Positions 1 to 64,000 of a stretch of 64,000 nt of DNA are shown here, in pieces. The stretch lies in assembly GCF_950295315.1 (NCBI RefSeq), contig NC_080181.1:40453375-40517374 (forward strand), written 5' to 3'. The notes below the pieces were generated by a model that was not told the DNA's origin, did no database searches, and saw only the letters and a list, made by a program, of their open reading frames with translations. The stretch is from Erinaceus europaeus. Taxonomy: Eukaryota; Chordata; Mammalia; Eulipotyphla; Erinaceidae. Made by a program: the position numbers and the translations under genes. The stretch's first letter is position 1; the number at the start of each line of letters is the position of its first letter.

Positions 1-385
1 TATTTTTCTTTATTGTTTTTCACTGAAAAGTTGATGGAGTTTCTATATCTAAAACTAATGACACTGTAGGGCACCCCCTGTCCCTACTGCCAGAGAAGCC
101 TGTCGTCCCCCCCCCCACAGACCCCCACCAAAAGATATACCCACATCCCCACATTTTGTCACTTTCTACCAGTCACTGGCTCTAGCAGCTTGTCAAGGTC
201 GGTTGTCAAGCAACATGAGCTCTAATTCTTTACAGTGATCCAGAGCTACTGTTTGCTCTGTTTATCCTTTAATAAACTTAAGGTGTTATCTTCAATTAGT
301 TCAGCCTTGTTCTTTTGGTGAAGGTAAATGTCAAAGAACATAGTCAGTCTTAAGTTAAATGTGTTTATTTGAAAATAACAAAGAG
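1..385. other. Unassigned single-copy sequence
   Basis: I recognise no gene or repeat family here. There is a short C-run near 110-118. Short ORFs in this stretch look like chance. Confidence 0.5.
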
Positions 386-389
386 GGCG

Positions 390-530
390 TGTGAAATATA
401 ATACTTCAAACAGATAGTGTGCTGCTTTGTCATATAGGTGGGCTGGGTTCGAGCCTGGCCCCCACACAATTAAGAGAAGCTCTGGTGTGGTGGTGGTTTC
501 TTTCATTCTCTCTCTTTCAGCCTCATGGCT
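390..530 (+). mobile_element. SINE-D, diverged tRNA-derived SINE
   Basis: It contains the phrase 'agatagtgtgctgctttgtc' followed by a B-box-like 'gggttcgagcc' and a CT-rich tail. The same layout recurs on the minus strand at 26225-26395 and 55780-55928. It is diverged, so the ends are approximate. Confidence 0.6.
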
Positions 531-547
531 TTCTCTACCTATAAAAG

Positions 548-945
548 AGAGAGGGGAAGATGGAGGAGGAGGAGGAGGAGGAGGAGGAGGAGAAGGAGAA
601 TAAGATATGATGAGAGGAAGAAGGAAGAGAAGGAGGAGAAGAGGAGGAGGAGAAGAAGAGGAGAAGGAGGAAGAAGAAGAAGAAGGAAGAGGAGGAGGAG
701 AAAAAGGAGGAAGAGCAGCAGAAGAAGAAGAATGAAGAGAAGGAGGAAGAGAAAAAGAAGGAGAGAAAGGAGAAGAAAGAATAAGAGGAAGAAGGAGGAG
801 GAGGGAAGGAGGAGGAAGGGAAAAGAAAACACAAAGGAAAGAAAAGAAAAGAAAAGAAAAGAAAAGAAAAGAAAAGAAAAGAAAAGAAAAGAAAAGAAAA
901 GAAAAGAAAAGAAAGGGAGAAAGAAAAAGAAAAAAAGAAGTTGAG
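548..945 (+). repeat. Homopurine tract (GGA/GAA/GAAAA)n
   Basis: About 400 bases are almost entirely A or G on the plus strand. The tract starts as GGA/GAA triplets and ends in a regular GAAAA pentanucleotide array at about 836-914. Arg/Lys-rich or Ser/Phe-rich ORFs across it are low-complexity artefacts. Confidence 0.97.
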
Positions 946-1345
946 TTGTAGTTTTGGGAGCACAGGCTAGGTTTAGAAATCTGAAAAGTGTTCCAAGGAA
1001 GAGCCTGCAGGAGGGGCTCTTATACTGGAAAAAGGAGAAGAATGAGGGTTGGAAGGGTCAGAAGGTGAAAGCTCTCAAATCAGTCCTTATTTTTGCCATC
1101 ACACTTATTGCTGGGACTAGGTGACTATGTGACTCCACTACTCCAAGTAAACAGTTTTCTTTTAGACAAAAGATGAGAAATACAGAGGGAGAGAGAGAGA
1201 GAGTCAAAATGAGAAAAAGAGACACAGCAATATTGCTCCACCCCCACCCCACCCCTACCACTCCCAAGCAGGATTGATCTCTTGGGTCCCGGAGATTGAT
1301 AATATATATACTTTACTAGGTGAAGAGCCTCCTGGTCTCCCAGCA
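946..1345. other. Diverged intergenic sequence
   Basis: It holds a short GA run near 1180-1202 and C-rich stretches near 1240-1262. It may be an old minus-strand SINE ('attgctgggac' at 1108), but it is too decayed to assign. Confidence 0.4.
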
Positions 1346-1348
1346 GCC

Positions 1349-1391
<43 letters not shown>

Positions 1392-1428
1392 TTCATTCAT
1401 TCATTCATTCATTCATTTATTTATTTTT
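1349..1428. repeat. (TTTA)n/(TTCA)n microsatellite
   Basis: Perfect ATTT units pass into ATTC units and back to ATTT. It lies directly beside the A-rich end of a minus-strand HLR-1 copy, so it probably grew from that tail. Confidence 0.95.
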
Positions 1429-1436
1429 TCTACTTT

Positions 1437-1697
1437 TTTTTTTATTTAAGAAAGGAGACATTAACAAAACCATAGGATAGGAGGGGTACAACGCTACACA
1501 ATTCCCGCCACCCGATCTCCATATCCCACCTCCTCCCCTGATAACTTTCCCATTCTCTATCCCTCTGGGAGTATGGACCCAGGGTCATTGTGGGTTGCAG
1601 AAGGTGGAAGGTCTGGCTTCTGTAATTGCTTCCCCACTGAACATGGGCGTTGACTGGTCGGTCCATACTCCCAGTCTGCCTCTCTCTTTCCCTAGTG
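1437..1697 (-). mobile_element. HLR-1 3' fragment
   Basis: This is the A-tailed end of the HLR-1 family in reverse orientation. It includes 'aaccataggataggagggg' and the block 'gcagaaggtggaaggtctgg'. Both are shared with copies at 8.1, 15.6, 51.2 and 58.2 kb. It lacks the remaining 5' part. Confidence 0.85.
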
Positions 1698-1723
1698 GTG
1701 TGCCACCACTCGTCAGTTCAAAG

Positions 1724-1763
1724 CCTTCAAAATGGGATCTTCAAAATGAGATCTTCAAAATGT
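1724..1763 (+). repeat. Three-copy 14-bp tandem repeat
   Basis: Three near-identical units of 'gatcttcaaaatga' type lie in tandem immediately beyond the HLR-1 fragment. Confidence 0.8.
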
Positions 1764-2430
1764 TAACTTCATGGAATTCTGGTGGCTTAACTCAGACCAA
1801 GGATCAGATAAACCCAGACTAAAATGGCTTTTTCACGAACCTCTCAGACTCATTTTTACTATGGCTCCAGTGATTCCCTTGTCACCAAGATATGACACCC
1901 AACCTCTACATGTTAGAGGCATTCTTAAGTAATTTCAAACAAAACCCATCTTAAAAAGATGCACCTAATGGCAGAAAAGCATAGGAGACACTTATAGAAC
2001 ATTAGGCCTCCGTCACCACCATCCTAGGGCAATAGTTCCATTTTCTGAGGTTACAAAGAAATTTCTGGAATTTACCATGTAGCCTGTGAGTAATACATGC
2101 AGGCCTTTGTCAGCCTCTCTTCCTGGAGTCTGCAGGACAAGCAAACACTGCCAGATGTATCTCATTTCTTGTGTCTGCTTATTTTGTTATTTCATAGGTA
2201 TGTATGATAAGAACTAACAGATCAAGAGACAACTGCCATTGAAGAGATAGAAATTGTCCTCAGAGACACAGCATCATAGGGGGAAGGTAGGTCAGACAGA
2301 GAAGCACTGGTACATGTGACAGAGTGAAGGAGAGTGGCCCTGGACAGGAGCCTTCACTGTGGCTTCTGTGGAAATAAATGGGTGAGACAGGATAACCAGG
2401 CTTAGGGTTGGCTGGTTAGAATAATTTCCA
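1764..2430. other. Unassigned single-copy sequence
   Basis: No repeat family or gene is recognisable. No long ORF is present. Confidence 0.5.
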
Positions 2431-2432
2431 AG

Positions 2433-2600
2433 GGCAGGCAGGGGAGATAGCATAATGGCTACGCAAAAGGGCTTTAATGGCTAAGTTTCCCAAGGCCCAG
2501 GTTCAATCTCCCATACCACCTTAAACCAGAACTGAGCAGTGCTCTTCTCTCTTTCTTTCTCTCATTAAAATAAAACATATAAAATATTTTTTTAAAAAGT
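2433..2600 (+). mobile_element. SINE-C
   Basis: The head is 'ggggagatagcataatggct'. It is followed by 'cccaggttcaatctccc', 'cagaactgagcagtgctct' and a CT/AT tail ending in AATAAAA-like sequence. This matches the pieces at 27580 and 42550. Confidence 0.8.
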
Positions 2601-2608
2601 AATAATTT

Positions 2609-2968
2609 TGGGGCCTGGGGGGGTAGAGCAGTGGGTTAAGCTCACATGGTACAAAGTGCAAGGACTTGCATGAAGATCCCAGTTCGAGCTCCATCTCCCC
2701 ACCTACAAGGGGGTTGCTTCACAAGCAGTGAGTCAGGTCTGCTGGTGTCTATCTTTCTCTCCTCCTCTCTGTCTCCCCTCATTTCTCAATTTCTCTCTGT
2801 CCTATACAACAACAGCAACAGGAATACCAGAAATAACAGTAACAACAATAACAATAACAACAAGGGCAATAAAATTAGCAAAATGGCCTCCAGGAGCAGT
2901 GGATTCATAGTGCAGGCACTGAGCCTCAGCAATAACCCTGGAGGCAGAAATAATAATAATAATAATTT
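2609..2968 (+). mobile_element. SINE-B, long form with 3' module
   Basis: The tRNA-like head has a B box ('cagttcgagct'), then a CT-rich middle and a CAA/ATAACAA tail. The extra module 'ctccaggagcagtggattc' ends in 'aataaccctggaggc' and an (AAT)n tail. Confidence 0.9.
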
Positions 2969-3039
2969 CAGTGGGCTCTGGGGCATACAGCCTGTCTTTC
3001 TTGTCTAGATTTGGGGTGATTAGGATAGAATAGAATAGA

Positions 3040-3345
3040 ATCCTGCGAGACAGGGCAGGCAATGGTGCACTGGGTTGAGTGCACTAAGCTCTAGGACCTG
3101 TGCTCAAGCTCTGATCCCCACCTGCAGGGGGACGCTTGACAAGTGGTGAAGCAGGTCTGCAGCCCTCCTTATCCTCCATCCTCTCTCAATTTCTCTCTAT
3201 CCTAGCAAATAAAATAGAGTAAGAGAAAAGAAAAAAAAAGATTGCCAGGAGCAGTGGATTCCTAGTGCCAGTAGAAAGTCTCAGCAATCACCCTGGTGGC
3301 AATGAAATAATAATAGTAGCAACAGCAAAAGTAATAATCCTGTGA
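3040..3345 (+). mobile_element. SINE-A/B composite with target-site duplication
   Basis: It has a SINE head, CT-rich middle, AAAATAGAG tail and the 'caggagcagtggattc' 3' module. Direct repeats 'aatcctgcgagac' (near 3040) and 'aatcctgtgagac' (near 3336) flank it and mark the insertion. Confidence 0.85.
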
Positions 3346-4198
3346 GACCATGCTAGATGGGGTGGTTGATGAGGGGGCTCAGGATTGGTTGGTTTGTGTT
3401 TGAAAAGCAACCAGATAGACGATAATGAGGGTGGTGGGCGGTTGAAACAAAGGGGACTCAGGCATGACATCAGGTTACCCAGAACAGATGTGCCCAGCAT
3501 CTGCATGCAGCACAGATGTTTAAGCACCAGAAGCTGGGAATGCAGTTCACACAGCTAACACATGTCTCCATATGCCCACTGTGTCTGCTGGTGGCAAAAG
3601 AGACAAAGAATTATTTCCCATTCTCCTTAACAGAACCAAATCTCCAAAACACAAATCCGTCCAATCCAGCTTAGCCTTCGATCCCACCGTTGTAAAAATC
3701 CTTTTCTCTGCCATCACAGTTCATCTGCACAGCTGCCCCCGGGACAAATATGAATTATAGAATTTGGCAGGAAAGGGAAAAAAACAAAAAGCTCTAACTG
3801 CGTGGTGTATAGGGGAGATGACTATTATAGACATTTATAATTTGAGAGCAATTGGTTTCTTCCTCAGGGAAAGAAACTAAGTAATTAAAACATATGATTA
3901 TTAATGGAAGAATAATGGAACGGTGATCCTGCTATTTCCAAGCGGCATTAAAATGTCTTTAACCACAAAAGATTTGTAGGAAAGTGAGTGAATTGACAAC
4001 TGAAGATAGAAACTCATTTGGAATGCAATTAGAGGAATCCTTGTAAATTGGTTATTTGTTCTTTATTTAATATAGTTTCTGTGATTGCCTAAACTCTTAT
4101 TTATTGGGAGACCTAGTTTTCAATTTAAAATAATTACTAGGAAAAGAAAAGAAGGATACAGTTTGGCCATAGAGCAATGGGCAGATATTAGTGGGGCA
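3346..4198. other. Unassigned single-copy sequence
   Basis: This is AT-rich intergenic sequence with no recognised repeat or coding signal. Confidence 0.5.
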
Positions 4199-4199
4199 A

Positions 4200-4410
4200 T
4201 TGGGGCCAGGTGGTGGCATACCTGATTGAGCACACATGATATAATACACAAAGACCCCAGTTCAAGCCCCAAGTCCCCACCTGTCAGGGGAAAGCTTTGC
4301 AAGTGGTAAAGCAGTGCTACAGGTGTCTCTAATTGTCTTCCTATCTCCCCCTTCCTCTGGATTTCAAGCTGTCTCTATCTAATAAATTAATGAAGATAAT
4401 TTAAAAATAA
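4200..4410 (+). mobile_element. SINE-A
   Basis: It reads 'ggccaggtggtggcatacct', then a B-box-like 'cagttcaagcccc', then 'aagctttgcaagtggtaaag', then the tail 'ctctatctaataaattaatg'. It is full length for this class. Confidence 0.9.
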
Positions 4411-4514
4411 AAAAGAAATGTCTTTTCAATGAAGCTAGCCTTTCCTGTACTTCCTTTTTTTGCATACAAGTCTTGTGTACTATTTCTGTGCTATTTCCTT
4501 TGCTTCTTGTCTCT

Positions 4515-4515
<1 letters not shown>

Positions 4516-4565
<50 letters not shown>
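4516..4565. repeat. (TG)n microsatellite
   Basis: About 24 uninterrupted TG units. The sequence after it (4570-4611) is a SINE tail remnant. Confidence 0.97.
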
Positions 4566-4568
<3 letters not shown>

Positions 4569-4569
4569 A

Positions 4570-4611
4570 GATTTCAATTTCTATCTATCCTATCAAATAA
4601 AATAGAGAGAA
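4570..4611 (+). mobile_element. SINE tail, left half of a SINE split by L1
   Basis: It carries the tail phrase 'ctatcctatcaaataaaat'. The matching 3' module resumes at 6845-6905 after the L1, so the L1 probably landed inside this SINE. Confidence 0.6.
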
Positions 4612-6838
4612 AGTAAAACTTATGATCAAAACAGTACAAAAAATGGGAATAGATGGAAAATTCCTGAAGATAGTAGAGTCTATATATAGCAAACCTACAG
4701 ACAACATCATACTCAGTGGTGAAAAACTGGAAGCATTTCCCCTCAGATCAGGTACTAGACAGGGATGCCCACTATCACCATTTTATTCAACATAGTGTTG
4801 GAAGTTCTTGCCATAGCAGTCAGGCAAGAGCAAGGATTTAAAGGCATACAGATTGGAAGAGAAGAAGTCAAACTCTCCCTATTTGCAGATGACATGATAG
4901 TATACATAGAAAAACCTAAGGAATCCAGCACGAAGCTTTTGGAAATCATCAGGCAATACAGTAAGGTGTCAGGCTACAAAATTAACATTCAAAAGTCAGT
5001 GGCATTCCTCTATGCAAACACTAAGTTAAAGAAGCTGAAATCCAAAAATCAATTCCCTTTACTATAGCAACAAAAATAATAAAATATCTAGGATTAAACC
5101 TAAGCAAAGAAGTGAAAGACTTGTATACTGAAAATTATGAGTCACTTTTTCAAAGAAATTGAAAAAGACACAAAGAAGTGGAAAGATATCCCATATTCAT
5201 GGGTTGGAAGAATTAACATCATCAAAATGAATATACTACCCAGAGCCATATACAGATTTAATGCTATCCCCATCAAGATCCCAAGCACATTTTTTTAGGA
5301 GAATAGGACAAATGCTACAAATGTTTATCTGGAACCAGAAAAATAGAATTGCCAAAACAGTCATGAGAAGAAAAACATAACTGGAGGCATCACACTCCCA
5401 GTTCTCAAATTGTATTATAAGGCCATTGGAATCAAACTGCTTGGTACTGGAACATGAATAGATACACTGACCAGTGGAATAGAATTAAGAGCCCAGAATT
5501 AAGCCCCCACACCTATGAACATCTAATCTTTGACAAACGTGCCCAGACTATTAAATGGGGAAAGCAGAGTCTCTTCAACAAATGGTGTTGAAAAAAAAAT
5601 GGGTTGAAACAAGAAGAAGAATGAAACTGAACCACTATATTTCACTAAATACAAAAGTAAATTCCAAGTGGATCAAGTATTTGAATATTAGACCAGAAAC
5701 TATCAGATACTTAGAGGAAAATATTGGCAGAACTCTTTTCCGCATCAATTTTAAAGACATCTTCAATGAAACAAATCCAATTACGAAGAAGACTAAGGCA
5801 AGCATAAACCTATGGGACTACATCAAATTAAAAAGCTTCTGCACAGCAAAAGAAATAATTACCCAAACCAAGAGACCCCTCACAGAATGGGAGAATATTT
5901 TCACATGCTATACATCAGACAAGAGGCTAATAATCAGAATAAATAAAGAGCTTGCCAAACTCAACAACAAGACAACAAATAACCCCATCCAAACATGGGG
6001 AGAGGACATGGATAGAATATTCACCACAGAAGAGATCCAAATGGCCAAACACATGAAAAAATGCTCCAAGTCTTTGATTGTCAGAGAAAAGCAAATAAAG
6101 ACAACAATGAGATACCACTTCACTCCTGTGAGAATGTCATACATCAGAAAAGGAAATAGCAGCAAATGCTGGAGAGGTTGTGAGGTAAAAGGAACCCTCC
6201 TGCACTGCTGGTGGGAATGTCAATTGGTCCAACCTCTGTGAATAACAGTCCGGAGAACTCTCAGAAGGCTAGAAATGGACCTACCCTATGATCCTGCAGT
6301 TCCTCTCCTGGGGATATATCCTAAAGAACCCAACACACCCATCCAAAAAGATCTGTTCGTAGCAGCATAATTTGTAATAGACAAAACGTGGAAGCAACCC
6401 AGGTGTCCAACAACAGATGAGTGGCAGAGCAAGTTGTGGTATATATACACAATGGAATACTACTCAGCTATAAAATATGGTGACTTCACCGTTTTCAGCC
6501 CATCTTAGATGGACTTTGAAAAATTCTTGTTAGGTGAAATAAGTCAGAAGCAGAAGGATGAATATGGGATGATCTCACTCTCAGGCAGAAGTTGAAAAAC
6601 AAGATCAGAAGAGAAAGCACAAGTAGAACCAGAACTTGAACTGGCATATTGCACTAAAGTAAAAGACTCTGGAGTGGGTGGGTGGGGAGAATACAGATCC
6701 AAAAAGGATGACAGAGGACCTAGTGGGGGTTGTATTGTTATATGGAAAACCAGGAAGTGTTATGCATGTACAAACTATTGTATGTACTGTCGAATGGAAA
6801 ACACTAATTCCCCAATAAAGAAATTAAACAAAAAAGAA
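4612..6838 (+). mobile_element. LINE-1, 5'-truncated, with 3' UTR
   Basis: The sequence holds the 3' half of L1 ORF2 followed by a hedgehog-type L1 3' UTR ('gactctggagtgggtggg', 'aattccccaataaagaaat'). The 5' end is cut inside the reverse-transcriptase domain. The same 3' UTR recurs at 28044, 42985, 48262, 49560 and 57815, and inverted at 31214, 41065, 49988 and 61288. Confidence 0.95.
4615..6243 (+). pseudogene. L1 ORF2 C-terminal half, frameshifted
   Basis: ORF2 encodes the endonuclease and reverse transcriptase that drive L1 target-primed reverse transcription. Here the RT palm is visible as a 'RQGCPLSP' block near 4757 and an FADD box ([10 protein letters not shown]) near 4880, in different frames. 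An indel therefore falls near 4780. Further stops or frame changes follow between 5067 and 5555. The open stretch 5555-6241 gives 228 residues of the C-terminal region, with the zinc knuckle CX3CX7HX4C (CWRGC...H....C) near 6165-6225. The copy is dead as a protein source. The family call is firm because the order of motifs is that of L1. Confidence 0.93.
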
Positions 6839-6844
6839 AAAGAA

Positions 6845-6905
6845 GAGGGAAATGGTGCTGGCACCAAGCCCCATCAATAACCCTGGTGGCAATAAAATTA
6901 ATAAT
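6845..6905 (+). mobile_element. SINE 3' module, right half of split SINE
   Basis: It reads 'ggcaccaagccccatcaata' and 'aaccctggtggcaataaaat', the usual SINE-B 3' module. It lies directly after the L1 tail. Confidence 0.6.
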
Positions 6906-6909
6906 AATT

Positions 6910-8085
6910 AAAAAATAAAAGAAAATGTTCCTTTTCTAACTATTTTGTACTGAAGAACAAGCACCTTCATTTGCCCTGTATTCTTCCCTGATAGTCTCCA
7001 CTTGGGTCCTCAACAGGCAACAGAGACGAGAAATGCAAGGGAGAACAAACATGCCCAAGAGGTTATGTCCCAGGAAAGTTCCAAGTAAGAGATGATTGAT
7101 GACTATGCTATGAATAGCTACATATAAATCTCAATACTTATGAGTCCACTTTTTGCCCTACATGAAAGAGTTGTTGAATACCTAGAAACACCACAGAGAG
7201 CTTTGTGCGTATTCTATAATTAGTAGTGAATGGCTTCCACAGAAAATCCTCTCCATGCTACTGACCTTCATCCATCAAATTCATTCTGGCTTGGTATTTG
7301 TTTTGCTTCCCCCCCACACACATACACTGTAAATTAAAGTATAACACAAGCAGAGACTTATCTCCCTTCTGGCCAGTCAGCCTTCAAGATCCCCCATATC
7401 AAAGGAAAGTCATGGTTTTATCAAATTGTCTTCAGTTCAATAATCTCGTCTAGTCAGATATTTTAAGATGAAGATATGGACTCCTGAAATAGCCATGCAT
7501 CCAGTGGGTTATGCAGAATATCCATTACCAGTGGCCAAATGATTTGTTGTTTTTAATTAAGCCCAGAAACAGTTATTGCCACTTGTGCACTAATTTCAGA
7601 GACTGCAGTGGTTTTGGAGATGATGAATCTGACTTCAATAAAGCAATGTGCAAAGTTCCTTTTTTATTAAATTTAAATTAGTTGTAGGATTTGAATAAAT
7701 CATCACTGAAAAAGAAGAGTGAGCAAATATTATCAGCTCAATAAATCTCTCCCTGTATATTTTATAAGACAAGCTCACATTAACTACTAGGCTGCATGTA
7801 AGAGTTATGGAGTCACATCAACCGAAGGTACTTGGGAAATAACTCATAAATGAAACACCAGTGTACAAAGGGAACACTTCTTTTATGTGTTACCTCCAAG
7901 GGGTGTAGCCCAACTGCATTTATTTCTCTTCTGCCTCTGACCTCACTGGTAACACTCTCAATTCACTAGATTTTCAATGCAATCTACCCTTTATGTGGCA
8001 AAAGTAACCTAGTGTAAGGTAAGACAAGAAAAAAAAAAAAACATGGAAAAGTTTGTCAGTGCCTTTTTGAAACTTCTTTATAGTT
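6910..8085. other. Single-copy sequence
   Basis: This is AT-rich and CpG-poor: I count 4 CpG in 6961-8040. No repeat family is recognised. It serves as a local baseline for the CpG-rich insertion at 9148-10260. Confidence 0.55.
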
Positions 8086-8089
8086 CATT

Positions 8090-9147
8090 TCTTTTTAAAT
8101 TTTTATTTATAAAAAGGAAACACTGACAAAAAACATAGGATAAGAGGGGTACAACTCCACACAATTCTCACCACCAGAACTCTGTATCCCATCCCATCCC
8201 CTGATAGCTTTCCTATTCTTTATCCCTCTGGGAATATGGACCAAGGACATTGTGGGTTGCAGAAGGTGGAAGGTCTGGCCTCTGTTATTACTTCCCCACT
8301 GAACATGGCCATTGACAGGTCAGTCCATACCCCCAGCCTGTCTCTCTCTTTCCATAGAGAGGCAGGGATATGGGGAAGCAGGGCTCCAGGACACATTGGT
8401 GGGGTTGTCTGCCCAAGGAAGTCAGGTTGGCATCATGGTAGCATCTGAACCTGCTGGCTAAAAGAAGAGTTAGCACATAGAACCTAAAGGCTAGAATATT
8501 GCAGATGAAAATATGGGGGGTCTCTGTTCTGTAGATAGTTAGTTGGGCCTATTTTAGTTATATTCCAAAGAGCCAATGACTATACTAGCTTTTGGTTTTT
8601 GTTTTTTGTTTTTCCTAAGCCTGAGCCTGAAGTCTGATATGGAGGTGGATCCAATTTATTGTCTGGGAAGATGATATCATGGCTGGAAAAAGGACCACAA
8701 AGCTGGATCAGGGAAAAGAGTAGCTCCCAAATATGGGAAAGGTGTATAAATATTGTTGACTGTAAACCCCATTAATTTGATGAGATCTGGGGCCCATATT
8801 CAGCTTAGGAGCCTATGTGACCTCTGCATCCCTGTAGATCTGAGCTCACATTCTGTGGTCATGAGTAGGAATGTTGCAAACTGCCTCAATTTCAGAACCC
8901 ATCTTCCTCAAGTGGAAAATAGAGTGTGTTGTCCATCCTCCCTTCAGAGGATGGAACATTCTCTACCATTGTTGATCCACATTGAGAGCAAGGTCCTATG
9001 GGGGCCCACAGAGGGGTCTATTGTATTGTTCCTGATAGAGATGACTGGTAACAATGGAGAGAAGGATTTATTTGATGTATAGGCCCATCATGTCTGTTTG
9101 GTAATCTCAGGACTCCCTGACTAGGGCTCCCACTGATAGGATGGCCT
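8090..9147 (-). mobile_element. HLR-1, 3' portion of an interrupted copy
   Basis: The sequence is collinear with the copies at 51156-52317 and 58195-59372: A-rich end, 'aggataagaggggtacaa', 'ggaccacaaagctggatcag', 'ggatggaacattctctacc'. It has no long ORF. It continues at 10261 after a 1.1-kb insertion. Confidence 0.93.
9139..9147 (+). repeat. Target-site duplication, left copy
   Basis: The 9-mer 'ggatggcct' recurs at 10261-10269. The uninterrupted HLR-1 copy near 59248 reads 'gatggggtggcctgatag' once at the same place, so the repeat marks the insertion boundary. Confidence 0.9.
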
Positions 9148-10260
9148 TCTTCTTCTAGCGTTTGCCCTTCTTCCGTAGCCAGTCAACAGCGTCAGGTTGA
9201 GCCTGATGTAAAGTTTCGAGACCTCCTTTGAATCTGGAGAGGTGGCAGTCGTTGACTATGTGGATCATAGTCTGTCTGTAGCCGCAGGGGCAGTTCGGGT
9301 CGTCTCTGGCTCCCCAGCGATGGAACATAGCAGCGCACCGGCCATGGCCTGTTCGATAGCGATTGAGGAGGACCCAATCATAACGTGCTAGGTCAAAGCC
9401 GGGTTGACGCTTACAGGGGTCTGTGATGAGGTGTTTGTTCTTTACCTCAGCTGACTGCCAACTCTGTTTCCAAGAGTCTGGAACAGAGAAGTTCAGTGTA
9501 GGCATAGGGGACCAGATTGGGTGATGAGACATCAAGCATTGGACAGGGTGGGTGAAGATATCCGCGTATATTGGCAGGTCCGGTTGAGCGTAGACGTGGG
9601 AAATGAACTTAGATGATGCCACATCCCGACGAATATCTGGCGGGGAGATGTTGCTAAGAACTGGCAGCCATGGAACCGGGGTGGAACGGATGGTTCCAGA
9701 AATTATCCTCATGGAGGAATATAATTTGGAATCGATCAAGTGGACATGGGGGCTACGGAACCATACTGGGGCACAGTATTCTGCAGTGGAATAGCATAAT
9801 GCCAGAGATGATGATCGTAGTGTGGAAGCGCTCACGCCCCATGAGGAGCTGGCCAGTCTTGCAATGATGTTATTCCTCGCGCCCACCTTTGCTGCAGTTT
9901 TTATGAGATGTTCGTGAAATGACAGAGTGCGATCGAGAGTAACGCCAAGATAGACTGGCTGGGCTTCATGCCGGATTTTCATATCGCCAAGCTGTACATT
10001 AAGCTCACGCGAGGCCGAGGCATGGTGTAGAAGGAAAACAGATGATACCGTTTTTGCAGTGCTAGGGATTAGTCGCCATTTTTTACAGTAATCAGATATC
10101 AGAGACATGTCTTTCGTGAGTGTCTCCTTGAGGATGTCGAACTTGGATGCCTGAGTTGCACAGCAGATGTCATCGGCGTAGATGAACTTCCTTGAAGAAG
10201 TTTCTGGGAGGTCATTGATGTAAATATTAAATAGCGTAGGAGCCAGAACAGAGCCCTGGG
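9148..10260 (-). mobile_element. Jockey/CR1/RTE-like non-LTR retrotransposon, 5'-truncated, young
   Basis: An insertion of about 1,113 bp interrupts an HLR-1 copy between 9-bp direct repeats. Read on the minus strand, it is open from its first base to a stop at 9155-9157. It then ends only seven bases later in AAGAAGA, so it has essentially no 3' UTR and an AAG-type tail instead of poly(A). I count about 49 CpG in the insert, against 4 in a same-sized stretch just upstream. Motifs differ from L1 (see the CDS entry). The 3' end recurs at 23105-23150 with one mismatch in 46 bp. 5' truncation plus a target-site duplication is typical of target-primed reverse transcription. The clade is my recollection of jockey-annotated invertebrate elements, and a tree is required to place it. 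Confidence 0.92.
9155..10258 (-). CDS. Partial reverse transcriptase of a Jockey-like LINE (367 codons open)
   Basis: The protein would be the C-terminal part of a LINE polymerase that copies element RNA into DNA at a nicked chromosomal target. Reading from 10258 downward, the frame starts at the RT block QGSVLAPTLFNIYINDLP. It then has KFIYADDICCATQ, the catalytic YADD box, about 30 residues in. Next come the thumb region with YLGVTLDRTLSFHEHL and a conserved STAEYCAPVW block. A C-terminal zinc knuckle CPCGYRQTMIHIVNDC fits CX1CX7HX4C. The frame ends LRKKGKR. The first methionine (10106-10108) is internal and is not the true start, because the natural N-terminus, including any endonuclease, was lost by 5' truncation. 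There is no stop or frameshift in 367 codons, unusual for a mammalian fossil LINE. L1 would show FADD and a CX3C knuckle. Expression is unknown. Confidence 0.9.
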   Translation of the reverse strand, partial: QGSVLAPTLFNIYINDLPETSSRKFIYADDICCATQASKFDILKETLTKDMSLISDYCKKWRLIPSTAKTVSSVFLLHHASASRELNVQLGDMKIRHEAQPVYLGVTLDRTLSFHEHLIKTAAKVGARNNIIARLASSSWGVSASTLRSSSLALCYSTAEYCAPVWFRSPHVHLIDSKLYSSMRIISGTIRSTPVPWLPVLSNISPPDIRRDVASSKFISHVYAQPDLPIYADIFTHPVQCLMSHHPIWSPMPTLNFSVPDSWKQSWQSAEVKNKHLITDPCKRQPGFDLARYDWVLLNRYRTGHGRCAAMFHRWGARDDPNCPCGYRQTMIHIVNDCHLSRFKGGLETLHQAQPDAVDWLRKKGKR

Positions 10261-10269
10261 GGATGGCCT
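10261..10269 (+). repeat. Target-site duplication, right copy
   Basis: The 9-mer 'ggatggcct' matches 9139-9147. HLR-1 sequence resumes directly ('ctgatactgactaaagagtc'). Confidence 0.9.
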
Positions 10270-10835
10270 GATACTGACTAAAGAGTCATCATTAAAGTAT
10301 GCCAGTCTCTTACACTTATTCAGCTTTTATAGTCTTTACTTTGATAAGGTTAGCTTTGGAGTGACAGAGTGAAGTGTAATAGGAAGTAGGTGAGGAGGGT
10401 ATCTAAGTCTAAGTAGACACTATTTCATTATGAATTTTATGGTGTCTTTTTAGATCTTTCTACTTGCTTGCTGCGTATACTGATTCACTGCAGACTACTG
10501 TGCACTTCTGCTTTCAGGTATATATTTTGCCCTAATTTATGGATACATGTGTACATATGCCCTATCTCATGGAACCTGGTCTATCTATATCTAGGTTTGG
10601 GGGCTTTGTTAGGAAATGGACTACCTGAAATGGAATTAGAGAATCCTATGAAAGGAAAGGTCTCACCTGAGTAATGAGGCTAAAGGATTGACACTCCATG
10701 CCTGATGTCTTTGGACACAGTCTGAAGTGAAGCATGCTGAGGTGGTTCTCATTGTGTTGATTCGGTTGGGATCAGCAGATGCAATATCATTTGGTATGAA
10801 TTGAGAGAGACATGCAGGAAAGTGAGCCTCACCAT
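10261..10835 (-). mobile_element. HLR-1, 5' portion of the interrupted copy
   Basis: It continues the copy from 9147. Positions 10261-10400 match 59250-59372. Positions about 10470-10835 match, in reverse, the plus-strand segment 28372-28700. The family is therefore longer than 2 kb. Positions 10836-11120 may belong to it too, but no second copy here confirms that. Confidence 0.85.
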
Positions 10836-11149
10836 AGAGGTTCCAGGACTGGGGGAAATATAGGCTCTACAGAGGAAGTGGAGGTTCCCGCTGTCTTAGG
10901 ACTTAAAGGGGCAATAGATTGTTATTGCTATAATCAAATTATTTGGCAATTGGATTAACTTTGAAAATCCCATTGTTAGGATTTGCTGTATCATCACCAT
11001 AATTTATGTTCTTTGACATTATTTATATATAGCTATGTCTTATAGAGTATTGCCACCAGTTGCTTCTGTTCTCCCTGGTCTAAGCTTTTAGGAGAGTCAA
11101 CATTTCAAGACTCAGCCTATGGTCTGTTCATTAAAAACTTTGAGACATT
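10836..11149. other. Possible HLR-1 5' extension
   Basis: This AT-rich sequence is contiguous with HLR-1 and contains no long ORF. No second copy in the window confirms or excludes membership. Confidence 0.35.
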
Positions 11150-11620
11150 CGATCAATTTTCCCCTCTTATATTAATAAAATAGTGGTTTATATGACTGCA
11201 AATTAATAGGAATGTACATAAACACCATTCCCACCACGAAAAGACTGTGTCCCATCCCACCCCTCCACCCCCACGCCCCAATCCCCGCAGTGAACTAGAA
11301 CATTCACCCTCACCCTCAACCCAGCGATATTTACTTTGGTGCTCTACTCCAAACTCAGCCAAATCCTGCTTTGAGTTTCCCTTTCTGTTCTTCTTTCTCA
11401 ACTTCTGTTTATGAGTGGGATCATCCCATACTTGTCTTTGTCTTTCCTTTGTCTTTCACAATTCCTTCTAGCTCCATCCAAGATGGGTCAGAGAATGTGG
11501 GTTCATTGTTCTTAACAGCTGCATGCAGTTCATTTCTATAGTAACTTAAGGCTGCGTTTTTCTTTCCTAAAGACAGAAAGAAAAAATACAGTAAATTGCA
11601 ATTAAAAAAAAAAACTAATT
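11150..11620 (-). mobile_element. L1-type 3' UTR fragment, separate subfamily
   Basis: On the minus strand it reads the L1 3' UTR series 'gatggagctagaaggaatt', 'gggatgatcccactcataaa' and 'cagaagttgagaaagaag'. It then has a different terminal part that includes 'gtggtgggaatggtgtttat'. That terminus resembles the HLR 3' end more than the common L1 3' end. Confidence 0.75.
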
Positions 11621-12300
11621 GTGTTGGTTTCAAAGGGAAAAATTGCATCGCCTCTCCTGGTCATGGTCAGCGAGTGTCTTGATAGTTTCATTAAGTAATA
11701 CTAAGCTTATATACATACGGAATATTTCTTGAACACATTCAAAACCATCCTTAAAAGTTTCATGTTAGTTATGTTCTCTCTTTATTTCTACCCCAAACAC
11801 ACAGTCTCTCTAAAACACACAGAGAGAGAGAGAGAGGACACAATTCTTCTATGATTGTACCTTTTTACATATTCACTCAAGGTTGGTGGCAAAGTTTCTA
11901 TTTTTATTACTTTCTTCCTTTTCTATGTTCCAATATTCTATTGGATGCCAGCATTAGTAGGAGTAGTGTTAAAATTAACATAACCCAAATCATTGCTTCA
12001 GAGGAAATAAGAAGCTAGAGCAGTAAACCAGTCACTTGTCAGACTATGATGGTCAATAAAATTCAAAGGCTACAGAGAATCACTTACCTTCAAAGTCAAG
12101 ATTCTTTCCAATGCAGCAAATTGCCTCTGTTACAGAAATGTATTGAGTGAAACTAAAAATGAACAAATTAAAGACAGCCGGCTTCTCTGATTTTTTTCTA
12201 TCCAGAATGGGATTGTGAGTTAAATCATGCCTAAAAAGACAGGCTATCTGATATGATAGGCCCTGGGGTGAGGGAAGGAATGAACTTAGATAAATGATAA
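11621..12300. other. Single-copy sequence
   Basis: No gene or repeat family is recognised apart from a short (AG)n near 11820-11836. Confidence 0.5.
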
Positions 12301-12302
12301 TT

Positions 12303-12912
12303 GTGGAGACCTCACCAGTGTGTCCCAGAACCTCACCTCTCCAGAGCCCTACCCTACTCTGGAAAGATAGAAACAGGCTAGGGGTATGGATCCACCTGCC
12401 AATGCCTATGTCCAGCAGGAAAGCAATTACAGAAAACAGAACTCTCACATTCTGCACCCCAGAAAGAATTTTGGTACATAGGGGGAAGATGGCCAGAGTG
12501 TTCTGAACTCCAACTCCATCAGGACCTGGGAAGAGAAGAGGAAAAAGGAAGGGACATTCAAAGTAGAAATAGGTGTGGGTGTGAGTTGAAAGGGAGGAGA
12601 AAAGGGTCTGGGTAGTGGCACACCTGGTTGAGCACATATGTTACAATGTCCAATGACCCAGGTTCAAGCCCCTGGTCCCTACCTGCAGAAGAAGGGACCA
12701 TGGAAAAATATGTAATTACATACAAATGTAGACAGATAGTTGTAGAAATAATAGTTAACCCCTATCTGCAACCTTGGGAGAACTGCTGTAGCTTCCAATG
12801 GAGGGAATGGTGATACAGAATACCGGTAGTGTCAGTGGTGAAGAATTGTACCCCTGCTATCTTATGATTTTGTAAATCAATGTTAAATCACTAATAAATT
12901 AAGAAATAAAAC
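12303..12912 (+). mobile_element. HLR-2 copy, interrupted by a SINE
   Basis: Positions 12303-12475 match the common HLR body ('aagcaattacagaaaacaga'). From 12480 it takes the HLR-2 3' end ('ctgaactccaactccatcag', 'accttgggagaactgctg', 'tcactaataaattaagaa'). A SINE-A head sits at about 12603-12700. Confidence 0.85.
12603..12700 (+). mobile_element. SINE-A, head only
   Basis: It reads 'tagtggcacacctggttgag', a B-box-like 'caggttcaagcccctgg' and 'tacctgcag', then breaks off into HLR-2 sequence. Confidence 0.75.
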
Positions 12913-13784
12913 AAAGGATCTAAAATGTCAGAATTGTGAATTGAAACTATGCCAAATATTAAATAATAGATTTTGCTCCAGTTATGTGTCCTTTTGGTTT
13001 TGTCCTGCTGGTATCTTTGCCTCTTTATGCATGGTAGTAACTGTGTCCATTTAAATAATTAATAATCAATCGAAAACTGTAGCCTTAGAGTGAAGAGACA
13101 GCCAGTTAACTTGCCTTGTCTCTCCAAGTGTAAACAATAACAGTAGACACAGTGCATGCAGCCACTGTCTTTAGGCATTGAAAATCAACTAGCACAGAGC
13201 TGAGATTCTTATGAAAAGAATAAAGTAAACAGTTCAGACTGTACACTTACCTAGTGTAAAGTCTGATAGTGCTTTTCAGACTTGGCAGATAGAGTCCAGA
13301 GGATGCTGAGTTCTAAGATGCCAAGAAGGGTAGAATTTACAGAGCAGGGTACAAGAGAAGAGGACCTTTGAATTAAATCTCTATGATTCAATCCTCCTTT
13401 CGGAGCCAAGAATTATGGATTAAATAATAAGCTACATCAACATAGAATAAAACTCCACACAACCCCCACAGAACCACTGTAGGCAGTTGTAGGTTGAATA
13501 GAGATTTCCAGATTCTAATCATCAAAAACAATGAGACCTTACTCCATGACCATTCCACTGAAATCCTAAGAAGACTAATGTTCTTCTAGTCTCATGGTTA
13601 TCAATTCAGGGCACTTTTTGTTGTTGTTAAGTATGTGAAAAATAAAAAAAAATTTGACGATGTTGACGAAATTGATGTGTTATGTTGGGTTGTTACAACT
13701 GCAAGGATGTTGTTAGGTGTATTTAGTGAGAAGATGTTAGGAACATCACACAACACACAAGATAGTTACCCTCAGGGGGAAAAT

Positions 13785-13785
<1 letters not shown>
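12913..13785. other. Single-copy sequence
   Basis: No gene or repeat family is recognised. Confidence 0.5.
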
Positions 13786-13786
<1 letters not shown>

Positions 13787-13827
<41 letters not shown>

Positions 13828-13833
13828 AAAAAG
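13787..13833 (+). repeat. (GAAA)n microsatellite
   Basis: About 11 perfect GAAA units. A Lys/Glu-rich ORF across it is an artefact. Confidence 0.97.
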
Positions 13834-14364
13834 AACAACATTCCCAAAAGTTACTGTTGATAAATCCTGATCCAGCTCTGCCAGTCTGTACACACTAGTA
13901 AATGATTTCCTTGGCATTGCCTAACAAAGCTCAAAACTGAGCCTCAATGAGTGATGTTTCACAGTTACTGGAGGGGGAAAAAACTGTAAAAGAAAGTCAG
14001 GATAATTTCAGTTCACAACTGAGTAGAGTTTTGCACTATAAAACAACACAGAAGTGGAGATAACACACATACAACAATGGTCCCAAAGTTCCTATTGCCT
14101 AGTGACATGATATCTGTTGCAAACATCATTGTGTCTTGGACTGTGAATGAAGAAGTCCACTTAGGCGCCTACTTTCAGGCTAGGGAGTTTTCACTTATGT
14201 TTAGCGTGTTTCTAGATAGCATTCTCTTCCCTGGTGCTTAGTTAAATTTTGTGTGGTTTCATTCCTTGTGGTCCCTAAGCATACAAAATCCATGGCTAAT
14301 TATTCTAGTAAGAGGTCATGTCAAAATGATTGACCTGGAAACAAAATTTAAATTGATTAAAGTT
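13834..14364. other. Single-copy sequence
   Basis: No gene or repeat family is recognised. Confidence 0.5.
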
Positions 14365-14635
14365 TACAGAAATGGATAATCATGTGGCACAAAGTGCAAG
14401 GATCTGTGTAAGGATACCGGTTCGAGCATCTGGTTCCCCACTTGCAGGGTAGTCTCTTCACAGGTGGTAAAGCAGGTCTGCAGGTGTCTTTCTCTCCCCC
14501 TCTCTGTCTTCCCTTCCTCTCTCCATTTCTGTCAGTCTTATCTAACAACGACGACATCAATAACAACAACAATAAAAAATATGAGGGCTACAAAAGGGAA
14601 AATAAATAATTTTTTTAAAAATGGAAAATCATCGA
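14365..14635 (+). mobile_element. SINE-B, slightly 5'-truncated
   Basis: It has the head 'catgtggcacaaagtgcaag', B box 'ccggttcgagcat', a CT middle and a tail with 'caacgacgacatcaataac'. Direct repeats 'aaatggataatcat' and 'aaatggaaaatcat' flank it. Confidence 0.9.
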
Positions 14636-14686
14636 TGGTTACTATATGCTGGTCAGCCATGTCCTCTTCCATTACAACTATGATTT

Positions 14687-14938
14687 TTTTTTTTCGCTCC
14701 AGGGTTATCTCAGAGCTCAGTGCCTGCACTACAGATCTGCTGCTCCTGACAGCCATTTTTTCCCCCCATTTTACTGGTTAGGACAGAGAGAAATCAAGAG
14801 AGGAGAGGGAGATAGAAGGAGAGAGAGATAGACAGATACCATGCAGGTGGGAAATGGATGCTCAAACCCAGATCCTTGCATAGGTCCTTGGATTTTATAC
14901 TATGTGTGCTTAATCAAGTGCATCACCACCCAGCCCCT
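14687..14938 (-). mobile_element. SINE-B/A, reverse orientation
   Basis: The 3' module 'ctgctgctcctgacagcc' (reverse) leads into the GA-rich middle and the head 'gcatcaccacccagcccc'. Direct repeats 'ttacaactatgatttt' (about 14672) and 'ttacaattatgatttt' (about 14939) flank it. Confidence 0.9.
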
Positions 14939-15169
14939 TACAATTATGATTTTGAAGAGCAAGAGCATAATTATATGAACTCTTAAAGGTTGCTTCTGTG
15001 CAAACAATCACACTAAAATATTTTTCTGAGAAGGGTCTACATCAGATATGGAGAAATTTATAATGACTGGGGTTAAAGACCAGATACTGACGCTGATTGC
15101 TCTCTGCACTATGAATATCACAAACAAAGCAGAAATTTAGTTTGCAGTGTTGAAAGATTTTTTAGGTTC

Positions 15170-15577
15170 ATGTTTAGTCAACAATTTGTTCTGCTTTATA
15201 TCTTAATTCTTTTTTAGCCACCAGGTTCAAGTTGCTACCATGATGCCAACCTAACTTCCCTGGGCAGAGGACCTTACCAATGAGCCCAAGAGCCCCGCCT
15301 CCCCAGATCTCAGCCCGACTAGAGAGAGAAAGACAGGCTGAGAGTATGGATCAACCTGTCAACATGCATGTTTAGTGGAGAAGCAATTACAGAAGCCAGA
15401 TTTTCCACCTTCTGTACCTCATGATGATCCTGGGTCCATGCTCCCAGAGGAATAAAGAATAGTGACACTATCAAGGAGGGGATTAGATATGGAGTTCTAA
15501 GGGTGGGCAGTGTGTGGAATTGTACCCCTGTTATCCTAAACTCTTGTCAATATTTCCATTTTATAAATAATTTTTTT
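15170..15577 (+). mobile_element. HLR-1, 3' part
   Basis: It begins in 'tcaacaatttgttctgcttt', continues through 'agccaccaggttcaag' and 'ggaattgtacccctgttatc', and ends in 'ccattttataaataat'. Only three bases separate it from an inverted HLR-1 fragment. Confidence 0.88.
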
Positions 15578-15579
15578 CT

Positions 15580-15790
15580 TTTTTTTATTTAAGAAAGGAC
15601 ATTAGCAAAACCGTAGGATAGGAGGGGCACAACTCCACACAATTCCCGCCACCCAATCTCCATATCCCACCCCCTCCCCAATAGGTTTCCCATTCTCTAT
15701 CCCTCTGGGAGCATGGACCCAGGGCTGTTGTGAGTTGCAGAAGGTAGAAGGTCTGGCTTCTGTAATTGCTTCCCCGCTGAACATGGGCAA
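15580..15790 (-). mobile_element. HLR-1 3' fragment, inverted
   Basis: It reads 'tttatttaagaaaggac', 'aaccgtaggataggagggg' and 'ttgcttccccgctgaacatg'. It is the reverse complement of the last about 210 bp of the copy to its left. Confidence 0.88.
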
Positions 15791-15869
15791 AGACATTCCC
15801 AGAAGAAGAGAAGATGAGTCGTTAAAAGCCAGAGGCTGTGCAGGAGGAACAAGGAGTGATCTCGCAGAA

Positions 15870-16100
15870 ATAGCACCTTAGTGGTCCAGGTTGTGGTGCA
15901 CCTGGTCGAGCTCACATGTTACAATGCACAAGGACCTGGGCTTGAACCCCCATCCCCACCTGTAGGGGAAAATTTTGTGAGTGGTGAAGCAGTGCTTCAG
16001 GTGTCTCTCTGTCCTTCTGTCTCTCTGTCTCCCATTTCCCTCTCAATTTCTGACTGTCTCTATCCAATAAATAAATAGATGATTAAATAAATATAATAAG
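15870..16100 (+). mobile_element. SINE-A
   Basis: It reads 'ccaggttgtggtgcacctgg', a CT-rich middle and the tail 'ctctatccaataaataaata'. Confidence 0.9.
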
Positions 16101-16159
16101 AAATTTAAATATCACCTTGGTATGGGAAGAAAGGCCCTTGCTTATTTTATTGTTTGAAG

Positions 16160-16330
16160 TTAGGATTTATTTATTTATTTATTTATTTATGTATTACCAG
16201 GGCCTCGTGTATGTGAGATTTCATTGATCCAGGTCAACTTTCGCAGACAGAGAAAGGGAGACATACTACAGCATAAAAGAATCTTCTGTTGCCATAATAC
16301 CAGACCCTGGGCATGGTATGACAAGACAAG
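16160..16330 (-). mobile_element. Old SINE, reverse orientation
   Basis: An (ATTT)n tail at 16166-16190 is followed by 'accagggcctcgtgtatgtg' and 'agacagagaaagggagac', a diverged reverse SINE layout. The exact class is unclear. Confidence 0.5.
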
Positions 16331-16394
16331 AATTCTTCCAACAACCCTTTCATTTATTTTAACTCCAACCTAACCAAGATGGGGATGGAGGGAT

Positions 16395-16766
16395 CTAGGT
16401 GAGGGGGCCAGGTGATAGAACATCCAGTTTGGTGCACATAGTACTATGTACAAGAACCCAGGTTCGAGTACCCAGCCTGCAGGGGTGAAGATTCACCAGT
16501 GGTGACCATGTCTGCAGATGTGTTTCTCTCCATCTCTCTCTCTAATCTCTCTCCTCTCTCTTTCCTACTCTCTCCTCTCTCTCTTTCCTTCTGTCTCTTT
16601 CCTACTCTCTTTCTCGTCCCCTCCCTTCTCAATTTCTCTCTTCCCTATCAAATAAAATTAGAAAAATGGGGGCAGGGGGATGGATACTAGGAACAGTGGA
16701 TTCTTAGCTGGGAGCAGTGGATTTATACTGCAGGCACCAAGCCCAAGTGATAACCCTGAAGAGAAA
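16395..16766 (+). mobile_element. SINE-B-like with 3' module
   Basis: It has head 'ggccaggtgatagaacatcc', B-box-like 'caggttcgagtaccc', a long CT run and 'gggagcagtggatttatact'. It ends in 'gataaccctgaagagaaaa'. Confidence 0.85.
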
Positions 16767-16767
16767 A

Positions 16768-16819
<52 letters not shown>

Positions 16820-16883
16820 GAGGAAGGAAGGAAGGAAGGAAGGAAGGAAGGAAGGAAGGAAGGAAGGAAGGAAGGAAGGAAGA
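16767..16883 (+). repeat. (AAAG)n(AAGG)n microsatellite
   Basis: Perfect AAAG units change to AAGG units. The array grew from the A-rich tail of the preceding SINE. Confidence 0.97.
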
Positions 16884-17243
16884 TCTAGGTGACTGATTCA
16901 TGCTTCATACTATGCTAGAAAATACCCAAGTAGCTGCAGAGTCAAAAGCAACTATATCATCTTCTTTTCTCGAGGGAAAAAGATTTTTGTGGTCGAATTC
17001 TGAAGATGGTAACAGTGCAACACTCTTCCTATTCAACTTCATCAACTTTTTCATCTTGGAACTGATCCAAGGCAAAGAAAACATTGAGAAACTACCTCTT
17101 ATCTTTCAAGAGAAACTTTCATAATTTGCATAGATGTCTGCCCTGAAATACAAGACAGAGATGAAGTGCCTTCTCTTCTGAAGGTCAAAAGACACATTTT
17201 TCTCCATATAAAATATGGAGAAAAATATACTCATCATGCTTCA

Positions 17244-17244
<1 letters not shown>
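16884..17244. other. Single-copy sequence
   Basis: No gene or repeat family is recognised. Confidence 0.5.

Positions 17245-17298
<54 letters not shown>
17245..17298. repeat. (CA)n microsatellite
   Basis: About 27 uninterrupted CA units. Confidence 0.97.
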
Positions 17299-17299
<1 letters not shown>

Positions 17300-18248
17300 T
17301 CTTTTAAAAGATTCCCTGCCTGAGCAGTTCATAGTGCTTCCCTCCAGCTTTGATTTTATAAGATGTACACACCTCAAAAATCAGCGATCGCAGGCATCAT
17401 AATGACTGACATCTCAGTGTGGCAAATTATATGCTAAGATAGGAGATTGGAGATACAATGCATCATTTGGCTTTTTTTTTTCCTTTTTTGGTCATTTTAC
17501 CTTTCAAGATGGTTGAAGAGCTCCTGCCCGGGGGATTTTAGAATAAATAGAACTTTGTTCAGATCACCTGCTTTTTCTGAGACTATTACAAAGTGTCCTG
17601 TGCTGCCAGGCTTAATGACTCACCAGTGAATCCAGTGCTCAAAAATGACAAGAAGCAAGCCTGATAAAGGGAATGATGAAGGTTTGCAAGCATGCACACT
17701 TCTTTGTTTTACAGCTGAGTTCAGGAGCCCTGTCTCTCTGCCAGCTCACATACAACTCTGAGCACAAACACACAGACATACACATGTGCACACACTGACA
17801 CACATATGTGTTGGAGAAAACACTGACCTCCCCCTTGTACATCTATGGGCTGTGAAATAGTTAACTGATGTGAGAGAAATTAACAAGAGAAAATATAAAA
17901 GCCTTCCTTACAAGCAGAGTTTCAGACATAAAATAACAGAATCCACAAACCAGACAGCAAGATGAGGCTCTAGACAGGGGACAATAAATTTAAGAGAAGA
18001 AGACAAAGAAAAGAAGTTTATAAAGAAAGACGATTTAGAACTATCTACAGATTTGTGGAAAACAGGTGTTGCAAACCCAAGGCTGGAGAAGCAGGGTTGT
18101 GAGTCCATTTCCCACTCCCTTCTCAGAGCAACACAGAGATGATGAGATAGATGATTAGACAGAAAATTATTCTCAACCTCCTGTAGCCCAATTTCTTTTA
18201 ATTCATAACCAGCTGTATGCCACAAGTGCATGCTGGGGCAACCTGTAT
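17299..18248. other. Single-copy sequence with imperfect CA stretch
   Basis: Positions about 17758-17806 are an interrupted CA-rich stretch. The rest shows no recognised repeat or coding signal. Confidence 0.5.
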
Positions 18249-18250
18249 TT

Positions 18251-18465
18251 CTCTCTCTCTCTCTCTCTCTCTCCCTCTCTCTCTCCCTCTCCCTCTCCCT
18301 CTCCCTCTCCCTCTCCCTCCCCTCTCCCTCTCCCTCTCCCTCCCCTCCCCCTCTCCCTCTCTCTCTCCCCCTCTCTTTCTCTCTCTCTCCCTCTCTTTCT
18401 CTCTCTTCTTCTCTTTCTCTCTCTCCCTCTCTTTCTCTCTCTCCCTCTCTTTCTCTCTCTCTCTC
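18251..18465. repeat. Homopyrimidine (CTCTCC)n tract
   Basis: 215 bases of only C and T, in CT, CTCTCC and CTTT sub-arrays. It ends against a short complementary 'agagagag' at 18470. Confidence 0.97.
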
Positions 18466-18734
18466 TCAAAAGAGAGAGATGGATTAAGGTTACCACAAGA
18501 GCAGATTTAGGATCACTCCAAGAATTGCCTTGAAATGAAAGAGTCCTTTAAGACAGGTAAAATGGCCCTGCTTAGAGTTTGTCAGAAACACACTGACTAA
18601 GAGAATGCATTGGTCAAGAAAGTACTTGAGATCCCATGTAACTCTGTGATTCTGTGCAATATCTAGTATTTATATGTGAACCAACTCAATGAACAGGATA
18701 CTGACCACATGGTCAGGAGATAGCTTAGCTGGTA

Positions 18735-18790
18735 GATCTTGCTACGAATGAGGCCTTCAGGCTCTATCTCTGGCACCATATGGAGGCAGG
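18735..18790 (+). mobile_element. SINE-C remnant
   Basis: It reads 'gatagcttagctggtagatc' and 'ctctatctctggcaccatat'. It is diverged from the younger SINE-C copies. Confidence 0.45.
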
Positions 18791-18809
18791 GCACTGAAAT
18801 CCACAAAAG

Positions 18810-19085
18810 GGGAGCTCCCACTTATAGGTGAAACTTAAAAAATAAAGAGGCAAGAAGGGAAAACACAAGGTAAAAAGTTGGACTGAGTGTGGTATGTTGA
18901 ACCAAAGCAAAGTACTCAGGAGAAGGAAGAGGATAGAAGGAGTAGGGAGGGAACTGGGGTGCTGGTGCATACTGGTGGAATAGGACTTGAACTGGTGGTG
19001 AAAGTGTTTTTACAGAGACCTTTCACAAGGTGATGATAACTTGTTCCTATATATCAACAACTATACTATAAACCATGAAACCCCC
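18810..19085 (+). mobile_element. Old L1 3' UTR
   Basis: It reads 'ggagctcccacttatagg', 'aaacacaaggtaaaaag' and 'gaaccaaagcaaagtactc'. This is an older version of the local L1 3' UTR. Confidence 0.65.
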
Positions 19086-19229
19086 CTCCCCGTAAAATGA
19101 TAAAATGGAGGGATTCCCTGGAGGAGCTAATGGTGTTGTTATGACATCTCTACTTTTTGCGTGTCTCCCCCCAATAAGTACCAAAATACGTACATACACA
19201 ACTAATGAATCCATACATGCATTCACACA

Positions 19230-19505
19230 GAGATAAATAAATGCAACTGTTGTTGCCCTTGTTGTTTTATGGTTGTAGTTATTGATGTCATTATTGTTGA
19301 ATAGGGCAAAAAGAAATGGAGAGAGGAGGGAAAGACAGAGAGAGGGAGAGAAAGATAGACACCTGCAGACCTGCTTCATCGCCTGTGAAGCAACTCCCCT
19401 GCAGGTGGGAAGCTGGAGGCTCAAGCCAGGATCCTTATGCGGGTCCTTGCAACTTGTGCCACCTGTGCTTAACCCACTGTGATACTGCCTGACTCCCCTA
19501 TAAAT
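19230..19505 (-). mobile_element. SINE-B, reverse orientation
   Basis: The reverse tail 'gttattgatgtcattattg' leads to a GA-rich middle and the head 'actgcctgactcccc'. Direct repeats 'ataaatgcaactgtt' and 'ataaatacaactatt' flank it. Confidence 0.9.
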
Positions 19506-19511
19506 ACAACT

Positions 19512-19600
19512 ATTGAACCCAGGAAATAACTCAGCAGTGTTGCTCATACACTAGGCCCTGAGTTCAGTTCCCTGTACTGCAATAATCCTATATACAGGAC
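19512..19600 (+). mobile_element. SINE-C-like fragment
   Basis: It reads 'ggaaataactcagcagtg' followed by 'tgagttcagttccctg'. It is a diverged tRNA-like head. Confidence 0.5.
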
Positions 19601-19747
19601 AACATTTACATCTACCTCATTTGGGACATATTTACACTAAAAAATTATTTTTCATTTTTGCTGAATTCAAATGTAACATGATAGCTTGCATTTTATGGCT
19701 CAATCTGGTATTTCTGTGTCAACAGACTGACAGCAGAAAAAATTCTG

Positions 19748-19965
19748 GGGGCAGGGCTGGGTGGTAGTGCACCTCCTTGAGCACACACGTTACAATGCAC
19801 AAGGACCTGAGTTTGAGTCCCCAGTCCCCACCTATAGAGGGAAAGCTTTGTGAGTGGTGAAGCAGTGCTACAGGTGTCTCTCTATCTCTCCTCCTCTCTG
19901 TCACCTCCTTCCCTCTCAATTTATGGTTGTCTCTATCCAATAAAGGTAATAAAATTGTTTAAATA
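19748..19965 (+). mobile_element. SINE-A
   Basis: It reads 'gctgggtggtagtgcacctc', 'aaagctttgtgagtggtg' and the tail 'ctctatccaataaagg'. A second SINE-A follows 13 bp later in the same orientation. Confidence 0.92.
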
Positions 19966-19977
19966 GAAAAATTTCTA

Positions 19978-20195
19978 GGGGCTGGCTGGTGGCACACCTT
20001 GTTGAGTGGATATGTTACAATACAGAAGGACATGGTTTCAAGACCCCAGTCCCCACCTGCAGAGGGAAAGCTTTGCGAGTGGTGAAGCAATGCTGCAGGT
20101 GTCTCCCCGTCTCTTCCCCTCCCTCCTTTCCCCTTCCTCTCAATTTCTGGCTGTCTCTATCCAATAAATAAAGATAATTTAAAAATTTTTTAAAA
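19978..20195 (+). mobile_element. SINE-A, tandem neighbour
   Basis: It reads 'ggggctggctggtggcacac', 'aaagctttgcgagtggtg' and the tail 'ctctatccaataaataaag'. It was probably a second insertion into the tail of the first. Confidence 0.92.
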
Positions 20196-21440
20196 GAACA
20201 GAAAAATTTCCAATATGAACCCAAACCCATGCCTATTTCTTTTATCCTTGTCGTCACCTGACTTGGCTGCAGTGGGATCAGCCACAGCTTTCTCCCAAGA
20301 TGGGACACCTGGAGAGAAGCCCAGGACAGAAGGCAAGTCGGCTTTAGGATCACAGGATCACAGCCCGTAGCTGCGGGGTTGAAAGTGCATCACTCAGAAA
20401 GCTCTGTTCCTGGAGAAACATGAAGATGACCATCTCTCTCCACTCACAGCTCCCCTGCTCTGCCTTTGTCACAGGACCATGGCACCACCCTGGAGGTCTC
20501 CAAGATTCAGAGTAGATCTTGTCTCTAGCCCCATCCATATCCTTAATTTTTCTCTCATTTTCTTCACAACAAAGATTCAACATTGAAAACCTCAGACCTG
20601 AATGTGGGGATTGTCTGAATATTTATCTGAATAGTCTCCATTAAATCCACCTACATTGTGAAAGACATAGCTGTCTATTATTCAGCCCTTACAATTAGAG
20701 GCACCAAGGCTGGGAGATGATTATATTTCAGGCTCTCTGGAATTCCAATTGGAAGACACAGAAAATGCAGTTTCTGTCCATTGGACATGTCTGTGTCTTA
20801 TCTACCAGAGAGAAGAGTTTTTGCAACTTACAGTGTGGTTTTTACCTGTAAACTCTTTTAACAAACCAAAAAAAAAAAAAAAATCCATGCCCTCCTTTAA
20901 ATTGTCTGGAATACCTAAATAATAACTATAATGAAAGCCAATAAGAGCAGCAGGAAGTTGAAATTTCACTTCTCAAACATACATCCATGCATCCCTTGTA
21001 CCCTGTTGTCGATGACAGAGGAGAACATCTTTCCTCATTTTCTGTCACATGTGCATAACCCAAGTTGGCATTTGGTGCTTGCCCAAATGAATAGGGACTA
21101 TGTAATGGCAATGGACCTAAACTGGTATTCTTGCTTTGGCTTCTCAATGTGTTCCCACCAATAGCATCTTAAAACCTGGGGTTATCACTGGATCTATGTC
21201 TAAATGTGAAGTCTGACAGGTCAACAAGAGTTAAGCAGTGCACTGGTCTTTGTCCCTCTATCCTTCTCTCTACCTCAATTAAGTAAAATATAACCAATCA
21301 TATCCTTACTCAAGTTCAGGATCTAAAACAGAAGAAAAATTTCCCCTAATTTCTGTGGGGCTGACATTTTGAAAGTCACATGGGTGATTAGCCAGTGACA
21401 AGAGACCATGTTGATACTTGATGATAATTTAATAAGTCTG
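20196..21440. other. Single-copy sequence
   Basis: There is a poly(A) run near 20868-20882. No gene, conserved ORF or repeat family is recognised. Confidence 0.5.
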
Positions 21441-21750
21441 TTTGCCAGAAATTTTCTTTTAAATATTTGTTTATTCTCTTTTGTTGTCCTTGATTTTTTT
21501 TTTGTATTGTTGTAGTTATTGATGTCGTCGTTGTTAGATAGGACAGAGAGAAGTGGAGAGAGGAGGGGAAGACAGAAAGGGGTAGAGAAAGACAGACACC
21601 TGCAGACCTGCTTCACCGTCTGTGAAGTGACTCCCCTTTAGGTGGGGAGCCAGGGCTCGAACCGGATTCTTATGCTGGTCCTTGCGCTTTGTGCCACCTG
21701 TGCTTAACCTACTGTGCTACAGCCCGACTCCCTTGCCAGAAAATTTTATC
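21441..21750 (-). mobile_element. SINE-B, reverse, with target-site duplication
   Basis: The reverse tail 'gttattgatgtcgtcgttg' runs to the head 'ctacagcccgactccc'. The direct repeat 'ttgccagaaattttctttt'/'ttgccagaaaattttatc' flanks the element. Confidence 0.92.
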
Positions 21751-21823
21751 TAGAGCTGGAATGAAGGAAGGGAGCCAGTGGATAAAATGTACTGAGCATG
21801 AGTCTCTTTCAAAATTATCTTCT

Positions 21824-21950
21824 TTTTTTACACCAGAACACCGCTCAGCTCTGGCTGATGATTTGGGGGGGGGGGGGCGGTGAACCTGGGACTTTGGAGC
21901 CTCAAGCGTGAGAGTCTCTTTGCATAACCATTATGCTGCCTCCCCCTCTT
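21824..21950 (-). mobile_element. SINE-C, reverse
   Basis: It contains 'ccgctcagctctggctgatg', a G-run, 'tgaacctgggactttggagc' and 'gcataaccattatgctgcc'. Direct repeats 'ttcaaaattat' lie at about 21811 and 21952. Confidence 0.88.
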
Positions 21951-22099
21951 TTCAAAATTATTGGAGAGAAAGAAGTCCTAAAATCTACAAAGACTTTGAA
22001 TCAGATTTCCGGCATAGGGGGTTAGAATGAGGACAAATACTAGTCAAAATGGTTGCAGAAAAAGCAATTTCCCAGGTCTGACGGAGTGTTACAATCCCG

Positions 22100-22760
22100 T
22101 CAGCACTTTCCAACGTCAAATTCATTATAGTAGTTTCCAGGAGAAGCAAACAGACTGTGTGAGTCAGGCAAGACCAACTTAATTTATAGCAAGAAATCTA
22201 CAAATAGAAATATACAGGACGCTACTGACAGGGAATTCAGCTTGCCAGGACCAAATGCTTTTATAGGCTGTTGGCAGAACTAAATGGGATCAGGTTGGCC
22301 CCTTCTGCTACTGGTTGTTCCAGTTCCTCTTCTATTGGTCCCCACCACCACCACATGTCTTCTGCAAGCAGGGATTGGTCCTTCTAAAATATGTCATTTG
22401 CATAAAACAACCCCTTCCCTCTGAGTCTTCTCCTAATCTGCCCCCTGACAAAGTCCAGGAATACAAGAGAAGCAAGAAAGACAGTGTCCAACAAAGGAAG
22501 TGGGCTTATTTACGAACATGTTGACTTTGACATCTCTGCATGAGAGTCAGTCTTCCATGACCAGCAGACATTTAACACAAGTAGGCGGAGCTGGGAACTC
22601 AAACGGATGCTATTTACACCCCTTAAGGGAATATTTAGCAACCGGCCTACCTTCACCTGGAGAAGACATTACACTCTCTTCAAAACTACAGCCTGCTCGA
22701 TTCTTCCTGTTCACTGAAGGGGGCGCTGTGTGTCTTTATTCACAATGAACAGAAGTGTAA
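22100..22760 (-). other. Possible solitary LTR (uncertain)
   Basis: This segment is unlike the SINE/L1 background. It has CCAAT-like signals ('tattggtcc', 'attggtcc'), a 'tttataggctg' stretch and 'gaccaacttaatttatagc'. These are reminiscent of an endogenous-retrovirus LTR read in reverse. I cannot define TG...CA ends or a target-site duplication, and no viral gene is present. Confidence 0.3.
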
Positions 22761-23104
22761 TTCGAGAGAACTCTACCATCTTCTAGAAAGGGAAGAAGAG
22801 AAAAGTTTTCACTAGAACTCCCTCTATTTTTAACCTGGATCTCCCTTTATAAATGAAGCAAAATACTGATAGTGGTAAGTATAGTTCACAAAGCAATAGA
22901 TGTTTTGCAGTTGCTGTTAACCAGCGGTTTTTTTTTTTTGGGGGGGGGGGAAGATCCTTATTTTCTCCTCAGGAAGAAACGGGCAAGCAGGACACCATGT
23001 CTGTCTGGCTTTTCACTGCCTGCCATCAACCCCACCAAGACTGCCCTGAATCAACAACTTGGTGAGCAAACATCCTCCAGCCATTTCATTCACAATCACT
23101 AGCT
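22761..23104. other. Single-copy sequence with T-run/G-run
   Basis: A poly(T)-poly(G) junction lies at about 22928-22950. Nothing else is recognised. Confidence 0.45.
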
Positions 23105-23150
23105 ACCTGACGCTGTTGACCGGCTACGGAAGAAGGGCAAACGCTAGAAG
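23105..23150 (+). mobile_element. Second copy of the Jockey-like LINE, 3' end only
   Basis: These 46 bases match the reverse complement of 9152-9197 with one difference. They translate as PDAVDRLRKKGKR-stop, against PDAVDWLRKKGKR-stop at 9155. They end with AAG right after the stop codon. It is an extreme 5'-truncated insertion of the same family. I could not identify its target-site duplication. Confidence 0.88.
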
Positions 23151-23242
23151 GGAAGGTGGGAGCAGAGAGAGCCACTTGCACTGTGGTGCTTCTGTCAAGC
23201 TTCCAGGACACTTTGGATCTAGGTTGCTTCTTCATGGTCTTG
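23151..23242 (+). repeat. 92-bp perfect direct repeat, copy 1
   Basis: It is identical base for base to 24037-24128, starting 'ggaaggtgggagcagag' and ending 'cttcatggtcttg'. It is not a recognised SINE, L1 or HLR. Copy 1 abuts the LINE 3' end at 23150. Confidence 0.95.
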
Positions 23243-23537
23243 AACTAGCTACTGAGAAAATTCAACTACACCAGCATTTTTTTTTTTTAATTTTTGTTGC
23301 TTTATAGCAGATTCACTGGCAAATGCATACACTTTCATTACGTACCAGACCCTGCAAGTTTTTTTTTTCTTCTCTCTTTCTCTTCCCTCCATCTCTCTAC
23401 CCAGAGTCCTGTGCTTTGGTGCAATATACCATGTCCAGTCTGTGTTTCACTTTGTGCTCTCCCTCCCGACCCCTACATTTTTAAGGCACCCTAGTAAGTG
23501 AAAGTATTTGCTATTTGTCCCTCTCTTCTTGGCTTTT

Positions 23538-23684
23538 TTCCCTCTTTATTGGGGGGGGGGGCAAGAGAGGTAGTGGTTTACAGTCAACAATAAAATGCAA
23601 TAGTTGGTACATGTATAACATTTCTCAGTTTTTCACATAACAATCTAACTCCACCCCCAGGTCCTCTTTCTCCTTCTTCACCTC
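23538..23684 (-). mobile_element. L1 3' UTR, inverted arm
   Basis: It reads 'tttacagtcaacaataaaat' and 'cagtttttcacataacaat', the reverse of the local L1 3' end. It joins directly to a plus-strand L1 piece at about 23685. Confidence 0.85.
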
Positions 23685-23880
23685 ATCTTGGATAGAGCTT
23701 GAAGGCATCCTTCAAGTGAGATCAGCCAGAAAGAGAACGAATGAATATGGGATGCTCTCACTCATAGACAGAAGTTGAAAGATAAGAACAGATGGAAAAA
23801 CACAAAGCAGAACTTGGACTGGATTTGGTGTTTTGCACCCAAGTAGAGGACTCTGAGGTTGGGGTAGATAGTTCAGATAC
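23685..23880 (+). mobile_element. L1 3' UTR, direct arm
   Basis: It reads 'cttggatagagcttgaagg', 'gaatgaatatgggatgctct' and 'cacaaagcagaacttggact'. Its true 3' terminus is missing here. Confidence 0.85.
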
Positions 23881-24036
23881 TAGAACACCTGCAATTTTTA
23901 ACTGGCCCTGGAAGTCACTAGATGCATTGATAGTGATTTGTTCCAAATGCGATGGGGGTTCCTTGGGGAGGAAGCTCTGAGAAGCATTGCTATGGGCCCT
24001 TTAGGCACAGTATCAAGAATCACAATGTGGGTTGGG

Positions 24037-24128
24037 GGAAGGTGGGAGCAGAGAGAGCCACTTGCACTGTGGTGCTTCTGTCAAGCTTCCAGGACACTTT
24101 GGATCTAGGTTGCTTCTTCATGGTCTTG
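24037..24128 (+). repeat. 92-bp perfect direct repeat, copy 2
   Basis: It is identical to 23151-23242. It is embedded in otherwise single-copy sequence ('atgtgggttggg' before, 'tagataagggg' after). Confidence 0.95.
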
Positions 24129-24780
24129 TAGATAAGGGGCAGGAGACTGCTGTCTCCTGTGGAGTGAATACAGGTGACTTCTGGGGAGCAGGCTTAAACA
24201 GTGGCTGGTTGCCTGAGTGGATGTTTACAGATCCCTCTGGGATAGAACTGAGCATGTCATTTTCACAAACTCTGGCCATGGTGTCTTCTAAGGCTCTCAC
24301 TGATGGGGATCCAGTCTTCCTCCCATTCAACTGAGTCAAGATTTAGCACTTCAGAATTGCTAGCTAGAATACATAGCTGAAATAACATTTTTACTGGGTA
24401 CTTTGCCTCAGAGACTGGATGTACTATTTTTAAAGACTTCACTTTTTTTTTTTTTTATGAGCCATCTCAACTTTGGGAAAGAAAAGCAATGATCTTAGAT
24501 TCAGTACATAAAAGAAAACCTTTTTATATGCTCTAAGTAAAAAAAAGAGAGAGAGAGAAGCCTACATGTTACATATACATACCCACTAAAGTATAAAAAG
24601 ATAGGTATAAATTGACAAAATATGGATATGAATCTCAAGTTCAAGGCAAGAGTCTTGTAAGGGAACTTTTGTCAGAGGGAACAAGGGTCTCATTCTATAT
24701 AATGCAGTGCCAAATACTTAATAAAAAGCATCACATAAGAGTAATTTAGAAGCCTAATTATATGCTTTATAAAGATTTAT
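24129..24780. other. Single-copy sequence
   Basis: There is a poly(T) run near 24443. No gene or repeat family is recognised. Confidence 0.5.
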
Positions 24781-24784
24781 TTTT

Positions 24785-24935
24785 TTCTTTTATTTATTTT
24801 TTTTTCTTTTTGGTGGTGTGGGGTGAGGGTCAAGAAGACCAGAACACTATTTTATGTGATGCTAAGGATAGAACCCAGGACCTTGTTTTATAAGACATTT
24901 GTTCTATATTGAGCTACTTCTCTGGCCTCTGAGCT
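24785..24935 (-). mobile_element. Diverged SINE, reverse
   Basis: It reads 'ggatagaacccaggaccttg' and 'attgagctacttctctggcc', a reverse tRNA-like head. Class C or D. Confidence 0.5.
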
Positions 24936-25329
24936 TTCAGTTCAAGAAAAAATAAGTTAGAAAATAGAATACCAGGGCTCACTAGACAGTTCACCTGAGA
25001 AGGTACCTATTTTGCCATGACCACAAGCTAAATTTGAACCTCCAGGCCTGTAGCACTTGGGGAAACTTAAGTGCTGGAGTTTCTCTCTGTGTCTCAGCCT
25101 GGAGAGGTGAAAACCTAATGAATGCAAAAAGAAAAAGATATGGGAGAGAAGTCAGTGGAGTAGAAGGAGGAGGAAGAGAGAAATAAAATAAAACACTGTT
25201 TTGCATAGTCTGTATAATATCATATATACATTATATAATATTATGTATACATATATATGTATAATATATATACACACAAATCTCAGAATACGCTCTTCAG
25301 AATCATTTGTATATATGAAAAATACCCCA

Positions 25330-25640
25330 GAGGGGGAGAAATATTAGGGGAATATGACCAGAGAGCTCTGAACCTCAATTCCATAAAGACTCAGAGAAAG
25401 AAGACGAAAAAAGAAAGGTCATTCAGAAGTAGTGATATGTGATTTAGAAAAAAATGGACAAATATAGATAATTATAGAATAGTCAATTCATATCTGTGAC
25501 CTTGGGAAAACTACTGCAGTTTCCAATGGAGAGAATGGGGACACAGAACTCTGACAATGGCAGTGATGTCTAATTATACCCCTGTTGTCTTACAATTTTG
25601 TAAATTGATATTAAATCACTAATGAAAATAAGTAAAAAGT
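25330..25640 (+). mobile_element. HLR-2 3' end
   Basis: It reads 'agagctctgaacctcaattc', 'gaccttgggaaaactactgc' and 'attaaatcactaatgaaaat'. It matches 12480-12912 and 54235-54530. Confidence 0.85.
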
Positions 25641-25682
25641 ACACTGGTCTCCAGTAAATTATATTGTTATTCTTACCACCAC

Positions 25683-25868
25683 CACCAGAACTGTTGCTGG
25701 GGCTCAGTGCCTGCAAGGTACCAATTTTTTTCTTTTTCCTTCATTTTTTTAATGATACAGAGAAAATATAAGAGAGAGAGAGAGAGAGAAAGGAGAGACA
25801 CCTTCAGCACTGTTCCACCATACATGAAGCTTCCTCCCTGCAGGTGAGGACCAGAAACTATTTGGTTG
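25683..25868 (-). mobile_element. SINE, reverse, truncated
   Basis: It runs from 'gctggggctcagtgcctgc' through a GA-rich middle to 'cctccctgcaggtgaggacc'. The tRNA-like head is cut off where the next SINE begins. Confidence 0.75.
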
Positions 25869-25869
25869 T

Positions 25870-26097
25870 TTTTTATTATTGTTTTTTTTTTAGTTTTTTT
25901 CATCTTTATTATTGGATAGAGATAGAGAGAAATTGAGAGGGGAGGGGTAGAGAGGAAAGAGGTAGTAAGACACATGCAGCCCTGCTTCACCACTTGTGAA
26001 GCTTTCCCTCTGCAGGTGGGGACCAGGGGCTTGAACCTGGGTCCTTTTACACAGTAATGTGTGTGCTTAACCAGGTGCGCCATCACCTGGCCCCTGG
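25870..26097 (-). mobile_element. SINE-A, reverse
   Basis: It reads 'ttattattggatagagata', 'cttgaacctgggtccttt' and 'ccaggtgcgccatcacctgg'. It is full length. Confidence 0.92.
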
Positions 26098-26224
26098 TTT
26101 TTATCAACATAAAAATTCAAGTCTACTGAAAAATCTATATTTCTGTTACCTCTGGCTATGCAGGGCTATTATAATCACTAGAAAGTCTTTCTTCTATATT
26201 ACTCCTATTGACATTGGCCGTTCA

Positions 26225-26395
26225 CACTTCGGTTTGGTTGTTTGGACAGAGACTGAGAGGCAGAGGAAGTGTGTAAAAGACCACAAACACCAAAACTCCC
26301 TTCAGTGGGGTGGGAGCAGGGTCATGTATAAGGCAAAGCAGACAGACCACTGTCCAAGTGAACCATTCCACCAGCCCAGCCTTTTGATCTTATAT
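26225..26395 (-). mobile_element. SINE-D, reverse
   Basis: It reads 'agggtcatgtataaggcaaa' and 'gaccactgtccaagtgaacc'. This is the reverse of the SINE-D head seen at 390-530. Confidence 0.6.
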
Positions 26396-26649
26396 GCAAT
26401 AGAAACCCATATTGCATTCCTTCCTGGGAAAGAAGTATTAGGATCAGGAAGCATAGGCAGATCAGTGAGGAGACTTGGCTTTTCAAGTCACACCATAGAG
26501 AAGTGGGAACTACACTGGCTTCTTATCTTCAGAAATGCTCAGAATTTGCTCTAAACTTTAAACCTTCTCAGCAGGAATTTTATGAATCACCACACACAAA
26601 CCAACTGTGATTTTCTTTTTTGAAATCAGATCTCACGTAAATATCGTAA

Positions 26650-26875
26650 AAGGGGGCCCTGGTGGTGGTATACATGTTTACGCACACACATTACAGTGTG
26701 CAAAGATGCAGGTTCAAGCCCCTGGTCATCACTTGCAGGGGAAAAGCTTTAAGAGTGGTGAAGCAGGCCTGCAGTTATCTCTCTGTCTCTCTCTTCTATC
26801 TCCCCCTTCCTCTCAATTTCTCAAATCTCCCCCTTCTACCCAACAAATAAGTAAAGATTTTTAAGAAGTATTTAA
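26650..26875 (+). mobile_element. SINE-A
   Basis: It reads 'ccctggtggtggtatacatg', 'caggttcaagcccctggtc' and a CT-rich middle with an AATAA tail. Confidence 0.88.
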
Positions 26876-27255
26876 AAATATATAAAAGGAACTATTTCAA
26901 ATATAACACTTAAACTTTAAGATATTTCGTTATTTTAACTACATTATGCCAAGATATTTAGGGCAAAGACACCTGTTGGTAATTTCTCTGGTGTCTTCAG
27001 GTCCGCTGCTTTGTTCTGATGTCTGAGTAAGATTGGATCCAGCTTGTTTGGGTTCCCCCCCACTGGGAGCTGCTTTCAGCTGGTTATTCAGCAAGAACTG
27101 GCAGTGCTAGGAGAGGAGTTGCTTGGTAGTTAGCGGGTAGACTGTTGGCACAGCTCTGGCAAAGGAAACATGTCTACCATTGTCCACAGGATAGCCCAGT
27201 CAAGGTTTGGCAACACTAGCCTTCAAGAGAGAATCATACAAGACCTCTTAAAGCT
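26876..27255. other. Single-copy sequence
   Basis: No gene or repeat family is recognised. Confidence 0.5.
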
Positions 27256-27257
27256 AA

Positions 27258-27465
27258 CAGTCAAGGGGAAAGGTGGGTCTGCAACTGGTAGAGTGCACAT
27301 ATTACTGTGTGATAGGACCAGGGTTCCTATCTGCAGGTGGAGAGCTTCGTGATTGGTAAAGGAAGGCTGCACACTTGCATTCTCTCATTCTCTCTTCCCC
27401 TTTATCTCCCCCTTCACTCTCAATTTCTCTCTGCCTCCATTAAAAAGAAGAAACAAAGGGAAAGG
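27258..27465 (+). mobile_element. SINE-A, diverged
   Basis: It reads 'ggtctgcaactggtagagtg', 'gagcttcgtgattggtaaag' and the tail 'ctctctgcctccattaaaaa'. Confidence 0.75.
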
Positions 27466-27579
27466 ATAGAGAATCAGGTCCACTTATCTAGTCAACCTTC
27501 CTGTCTTTAAATATATCACAAATACATTACTGACTTTGGTGGGAGGAAACAAAAATATTTTATCCACAAAAAATTCAGG

Positions 27580-27725
27580 GCTACAGGGGGTAGATAGCAT
27601 AATGATTCTGTAGAGACTCATGCCAGAGGTTCCAAAGTCCTAGGTTCAGTCCTCTGCACAACAGAAAGCCAGAGCTGAGTAGTGCTCTGGTAAAAATAAA
27701 TAAATAATAAATAATTAAAATAAAC
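27580..27725 (+). mobile_element. SINE-C
   Basis: It reads 'gtagatagcataatgattct', 'ctaggttcagtcctctgc', 'gagctgagtagtgctctgg' and an AAATAAAT tail. Confidence 0.88.
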
Positions 27726-27732
27726 ATCAGGG

Positions 27733-27950
27733 CTAAGAACTCTCATCTTCTGCATCCCATAAAGAATCTTGTCTGAATCCCAGAGAGAGAGAAATGTCAG
27801 TGGAAGATGACCAGAAGACTCTGAACTCCAATAACATCAGGACCCAAAGAGAGAAAAAAAAGGAAGAAAAAAAAAAAAAGACATTTAGAAGTAGTAGGTG
27901 TGACTTAGAAAGGACGACAAAGGCAGGGCCACAGAAAATGGGCAAATAGG
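27733..27950 (+). mobile_element. HLR-2 fragment
   Basis: It reads 'cttctgcatcccataaagaa', 'gactctgaactccaataac' and 'agaagtagtaggtgtgactt'. It breaks off before the HLR-2 terminus. Confidence 0.8.
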
Positions 27951-27952
27951 GG

Positions 27953-28043
27953 AGTCGGGAGGTAGCACAGCGGGTTAAGTGCATGTGGCGCAAGGATCCC
28001 AGTTTGAGCCCCTGGCCCTACCTGCAGTGGAGTCACTTCACAG
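27953..28043 (+). mobile_element. SINE-B head, truncated by L1
   Basis: It reads 'gggagtcgggaggtagcaca' through 'tggagtcacttcaca', then switches directly to L1. Confidence 0.85.
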
Positions 28044-28368
28044 CCCACCTTGGATGAAGCTTGAAGAAATTATGTTAAGTGAAAGTATGAATTTGGGATG
28101 ATCTCGCTCATAGTCAGAAGTTGAAAAACAAGATCAGAAGAGAAAACACTAAGCAGAACTTGGACTTGAGTTGATGTATTGCACAAAAGTAAAAGACTCT
28201 GGGGTAGGTGAGGGAAGAGTTCAAGTCCTGGAAAATGATGGCAGAGGACCTGGCAGGGGATTGTATTATTGTGTAGAAAACTGAGAAATGTTATGCCCAT
28301 ACAAACTATTGTAATTTCTGTCAACTATAAAACATTAATCCCCCAATAAAGAAATTAAAAGAAAGTTA
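28044..28368 (+). mobile_element. L1 3' UTR
   Basis: It reads 'cccaccttggatgaagcttg', 'gggatgatctcgctcatag' and ends 'taatcccccaataaagaaat'. Confidence 0.93.
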
Positions 28369-28369
28369 G

Positions 28370-29150
28370 GGCCCACTTTCCCATATGCTTCTCCCAATTC
28401 TTATCAAATAATATTGTAACTGCTGATGGCAACCTAATCAGCGCAATGAGTGCCACCCCAGCATGCTTCACTTCAGACTGTGTCCAGAGACTTCAGGTGT
28501 GGAATGACAACCCTTCAGCTTCACTCGGATGAGACCTTTCCTTTCAAAGGATTCTCTAATTCCACCCCAGGTGGTTCACTTCCTAACAAAGTCCCAAAAC
28601 CTAGATAGAGCAGGTTTCAGGAGATAAGCATATGTTCACAGGTATCCATAAACTAGGGCAAATACATACCTGAAAGCAGTAGTACACTGGAGTTTGCAGT
28701 GAGTACCCCCCAACACTTCATCTTCACTATTCCAACCTTTGGGTCCATGATTCTTCAACAATTTGTTTGGCTTTGTATCTTAACTCTCCTTTCAGCCACC
28801 AGGTTCCAGATGCCATCAGGATGCCGGCCAGGCTTCACTGGACAGAAGACCCCACCAATGCGTCCTGTAGCTCCGCTTCCCCAGAGACTCACCCTACTAG
28901 GGAAAGAGAGGGGCAGACTGGGAGTGTGCATCAACCAGTCAACACCCATGTTCAGCAGGGAAGCAATTACAGAAGCCAGACCTTCCACCTTCTGCAACCC
29001 ACAAGGACCCTGGGTCCATGCTCCCAGAGGGAGAGAGAATGGGAGAGCAATTGGGGCGGGGATGGGATATGGAGATTGGGTGGCGGGAATTGTGTGGAGT
29101 TGTACCCCCCCATCCTATGATTTTGTTAATGTCTCCTTTCTTAAACAAAA
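28370..29150 (+). mobile_element. HLR-1 with internal deletion
   Basis: Positions 28372-28700 match the far 5' part (reverse of 10470-10835). Positions about 28705-29147 match the 3' part. The intervening roughly 1 kb present in other copies is missing. It ends in a clean poly(A), which fixes the orientation of the family. Confidence 0.87.
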
Positions 29151-29230
29151 AAAAAAAAGAAATTAAAAGAAAGAAAGAAAAGCAGTGGTATATCTCCTTA
29201 TGTCTTTGCCTCTCTCATTCTCTTTCTGGT

Positions 29231-29370
29231 AAAAAAAAAAAGAAGAAGAAGAAGAAGAAGAAGAAGAAGAAGAAGAAGAAGAAGAAGAAGAAGAAGAAGA
29301 AGAAGAAGAAGAAGAAGAAGAAGAAGAAGAAGAAGAAGAAGAAGAAGAAGGAGAAGAAGAAGAAGAAGAA
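29231..29370 (+). repeat. (AAG)n microsatellite
   Basis: About 40 near-perfect AAG units. Poly-Lys and poly-Ser ORFs across it are artefacts. Confidence 0.97.
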
Positions 29371-29639
29371 AATGACAGAACCAGTGGTGTCAAGCAAGTG
29401 TGAAAGCCCAGGAAAGCCCTGGCCAAAAAAAAGCATATAAAATTTGTTTCACTACCATCAAATGTAGATGAATACCAAATAAGACACTTTTACTTCGCTG
29501 CTTCATAATAACATTAACAGTGGCTCGATTTAGAATGTCAGTGTGGTCCCTGTGCCCTTGAGGAATCATAAACATCATAAGCACCTGCACATCTGGTCGC
29601 CACCTGCTGGTGTCACAGGGCAGCAGGGGGCAGTAGGAA
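29371..29639. other. Single-copy sequence
   Basis: No gene or repeat family is recognised. It contains a 'gcagcagggggcag' stretch near 29620. Confidence 0.45.
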
Positions 29640-30470
29640 GCTTCTTTAAAAACTCTACCACTCAAGGAAGATGGGTCCTGAAATTAGTGCCGCCTGGAAT
29701 GTTCCTAGCTGTGACCACAGAATGCGAGCTCAGACCTACAGGGATGCAGAGGTTATATAGGCTCCTGTGCTGGATATAGGCCCCAGATCAAATCGATAGG
29801 GTTTACAGTTAACAATATTTATACACTTTTCCCATGTTTGGGAGCTACTCTCTTCCCTACTCCAGCTTTCTAGTCCTTTTTCCAATTATGACGCCATCTC
29901 CCCAGACAATACCTTGGGTCCACCTGCATGTTAACTATCAGACTCAGACAAAAACTAGTAAAGACATGGGCCCATTGGAATATATCTAAAACCCAGTAGC
30001 TTTTCCCAAAATGGAGACCCCAAATCTTCATCTGCAATATCATAATCAGTCATCAATATGTTCTGCTTTATATCTTATCTCTTTTTCAGCCACCAGGTAA
30101 CAGATGCTACCATGATGACAACCTGACTTCCCTGGGCAGACAATCCCACTAATATATCCTGGAGCCCTGCCTCCCTGGATCCCTGCCCCACTAGGGAAAG
30201 AGAGAGATAGGCTGGGAGTATGGATCAGCCTGCCAAGACCCATGTTCAGCGGGGAAGCAATTACAGAAGCCAGACCTTCTGCACCCCATAATGATCCTGG
30301 GTCCATACTCCCAAAGGGATAAAGAATAGGGAAGCTATCAAGGGAGCGGATGGGATATGGAGCTCTGGTGGTGGGAATTGTGTGAAAATGTACCCCTTTT
30401 ATCCTATGGTCTTGTCAATATCTCCATTTTATAAATTAAAAAAGAAATCGACAATAAAAAAATTAAAACT
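29640..30470 (+). mobile_element. HLR-1, 5'-truncated
   Basis: It starts in 'ggaagatgggtcctgaaatt', runs through 'gggagctactctcttccct' and 'gaagcaattacagaagccag', and ends 'ttttataaattaaaaaagaa'. It is collinear with the reverse of 58195-59020. Confidence 0.92.
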
Positions 30471-30474
30471 CCTA

Positions 30475-31205
30475 CATAACTGCCCTCAGCACCTGCACTC
30501 AGATACTTGTTGGCTACAGTGAGTTGATAGGCCTTGAGTAGAACTTGAACTTGAATGGCTGGTTGGACCTGACTGAAATCAACTATTTTACAAATACCTT
30601 AGCAAATCTCTATGCGTCAGAAACTCTAAGAGGCTCCAATATACCAACAAGCACTATGACTGTGCAAGAAGGAAATGGAGCTTGTTGAATTCCCTGTGTG
30701 TATTATCATCCCTGATGCTCAGTTTCACACTGAGCAGTGACACCTTTAATTTTGAATGCCTGCTACTGGGCTGTAACACACAGAACTGTTCAACATAGAC
30801 TTGCAGCTCACAGCCCTGGGACTTCCCTGGTTGGTGCTGTTCTGTCCGGACAAGTCAACTTTGGCTCTTGCAAAGAATGAAATGGGGGCAAAGCATAGCC
30901 ATTAATGTCCCTTTATAATGATGGAAGACTTGCTCAGCCATTTTGATTCATGTTTAAACTGGCTATCCATGTGCATAGTGGTTTCTCCATTTGCAAGTTA
31001 AATCAACATTGTTTATGATTGCTTGGATTATGCATTTGTCCCTCAGTGACTCCAGAACTTTAAACTGTAGCTTTCCTTCTCTATGGCATGCCACTTACAC
31101 CCACTTGGTTAGGCCTGTGACACCTGGATAAATCAAACATCCTTGCTGTTTCTACATATACCTGGTAGAAATGGGCAAGTCCATGCAGCTCAGGAAGTGG
31201 CACAG
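30475..31205. other. Single-copy sequence
   Basis: No gene or repeat family is recognised. Confidence 0.5.
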
Positions 31206-31213
31206 TAAAAGAA

Positions 31214-31690
31214 CCTTTTTTTTTTTCTTTATTGGGGAAGGGAATTAATGATTTACAGTCAACATTAAAATACAGTAGTTGGTACAAGTGTACTACATCT
31301 CAGTTTTCCACATAACAATTCAATCCCCTCTAGGCCCTCCTCTGCCATCATGTTCCAGGACCTGAACCCTCCTTCCCTATCCCAGAGTCTTTTATTTTGG
31401 TGCAACATACCAACTCCAGTTCAAATTCTGCTTTGTGTTTTCTCTTCTTTTTTTAACTTCTGTCTATGAGAGAGACCATCCCATATTCACCCTCCTCTTT
31501 CTGGCTTATCTCACTTCTTCAAGCTCCATCCAGGAAGAGGTGAAGGTGCATTCACCATTTTTAATAGCTGATTAGTACTCCATTGTGTATATATACTACA
31601 ACTTACTCAGCCACTCATGTGTTGTTGGACACCTGGCTACTTCCAGGTTTTGGCTATTACAAACTGTGCTGCTATGAACATAGGTATACA
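31214..31690 (-). mobile_element. L1 3' end, reverse
   Basis: It runs from 'tctttattggggaagggaat' through 'cttctgtctatgagagagac' and 'ccattgtgtatatatactac' to 'ctgctatgaacataggtat'. Confidence 0.93.
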
Positions 31691-31704
31691 CAAGTAATCA
31701 GATC

Positions 31705-31800
31705 TTTTGACTTAAAAACATGAGGTTCTGAGTTCAGTCTCTGGTATCACATCTGCTATAGTGATGCTCTGGTTCCCCCTCTCTCCTTCTTTCCTGCTCA
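31705..31800 (+). mobile_element. SINE-C 3' fragment
   Basis: It reads 'gttctgagttcagtctctgg' and 'ctatagtgatgctctggttc', the 3' half of SINE-C. Confidence 0.6.
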
Positions 31801-31807
31801 TGAAGAA

Positions 31808-31900
31808 AGCAAGAAAGGAAGGAAGGAAGGGAGAGAGGGAGGGAGGGAGGAAGAAAGAAAGAAAGAAATCAGAGAGAAAAAAGGAAGGGAAAGAAACAGG
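31808..31900 (+). repeat. Purine microsatellite (AAGG/GGGA/GAAA)
   Basis: Short AAGG, GGGA and AAAG sub-arrays follow the SINE-C tail. Confidence 0.9.
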
Positions 31901-31941
31901 TAAATTTACAGAACTCTTTTTCATAGATACAATAAGAAAGT

Positions 31942-32265
31942 CCTGGGGACCGGGCCTTAGCACACCAGGTTAAGAATTGTTAAGTGTACATAGTACAAAG
32001 TGCAAGGACCCTCAAAAAGGGTCTAAGTTCAAGCCCCTGGCTCCACACCTGCACTGGAGTTACTTCACAAGCAGTGAAGCAGGTCTGTGGGTGTCTATCT
32101 TTGTGTCCACCTCTCTGCCTTCCCCTCCTCTCTCAATTTCTCTTTGTCCTATCCAACAGCAACAGCAGCAGCAACACCAATAACAACAAAAATGGAAAAA
32201 AGATAGCCACCAGGAGCAGTGGATTCATAGTGTAGGCCCTCAGCCAGCAGGAGGAGCTCTACATA
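31942..32265 (+). mobile_element. SINE-B with 3' module
   Basis: It has head 'gggaccgggccttagcacac', B-box-like 'aagttcaagcccctgg', CT middle, CAG/CAA tail and 'caccaggagcagtggattc'. Confidence 0.88.
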
Positions 32266-32880
32266 TTAGGATGACCATATTTTGCAAGTAAGATTATTGA
32301 AGAAGGAAGGACCATGCATAATTCCGTAGTTGACTGCCAGCAGAACTGAGCCTATGCCCTGGAACTTGTGTATATTTTTTACTTGTCACAGAAGCTGAAG
32401 GAGCTATTAGCTCGTGACACATAATGACAGGCAATAATCATGTGACATTTCCGACTTGGTCACTTTTTAGTTCACATGAGCTTCCTTCCTCTCAACAGTT
32501 TCATGTGCTTGGCCATTTAATAATGTCTGATCACATTCAACTAACTGCCCTCCAACTTGACAAGTCCCATACATCTTCACAGTAAAGCACTCATTCCCAG
32601 TGTAGACAGCTGCTATTCATTTATTTAACTCAAATTGTTCACTGTTGGCACATCAGTATCTTAAAGCAGAATATGTTCCAGGTGATAATGCTGAAATAAG
32701 GGTTTTTCTTTGCTTCATTCATTCATTCACTCATTCTATACATCCATCACTGAAATAAGAAACTTTAATCTATATTGAAATACCCTCTGTAGATATGACA
32801 AAAGGAACTCAGTGAAGTTTGCAAAAGGCATAAATAAATTTATCACAAAGGTACTCACAGTCTGAATGGAGGGCAGATAC
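32266..32880. other. Single-copy sequence
   Basis: No gene or repeat family is recognised. Confidence 0.5.
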
Positions 32881-33060
32881 ACAAATGGCAGAATGTTGGC
32901 ATTACCATGTAAAGACCCAGCTTCCCACATGGGGAGTTGGGAGATGGGGTGAATCTTCTTGAGCACTGAAGCAGTGCTATAAATAAATAAATAAGTAAAT
33001 AAAGCCAGGTGGTGGCACCCCTGGTTAAGTGCACACAGTATAGTGCTCAAGATTCCTTAG
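32881..33060 (+). mobile_element. Dimeric SINE-A block, copy 1
   Basis: A diverged SINE-A left arm ends in '(AAAT)n aagtaaataaag' and is followed at once by a second SINE-A head 'ccaggtggtggcacccctgg'. Nearly the same block is at 36300-36470. Confidence 0.8.
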
Positions 33061-33495
33061 TGTGACCCAGGGTGGAAAGGCATGAGATGAAGGTTTGTGT
33101 TTCTGGTATCACAGCCTTGTAAGCTGTCTCTGGAACTTTCAAAGTGACTAGAAACTTTCTGGGAAGAGGTTAGGATCAGTAGTGGGTTTAAGATAGTCAC
33201 ACTTCGAGTAGGTAGGGAAGCAAGTAAAGAGGCCAGAGTCAGAGGTGGTCAGACAAAGCTTGATATTAAGAAATGAGCCTCTGGGAGGTGATTAAGTTCC
33301 AATGAGGTCAGTGCTCTAGATGAAGAGAAAAACACCTGATCTCATTCTCTCTACACTGGAGGAAACCAAGAAGACAGCTCTCAGGAGAACTTGAAAATCT
33401 CTCCACCTTCCAGCTCCTTCTTTTAAGGTCTGTTGTTTGAGTTCCTTTTTGGTGATGACAGCCCAAACTGATTAACACAACAGGGTATCTCATTT
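33061..33495. other. Single-copy sequence
   Basis: No gene or repeat family is recognised. Confidence 0.5.
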
Positions 33496-33497
33496 TC

Positions 33498-33756
33498 AAA
33501 AAATATTTTATTTATTTTGTATTGAATAGAAACAGGGAGAAATTGACAGGGATGGGGAAGAGAGAGAGGGAAAGGGAAAGGGAGAGGGAAGGAGAGAAAG
33601 AGGAAGAGAGAGAGAGAAGAAAGACATCTGCAGCACTGTTTCACCACTCAAGAAGCTCTTTCTCCCCTGCAAGTGGAGAGCAGGGGCTTGAATCCAGGCC
33701 CTTCTGTATTGTGACAAGTGTGCTGAACCAGATGCACTATCACCTGGCACCCCTCA
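33498..33756 (-). mobile_element. SINE-A, reverse
   Basis: It reads 'tgtattgaatagaaacaggg', a GA-rich middle, 'ggcttgaatccaggcccttc' and 'gcactatcacctggcacc'. Confidence 0.9.
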
Positions 33757-33870
33757 TTTTTCTTTCTAGCTGTGATATTTTTCAATTGTGTTGAATCCAA
33801 AACTATGGAAAAGTCGTGCTAAGATATCTCATTGTGACTTTAATTGTGATACTGAACACTGAAGAAGAGT

Positions 33871-33873
<3 letters not shown>

Positions 33874-33919
<46 letters not shown>
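33874..33919. repeat. (TG)n microsatellite
   Basis: About 23 TG units. Confidence 0.97.
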
Positions 33920-33921
<2 letters not shown>

Positions 33922-33964
33922 TCAAGTTCAAAGGAGAAGGATTTGGAACAATCCTTTAGAGTTT

Positions 33965-34024
33965 CTTTCCTTCTTTCTTTCCTTCTTTCTTTACTTCTGT
34001 CTTTCTTTCTTTCTTCCTTCCTTT
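33965..34024. repeat. (TTTC/TTCC)n microsatellite
   Basis: Imperfect TTTC and TTCC units lie directly beside the A-rich end of a reverse HLR-1. Confidence 0.93.
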
Positions 34025-34025
34025 A

Positions 34026-34990
34026 ATTGGTGATTTAATGATGATTGACAAGATTGTGGTATAAGAGGGGTACAGTTGCATACAATTCAATTCCCACCAC
34101 CAGAGTTCCATATCCCCTCCCCTCCCTTAGAAAGTTCCCTATTCTTTATCCCTCTAGGAGTATGGACCAAGAATCTTTATGGGGAGCAGAAGGTGGAAGG
34201 TCTGACTTCCGTAATTGCTTCACCACTGGACATGGACATTGGCAGGTCAAACCATACCCCAAGCCTGTTTCTATCTTTTTCTAGTGGGGCAGGACCTGGA
34301 AAAGTGAGGTTCCTGGACACACTGGTGAGGTTGTCTGCCCAAGGAAGTCAGGTTGGTGTCATGGTAGTATCTGTAACTTGGTGACTGAAACACATAAAGA
34401 TATAAAGCAGAACAAATAGTTTAATAATCAGGAACCTGGGAGTAGGGAGATAGCACAGAGGGTTAAGTGCATGTGGCGCAAAGCGCAAGAACTGGTGTAA
34501 GGATTCCGGTTCGAGCCCCTGGCTCCCCACCTGCAGGGGAGTCGCTTCAAAGGTGGTGAAGCAGGTCTGTAGGTGTCTCTCTTTCTCTTTCCCTCTCTAT
34601 CTTCCCCTCCTCTCTCCATTTCTGTCTGTCCTATACAACAACTATGACATCAATTAAAACAACAAAGGCAACAAAAAGGAGATAAATAAATAAGCAAACA
34701 AATAATAATAATAATCAGGAACCTAAAGGTGAAAGTATAACAGGTGAAATTTGGGGTCTTCATGTTGGAAAAAGCTAGGAAGTCTATTTTAGGTAAATTC
34801 CAAGGGGTCCATGACTTTACTTATTTTTCCTTAGCCTGACAACTAACGTGCAGGTAGGTTAGGTATGTTGTCTGGGAAGATGGTATCAGAGTTTAGAATA
34901 GGACTAGAAATCTGGATCAAGGCAGACAGTAGCTCCCAAATATGGGAAAATTATACAAATACCTTTGACTGTAAACCCCATTGATCAGTT
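34026..34990 (-). mobile_element. HLR-1, interrupted by SINE-B
   Basis: It reads 'aattggtgatttaatgatg', 'ataagaggggtacagttgc' and 'agcagaaggtggaaggtctg'. It continues after the SINE with 'taggtaaattccaagggg' to 'actgtaaaccccattgatc'. Confidence 0.92.
34438..34708 (+). mobile_element. SINE-B inside HLR-1
   Basis: It runs from 'gggagtagggagatagcaca' through 'ccggttcgagcccctggc' to a CAA/AAATAA tail. A 16-bp direct repeat 'taataatcaggaacct' lies at 34422-34437 and 34709-34724. Confidence 0.96.
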
Positions 34991-35104
34991 TCTTCTTTCT
35001 TTCTTTCTTTTTTTTTTTTTTGCCTCCAAGCTTATTGCTGGGACTCAGTGCCTGCACTACCACTATGAATCCACTGCTTCTGGAGGCTTTTTTTCTTTTA
35101 TTTA

Positions 35105-35318
35105 TTTATTTTTTAATTTCTTTATTGGGGAATTAATGTTTTACATTCAACAGTAAACACAATAGTTTGTACATGCATAACATTCCCCAGTTTCCCATAT
35201 AACAATACAACCCCCACGAAGTCCTCTGTTATCCTTCTTGGACCTGTATTCTCCCCACCCACCCACCCCAGAGTCTTTTACTTTGGTGCAATACACCAAT
35301 TCCATTTCAGGTTCTACG

Positions 35319-35325
<7 letters not shown>
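35105..35325 (-). mobile_element. L1 3' end, reverse, nested in the SINE
   Basis: It reads 'tctttattggggaattaatg', 'acaatagtttgtacatgcat' and 'gtcttttactttggtgcaat'. The SINE phrase 'ctggaggct' recurs on both sides (about 35083 and 35396), marking the insertion. Confidence 0.92.

Positions 35326-35380
<55 letters not shown>
35326..35380. repeat. (GT)n microsatellite
   Basis: About 25 GT units at the junction between the L1 fragment and the resumed SINE. Confidence 0.96.
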
Positions 35381-35384
<4 letters not shown>

Positions 35385-35630
35385 TTCTTTTTTTTCTGGA
35401 GGCTATTTCTTCTGTTTTGTTGCCCATGTTGTTATTGTTGCTGTTGGATAGGACAGAGAGAAAATGAGAGAGGAGGAGAAGACAGAGAGGGGAAAGAAGG
35501 ATAGACACCTGCAGACCTTCTCCACCACTTGTGAAGTGACCCTCCTGTAGGTGGGGAGCCAGGGGCTCAAGTCAGGATCCTTGCACCACTTTGCTACCCT
35601 ACTGCCAGTCCCCCATCGATCAGTTTCTTA

Positions 35631-35975
35631 ATGACCTACATGCAGATGCTACTCGTCATGCAGAGACACAAACAGAACTCCCAGGGAGTGTGGTCAGCAG
35701 TAGCCTCACCCTGGGGCAGCATGGTAAAGCAGATAGAGGCCCTCTAGGTCTGGAAGTGATTCTGCAATTAAAATAAAGAAAAAAAGACATGTACTTGGTC
35801 TCCGTCTCCATTTCAGATATAGAGTTTCTAAAACTCTTGGAACATCCTAAATGATTTTAAGTCAGGAAGAACATTGTCATGCATGTTGTTAGACTCAAGG
35901 GGTAACTCCGAAGGCAGCACCTAAAGATACAGTCTCACCGCAGTCAGTAGAACCAAACAGGTGAACAGAGGATTG
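35631..35975. other. Single-copy sequence
   Basis: No gene or repeat family is recognised. Confidence 0.45.
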
Positions 35976-35979
35976 GGAC

Positions 35980-36190
35980 TTTTCTTTCTTTTTTAAAAAT
36001 TTATTCATTATTGAATAGAGACAGAAATTGAGAAGGGAGAGAAACAGACAGAGAGACACCTGCACACCTGCATACCTGCTTCACCACTCATGAAATTTCC
36101 CCTCCGAAGGTAGGAACCAGCGGCTTGAACCTGGGTCTTTGTGCACTGTAATGTGTGTGCTTAACCAGGCACAGCACCACCTTACGCCAA
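35980..36190 (-). mobile_element. SINE-A, reverse
   Basis: It reads 'attattgaatagagacagaa', 'cggcttgaacctgggtcttt' and 'gcttaaccaggcacagcacc'. Confidence 0.9.
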
Positions 36191-36284
36191 GGACTGAGAA
36201 ACTTTAATCCTAGTCATTAACCTCTGGGGTTTGAAGAGCAAGTGGATGTTGATTCAGTCATGCCCATGAAAGAATGAGAGAGGT

Positions 36285-36620
36285 TGGGTTGTGGCTTACC
36301 TGACAGAATGTTGGCATTACCATGCACAAAGACCCAGCTTTCCACATGGGGAGTTAGGGGATGGGGGAAATCTTCTTGAGCAGTGAAGCAATGCTATAAA
36401 TAAATAAATAAGTAAATAAAGCCAGGTGGTGGCACCCCTGGTTAAGTGCACACAGTACAGTGCTCAAAGACCTGCAGGAGGAAAGCTTCATGAGCGGTGA
36501 AGCAGGGCTGCAGGTGTCTCTCTGTCTCTCTCCCTCTCTGTGTTATTCTCTCCTCTCAATTTCTCTGTCTTTATCCAATAACACATAAATAAATATATTA
36601 CTTTTTAAAAAAGAAAAACA
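36285..36620 (+). mobile_element. Dimeric SINE-A, copy 2 (full)
   Basis: The first unit starts 'ggttgggttgtggcttacct' and the second 'ccaggtggtggcacccctgg'. It ends 'ctttatccaataacacataa'. Positions 36300-36470 are nearly identical to 32881-33052. Confidence 0.88.
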
Positions 36621-36649
36621 AATAAATAAACCTTTAAAACACAAATGAA

Positions 36650-37160
36650 AACTGCTTTATTATATAGAGACACACTCACTCACACTCATGTCAGAAGTGG
36701 TGACCAGAACTGTAGTATTGGCATTTCTGGATGAGCTTGGCGTCAGGGATACAACGGACTTGACGGTCACAGCAGAGTCAGGAAAGATGAGTCTCAATGG
36801 AACACCTAAGTCTTAACACCTTAGAGCTCTGAGATAGGTCTGGACATCATCTTTTGTCAGTCCAGGCCTTAGCTCAGTTTTATCCTCTCTGGTCACCAAC
36901 TTAGTGCCAAGGAAAAGATGCTCAAGTTGCAGCCACATAGTGCATGTGATTTGCTTGCTTGTTTGCATCACCCTCAAGCTCCAAAAGCCCCACTTGTGGC
37001 AGAATATTTTCCACCAACAACTTCTTTTGTGAGATGACTGTCATCATACAAATGCCTAATGATGGAAAGTCAGTCATGACACGAATTCTCATACCTTTTT
37101 GCTCAAGAGGCAAGGTTTTTGGTGAGCTCAGTCAGCAAAGGATTTGAGATGAGGAAATGA
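36650..37160 (-). pseudogene. Possible decayed coding sequence, identity unknown
   Basis: The minus strand has an open stretch at 36922-37113 (63 residues, MPLEQKGMRIRVMTDFPS...). In another frame, around 36800-36900, it reads a plausible peptide TREDKTELRPGLTKDD. Codon-like composition and adjacent frames suggest a processed pseudogene. I cannot name a parent gene, and no A-tail or target duplication is clear. It may be chance. Confidence 0.25.
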
Positions 37161-37615
37161 GGGAAGAGAAAGTCTGAGCAGCAGGGAAGTCAGGACTCAG
37201 GGAGAAGTGAAGCTATTCTGTCAAAGGACTAACCCTGTAACTCTACACCAAGTTTAGAACAGGCAGAGGTCAAGGCTATACTTAGACATCAGGACAGCAG
37301 AGCTGGTTCAAAGACAGCTCATGGAATAAGAGAGCCTTGCTCAGGAAGAAAGGGGGGAAAATAGCACTGAAATAGATCTACCAAGTTAAAGAAGAATTTG
37401 GCTGAAGTCCTAATGGGGAATAAATAAAGTTTCAAACAAGAAAACATTTTGGTAAATATAAGATAGAGCATCCTATTATTAAATCATCAAACATGTTTTT
37501 TCTGAATATTTTTTATTAAGACTTACCCAATAAAAAATTCACTTCTCACAGCAAGACAAAAGCAAAATTTTATGAAAAATACCTGGCATGATATACTGGG
37601 GACTGAAATATAATC
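37161..37615. other. Single-copy sequence
   Basis: No gene or repeat family is recognised. Confidence 0.5.
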
Positions 37616-37742
37616 TCCCCAAAGTTATGTTGAGCACACAAATTGCCATCTGTAAGGATCCAGGTTCAAGCTTCCAGTGCCCACCTGTAGTGGGGCAACC
37701 TTCATGAGCAGTGAAGCAGTGCTGCAAATATCTCTCTCCCTC

Positions 37743-37928
37743 AAAGGGAAGGACACTTTGAAGTAATAATAGGTGTAGGCATGTGTGACTTAGAAAGGAA
37801 GTGAAGGCAGGGTTGTAGAAGTAAAAAAAAAAAAAAGGGCAAAAATTAGATGATAGACAGATAGATAGATAAATACATAGATAGATAGATAGATAGATGA
37901 TAGATAGATAGATGATAGATAGATAGAT

Positions 37929-37978
<50 letters not shown>

Positions 37979-38137
37979 CTGATTGATTTAGATACATAGC
38001 CAGCCCATATCTCTGACCTTGTGAGAACTATTGCAGTTTCTTCTGGAGGAGGATGAGGACACAGAGCTCTGGTGATAAGGATGGTGTGAAATTATTCCAC
38101 TATTATAATTTTTGTAAATCACTATTCAGTCACTAAT
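37743..38137 (+). mobile_element. HLR-2 3' end with expanded GATA array
   Basis: It reads 'aaagggaaggacactttgaa', 'aggtgtaggcatgtgtgact', a GATA array, 'ctctgaccttgtgagaacta' and 'cagtcactaataaaaatg'. Confidence 0.85.
37848..37978 (+). repeat. (GATA)n microsatellite inside HLR-2
   Basis: About 30 GATA-type units with a few ATGA and ACAT interruptions. The homologous place in the HLR-2 copy at 54337-54367 also carries GATA units. Confidence 0.96.
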
Positions 38138-38309
38138 AAAAATGTCTCTCTCTTTTTCTCCCTATCTCTGTCTTCTCTGCCCTCTCAATTTCTCTCTGTC
38201 CTATCATAAAAGGAAAAAATGACTGCTAGGAGCAGTGGACTTGTCATGCAGGCATTGAAGCCCAATGACAAACCTGGTGGCAAATTTGTTTCAAAAACTA
38301 TATTTATTT

Positions 38310-39220
38310 ATTTTTATTTTTTATTAGTGATTAAATACTGATTCACAAAATTACATGTTGGGTGGAGGGCTCATGTCTGGAACATGATATCAAAGGACCT
38401 AGCAGGGAAAAGTGAGAAATGTTATACATGTACAAACTACTTTTATTTTATTTTTGTCACTGTATATTATTTTTTACTATAAACTATTGAATGTTAATAA
38501 AAATTACATAAATAAATTATATGTCAACATATATATATAATTCTACACTGTTCCCACCACCAGAGTTCTGAATCCCAGTCCCTCCATTGCAGCCCACTGC
38601 AGTTCTCCCAAGGTTGTAGACATGGGTTAACTTTCATCTCTACTACTATCTGTCTACATTTGTACATAGTAGCCCTTCCAGCTCTAATCCTCTCTTCCCC
38701 TCTAAGCCACACATAACCCTGTTACTACACCCAGTTATCTTTCCCCTTTACCTCTTCTTTCTCTGGGAGCTGGAGTTCAGAGCCCTCTTATCCTCTTCAT
38801 CCTATCACTTCTCTCCCACTGGGAGTATGAAACAAAATTGTTTCTGGGGTGCAGAAAATGAGATTTCTGGATTCTGTAATTGCTTCTCCACTGGACATGG
38901 ACGTTGGCAGGTGGATCCATACCCCCATCTGTTTCTATCTTTCCCTAGTGAGCCAGAGCTCTGAACAAATGGGGTTCCGGGACACATTGGTGAGGTTGTC
39001 TGCCCAGAGAAGTCAGGATGGAATCATGTTAGCATCTGCAATGTGGTGTCTGGAAGGTGGCAGGACATAAAGTGAGAAAAAAATGGAAAAAAAAAGTGAG
39101 ACAAAATGATTAATGAACATGAATCAAAAAGTAGGAACAGAACAAATGAGATTAGAGATTTTAGGGTGGAAGAAGCTAGGAAGTCCATTTTAGGCATGAT
39201 TTTAGTTTAAGTTAATATAA
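38310..39220 (-). mobile_element. HLR-2, long copy, interrupted by L1 3' fragment
   Basis: The reverse terminus 'tattagtgattaaatactga' is followed, after an L1 piece, by 'ttcccaccaccagagttctg' and 'ttctcccaaggttgtagac'. It then joins the common HLR body ('ctgtaattgcttctccactg'). It shows that HLR-1 and HLR-2 share a body but differ in the last 300-350 bp. Confidence 0.87.
38365..38512 (+). mobile_element. L1 3' fragment
   Basis: It reads 'gtctggaacatgatatcaaa', 'gagaaatgttatacatgtac' and 'attgaatgttaataaaaatt', an L1 3' terminus nested in HLR-2. Confidence 0.75.
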
Positions 39221-39600
39221 GTTTATATGAATGCGCCCTAGCTAGCTTGACTGGGGCCCCCATAAGAAGGGGGAGATTATGACACACTTTATAGAGGGAA
39301 GAGCATGTGGAGATACAGGAAGAAAGTTTTCAGCCATCTCTAAGCCCAGGGGAGCAGCCTCAAAAGAACCCAACTTTGTCAATAACTTTACCTCTGCCTT
39401 CCAACCTCCAAAACTGTGAAGTCATGCATTCCTGTAGTTTAAGCCACCAAATCTGTGGTACTTTGTTATTGCAAACTAATCCAGGATGCTTGCTGACACT
39501 TTCTGGTCTGTTTCTTCTGGTTTTCTCAATCTTTGAGGATCCAGGGCATGGTAATTTTGACAATGTCCTGTACTTAGAGTCAACACAAACTCTATACTTG
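39221..39600. other. Single-copy sequence
   Basis: No gene or repeat family is recognised. Confidence 0.5.
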
Positions 39601-39605
39601 GTTTT

Positions 39606-39933
39606 AGATCTTTCTTTCTTTCTTTTTGTTATTTAAAAAAATATTTATTTATTTTCTTTTGTTGTCCTTATTGTTTTATCATTGTAGTTATTATTGCTGT
39701 TATTGATGTCGTCATTGTTGGATAGGACAGAGAGAAATGGAGAGAGGAGAGGAAGACAGAGAGGGGGAGACAAAGACAGACACCTGCAGACCTTCTTCAC
39801 TTCTTGTGAAGCAACTCCCCTGCAGGTGGGGAGCCAAGGGTTGAATTGGGATCTTTATGCCGGTCCTTGTGCTTTGCACTATGTGCTCTTAACCCACTGC
39901 GCTACATTCCTGACTCCCAGATCTTCTTTCTAT
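39606..39933 (-). mobile_element. SINE-B, reverse
   Basis: It reads 'ttattgatgtcgtcattgtt', 'cttgtgaagcaactcccctg' and 'ctacattcctgactccc'. Direct repeats 'agatctttctttct' and 'agatcttctttct' flank it. Confidence 0.92.
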
Positions 39934-39967
39934 AATATCTGTTTGTAAAGATGTGAGTTCTCTGGGT

Positions 39968-40200
39968 ACTGGGGCAGGAGGGGGATGGTGCACCAATTTA
40001 AATGCACGCATCACCATGCACAAGGAACCAGGTTCAAGCCCCCACTTTCCAACTGTGGAAGGGAAGCTTCAGGAGCAGTGAAGCAGGTCTGTATGTATCT
40101 ATCATTCTGTCTCCCTCTCTATCTCCCGCTCCCCTCTCAGTTTCTCTCTTTCTTATCAAATAAAATAGAAAAAAGGAAAAAATGGGCACTGGGAGCAGGA
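39968..40200 (+). mobile_element. SINE-A/B
   Basis: It has head 'gggatggtgcaccaatttaa', B-box-like 'caggttcaagcccccac', CT middle and tail 'cttatcaaataaaatag'. Confidence 0.85.
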
Positions 40201-40202
40201 AT

Positions 40203-40356
40203 TCAGAATACCACAGAGTGAAAAATAGACAACTGCAGACCTGCTTCACTATTCATGAAGCAGCTCCTCCCTGCAAGTGGCAAACAGGGCTTCCACTCTG
40301 GTCTTCACATGTAGTAATGTGTGCACTTAACCAGGTGTGCCACCTCCCAGCCCCCA
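40203..40356 (-). mobile_element. SINE, reverse, head portion
   Basis: It reads 'cagacctgcttcactattca', 'ggtcttcacatgtagtaatg' and 'aaccaggtgtgccacctccc'. It faces the preceding SINE tail to tail. Confidence 0.82.
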
Positions 40357-40427
40357 AACATTACAGTTTTAAGTTCAACCATTGAAAATTTAAATCATTT
40401 GAAAATTTAAAATTACAATGTAGAGAT

Positions 40428-40430
<3 letters not shown>

Positions 40431-40475
<45 letters not shown>
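40431..40475. repeat. (CA)n microsatellite
   Basis: About 22 CA units. Confidence 0.97.
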
Positions 40476-40478
<3 letters not shown>

Positions 40479-41060
40479 GATGCCATAGTCAGTAACAAGA
40501 AGTACAAACCAAGGAGTAGGTCACACCCCCTGGGTGGGTAGCTTGAACAGAGCACAATATGAAGCATCTGGCATTGAATGTAGCAACTCAACACTGTAAT
40601 TAAAGGGGAATCGCCAAATCTGTAAACATCAGGGCCTGCCAGCCCAATCATAGTTTCTGCCCAGCTGGTAAAGCTCAGAGATTCTGTTAATAAAATGGTC
40701 TCTGTCAGCTCCATGGAATTAATTTGAATGTCAAAAGCCAGAGCAGAGTGGGTCTTGCTTTAGGGGCTCTGGTAGGCTCTGCTTGGGGTGTGCAACAGTG
40801 CCTGCATCTGAACCCTCTGCCCACATCTTTTCCAAAACACAACTGGTATTTTAGAAAGCTTCGTAAGTACCCACTCCTATGTTTCCTCCCCAGTTTCATC
40901 CCACATCCTGCTCCCTCCCAGAACTTAAAGAACCATTCTTCAGGGAGCAAACAAGTCCCCAAAGTGAGGATGACACCATTTTCCCAGGTCACAGCCCCTG
41001 GTATCTTCACTCCAGAAGTCATAAAAGGTGTCAAAAGGTTCTGTCCTCTCTTCTTCTTTT
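40476..41060. other. Single-copy sequence
   Basis: It is somewhat more GC-rich than the average of the window, but no exon or repeat family is recognised. Confidence 0.45.
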
Positions 41061-41064
41061 GTGT

Positions 41065-41255
41065 TTCTTTGTTGGGGGGGGGGGGGTAAGGATTTACAGT
41101 CGACAGTAAATTACAGTAGTTGGTACATGTGTAACATTTCTCAGTTTCCCACATAACAGTTCAACCTACCATAGGTCCTCCTCTCCCATCATGCTCCAGG
41201 ACTTTAATTTCCCCTTCACCCCAGAATCTTTTATTTTGGTGCAATACACCTCTGT
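41065..41255 (-). mobile_element. L1 3' end, reverse
   Basis: A G-run is followed by 'taaggatttacagtcgacag', 'cagtttcccacataacagtt' and 'tcttttattttggtgcaata'. Confidence 0.92.
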
Positions 41256-41339
41256 CCTCTTTCTAAGACATCATCCATCATGTGGTAGGAGGCAAGTCAC
41301 TAATCCCCTCAATTTCCTTGTCTCTAAGTTGATCAGAAA

Positions 41340-41531
41340 ATACAATGTTGGATGGTTGGGTGGTGGTGTTAAGTGCACATATCACTATGTGCAAGGACCC
41401 AGGTTTGAGACTTACTCCCCACTTGCAGGGGGAGATACATTTCACAAATAGGTGAAACAGGTCTGTAAGTGTCTCTTTTTCTCTCTCCTTCTCTATCTTC
41501 CCACCCCTCTCAGTTTCTCTCTGTCCTGTGA

Positions 41532-41595
<64 letters not shown>

Positions 41596-41670
41596 AGAGA
41601 GAGAGGGAGGGAGGGAGGGAGGGGGGAGAAATAAAGGTAAAAATGGACAATGGACGCTGGGAGCAGTGAA
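41340..41670 (+). mobile_element. SINE with internal (GAAA)n
   Basis: It has head 'ggttgggtggtggtgttaag', CT middle, then a GAAA array (41529-41596) and GGGA units. It ends with a 3' module remnant 'acgctgggagcagtg'. Confidence 0.85.
41529..41625 (+). repeat. (GAAA)n(GGGA)n microsatellite
   Basis: About 17 GAAA units pass into GA and GGGA units. It lies in the tail of a SINE. Confidence 0.96.
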
Positions 41671-42545
41671 AGGAGTTAACACCACCTTGCCTCCAGTGTG
41701 GGCTGCCCATGTGACTTGCTTCCAAAAAAAGCACAGTTTAGAAAGGGTAAGAGGAACATCACAGTGGGGAAGTCTAATAAAGCTCACCTTGGCCAGATGG
41801 TCATGGTCAGCATCAACTATAATGAGTCATGTTGACAGGTTATGCCCTGGACATTCCTGATGGAAATGGGACTCTAGCTCTGTGATCTCCTTTGAATAAA
41901 TGCATACTCCCAGCCTAGCCATGAGGAAACCACCAGACAAATCCCAGTGTAGAAACATGCTCTGAAATACCAATAGAGGTCATGAAAAAATAAAGTCTGA
42001 GAAACTGTTACAACCCAGAGGCAGTTCAGGACTCAGGATGACTAAACACCATGCAGATCCTGGAACATTAAAAGATGCTAAGCCTGAGTGATAATAAATG
42101 AAAGGTCTGTTGAGGAGGGTGAGTTTACAGACATCACAATCAAATGCCATATCTGGACTCTGTTTAAATTTATTTAATCATTGAACAACTCAATGATTAA
42201 AGACAGTTCTGAGACACAGGTTTATTTTAGTATAGATTTCACAGAGGAAAAATAGGAATGAACTATTGTTAAATTCATTGAGCTGAGAGGTTATGTTTCT
42301 GTAGCAAACAAAAGCATGTTTTTGTCAATTAGAGATACACACTGCTATAGTTATTGGTTAAAGGACATGATATTATTACCAAATGTCAAGGTTCAGTGCT
42401 CACCAACTTGACAAGCCAATTAATTCCAGAGTCAAGGACTGGTTCAAGGAAAACAAGCTTGTCAGACTTGAGAAGATGGTGGGTCTATGTCTTAGAAAAA
42501 CATTTTACCCTCCACTTGTGGACAGATTAAACAGATATTTTAGAA
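41671..42545. other. Single-copy sequence
   Basis: No gene or repeat family is recognised. Confidence 0.5.
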
Positions 42546-42549
42546 TGTG

Positions 42550-42665
42550 CTATCTCAGGGGAAATAGCATAATGGTTATGCCAAAAGTCTTGTGCCTGCA
42601 GTTCCAAAGTCATAGGTTCAATCCCCCATATCACCATAAGCCAGAACTGTATGCAGTGCTCTGGG
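42550..42665 (+). mobile_element. SINE-C
   Basis: It reads 'caggggaaatagcataatgg', 'cataggttcaatcccccat' and 'gtatgcagtgctctgg'. Confidence 0.88.
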
Positions 42666-42667
42666 AG

Positions 42668-42980
42668 GGGGGGGGAAGGAGGGAGAGTTGTGGGGCACTG
42701 GGTTAAGTGCACTTAGTACTAAGTGCAAAGACCTGCACAAGGATCCCAGTTCCAGCCCCTGACTCCCCACCTGCAGGGATGTCTCTTCACAAGCAGTGAA
42801 GCAGGTCTGCAGCTGTCTACTTTTCTCTCTCCATCTCTCCCTCTCCCTCACGTCTCAATTTATCTCTGTCCTATCTAATTTTAAAAAAAAATGGGAGTGG
42901 GGAATAGCCACTAGGAGCAGTAGATTCATAGTGCTGGCACCAACCCCCAACAATAATCCTGGAGGCAAAAAAAAAAATAC
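42668..42980 (+). mobile_element. SINE-B with 3' module
   Basis: It reads 'cactgggttaagtgcactta', 'cccagttccagcccctgac', CT middle and 'cactaggagcagtagattc'. It ends 'aataatcctggaggcaaaaa'. Confidence 0.9.
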
Positions 42981-42984
42981 TATC

Positions 42985-43135
42985 TACTGGTCTATTGAAC
43001 CAAAGCAAAGGACTCTGGGGAGGAAGGGGGAAGGAGGATAGGAAAAAAAACGGGGGGGGGGCTATTTATGATGACATGTATATTTTTTATACTGATTGTA
43101 CTGTAAAGCATTAACTCCCTCAATAAACAAAATAT
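42985..43135 (+). mobile_element. L1 3' UTR fragment
   Basis: It reads 'gaaccaaagcaaaggactct' and 'gtaaagcattaactccctca', ending in AATAAA-like sequence. Confidence 0.75.
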
Positions 43136-43139
43136 GCTC

Positions 43140-43510
43140 TCTCCATAAATGGAATATTATTGAGTCTTTAAAAGGATGTTCTGATATATGCTATGTGAAT
43201 AAACCTTAGCATCATGCTGAATGAAAAAATAAAGTCTAGTCACAAAAGACAAAAGCTGTAGGTCAGCACTTAAATAGGGTTCCCAGAGTCATCCCATTCC
43301 TAAAGGCAGACAATGAAATAGTGGCTTCCAGGCCCTGAAGGGATGCAAGTGGGGAATCAGTGTTGAATGAGGACTGTGCTTGGCATGCTGACAAAAAATA
43401 CCTACCCTATGGAGAAATGGTGTGTTTGCCAGACAACTCTGGATGAGGTTGCACCACTGACCTGTATATCTAAAAATGTTAAGTGTTACTTTGTGATTAT
43501 TTTACAATGA
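43140..43510 (+). mobile_element. Ancient mammalian L1 (L1M-type) 3' UTR
   Basis: The order 'ataaatggaatattattgag', 'gtcacaaaagacaaaagctg', 'gaaatagtggcttccaggcc', 'gatgaggttgcaccactgac' and 'ctgtatatctaaaaatgtta' is that of pan-mammalian L1M 3' ends. It is heavily diverged. Confidence 0.75.
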
Positions 43511-43925
43511 ATACAAAAATCTTTTTGATAAAAGTTAGAACACCTTCCTTTATAATGGTGTATGTAGGAATCATTTTTCTTGAAACTCTCCAGCTGTCCT
43601 CTCTCTTCTTGGGGATGTTTCTAGACTTCCTGGTGGAGGGAGAAAGCATCAGAGCTGGTCTGAGATAGGGAAGAGTCCCTGGCTTTCTACCAAGGACTTC
43701 AATAAAGGAGAGTTTGTTTTCCACACACCTCAATCTGACTTTCTAACTTAGTTCCCAGCCTACGGCCCTGTCTAATGCCTACTAGGCAAGTGGATGTGTC
43801 AGTTCAGGACTTTGGACAAGGCTTCCAAAGAGTCATTGTTTCTTGTTTTGTCTGGGTTTCTTTTTCTTTCTTTCTTTTTTTTTTTTCTTTTGGTTTGTTT
43901 TGTTTTGTTCATTTGGTTAGGGGTT
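43511..43925. other. Single-copy sequence with poly(T)
   Basis: A T-rich stretch lies at 43860-43910. No gene or repeat family is recognised. Confidence 0.45.
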
Positions 43926-44150
43926 TTTAAAATATACTATTTATTTGTTATTGAATAGAAACAGAGAGAAATTTAGAGTGGAAGAGATAGAGAGGGAATG
44001 AGGTAGAGACACATCTACAACCCTACTTCACTCCTCTCGTAAAGGGTCCCCCTGCGGGCGGGAGCCAGAGGCTTGAACCTAGGTCCTTGTGCACTGTAAT
44101 GTGTGCATTTAATCGGGTGCTCCACCACCTGGCCCCTTAAAATATATTCT
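43926..44150 (-). mobile_element. SINE-A, reverse
   Basis: It reads 'ttgttattgaatagaaacag', 'aggcttgaacctaggtcctt' and 'ctccaccacctggcccc'. The direct repeat 'ttaaaatata' flanks it. Confidence 0.92.
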
Positions 44151-44285
44151 TAGAGATTTTATTTATTGAAAAGGACAGAGAATTTGAGAGAGGAGGGGGA
44201 GATAGGTAGAAAGACAGAGAAACATTTGCAGACATACTTCACTTCTCAGAAGCTCCCTGCCCCCTGGCCCAGCCTCTGATCCCTT
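44151..44285 (-). mobile_element. Older SINE, reverse, hosting the previous one
   Basis: It reads 'ttagagattttatttattga', a GA-rich middle and 'acttcacttctcagaagctc'. It is diverged and truncated. Confidence 0.6.
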
Positions 44286-45530
44286 CTAACAATGTCCTCC
44301 ACAGTGGCTGGTAAAGCTAGTATAATGGCATGGTAGAAGGATGCTTTATTTTTGTATGGTTTTAGTTGATATATTATTAATTAAGCACATATAGCTTGGT
44401 TTTTATCATCCCTGCAGCTTTACCACTCTGGTCTCACATACTGAAGGATGGATAGGAGGAGAGTGAGAGAAAAAGAGAGAGAGTCAATAACACCTAGTCT
44501 TCCTGCAACATGGTGGGGTCCAGATGCAAAACTGGGTCAGACTCACAGCAAAGCAAGCTTACCATCCAGGAGAGCTATTTTGCCACCCCTCAGAAAGAGA
44601 CAGAAGGTGAGAAGGGGAGGGAAAGACACCACAGCACAGATGCTTCCCAAAGTGTGACCAAGAATTTTCTGTACTTTATTCTAAATTGCTGAGGGAACCA
44701 AGACTCTCCTTTCTAGATCAAATTTCTCAGAGGACCAGTTGAGGAATAAGTGAGTGGGTAGAGTAGCCTCTTCTGAGGAAGCAGGGTTTACCCTTGACCC
44801 GGTAGTGGATGAGTGGGAGGAGCAGCCAAGTCCTGAGAAGAGCTGGAGCTGGGTAGCTCCTGTGTTGTGACTTGCTGGTTCCCCACCCTTCCTTCTCACC
44901 CATGAGAGGAGGTACCAGGGAAACCCTGAACCCATTCAGACTCCCAGGGAAAAGACTTTCAGGGAAGGAGGAAATGAGAGAAAATGTGCTGGATCTCACT
45001 AGCAAGCTAAGAACTGGGAATTGAAACCACAGCAAAATAACTGGAATGGGTGTGTTTTTACCAGAGAAGGATGTGGTCAGAGCAATTTCTGAATGGGTGA
45101 ACCACTGTTAGAAAATGGCCATGGCATTTCTGACTCTCCACATGAAAATGTTTGGAACAGAAACGGGGAAAAAAAAGAAAAGGAGAAAAAGAAAGAAAGA
45201 AAAAAGTAGTCTTATACCAATAAAAATAGCAGAGCCTCAGTGTTTTAAAAGCAGTGCAGTGCATCAAAATAACAGTCCAACCCTCAAAAATATCTCTCTG
45301 CACCAAAATAGCCCAAGGCCTGAAAGAATTCAGAGAGAAGTGGGTCAGGGTACATGAAACAGCTACTTATCTGGAGGGGGACAGGGAGAAGGGGCCAGGC
45401 AGAGGTAGAGGAAAGGGTCCCACAGTCCCTCCCACCATCATGCTCTGAGACTCCATCAGTAAGAAAAGAGAACTCAGTGTATCTTTGATGGTCTTATTTT
45501 CTTCCTTCCTCTCCCTTTCCTTCCTCCCTT
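44286..45530. other. Single-copy sequence
   Basis: This is the longest stretch with little repeat. I see no splice-flanked ORF or conserved domain in it. Confidence 0.5.
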
Positions 45531-45534
45531 TCTT

Positions 45535-45536
45535 TC

Positions 45537-45584
<48 letters not shown>
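45535..45584. repeat. (TTTC)n microsatellite
   Basis: About 12 TTTC units, the A-rich tail of a reverse SINE that runs into the gap. Confidence 0.95.
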
Positions 45585-45620
45585 TGCCACCAGAGGTATT
45601 GCTGAGGTTCAATGCCTGCC
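45585..45620 (-). mobile_element. SINE 3' module cut by the gap
   Basis: 'gccaccagaggtattgctga' followed by 'ggttcaatgcctgcc' is the reverse SINE 3' module. The rest would lie in the unsequenced bases. Confidence 0.7.
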
Positions 45621-45820
45621 NNNNNNNNNNNNNNNNNNNNNNNNNNNNNNNNNNNNNNNNNNNNNNNNNNNNNNNNNNNNNNNNNNNNNNNNNNNNNNNN
45701 NNNNNNNNNNNNNNNNNNNNNNNNNNNNNNNNNNNNNNNNNNNNNNNNNNNNNNNNNNNNNNNNNNNNNNNNNNNNNNNNNNNNNNNNNNNNNNNNNNNN
45801 NNNNNNNNNNNNNNNNNNNN
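45621..45820. other. Assembly gap (200 N)
   Basis: Exactly 200 undetermined bases. The left flank is a reverse SINE, so the gap probably hides the remainder of that element. Confidence 0.98.
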
Positions 45821-46590
45821 GGGATTTTATTTCCTCAAACAAAAATGAAAGATAAAATGCCGAGACTCTTCAGGGAATTAAAGTTATTTAAAAGACAAAC
45901 ACTGGGTATTTATATTGCTGACTTGCTCAACTGTGCTTATCTCTGGGCCAATTTGACATCTCATTTTCAATTTCCACAAAAACCCTTTGCATTTGTCACT
46001 AAAACACATTTGCCAATAATGTCACTCCTTGAGTGAATACATATATCTTGGTGTCTTGATGCTATGATAGATCAAATGTTAAGAGACGGTGTTTTGTTAT
46101 TGTTGTTTTGCTTGAATGATACAATCTCGGCCTTGTATGGTGCTCCATTTCATTTGTAAATGTCCTCTTGATGGCTCTCTCTTGCAGAAAACTCTATTAG
46201 ACCACAAATTTTTCCACGGCTGCTGCATCTCACACTGGTGCAGAACATGGTGTTGTTGTGACTTGGAGGACATCAAATTAAGTTGAGTGTTTTGAGGAGA
46301 AATTGCTTATGGGAAAGTCACAGGTTTTAAGGAAAATAGAATCATGGCACACAGGAGTTGAACATTTAGGATGTCAGTGAACATTCTTTAGGAATCTGAT
46401 AAAACTCCTCCAGCTACTCTCCTGGACACTAGCAAAACCCCAGAGCCTGGATAGACACCATCTTTGTTTTTTTAAGCCCTTTCACTGTAAATGCTGATTT
46501 TAGACAAGGACATTCTTTGACTGAGGGTGGAATGTTATTGGAAATAGCTTTAGTTCAAACATTCCAGTACCCTGTCTAATGCATTGTATG

Positions 46591-46592
<2 letters not shown>
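45821..46592. other. Single-copy sequence
   Basis: No gene or repeat family is recognised. Confidence 0.5.

Positions 46593-46654
<62 letters not shown>
46593..46654. repeat. (GT)n microsatellite
   Basis: About 31 GT units. Confidence 0.97.
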
Positions 46655-46657
<3 letters not shown>

Positions 46658-46659
46658 TA

Positions 46660-46960
46660 ATAGTGGGTAACAAGACTGGAGGATTTTAAGGTATGGTACC
46701 ACACCACACCCACAACCAAAGTTCTGTGTCCCCACTTTCCCAATGATAACCATCATAATTCTTACAAAATCTAAGAGACAGTTTGTTTGCTTCAGATATT
46801 GTGGTTGTTTGTTTGTTTGGCTGCTTGGTTGGGTTGGGTTGAGTTTGGTCTTTGTCAGTTCATATTTACCATTTCTCTAGATTCCACATATAAGTGAAGC
46901 CATCTGGTAGTGGTTTTTTCATCTCTTTATTTATTTTGCTAAGACACAACAAGAAACTTA
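46660..46960 (-). mobile_element. Old L1 3' UTR, reverse
   Basis: The block 'attccacatataagtgaagc' with 'catctggtagtgg' is a typical reversed L1 3' UTR phrase. The rest is diverged. Confidence 0.55.
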
Positions 46961-47051
46961 ATTTGTTCTCCACATTAACATTAGAAAGCTTTGTGAATTA
47001 AGTATCTGAAAGAAAATTATATGATTGAAGACAGTTAACTGATTGGGATAC

Positions 47052-47498
47052 TTTTTTTGCTTTTATTATTGGATGGAGACAGAAATTGAGAGGGGGAGTC
47101 GGGTAGTAGTGCAGTGGGTTAAGCACAGGTGGCACAAATACAAGGACCGGCAAAAGGATCCCGGTTCGAGCCCCCAGCTCCCCACCTGCAGGGGGGTCGC
47201 TTCACAAGAGGTGAAGCAGGTCTGCAGGTGTCTTTCTCTCCCCTTCTCTGTCTTCCCCTCCTCTCTCCATTTCTCTCTGTCCTATCCAACAACATCAACA
47301 ACAATAAAAAAAATTTTTTTAAAAAGAAAGAAATTGAGAGGGGAGGAAGAGAGATAGAGAGGGAGAGAGACACCTGCAGGCCTGCTTCACCACTCATGAA
47401 GCTTTCCCCCTGCAGGTGGGGGACCAGGGGCTTGAACCTGGGTCTTTGTGCATTGCAGTGTGTGCACTCAACCAGGTGCACCACCACCGGCCCCCTGG
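47052..47498 (-). mobile_element. SINE-A, reverse, interrupted by SINE-B
   Basis: The left piece is 'ttattattggatggagacag'. The right piece, 47330-47498, runs through 'ggcttgaacctgggtctttg' to 'caccaccaccggccccc'. Confidence 0.92.
47096..47327 (+). mobile_element. SINE-B nested in SINE-A
   Basis: It reads 'gagtcgggtagtagtgcagt', 'cccggttcgagcccccagc' and a short CAA/AAT tail. The direct repeat 'agaaattgagagggg' lies at about 47081 and 47329. Confidence 0.95.
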
Positions 47499-47499
47499 G

Positions 47500-48260
47500 G
47501 TACATGTTTTATACATCTTTGATCTCTGTCCTACTCATTGCCTGGCTCTCTGTTTCTATCCTGATAAATCTGGAAGTTGAAAGTCTGGCCTCTTCAGAAT
47601 TTTTCTCTCCTCATGACCACAGTATATTTGGGGTAATAAGGCCACGTGTTTAAAGGTTCATCACACATAAACCCAAAAAAGAATTGAGAAGAAAGCATGA
47701 TTTTTCAGGAATTTTAAACTTTATTCAGAAAAATTGGGAACATCCATGTGTTGATGTACACATGTGCCGAGGGAGAGGGGGGTGGAGAATGAGCAAGAAC
47801 CACTTATTCACATATTGGCAGGCCCAACACACCCATAATGAGTTCTTTTTATAAATTTCCAGCCCCAGCTTTCCTTCCTTTCTAAGCCATACCTACACCT
47901 GTTACCACTGCCATTCCATATGCAATACCTATTTCCTTCCCCCTTCCCCCCTATAACATAGGAAATATGAGTGTTCTGGCATGGTGCAGCAGTGTCTATG
48001 TCCCAGGCTCTTCCTGTCATTTTTCTGACTTCACCAATGGTGTCTCTGAGTTCTCCACAGAAACCAGTCAGTCAGTGCCTCAACCTTGTTCTTCTTGTTT
48101 GTCTCAATAGTTTGATAATTGGCTATTAAGGCTTAAACATGGAGCTTGCTCCCCACCTGTCAGAACATTTCTGGAAGAAAGAATTCTAATAAAATAAGAC
48201 ATTTTGCAGTGGCAACCCTCTAGGAAGTAATCAAAGTATGATTTTATTTTAGAAAAGCAG
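47500..48260. other. Single-copy sequence
   Basis: No gene or repeat family is confidently recognised. 47780-48060 may be a diverged repeat. Confidence 0.4.
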
Positions 48261-48261
48261 T

Positions 48262-49187
48262 TATTTTTTACATGTTATACATCAGACAAGAGGCTAATAA
48301 CCAAACTATATAAAGAGCTCACCAAACTCAGCAACAAGAAAAAAAATGACCACATCCGAAAAATGGGGAGAGGATATGAACACAATATTCACCATAGACA
48401 AGATCCAAAAGGCCAACAAACATAAGAAAAAAATACTCCAAGTTACTGACTGTCAGGGAAATGCAAATAAAGGCAACAATGGGATACCACTTCACTCATG
48501 TGAGAATGTGTTACATCAGAAAAGGTAGCAGAAACAAATGCTGGAGAGGTTGTGGAGATAAAGGAACCTTCCTGCACTGTTGGTGGGAATGTCAATTAGT
48601 CCAACCCCTGTAGAGAGCAGTCTGGCAAATTCTCCAAAGGCTAGAAGTAGACCTTCCCTATGACCCTGCAATTCCTCTCCTAGGGATATATCCTAAGGAA
48701 TCAAACATCATAGGATCACAATTTGTTAATAGCCAAAACCTGGAAGCAACCCAGGCATCCAACAACAGATGAGTGACTGAGTAAGCTGTGGTATATATAC
48801 ATAATGGAATACTACTCATATTAAAAATGGTGAATTCATCTTCTTCAACCCATCTTGGATGGAGCTTAAAGAAATCATGTTAAGTAAGAAATCAGAAAGA
48901 GAATGATGAATATGAGATGATCCCACTCATAGACAGAAGTTGAAAAACAAAATGAGAAAACACTAAGCAAAACTTGGAATGGAGTTGGTGTATTGCACTT
49001 GAAGTAAAAGACTCTGAGATGGGGGTTGGAGGTGGGATAGAGTTCAGGTCCTGGAACAGGATGGCAGAGGACCTAGTGGGGGTTATATTGTTATGTGGAA
49101 AACTGAGAAATGTTATGCATGGACAAACTATTGAATTTACTGTTGACTGTAAAACATTAATCCCTCAATAAAAACAATTTTTTTAAA
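48262..49187 (+). mobile_element. L1, 5'-truncated, ORF2 end plus 3' UTR
   Basis: It starts 'atgttatacatcagacaaga', equivalent to about 5907 of the L1 at 4.6-6.8 kb. The ORF2 C-terminal region is interrupted by stops. The zinc-knuckle region can be seen near 48540-48590. It ends 'taatccctcaataaaaacaa'. Confidence 0.93.
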
Positions 49188-49202
49188 AAATGAAGAAAAA
49201 CT

Positions 49203-49548
49203 GGGGTTAAGCGGTGGCGCAGCGGATTAAGCGCACTTGGTGCAAAGCTCAAGGACCGGCGTAAGGATCCCAGTTCGAGCCCCTGGCTCCCCACCTGCAG
49301 GGGAGTCACTTCACAGGCGGTGAAGCAGGTCTGCGGGTGTCTATCTTTCTCTCCTCCTCTCTGTCTTCCCCTCCTCTCTCCATTTCTCTCTGTCCCATCC
49401 AACAATGAACAACATCAACAATGGTAATAATAATAACCACAATGAGGCTACAACAACAAGGGCAACAAAAGGGGGGAAAAGTGGCCTCCAGGAGAGGTGG
49501 ATTCGTGGTGCAGGCATCCAGCCCAGCAATAACCCTGGAAAAAATAAA
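49203..49548 (+). mobile_element. SINE-B, long form
   Basis: It has head 'aagcggtggcgcagcggatt', B box 'cagttcgagcccc', CAA/AAT tail, module 'ctccaggagaggtggattcg' and the end 'aataaccctgg'. It is little diverged, so it is young. Confidence 0.95.
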
Positions 49549-49559
49549 TAAATAAATGG

Positions 49560-49785
49560 AAGAAAAACAGGACAGGAGAGAAAACACAAAGCAGAACTTT
49601 TACTGTAGTTGGTGTTTTGTACCAAAGTAAAAGACTCAGGTTGTGGGGTCCTGGAATATGATGGCAGAGGGGAACCTAGAGGGTTTAATTGTTATGTGGC
49701 AATGTTATGCATGTTCAAACTATTGTATTTTACTTTTGACTGTAAACCATTAATCCCTCAATAAAAAAATTTTACAAAGTAAATA
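49560..49785 (+). mobile_element. L1 3' UTR
   Basis: It reads 'gagaaaacacaaagcagaac', 'taccaaagtaaaagactcag' and 'aaccattaatccctcaataa'. Confidence 0.9.
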
Positions 49786-49987
49786 AAAAAAAGAAAAGAA
49801 GTTGCTTTCTTGTAGTGAATGAGATATTTAGGAGCAGGGAGGGGATAACAAAGCCAGACATTTGATTAAAATTGCATCTCTGATTGAAGTCAGGGACTGG
49901 GATCTAAAAAGAAAAGAAATCAATGTCTAGGATCCAGCTATTTTTATGTCACTTTTCTAGCCAAGAAGGAGTTTCACAAAAGCAAAG

Positions 49988-50640
49988 ACTTCTGTCTATG
50001 AGTAAGACCATCCCATATTCATCCTTTTGTTTCTGACTTATCTCACTTAACATGATATCTTCAAGCTCCATCCAAGATGTGGTAAACAAGGTGAATTCAC
50101 CATTTTTAATAGCTGATTAGTATTCCATTGTGTATATATACCACAACTTACTCAGCCACTCATCTGTTGTTGAACACCTGGGTTACTTCCGGGTTTGGGC
50201 TATTACAAATTGTGCTGCTATAAACATAAGTATATATAAATCTTTTTGGATGGGTGTGTTTGGTTTTTTAGGAGATATCTGCAAGAGAGGAATTGCAGGG
50301 TCATAGGGAAGGTCCACTTCTAGCCTTCTGAGAGTTCTCCAGACTGCTCTCCACAGGGGTTGGACCAATTGACATTCTCACCAGCAGTGCAGGAAGGTTC
50401 ATTTGTCCCCACAACCTCTGCAGCATTTGTTACCTTTTCTGATGTATGACATTCTCACAGGAGTGAAGTGGTATCTCATTAATTCTATTTGGATTTCTCT
50501 GACAATCAAGGACTTGGAGAATTTTTTTCTTATGTTTGTTGGCCTTTTATATCTCATCTGTGGTGAATATTGTGTTCATATCCTCTCTATATTTTTTGGA
50601 TGTGGTGATTTGTCTTCTTGTTGCTGAGTTTGGTGAGCTA
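49988..50640 (-). mobile_element. L1 ORF2 end and proximal 3' UTR, reverse
   Basis: It runs from 'cttctgtctatgagtaagac' through 'ccattgtgtatatataccac' and 'ccaattgacattctcaccag' to 'ttgctgagtttggtgagct'. Its distal 3' UTR and tail are missing. Confidence 0.92.
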
Positions 50641-50644
50641 AAAG

Positions 50645-51000
50645 CAAAGCATCAGAGGTGGTGAGTGGTGCTGGTTGTATATATAGCACTAGATGGCACT
50701 ATTGTCCATGCTACAGACCCCCACCCCCATATGGGTTTGTTAGACTTCCCTGTGAGGAGGAGGGCTCAGTGCACTTTGGAGTCATGGCCTGCCACCAGAG
50801 AAGCATCCCTAAGAGTCCCTCCTCAGCTGGGACTGGGAAGCCTGGGCTTTGGTTTATGCTTCTTTTTTTTTTTTTTTTTAAGAGAAGCCACAGGATTCTA
50901 AAGGGAGGATGAATTTTGTTGATAAGTAGGAATGAGTAGCAGACAAGATAGCTTACATGAGAGGATGCCTGTTTTTGTGATGTTTGAGAATATGCAGATT
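50645..51000. other. Single-copy sequence with poly(T)
   Basis: A T-run lies at 50862-50879. No gene is recognised. Confidence 0.45.
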
Positions 51001-51002
51001 TG

Positions 51003-52400
51003 AGGCCCCACGTGGAGATTGATGCGCCTGGATAAATGCTCACATGGCAGTGCACAAGGACCCATGCTGAAGCCCCCGGTCCCCACCTTCAGGGGGAAAG
51101 CTTCACAAGTGCTAAAGCAGGGCTGCTGGTGTCTCCGTGTCTCTTCCCTGTCTTTTTATATATGTATATATTGGAAGTATTGACAAGACCATAGGATAAG
51201 AGGGGTACAATTCCATACAATTCCCACCACCAGAACTTCGTATTGAATTTCTTCCCCTGGTAGTTTTCCCATTCTTTATCCCTCAGGAAATATGGAACCA
51301 GGGTCATTGTGGAATGCAGAAGGTAGAAGATCTGGCTTCTCTAATGGCTTCCCCATTGAACATGGGCATTGGCAGGTTGGTCCATATTCCCAGCCTGTCT
51401 CTCTCTTTCCCTAGTGAGGCAGGGGTCTGGGGAGGTAAGGTTCCAATACATTGATGGAGTCATCTGTCTAGGGGAGTTTGGTTGGCATCATGGTAGCATA
51501 TGGAACCTGGTGGTTGAAAAAAGTGTTAACATATAAAGCCAAACAAATTGTTGGATAATCATGAACCTAAAGGCTGGAATATTAAGGATAAAGATTTGGG
51601 GTCTCCATTTTGGGAAAAGCTAATAGGTCTATTTTAGGTATATTCCAAGGGACCCATGACCCTGTAGTTTTTGCCTGAGCCTGACATCTAACATGCAGTT
51701 GGCCTAAGTTATTGTCTGGGGAGATGGTGTCATAGTTGGAAAAGGACCAGAAAGCTGGATCAGGGAAGAAAGTAGCTCCCAAATATGAGAGAAGTGTATA
51801 AATATTATTAACTTGAAACTCCATATATTTGATCTGGGGCCCATAGTCAGCACAAGAGGCTATGTAACTTCTGCATCTCGGTAGGCCTGATCTGACATTC
51901 TATGGTCACAGCTAGGAACATCCCATAGGCTGCACTAATTTCAGGACCCATCAACCTCAGGTGATAGGTAGATTATGTTATCCAACCTCCCTTCAGAGAA
52001 TGGAACATTCCCTACCCTTGTTCATCCACATTGAGGGCAAGGTCCTATAATAGGGGCCCACAGAGGGGTCCATTATGTTGTTCCTGATGGAGATGACCAG
52101 TGATAGTGGTGAGAGGGATCTGTTAGAGGTCTAGGCCCATCATGTCTGTTTGGGAATCTCAGGACTCCCTGACTAGGATGATGGGATGACCTGATACTGA
52201 ATAAAGAGTCATCATTAAAGTATGCTAGTCTCTTGCCCTTATCCAGCTTTTGTAGTCCTTACTTTGTCTGACAAGGTTAGCTCTGGAGTGATTGAGGTAA
52301 GTGTAACAGGACAGAGGAACTTTCTTTCTATTTCTATCTACACCTCTCATCCCAATTTTTCTCTGTCCGTTATCCAATAAATAAATAAAGAAGTTTTTTA
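51003..52400 (+). mobile_element. SINE-A split by HLR-1
   Basis: The head is at 51003-51155 ('ggaaagcttcacaagtgcta', 'ccgtgtctcttccctgtct'). The tail is at about 52318-52400 ('ctctgtccgttatccaataa'). A 1.16-kb HLR-1 lies between. Confidence 0.85.
51156..52317 (-). mobile_element. HLR-1, about 1.16 kb
   Basis: It reads 'ccataggataagaggggtac', 'gaagagggagtagctccca'-type blocks, 'ggaatggaacattccctacc'-type blocks and 'aaggttagctctggagtg'. It is collinear with 58195-59372 and lacks the 10.4-10.8 kb 5' part. Confidence 0.92.
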
Positions 52401-52544
52401 AATATGAAGGTTTCATTCTACAGATCACACTGCACTACAGAAAGCTTCAGTGCCATAGTATCTTTTAGTCTCTCCTTATGTCTCTCTGTCTCTTTTCACT
52501 GGAAAAAAAAGTTGACCTACAGCAGTGAAGCCCCAGTAATAGTG

Positions 52545-52665
52545 ACAGAAAGAAAAAGAAAAAAGGAGGACGAGGTAGAAGAGAATGAGGAAGAGGAAGA
52601 GGAGTAGGAGAAGGAGTGGGAGGAAGAAGAGGAAGAGAAGGAGGAGGAGGGAGCCATAAGAAGGG
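52545..52665 (+). repeat. Purine-rich (GAA/GGA)n
   Basis: Imperfect GAAGA/GGAGGA triplets on the plus strand. Ser/Leu-rich reverse ORFs are artefacts. Confidence 0.93.
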
Positions 52666-52828
52666 ACTGCCATGGGGAGTTAGTAAGGGAACCTCCACCT
52701 CTCACCCCTCCTAGCACCAAGCTGAGTGCAGGAGGCTGAACCCCTTCAATTACTTCCTAGGATGGGTACATGACTCTGACACAGAAATCCCATTTCAGAC
52801 AACTATTAGCATCTTTAAGAGTACCTCA

Positions 52829-53104
52829 TGGGAGTCTAGCGGTAGCACAGCGGGTTAAGCGCACACGGTGCAAAGCACAAGGACTTGCGTAAGGATCCCG
52901 GTTCAAGCCCCCTGGTTCCCCACCTGCAGAGGAGTCACTTCACAGGTGGTGAAGCAGGTCATCAGGTGTCTATCTTTCCCTCCTCACCTCTGTCTTTCTC
53001 CTCCTCTCTCCATTTCTCTCTGTCCTATCTAACAATTACGACATCAATAAAAACAACAATAAAAAACAAAGACAACAAAAGGGAAAATAAATAAACATAA
53101 AAAA
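52829..53104 (+). mobile_element. SINE-B with target-site duplication
   Basis: It reads 'gggagtctagcggtagcaca', 'cccggttcaagccccctgg' and a CAA/AATAAA tail. The direct repeat 'agagtacctcat' lies at about 52818 and 53104. Confidence 0.95.
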
Positions 53105-53204
53105 GAGTACCTCATATGGGGTAAAAAAAAATAGCTCAGTGATCAACATGTACCTTGTTATGAGTGTGACACACATTTGAGCCCAGCACCACACAGGGTA
53201 ACTG

Positions 53205-53251
53205 TGTATGTGTGTGTGTATGTATGTATGTGTGTGTTGTGTGTGTGTGTG

Positions 53252-53280
<29 letters not shown>
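53205..53280. repeat. (TG)n(TCTG)n microsatellite
   Basis: TG, TATG and TCTG sub-arrays. Confidence 0.95.
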
Positions 53281-53282
<2 letters not shown>

Positions 53283-54230
53283 GAATGAAAAAAGAAAAAG
53301 GTCTGGTGCAGTGAAGTCAAACAGGTACACAATCTCAACTCAACAACAGCAACAACAAGCACTTTATAACTTTTGTCACCACTAGTTCTGGCTCCTAAGT
53401 CAGGTGGTATTTAGTTATTCCTGCTAGAAAAGTCAAAAGATGAAAGTTGAGAGAAAAAGGGGCTTGAGTTTAGTTCCACTCTGATTCTGGATTCATCAGC
53501 CCACATGCCAGCCCCCAGAGGTGCCAGGGAGGCCAAGGCCGACACTGCCACGTGCAAATGTGGGCTTTCAGCACTGTGCTACATGGTGCTATGGTTTAGG
53601 AGCAGGACAGCTAATACATCATCCATCTTGCCCTTTTTCAGGCTGGATGGGAAAGAAGTTTCTACAAAGGACTTTCAGCATCTCGCCTGAAAGCGGACAA
53701 AGCCTGGTTGGGCTCAGGTAGCCAGGATGCAGAATACCCACCCTCAATCCTCAACTCCATTCAGAGACCCAAGAACGTTTTTCAGTCTTTCGCTCCACCC
53801 TTCCACCTCCACACAGGCAGGCACTCCCAGGCCCAGGCAGGCAACGACTGTATTATTTTAAGCACCAAAATTTCCCAGAGCCCCAAATATTCTGAGAACT
53901 TGCAAAGAAAGCTATTCTGGGCCTGAATGATGACATTTCTCGCATAAGTAATAACTTCCTTGATTCCCAAGAGAAAAGTCTGCTCACTATGCCAGCATGT
54001 ACCTTTGCAAGGATATGGCTGATGGTGCTTGGGGAGGGAGGACCCCTGAGAGACAGTTCAGGAATTCGTGTTGCCACAAATATCTTGAAGAAAGGCATGT
54101 GCAGGTAAAGAACTTCTTTAAATTCTTTTGTCCTTTGACTCTTACATTCTCAGCCCACCATTGGCATGGAAATTGCATCTTTATGCTTCTGTAAGTCAGA
54201 ACCAGCTTCATATATGAAACAGACAAGAGA
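53281..54230. other. Single-copy sequence
   Basis: 53490-53830 is more GC-rich than its surroundings, but I find no convincing exon. Confidence 0.45.
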
Positions 54231-54234
54231 GAAT

Positions 54235-54530
54235 ATGTGTGTTCCGTAGACATTTGGAAATAATAATAGGTGTAGTGATGAACAAGAAAGGAAATGAAGC
54301 AGGACCATTGAAAAATAGGGAGAAAATAAATATACATAGATATAGATAGATAGATAGATAGATAGATAAATATAGAATCAGTCCATATTTGGTGACCAAG
54401 AGAATTATTGCAGTTTCCAGTGGAAGAGATGGGGACACAGAACTCTGGTGGTGGAAAGCATATGGAATTATGTCCCTATTATCTTACAGTTTCATATCAA
54501 TATTAAATCACTAATACAAAAAACTAAAGC
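54235..54530 (+). mobile_element. HLR-2 3' end
   Basis: It reads 'aaataataataggtgtagtg', GATA units at 54337-54367, 'cagaactctggtggtggaaa' and 'tattaaatcactaatacaaa'. Confidence 0.88.
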
Positions 54531-54715
54531 AGCACTCACATTACAGTACACAAGGACCCAGGTTCAAGCCCCTGGTCCCCACCTACAGGGGGAAAGCTTC
54601 ACAAGTGGTTAAACAGGCTCTCTTGTCTCTCTCCCTCTCTATCTCATCTCCCTCCTTCAATTTCTGTCTGTCTATCCAATAATAGATAAATAAAAATATA
54701 TTTAAAAGCTAAAAA
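54531..54715 (+). mobile_element. SINE-A, 5'-truncated
   Basis: It reads 'cacattacagtacacaagga', 'caggttcaagcccctggtcc' and 'gtctatccaataatagataa'. It abuts the HLR-2 tail. Confidence 0.9.
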
Positions 54716-55775
54716 AAACTGAAGAGGAGGAGAAAGAAGATGTGTTTCCTTTATTAACTGGGGAAATGGTATACTTTTATTCTTTTTCCTATTTCAGAAA
54801 TCTTTCCTGTCAAGATTTTTTCTTCCATTCATGACACTGGCCCTAAAGGTACTCTCAGGAACCTTTTTCTTCCTACTCCATATTGGGATTCAAGAACTAG
54901 AAGTTCTTGTGTCTGTCTGTATCAAACAGCCAGTGTGTGTCCTCTTCTTTCCCTTCCCCTTGTGTGCTTGCTTCTTAAGCTCTGGGGGCCAGTCTTCAGG
55001 GCAGAACCATTCCCATAAGAAGTCCCCATGGCCCAGTGCAGGTAGGTGTTAAATGAGAAACTGAAAGGCCACAAACAGGCACAACAAGATAAGGGCTCTG
55101 ACAGGGTGGCCATCTTGTAGGCCAAATCCATTTTAACTTACAGTTATTAAGGAATGATTTTTATTTTTCTTGAGCAAAAATTGACTCATTCCTCTGGTGG
55201 ACTTCTTTAATAAATTCAACTAATCTGCCTTTCATTAGTAGCTGTGGGATCAGGCAGATCTTTTATTATCAACAAATCTCTCCAAATTCAATACCTCTGT
55301 AGGGAAAACTTACATGCAGGTTGTTTTCTGTAGGCAAAAGACTCAGATGGGGAATGGGACTCGAAAGGGGCAGCATTTGCATGATACCTGAGCTATTCTG
55401 CCAAATTTCTCTCCAGAAATGCAATCTTTTAATGATGCTGAGTCACACGAATAGGATATAAAATTACTGCTTCCTCTTTCCTAAAACCCAGACTATTGGA
55501 TCTTACCTCATCCAGCATTCTTTCATCATTAACAGTAGACAAAAAGGCTATTTTTCTCTGGTGTCGTTTTTTTTTTTTTTTTTTCTCATATTTGAGAGCT
55601 AGGAGTTTCCTATTTATAAGGAGACTGTATTCCATCTTTTGGTTTTCTGCTCAACTTCTTTTCACTTAATACTTATTAAGGAATTGTTGATACAGAGACC
55701 ACCCCCTAAGAGCTTTATAATTATTATTCATGTGATAATATTCATTTGTCTAATGTAGGGTTTCTTGATTTTTTT
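54716..55775. other. Single-copy sequence
   Basis: A T-run lies at 55567-55584. No gene or repeat family is recognised. Confidence 0.5.
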
Positions 55776-55779
55776 AAAG

Positions 55780-55928
55780 ATAGAAACAAGAAAGGAGGAG
55801 GAGGAGGAGAAAGAGAGAGGGGGAAGGCAACTGAAGTTTTCTTCAATGCAGTGAGGATTTGGGCTTGAACCTGAGTCACATATATGGCAAAGCAGCACAC
55901 TATCCAAGTGAACTATTTTGCTACCCTG
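55780..55928 (-). mobile_element. SINE-D, reverse
   Basis: A GA-rich stretch is followed by 'tgggcttgaacctgagtcac', 'tatggcaaagcagcacacta' and 'tccaagtgaactattttgc'. Confidence 0.75.
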
Positions 55929-56612
55929 GTTTCTCAGTTTTGACAGGATTGACATTGGGGCCTGATGATTCTTTGTTGTAATGGGCTATCCTGAGCATTG
56001 TGGGAAAGTTAGATGCCATCCCCAAGTTGTGGCAAGGGAAACCACCTTGATATATTATGACTATCCTCAGGGGTCCCACCCATCCACCCACTCCAGCTAA
56101 AAACCCTGCCTCATGGCCCTGCCTCCAAGCCAGAAGTATTGGGGAAAAGTTGGATCTGAGCCCTGAACTGGGAGGAATGTCCCCAAAGGCGCTTGAACAC
56201 AATAGGCTATAAGAGCATTGAGGAGAACAAAATTTGAAGAGAACTCTAACCAGCACAGAGGGATGAGTAAGAAGAGGAAATCAAAGAAGTGGGACAGATT
56301 GAGATAACTGTGAAGAGCTGTCTGCCTTTCACTCAAGTGAAAGCAGCAAATCAGTCACATGCACCATCCATAGTGGTGTAAAGTCCCAACAGAATGGAGG
56401 CAGCCATATTTTTTCCACAAGGCAAGACAGGCCCTGCTCTCCTGTGTGCTCAGCACCATGTGACCACTTCTATGTTCTTTCTGTGAAATGATGGTTTTAA
56501 AGGGCAACAGGTCAGAAGGTATAGAGGAGGGACTGTTCAAAATCCCAAGAAGACTCAACTGGATATCATAAGAGGAGAGAGAAGAACCGAACACAGTCTT
56601 AAAAGAACTAGT
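55929..56612. other. Single-copy sequence
   Basis: No gene or repeat family is recognised. Confidence 0.5.
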
Positions 56613-56617
56613 CACGG

Positions 56618-56842
56618 TGGCTGGGTGGTGGCACACCTGGTTGAGCCATGTTATAGTGCTCAAGGACCCAGGTTCAAGCCCCTGGTCCCCACCTGCAGGA
56701 GGAAAGTTTCATAAGTGGTGAAGCAGAGCTGCAGGTGTCTCTCTCTCTCTCTCTCTCTCCCTCTCTATCACCCCTTCCCTCTCAATTTCTGGCTGTCTCT
56801 ATTCAATAGATAAATAAATAAATATAATAAAATTGTTTAAAA
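56618..56842 (+). mobile_element. SINE-A
   Basis: It reads 'ggctgggtggtggcacacct', 'caggttcaagcccctggtcc', a (CT)n run and the tail 'ctctattcaatagataaata'. Confidence 0.93.
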
Positions 56843-57096
56843 AACAGTCACTAAATGATGCAAAGTAGATGACTGACAATGAGAATCTGGTATAGAAGTA
56901 CAATGGAAGACAGTTTCACTATAGCATAAGATAAAATCTTGCATGTCCAACAGCTCGGGTATAACTAGCGTGTGCCCTGACTTAAAAAAAACAGACAGAG
57001 AGAAAGGCAAATAACATAGCATCTCACTCAGGTGTGGCCTATAAAGGTACCAAAGGAAGGAGTGTCCTAAATGTAACAAAAAATAAATGTATTGGG

Positions 57097-57383
57097 GGGA
57101 GTCGGGCTGTAGTGCAGCGGGTTAAGCGCAGGTGGCACAAAGCACAAGGACCGGCATAAGGATCCCGGTTCGAACCCTGGCTCCCCACCTGCAGGGGAGT
57201 CGCTTCACAGGCGGTGAAGCAGGTCTGCAGGTGTCTATCTTTCTCTCCTCCTCTCTGTCTTCCCCTCCTCTCTCCATTTCTCTCTGTCCTATCCAATAAT
57301 GACAACAACAATAATAGCTACAACAATAAAACAACAAGGGCAACAAAAGGGAATAAATAAAATAAATATTAAAAAAAATTAAA
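57097..57383 (+). mobile_element. SINE-B, young, with 19-bp target-site duplication
   Basis: It has head 'gagtcgggctgtagtgcagc', B box 'cccggttcgaaccctggc', CT middle and a CAA/AATAAA tail. The direct repeat 'aaaaaataaatgtattggg' is at 57078-57096 and 57384-57402. Confidence 0.97.
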
Positions 57384-57572
57384 AAAAAATAAATGTATTG
57401 GGCTGTAAGGCTCAATTAGTGGTTATCAAGAGAGAAAAGAAAGATTCAAGAAGAATTCAATAAAACAGGGACAAGTATATAGTGAGTAGTATAATTTGAC
57501 TTAAGAAAAAGGAAGGCAAGTTGAGAAGTGCTCTGTTTAAATAAATAAATAAACGAACAAACAAACAAAGCT

Positions 57573-57790
57573 TGGGATCAGGTGGTAGTGCACCTGGTTG
57601 GGTACACATGTTGCAATGTATAAGGTCCTGCCTGGGTTTAAGCCTCCCATTTCTTACCTGCAAGGGGAAAGTTTTGTGAGTGATGAAGCAGGGCTGCAGT
57701 GTCTCTCTTTCTCTCTCCCTCTCTATCTCCCCCTACACTCTCAACTTCTGGCTGTCTCTGTTCAATAAATAAAGATAATCTATTTTTTAA
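57573..57790 (+). mobile_element. SINE-A
   Basis: It reads 'atcaggtggtagtgcacctg', 'gggaaagttttgtgagtgat' and the tail 'ctctgttcaataaataaaga'. Confidence 0.92.
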
Positions 57791-57814
57791 AAAATAAATT
57801 ATCTATTTAAAAAA

Positions 57815-57890
57815 TACAGTGTGGAAAACTGAGACTATTATATTTATTGTCAACTGTAAAACATTAATCCCCCAATGAATAATTTTTTTT
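57815..57890 (+). mobile_element. L1 3' terminus
   Basis: It reads 'gtggaaaactgagactatta' and 'aacattaatcccccaatgaa'. Only the last about 70 bp of an L1 are present. Confidence 0.85.
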
Positions 57891-58194
57891 TTAAATGAGC
57901 TTAACTGATGAATACATTATTTGCTTTCTGAGGAGACATTATACTTGTTGGTGCATATTACTTATTCATGTCACAGTATCTGTTTGCTATATTTCAATAT
58001 TATATTTTAACATGGTTTTACATTTAAATTTATCATTGTTATTTTTATAAGTAGAATGGCTGATAAATCAAAACACTTGTAATTTTACAAAACTAATAAC
58101 AAAAACTTAAAGCATATTGTGATACCAAGTATTTTCCAGTTGTTAAGAACATATACATTTTTGGGGGAGTGCATCTTGTATTTATTTCCTTATT
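57891..58194. other. AT-rich single-copy sequence
   Basis: Nothing is recognised. Confidence 0.5.
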
Positions 58195-59372
58195 ATTATT
58201 ATTTTTTTATAAAAGGGAAACACTGACAAAACCATAGGATAAGAAGGGAACAACTACACACAATTCCCACCATCAGAACTTCCTATCCCATCCCCTCCCT
58301 TATTAGCTTTCCTATTCTTTAACCCTCTGGGAGTATGGACCCAAGGTCTTTGTGAAATGCAGAAAGTGGAAGGTCTGGCTTCTGTAATTGCTTCCCCGCT
58401 GAATGTGGGCACTGACAGGTCAATCCACACTCCAGCCTGCCCCTCTCTCTTTCCTTAGTGGGGCCAGGTTCTTGGGAATCGGAGCTCCAGGACACATTGG
58501 TGGGGTTATCTGTTCAGGCAAGTCTGGGTGGCATCATGCTAGCATCTGGAACCTGATGGCTGAAAAGAGAGTTAACATACAAAGCCAAATAAATTGTTGA
58601 ATAATCATGGCTGGAATAGTGCAGATGAAGAGTTGGGGGTCTCCATTTTGTAGGTAGCTGGTAGGCATGTTTTAGTTATATTCCAAAGGGCCCATAACTA
58701 TACAATTTTTTTTGTTTTTTTTTCTTTCCCTGAGCCTGAAATCTGATATGCAGGTGGATCCAAGTTATTTTCTGGGGAGATGATGTCATGGCTGGAAAAA
58801 GGACCATAAAGCTGGATCAGGGAAGAGAGTAGCTCCCAAATATGGGAAAGGTGTATGAATATTGCTGACTGTAAACCCCATCGATTTGATGTGATCTGGG
58901 GCCCATATTCAGCTTAGGAGCCCATGTGACCTCTGCATCCCTATAGATCTGAGTTCATATTCTGTGGTCATGAGTAGGAACGTTCCAAGCTGCCCCAATT
59001 TCAGGACCCATCTTCCTCAGGTGTAGCATAGAGTATGTTGTCCATCTTCCCTTCAGAGGATGGAACATTCTCTACCATTGTTGATCCAAGTTGAGAGGAA
59101 GGTCCTATGGTGACCCACAAAGGGGTCTATTGTGTTGTTCCTGATATAAATGACTGGTAACAATGGAGAGAGGGATTTATTTGATGTCTAGGCCCATCAT
59201 GTCTGTTTGGGAGTCTCAGAACTCCCCGACTAGAGCCCCAGCTGATGGGGTGGCCTGATAGTGACTAAAGAGTCATGGTTAAAATATGCCAGTTTCTTGC
59301 CCTTATTCAGCTTTTGCAGTCCTTGCTTTGATATGGTTAGCTTTGGAGTGAGTAAGGGAAGTGCAATTTTTT
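58195..59372 (-). mobile_element. HLR-1, about 1.18 kb, left arm of an inverted pair
   Basis: It starts at the A-rich end 'ttttttataaaagggaaaca' and continues with 'accataggataagaaggg', 'aaagctggatcagggaagag', 'ggatggaacattctctacca' and 'atggttagctttggagtgag'. No ORF runs through it. Confidence 0.93.
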
Positions 59373-60054
59373 TTAAGTAAAAAAGTGTATTTTTTTAATG
59401 TAAAAAAACCCCAAAACTCAGATTCACTTACTCTTTTATAAACTACCCCCTACTTTACTTCCCTTAATCACTCTAAGTCTAACCTTGTCAGATAAAGTAA
59501 GGACTACAAAAGCTGGGTAAGAGCAAGAGACCAGCACACTCTAATGATGGCCTTCTGGTCACTACCAGGCTACCCCATCATCTGAGGCCCTAGTAAAGGA
59601 TTCCTACATAGATATGTTTGGCCTAGACCTTTAACAGATCCCTCTCTCCACCATCACTGGTCACTTCCACCAGGAATATCATCATAAGCTCTCCTATGAG
59701 TTTCTCCAGGATCTTTCCCTCAAAGCAGAAGAACAACAAAGGAAGGAACTACCCCACTCTCTGAAAGAAGGTTGGGTCAACCTACTCTGTCACTTGAGGA
59801 AGACTGGTCCTGAAATGAGTGCAGCCTAGCATGTTACTATTTGTGACCATGGACTACAAGCTCAGACTGACAGGAAGTCAGATGTTACATAGGCCCCCAT
59901 GCTAAATATGAATAGATATGGGCCCTAGGCCAGATTGATGGAGTTTACATTTAACAGTATTTACATACTTTCCCCATATTTGGGGGCTACTCTTTTCACT
60001 GATCCAGCTTTCAAGCCATATTCCCAATTCTGGCACCAGCTTCCCAGAAAATAT

Positions 60055-60280
60055 ATTTTTATTTATTTAATAATGGTTAATTCAATAATGACAAGATTGT
60101 AGGATAAAAGGGGTACAATTCCCACTGCTAGAGTTCTGTATCCCATTCCCTCCATTGGAAGCTTCTCTATTCGTTATCCCACTGGGAGCATAGACCCAGG
60201 ATCTTTATGGGGTGCAGAAGGTGGAAGGTCTGGCTTCTGTTATTGCTTCTCTGCTGAACATGGACGTTGGAAGTTCGATC
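60055..60280 (-). mobile_element. HLR-1 3' fragment nested in opposite orientation
   Basis: It reads 'aattcaataatgacaagatt', 'aggataaaaggggtacaatt' and 'gcagaaggtggaaggtctgg'. The host arm resumes with 'gtttagcccacctgcatgtt'. Confidence 0.85.
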
Positions 60281-60587
60281 CAGACAATGTGTTTAGCCCA
60301 CCTGCATGTTAGGTATCAGGCTCAGGCAAAATTAAGAAAGTCATGGAACCCTTGGGAGATAACTAAAATAGTTTCCTAGCTTCTTTCCACAGGAAGACCC
60401 TTAGTTCCATCTACTCTATTCTTACATTTAGATTCCTGATTATTAAACAATTTGTTCTGTTTTATATCTTACTGTTTTTCAGCCACCAAGTTGCAGATGC
60501 TACCATGACACCAACCTGACTTTCCTGGGAAGACGACCTCACCAATGTGCCCTGGGACCTGACCACCCCAAAGCCCTCAGGAGAGCT

Positions 60588-60757
60588 TATGATGATATTC
60601 CTGGTGGATGTGACCAGTGATGGTGGAGAGAGGGATCTGTTAGAGGTCTAGGCCAATCATATCTATGTGGTAATCCTTTACTAGGGCCTCAGATTATGGG
60701 GTGGCCTGGTAGTGACCAAAAAGCCATCATTAGACTGGCTGGTTTCTTTTCATCAGG
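60588..60757 (-). repeat. Inverted duplicate of 59537-59705
   Basis: Its reverse complement matches 59537-59705 closely, including private variants such as 'aatatcatcataagctctcc' and 'taaaggatt' that other HLR-1 copies lack. Confidence 0.9.
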
Positions 60758-61139
60758 GAAAGATAAGCTACAGGCTGGGTGTATGGATTGACCTGCCAAT
60801 ATCCAAGTTCATCTAAGAAATAATTGCAGAAACCAAACCTTCACCATTTGCACCCAATAAAGAATTTTGGTCCAAACTCCCAAAGGGATAAAGAACAGGG
60901 AACCTTCCAATGAAAAGAATGTGGTACAAAACTCTGGCAGTGGGAATTGTATGGAATTGTACCCCTCTTATCCAAATCTTGTCAATAATTATTAAATCAC
61001 TAATGTTTTTTTAAAAGCAATGTATGAGAAAAACTTTGATAGTTGGAAAGTGCAAGGTTTTCTTATTCCTTTTTCAGTTCCCTACATATTATGATTAGAA
61101 TAAAATCTCTCTTCCCCTCTCTTTCTCTCTTCCTCTCTC

Positions 61140-61240
61140 TCTTTCTCTCTTAGGTGTGGGGTATTGAACCTGGGACTTATAAGCCTCAGACATGAGAGTC
61201 TCTTTGCATAACCATTATACTAACTACTTCCATCCAAGTT
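61140..61240 (-). mobile_element. SINE-C, reverse
   Basis: A CT-rich lead is followed by 'tattgaacctgggacttata' and 'gcataaccattatactaact'. Confidence 0.85.
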
Positions 61241-61287
61241 AAAGTTTCTTATAATTATGGCCTTTTAAAAAAATTTTTTTTCTTTTA

Positions 61288-61455
61288 TAAGTTTTCTTTT
61301 TTAAATTTATTTATTGGGGCATTATTGTTTTATATTCAACAGTAAATATAATAGTTTGTACATGCATAACATTTCCCAGTTTTACATATAACAATACAAC
61401 CCCCACTAGGTCCTCTGTCATCCTTTTTGGACCAGTATTCTCCCCCCACCCCTCT
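61288..61455 (-). mobile_element. L1 3' end, reverse
   Basis: It reads 'tttattggggcattattgtt', 'aatagtttgtacatgcataa' and 'taggtcctctgtcatccttt'. Confidence 0.92.
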
Positions 61456-61457
61456 TT

Positions 61458-61668
61458 TTTGTTTTTTAATTAATTAACTTACTTATTATTGGATAGAGAC
61501 AGAGAGAAATTGAGAGGGGGAGATAGAGAGGGACAGAAACAGTGAGACACCTGCAGCCCTGCTTCACCACTCATGAAGCTGTCCCCGTGCAGGCGGGGAC
61601 CAGAGGCTTGAACCTGGGTCCTTGCACACAATAGTGTGTGCACTTAACCAGGTGTGCCACTACCTGGT

Positions 61669-61669
<1 letters not shown>
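61458..61669 (-). mobile_element. SINE-A, reverse
   Basis: It reads 'ttattattggatagagacag', 'gaggcttgaacctgggtcct' and 'ggtgtgccactacctggttc'. Confidence 0.93.

Positions 61670-61736
<67 letters not shown>
61670..61736. repeat. (CT)n(AT)n microsatellite
   Basis: CT units pass directly into about 20 TA units between two reverse SINEs. Confidence 0.97.
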
Positions 61737-61737
<1 letters not shown>

Positions 61738-61743
<6 letters not shown>

Positions 61744-61950
61744 TTTTATTATTGGATAGAGACAGAGAGAAATTGTGAGAGGAGGGGAAAATAGCTAGAG
61801 AGAGAGAGAGACAGAGACAGAGAAACACCTTAAGCCCTACTTCAATACTTGTGAAACTTTCCCCTAGCAGGTGGGGACCAAGGGCTTGAATCTGCATCCT
61901 TGTGCAGTGTAATGTGTGCACTTAACCAGGCGTGCCACCTCCCAGCCCTG
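61738..61950 (-). mobile_element. SINE-A, reverse
   Basis: It reads 'ttattattggatagagacag', 'agggcttgaatctgcatcct' and 'caggcgtgccacctcccagc'. Confidence 0.93.
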
Positions 61951-61974
61951 CCTCCCTCTACTTGTCTCTATCTC

Positions 61975-62065
61975 TATAAAGGGGGAAAAAATGGCCACCG
62001 AGAGCAACAAAGTCATCGTGTAGGCAATGAGGCCCAGCAATAAACCTGGTGACAAAGAGGGAGAG
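61975..62065 (+). mobile_element. SINE 3' module
   Basis: It reads 'aaaaatggccaccgagagca', 'gtaggcaatgaggcccagca' and 'ataaacctggtgacaaag'. Confidence 0.75.
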
Positions 62066-62311
62066 AAAGAGCTTAAACTCAGGAACACAGCTTCCTCTTT
62101 CTCTGTCTCTGTCTGAATGAAGAAGAAAAAGAAAGGAAAAGAAACAACTGGAAAGGAGTCTTCATTGATTTTATTAAGGGATGCATTTCCAATACAATAT
62201 TCATAAATTCTTATAACAGTTTTAATACATCTATTACTTTTATCAGCATACATATATGCTTTAGGACAGAAAAACATGACAAAATTGCACTTAGGTAAGA
62301 AATAAATTCTG

Positions 62312-62423
62312 TGGAATTAGACAGTGATGCACTCGGTAAAATATACACATTACCATAAACAAGGGTCCATGTTCAAGCTGCAGGTGTGTGAGTGATGTGC
62401 TTCATGAGCAGTGGAGAAGTACT

Positions 62424-62474
<51 letters not shown>

Positions 62475-62515
62475 TCTCTCTTCCCCTCCTCAATTGCTCA
62501 TAAATAGATAAACAA
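62312..62515 (+). mobile_element. SINE-A, diverged, with (CT)n
   Basis: It reads 'agacagtgatgcactcggta', 'cttcatgagcagtggagaag' and a CT run (62430-62480), with a short 'taaatagataaac' tail. Confidence 0.75.
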
Positions 62516-62702
62516 ATTATCTATTAAGTTATAAAAGAGATAGTGATTCTATCTACCATCATTTAAGTTGTAATAATAGAATGTATCTAGCTAAATCTAC
62601 ATATATGAATGAGACATCAAGCTGCCCTTGGAGCATGCAGCAATGGTGCATTGAACTCTGTTGTTTAACTTAAGGAATTATTAAACAAGAACTATTACTG
62701 TT

Positions 62703-62937
62703 TTATTATACTTTTATGTATTATTATTGGATTGAGACAGAGAAATTAAGAGGAGAAGTAGAGGTAGAAAGGGAAAGAGATAGCAAGATACCTGCAGCCC
62801 TGCTTCAGCACTTGTGAAGCTTTCTCCCTTCAGGCAGGAGCCAGGGGCTTGAACCCAGGTCAATGTACACTGTAAAATGTGCACTTAACCTGGTGCACCA
62901 CTAAATGTGCACTTAAGCCTGGTGCCTGGCTCCCAGA
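62703..62937 (-). mobile_element. SINE-A, reverse, with internal duplication
   Basis: It reads 'attattattggattgagaca' and 'ggggcttgaacccaggtcaa'. The phrase 'aaatgtgcacttaa' followed by 'cctggtg' occurs twice near 62874-62920. Flanking repeats are 'agaactattactg' and 'agaactattattg'. Confidence 0.92.
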
Positions 62938-63104
62938 ACTATTATTGCTTGAGTGCCAGAATAGAAGCCCACTTTCATTAGACAATGTGATCAAACTTTT
63001 CCTTGTCATCACCCTTAATCTTTGGTTTCTTTAATAAAAAGCAAGAACTTATTGAAAATATAGTCAGCTCAAATAAAAGTGACAACTTATAGGGAGGTAG
63101 GATA

Positions 63105-63475
63105 AATTTTTTTCTTTCTTTTTTTATTTTTATTTTTTGCCTCCAGGGTTATTGCTGGGGCTCAGCGCCTGCACCATGAATCCACTGCTCCTGGAGGCCA
63201 TTTTTCCACCTTTTGTTGCCCTTGTTATTATAGCCTTATTGTGGTTATTATTGTTATTGTAGATGTCGTTCATTGTTGGATGGGACAGAGAGAAACGGAG
63301 AGAGGAGGGGAAGACAGAGAGAGGGAGAGAAAGAGAGACATCTGTAGACCTGCTTCACCACCTGTGAAGCGACTCCCCTGCAAGTGGGAAGCCCGGGCTG
63401 GAACCGGGATCCTTAAGTGGGGTCCTTGCACTTTGCACCACTTGTGCTTAAGGCACTGAACTACCGCCCGACCCC
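63105..63475 (-). mobile_element. SINE-B, full-length long form, reverse
   Basis: It contains the complete reverse layout: A-rich tail, 'attgctggggctcagcgcct', 'ctgctcctggaggcc', the CAA region, GA middle, and head 'ctaccgcccgacccc'. Direct repeats 'aggataaattttt' and 'aggataaatattt' flank it. Confidence 0.96.
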
Positions 63476-63492
63476 CAAGGATAAATATTTTA

Positions 63493-64000
63493 TGAGCATG
63501 TCTAAACACAAAGGCTGTATTCTTTTATAGAATGATGCACCAAATCTGCTAGAGGACTCCTAGAATACTTGTTTGCAGGTCTTGTAGGTCCTGAAAAAAT
63601 GTTATGGTCTTGAAAAAAAAAAATACCCCATTTACAACAACAGGAATCACTATCATTAGCATGCATTTATCTCACCTGCTGTTTGAAGAGACTATTTATA
63701 GCTAATGATATTACCACTAATGCATCCAAATGAAAGAACAGAAGATATTTTTAGAATGTGCCTTTTTTTTTCTCTGTTCTCATAGGACCTACACTAAGGG
63801 TTTTGAGTCCTTTGACAATAATGGGGAGGGAGGTGTTGAGTGTTCTTCTTCAACCTCTTTTCTTTTTCTCTCATATTTTCTTCTCTAAAATACTCCCTTT
63901 AAAACACATGTCACCTCCAAGCAAATTCAAGTGGAACTGGGTTCACACGGGACTCTTCTTTCTGCAGCTGTTCACTTCTGAATCATTCTGATTAGTTCTT
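63493..64000. other. Single-copy sequence
   Basis: There is a T-run near 63763. No gene or repeat family is recognised up to the window end. Confidence 0.5.

Follow-up and report, generated by a model that had tools for sequence, protein, structure and literature searches.

The locus

The window, the whole 64-kb stretch of hedgehog DNA analysed here, holds a LINE insertion on its minus strand with the following parts.

9148..10260, minus strand: 5′-truncated Vingi-type LINE insertion, from about position 1960 to the 3′ end of an element of ~3.08 kb (blastn against complete copies)
9155..10258, minus strand: open frame encoding the C-terminal part of the reverse transcriptase (RT) domain and a C-terminal region, ending in TAG (translation; RVT_1 E 7.3e-10)
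9148..9154, minus strand: AAG-type 3′ tail directly after the stop codon (sequence reading; other copies with a fetched 3′ end are alike)
9139..9147, plus strand: target-site duplication GGATGGCCT, 3′ side of the element (exact direct repeat)
10261..10269, plus strand: target-site duplication GGATGGCCT, 5′ side of the element (exact direct repeat)

We found a minus-strand frame of 376 aa, running from stop to stop at 9155-10285, with 367 codons and the TAG lying within the insert; it is the longest frame of the window, the next reaching 257 aa. Its translation carries YADD, STAEYCAPVW and C-P-C-x7-H-x4-C, and the 367 open codons, the two boxes and the CX1CX7HX4C knuckle listed by the first-pass annotation were all recovered. 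At the 3′ end of the insert TAG is followed by AAGAAGA and then by the duplication; this tail and the exact 9-bp repeats had likewise been read correctly. The 5′ junction is uncertain by one or two bases, owing to shared C residues.

Pfam RVT_1 matches residues 4-116 of the frame, covering only positions 115-204 of its 205, so over half of the RT domain is absent from the insert. What had been described as an uninterrupted LINE is a 5′-truncated piece, the last ~36% of the element as placed by blastn to complete copies. A search of solved structures at E up to 0.01 gave no sequence match to the frame.

The 1,113-bp insert contains 49 CpG, as had been counted; the equal lengths to its left and right contain 0 and 8, close to the figure of 4 given earlier for adjacent sequence. 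Among 607 overlapping insert-length windows outside the insert across the 64 kb, the mean is 5.4 and the maximum 18.

Two smaller features were observed elsewhere in the window. A second piece of the same LINE family, the extreme 3′ end, occupies 46 bp at 23105-23150 on the plus strand and is 91-98% identical to four complete copies; inspection by eye found no clear target-site duplication around it. At 29240-29370 there is a near-perfect AAG array of ~44 units, the unit being that of the LINE tail.

The family in the hedgehog genome

Searching the insert frame against its own genome (2.72 Gb in 1,172 contigs) gave 42,987 first-look candidates, and scoring was confined to the top-ranking ones; the 109 scored matches, which are not a copy count, comprise the window copy and 108 others at 93-95% amino acid identity. 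This Vingi-type LINE is therefore present in many copies, of which we fetched 15 longer stretches to read copy anatomy. Four of these (L015, L017, L018 and L025) run from a common 5′ start through to the tail, at ~3.08 kb each. An AAG tail of varying length lies directly 3′ of the stop codon in copies with a fetched 3′ end, the L016 stretch ending earlier.

By Pfam, the front frame of L015 matches Exo_endo_phos (E 3.9e-12) and Exo_endo_phos_2 (E 2.2e-11), as does that of L022, while L012 has one unbroken 886-aa frame with both Exo_endo_phos_2 and RVT_1 (E 4.3e-31). The 885-aa frame of L011 matched RVT_1 only, with no endonuclease match. In the L011 and L012 frames, which are about 886 aa long and reach the stop codon, RNase H families gave no match at E up to 1. 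In none of the fetched copies was an uninterrupted frame seen across the full element, and the single APE-RT protein was accordingly assembled from the overlap of frames and from likeness to relatives; the latter include single proteins of ~1,000 aa that carry APE-type endonuclease and RT domains. Since it has lost the endonuclease along with over half of the RT domain, the window copy is unable to move by itself.

At least two G residues precede the element 5′ end in 13 of 13 loci of one set with complete 5′ ends and in two of the four ~3.08-kb copies; these are perhaps untemplated or cap-derived, or belong to the element start. The host was also examined through a nuclear mitochondrial copy of cytochrome b in this genome, translated with the mitochondrial code. 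Among 120 listed hits in a database clustered at 90%, where E. europaeus need not appear, it is 94% identical to Erinaceus amurensis (the best of them), 91% to an unnamed entry, 85-90% to Mesechinus, Paraechinus and Hemiechinus, 84-85% to Atelerix, and at most 84% to gymnures and other mammals, which marks the host as a spiny hedgehog and most likely an Erinaceus. Cytochrome b-like matches in this genome are concentrated on one contig, C87, with 28 of 35 at about 67.8-72.4 Mb, a cluster suggestive of amplification of a nuclear mitochondrial insert.

Signatures of insertion

The anatomy is consistent with the RNA of a longer element having been copied into the site by target-primed reverse transcription. 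The element's endonuclease would nick the target, cDNA synthesis would start in the AAG tail and halt after about 1.1 kb, and repair would leave the 9-bp duplication, the inserted fragment thereafter drifting neutrally. The truncation, tail and duplication are observed; the nick and the priming we infer from this anatomy and from known LINE biology.

Direct repeats of at least 8 bp flank 11 of 23 copies, compared with 0.9% of mismatched flank pairs. The simple test used here found none in the other 12, one of which (L008) has an incomplete flank and another of which is the window copy; the latter scored 7 bp because its blastn match ran into the repeat, direct reading giving 9 bp.

Rearranged 5′ ends were read at 30 loci, the best 30 of 40 scored from 962 candidates and picked by their 5′ end, and the following counts are not genome-wide rates. 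Nine of the 30 (L051, L062, L063, L064, L069, L070, L073, L076 and L078) have another part of the element joined in inverted orientation, no more than about 12 bases from its position 1. Twin priming is known from L1, and these nine loci show signs that match its pattern; L057, L058 and L066 also have inverted pieces, with a less simple fit, and were left out of this count. At two loci, L061 and L072, the 5′ end is joined to a 3′ part in the same orientation, with different break points, and these two do not show a shared family of internally deleted derivatives. Sixteen of the 30 continue without a break as far as the fetched sequence extends.

Age and neutrality of the window copy

The window copy was compared with 42 others, picked by protein similarity to it and hence biased toward similar, open copies. 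It differs from them by a mean of 2.99% (2.35-3.71%; mean DNA identity 97.0%), close to the pairwise mean of 2.89%, and the idea that it is unusually young was dropped: its divergence is typical of this young family. Relative to the commonest base of the 42 others it carries 19 substitutions, of which 10 are CpG transitions; the other 9 amount to 0.91% of the non-CpG positions, compared with a mean of 0.92% for the others. Mammalian substitution rates are 2-4 per billion years per site, at which the insertion would very roughly date to a few million years ago, with the sample being biased to similar copies.

We considered whether the fragment could be a domesticated or otherwise selected coding sequence whose frame is maintained by purifying selection, as its 367 open codons, the longest frame of the window, might suggest. 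Fifteen of its 19 substitutions change an amino acid and four are silent, which lies inside the range of a neutral simulation (mean 69%, 5-95% range 53-84%), and domestication of this copy was rejected on that test. Moreover, 50% of copies in the simulation, which modelled substitutions only, retain an open frame, and 90 of the 109 scored matches (the window copy included) have no internal stop; the open frame, taken by the first-pass annotation as evidence of recent activity, thus indicates neither that this copy is active at present nor that it is under selection. The one measure leaning the other way comes from the 42 other copies, in which 386 of 735 changes (53%) alter the amino acid, below the neutral mean; such a share is expected where protein similarity guided the choice of copies or where their source elements were under selection, and may reflect selection in the active lineage or only the choice of copies. 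With more than half of the RT domain missing as well, we judge maintenance by selection extremely improbable. A chance open frame or an assembly artefact is virtually out of the question: we found no point in its favour, and it is refuted by the RVT_1 match, by the exact 9-bp duplication and by family copies on many large contigs.

Relatives and origin

Among the matches listed (a second search scored 8,000 candidates), identity to proteins outside the hedgehog family reaches ~58-62% at best, and these come mostly from unnamed metagenome contigs. One closer match, P0001, which sits on a contig of 2 kb and shares 94-97% identity, most likely represents hedgehog sequence. A turtle protein and an eel protein, each 52% identical and aligned to 89% and 78% of the query respectively, are nearer than those of the named arthropods among the matches listed.

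A tree was built from 66 of 213 rows, with SH-aLRT as its only branch support and no bootstrap, a midpoint root for drawing, and no Repbase clade references. The best outside proteins lie at a path of 0.85 or more from the hedgehog family. On one side of a branch with SH-aLRT 100 is a set of 46 rows, made up of the hedgehog family, turtle, eel and 41 unnamed rows; all 10 named arthropod rows used, of 15 available, fall on the other side. The turtle and eel are the only two named vertebrates within the set, and neither pairs with hedgehog inside it.

The first-pass annotation had proposed a new or horizontally acquired LINE of Jockey, CR1 or RTE type, gained recently from an invertebrate parasite. 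Named arthropods (pseudoscorpion, sandfly, aphid and planthopper) do have relatives at 42-49% amino acid identity, no other mammal is named among the 120 listed of 1,201 matches or the 120 listed of 1,079, the hedgehog copies resemble one another, and some of the unnamed metagenome proteins that make up most close relatives may be invertebrate. Against this proposal, no close relative appears among the matches listed, where the best outside proteins are distant both in identity and in tree path; similarity to turtle and eel is greater than to the named arthropods; the ten arthropod rows are split from the set containing hedgehog, turtle and eel; and Vingi was published from hedgehogs in 2011, as later papers cite (PMC5753468, PMC3183009), which also removes the grounds for calling such an element unexpected in this host. 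The tree speaks against the sampled arthropods as donors; the unnamed rows may come from any host, and ticks, fleas and helminths lie outside the search. Overall we consider this proposal very improbable.

The topology is compatible both with vertical descent with loss and with transfer between vertebrates. A combined scenario, in which hedgehog Vingi came horizontally from another vertebrate (for example a fish or reptile lineage) instead of an invertebrate parasite and source copies still move, with this insertion or its neighbours varying between living hedgehogs, seems to us speculative and rather unlikely.

The reading that we hold with high confidence is that the insert is one 5′-truncated copy of hedgehog Vingi-1 (Vingi-1_EE or a very close equivalent), immobile alone, which would have arisen by target-primed reverse transcription and then drifted neutrally.

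Comparison with known elements

In 2011 Kojima, Kapitonov and Jurka (Mol Biol Evol 28:17-20) reportedly named Vingi-1_EE from Erinaceus europaeus and Vingi-1_AAl from Atelerix albiventris. They are said to have described Vingi as a sister of Ingi without RNase H, to have reported internally deleted non-autonomous derivatives, and to have left horizontal versus vertical descent undecided. A compact APE-RT element without detected RNase H in a hedgehog host fits this description, and the likeness to Vingi-1_EE and Vingi-1_AAl extends to host group and to young, similar copies; we found no difference, the comparison being by description rather than by sequence. The family is almost certainly Vingi, the name Vingi-1_EE being drawn from host, anatomy and citing papers. 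The earlier recognition of a fairly recent non-L1 LINE insertion in a hedgehog stands, while its assignment to a Jockey/CR1/RTE-like clade is not supported, anatomy, host and literature fitting Vingi better.

Among LINEs of those other clades, RTE/BovB, CR1/L2 and Jockey elements have an APE-type endonuclease, an RT and target-primed insertion. The hedgehog family shares these properties with them and is assigned to a different clade in the literature. Ingi, a trypanosome LINE and the sister clade of Vingi, carries an RNase H domain, whereas none was detected in the hedgehog family.

Judged by host and anatomy, the family is already known from publication, and a claim of novelty is unsupported. 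Vingi has been reported in hedgehogs and reptiles (PMC5753468), and hedgehog Vingi is named among older likely horizontal transfers in mammals in a paper that also gives 311 copies of the hedgehog Vingi-1N3_EE at <1% divergence (PMC3183009). A 2025 paper on African hedgehog repeats counts 4,476 copies in an I-Jockey class, the word Vingi being absent from its main text (PMC12026660); this class may be the hedgehog Vingi family. The window copy neatly illustrates something unusual but known, that hedgehogs have a young non-L1 LINE. Our additions are small: a rough age and a neutrality estimate for this copy, signs of twin priming in the family, and a tree that, on the old question of how Vingi came into hedgehogs, points toward vertebrate relatives over the arthropods sampled. 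Another mammalian case for comparison is the human X12_LINE, which has been placed in the Vingi clade and is listed among signs of ancient activity (PMC5753468), whereas the hedgehog copies are young and numerous.
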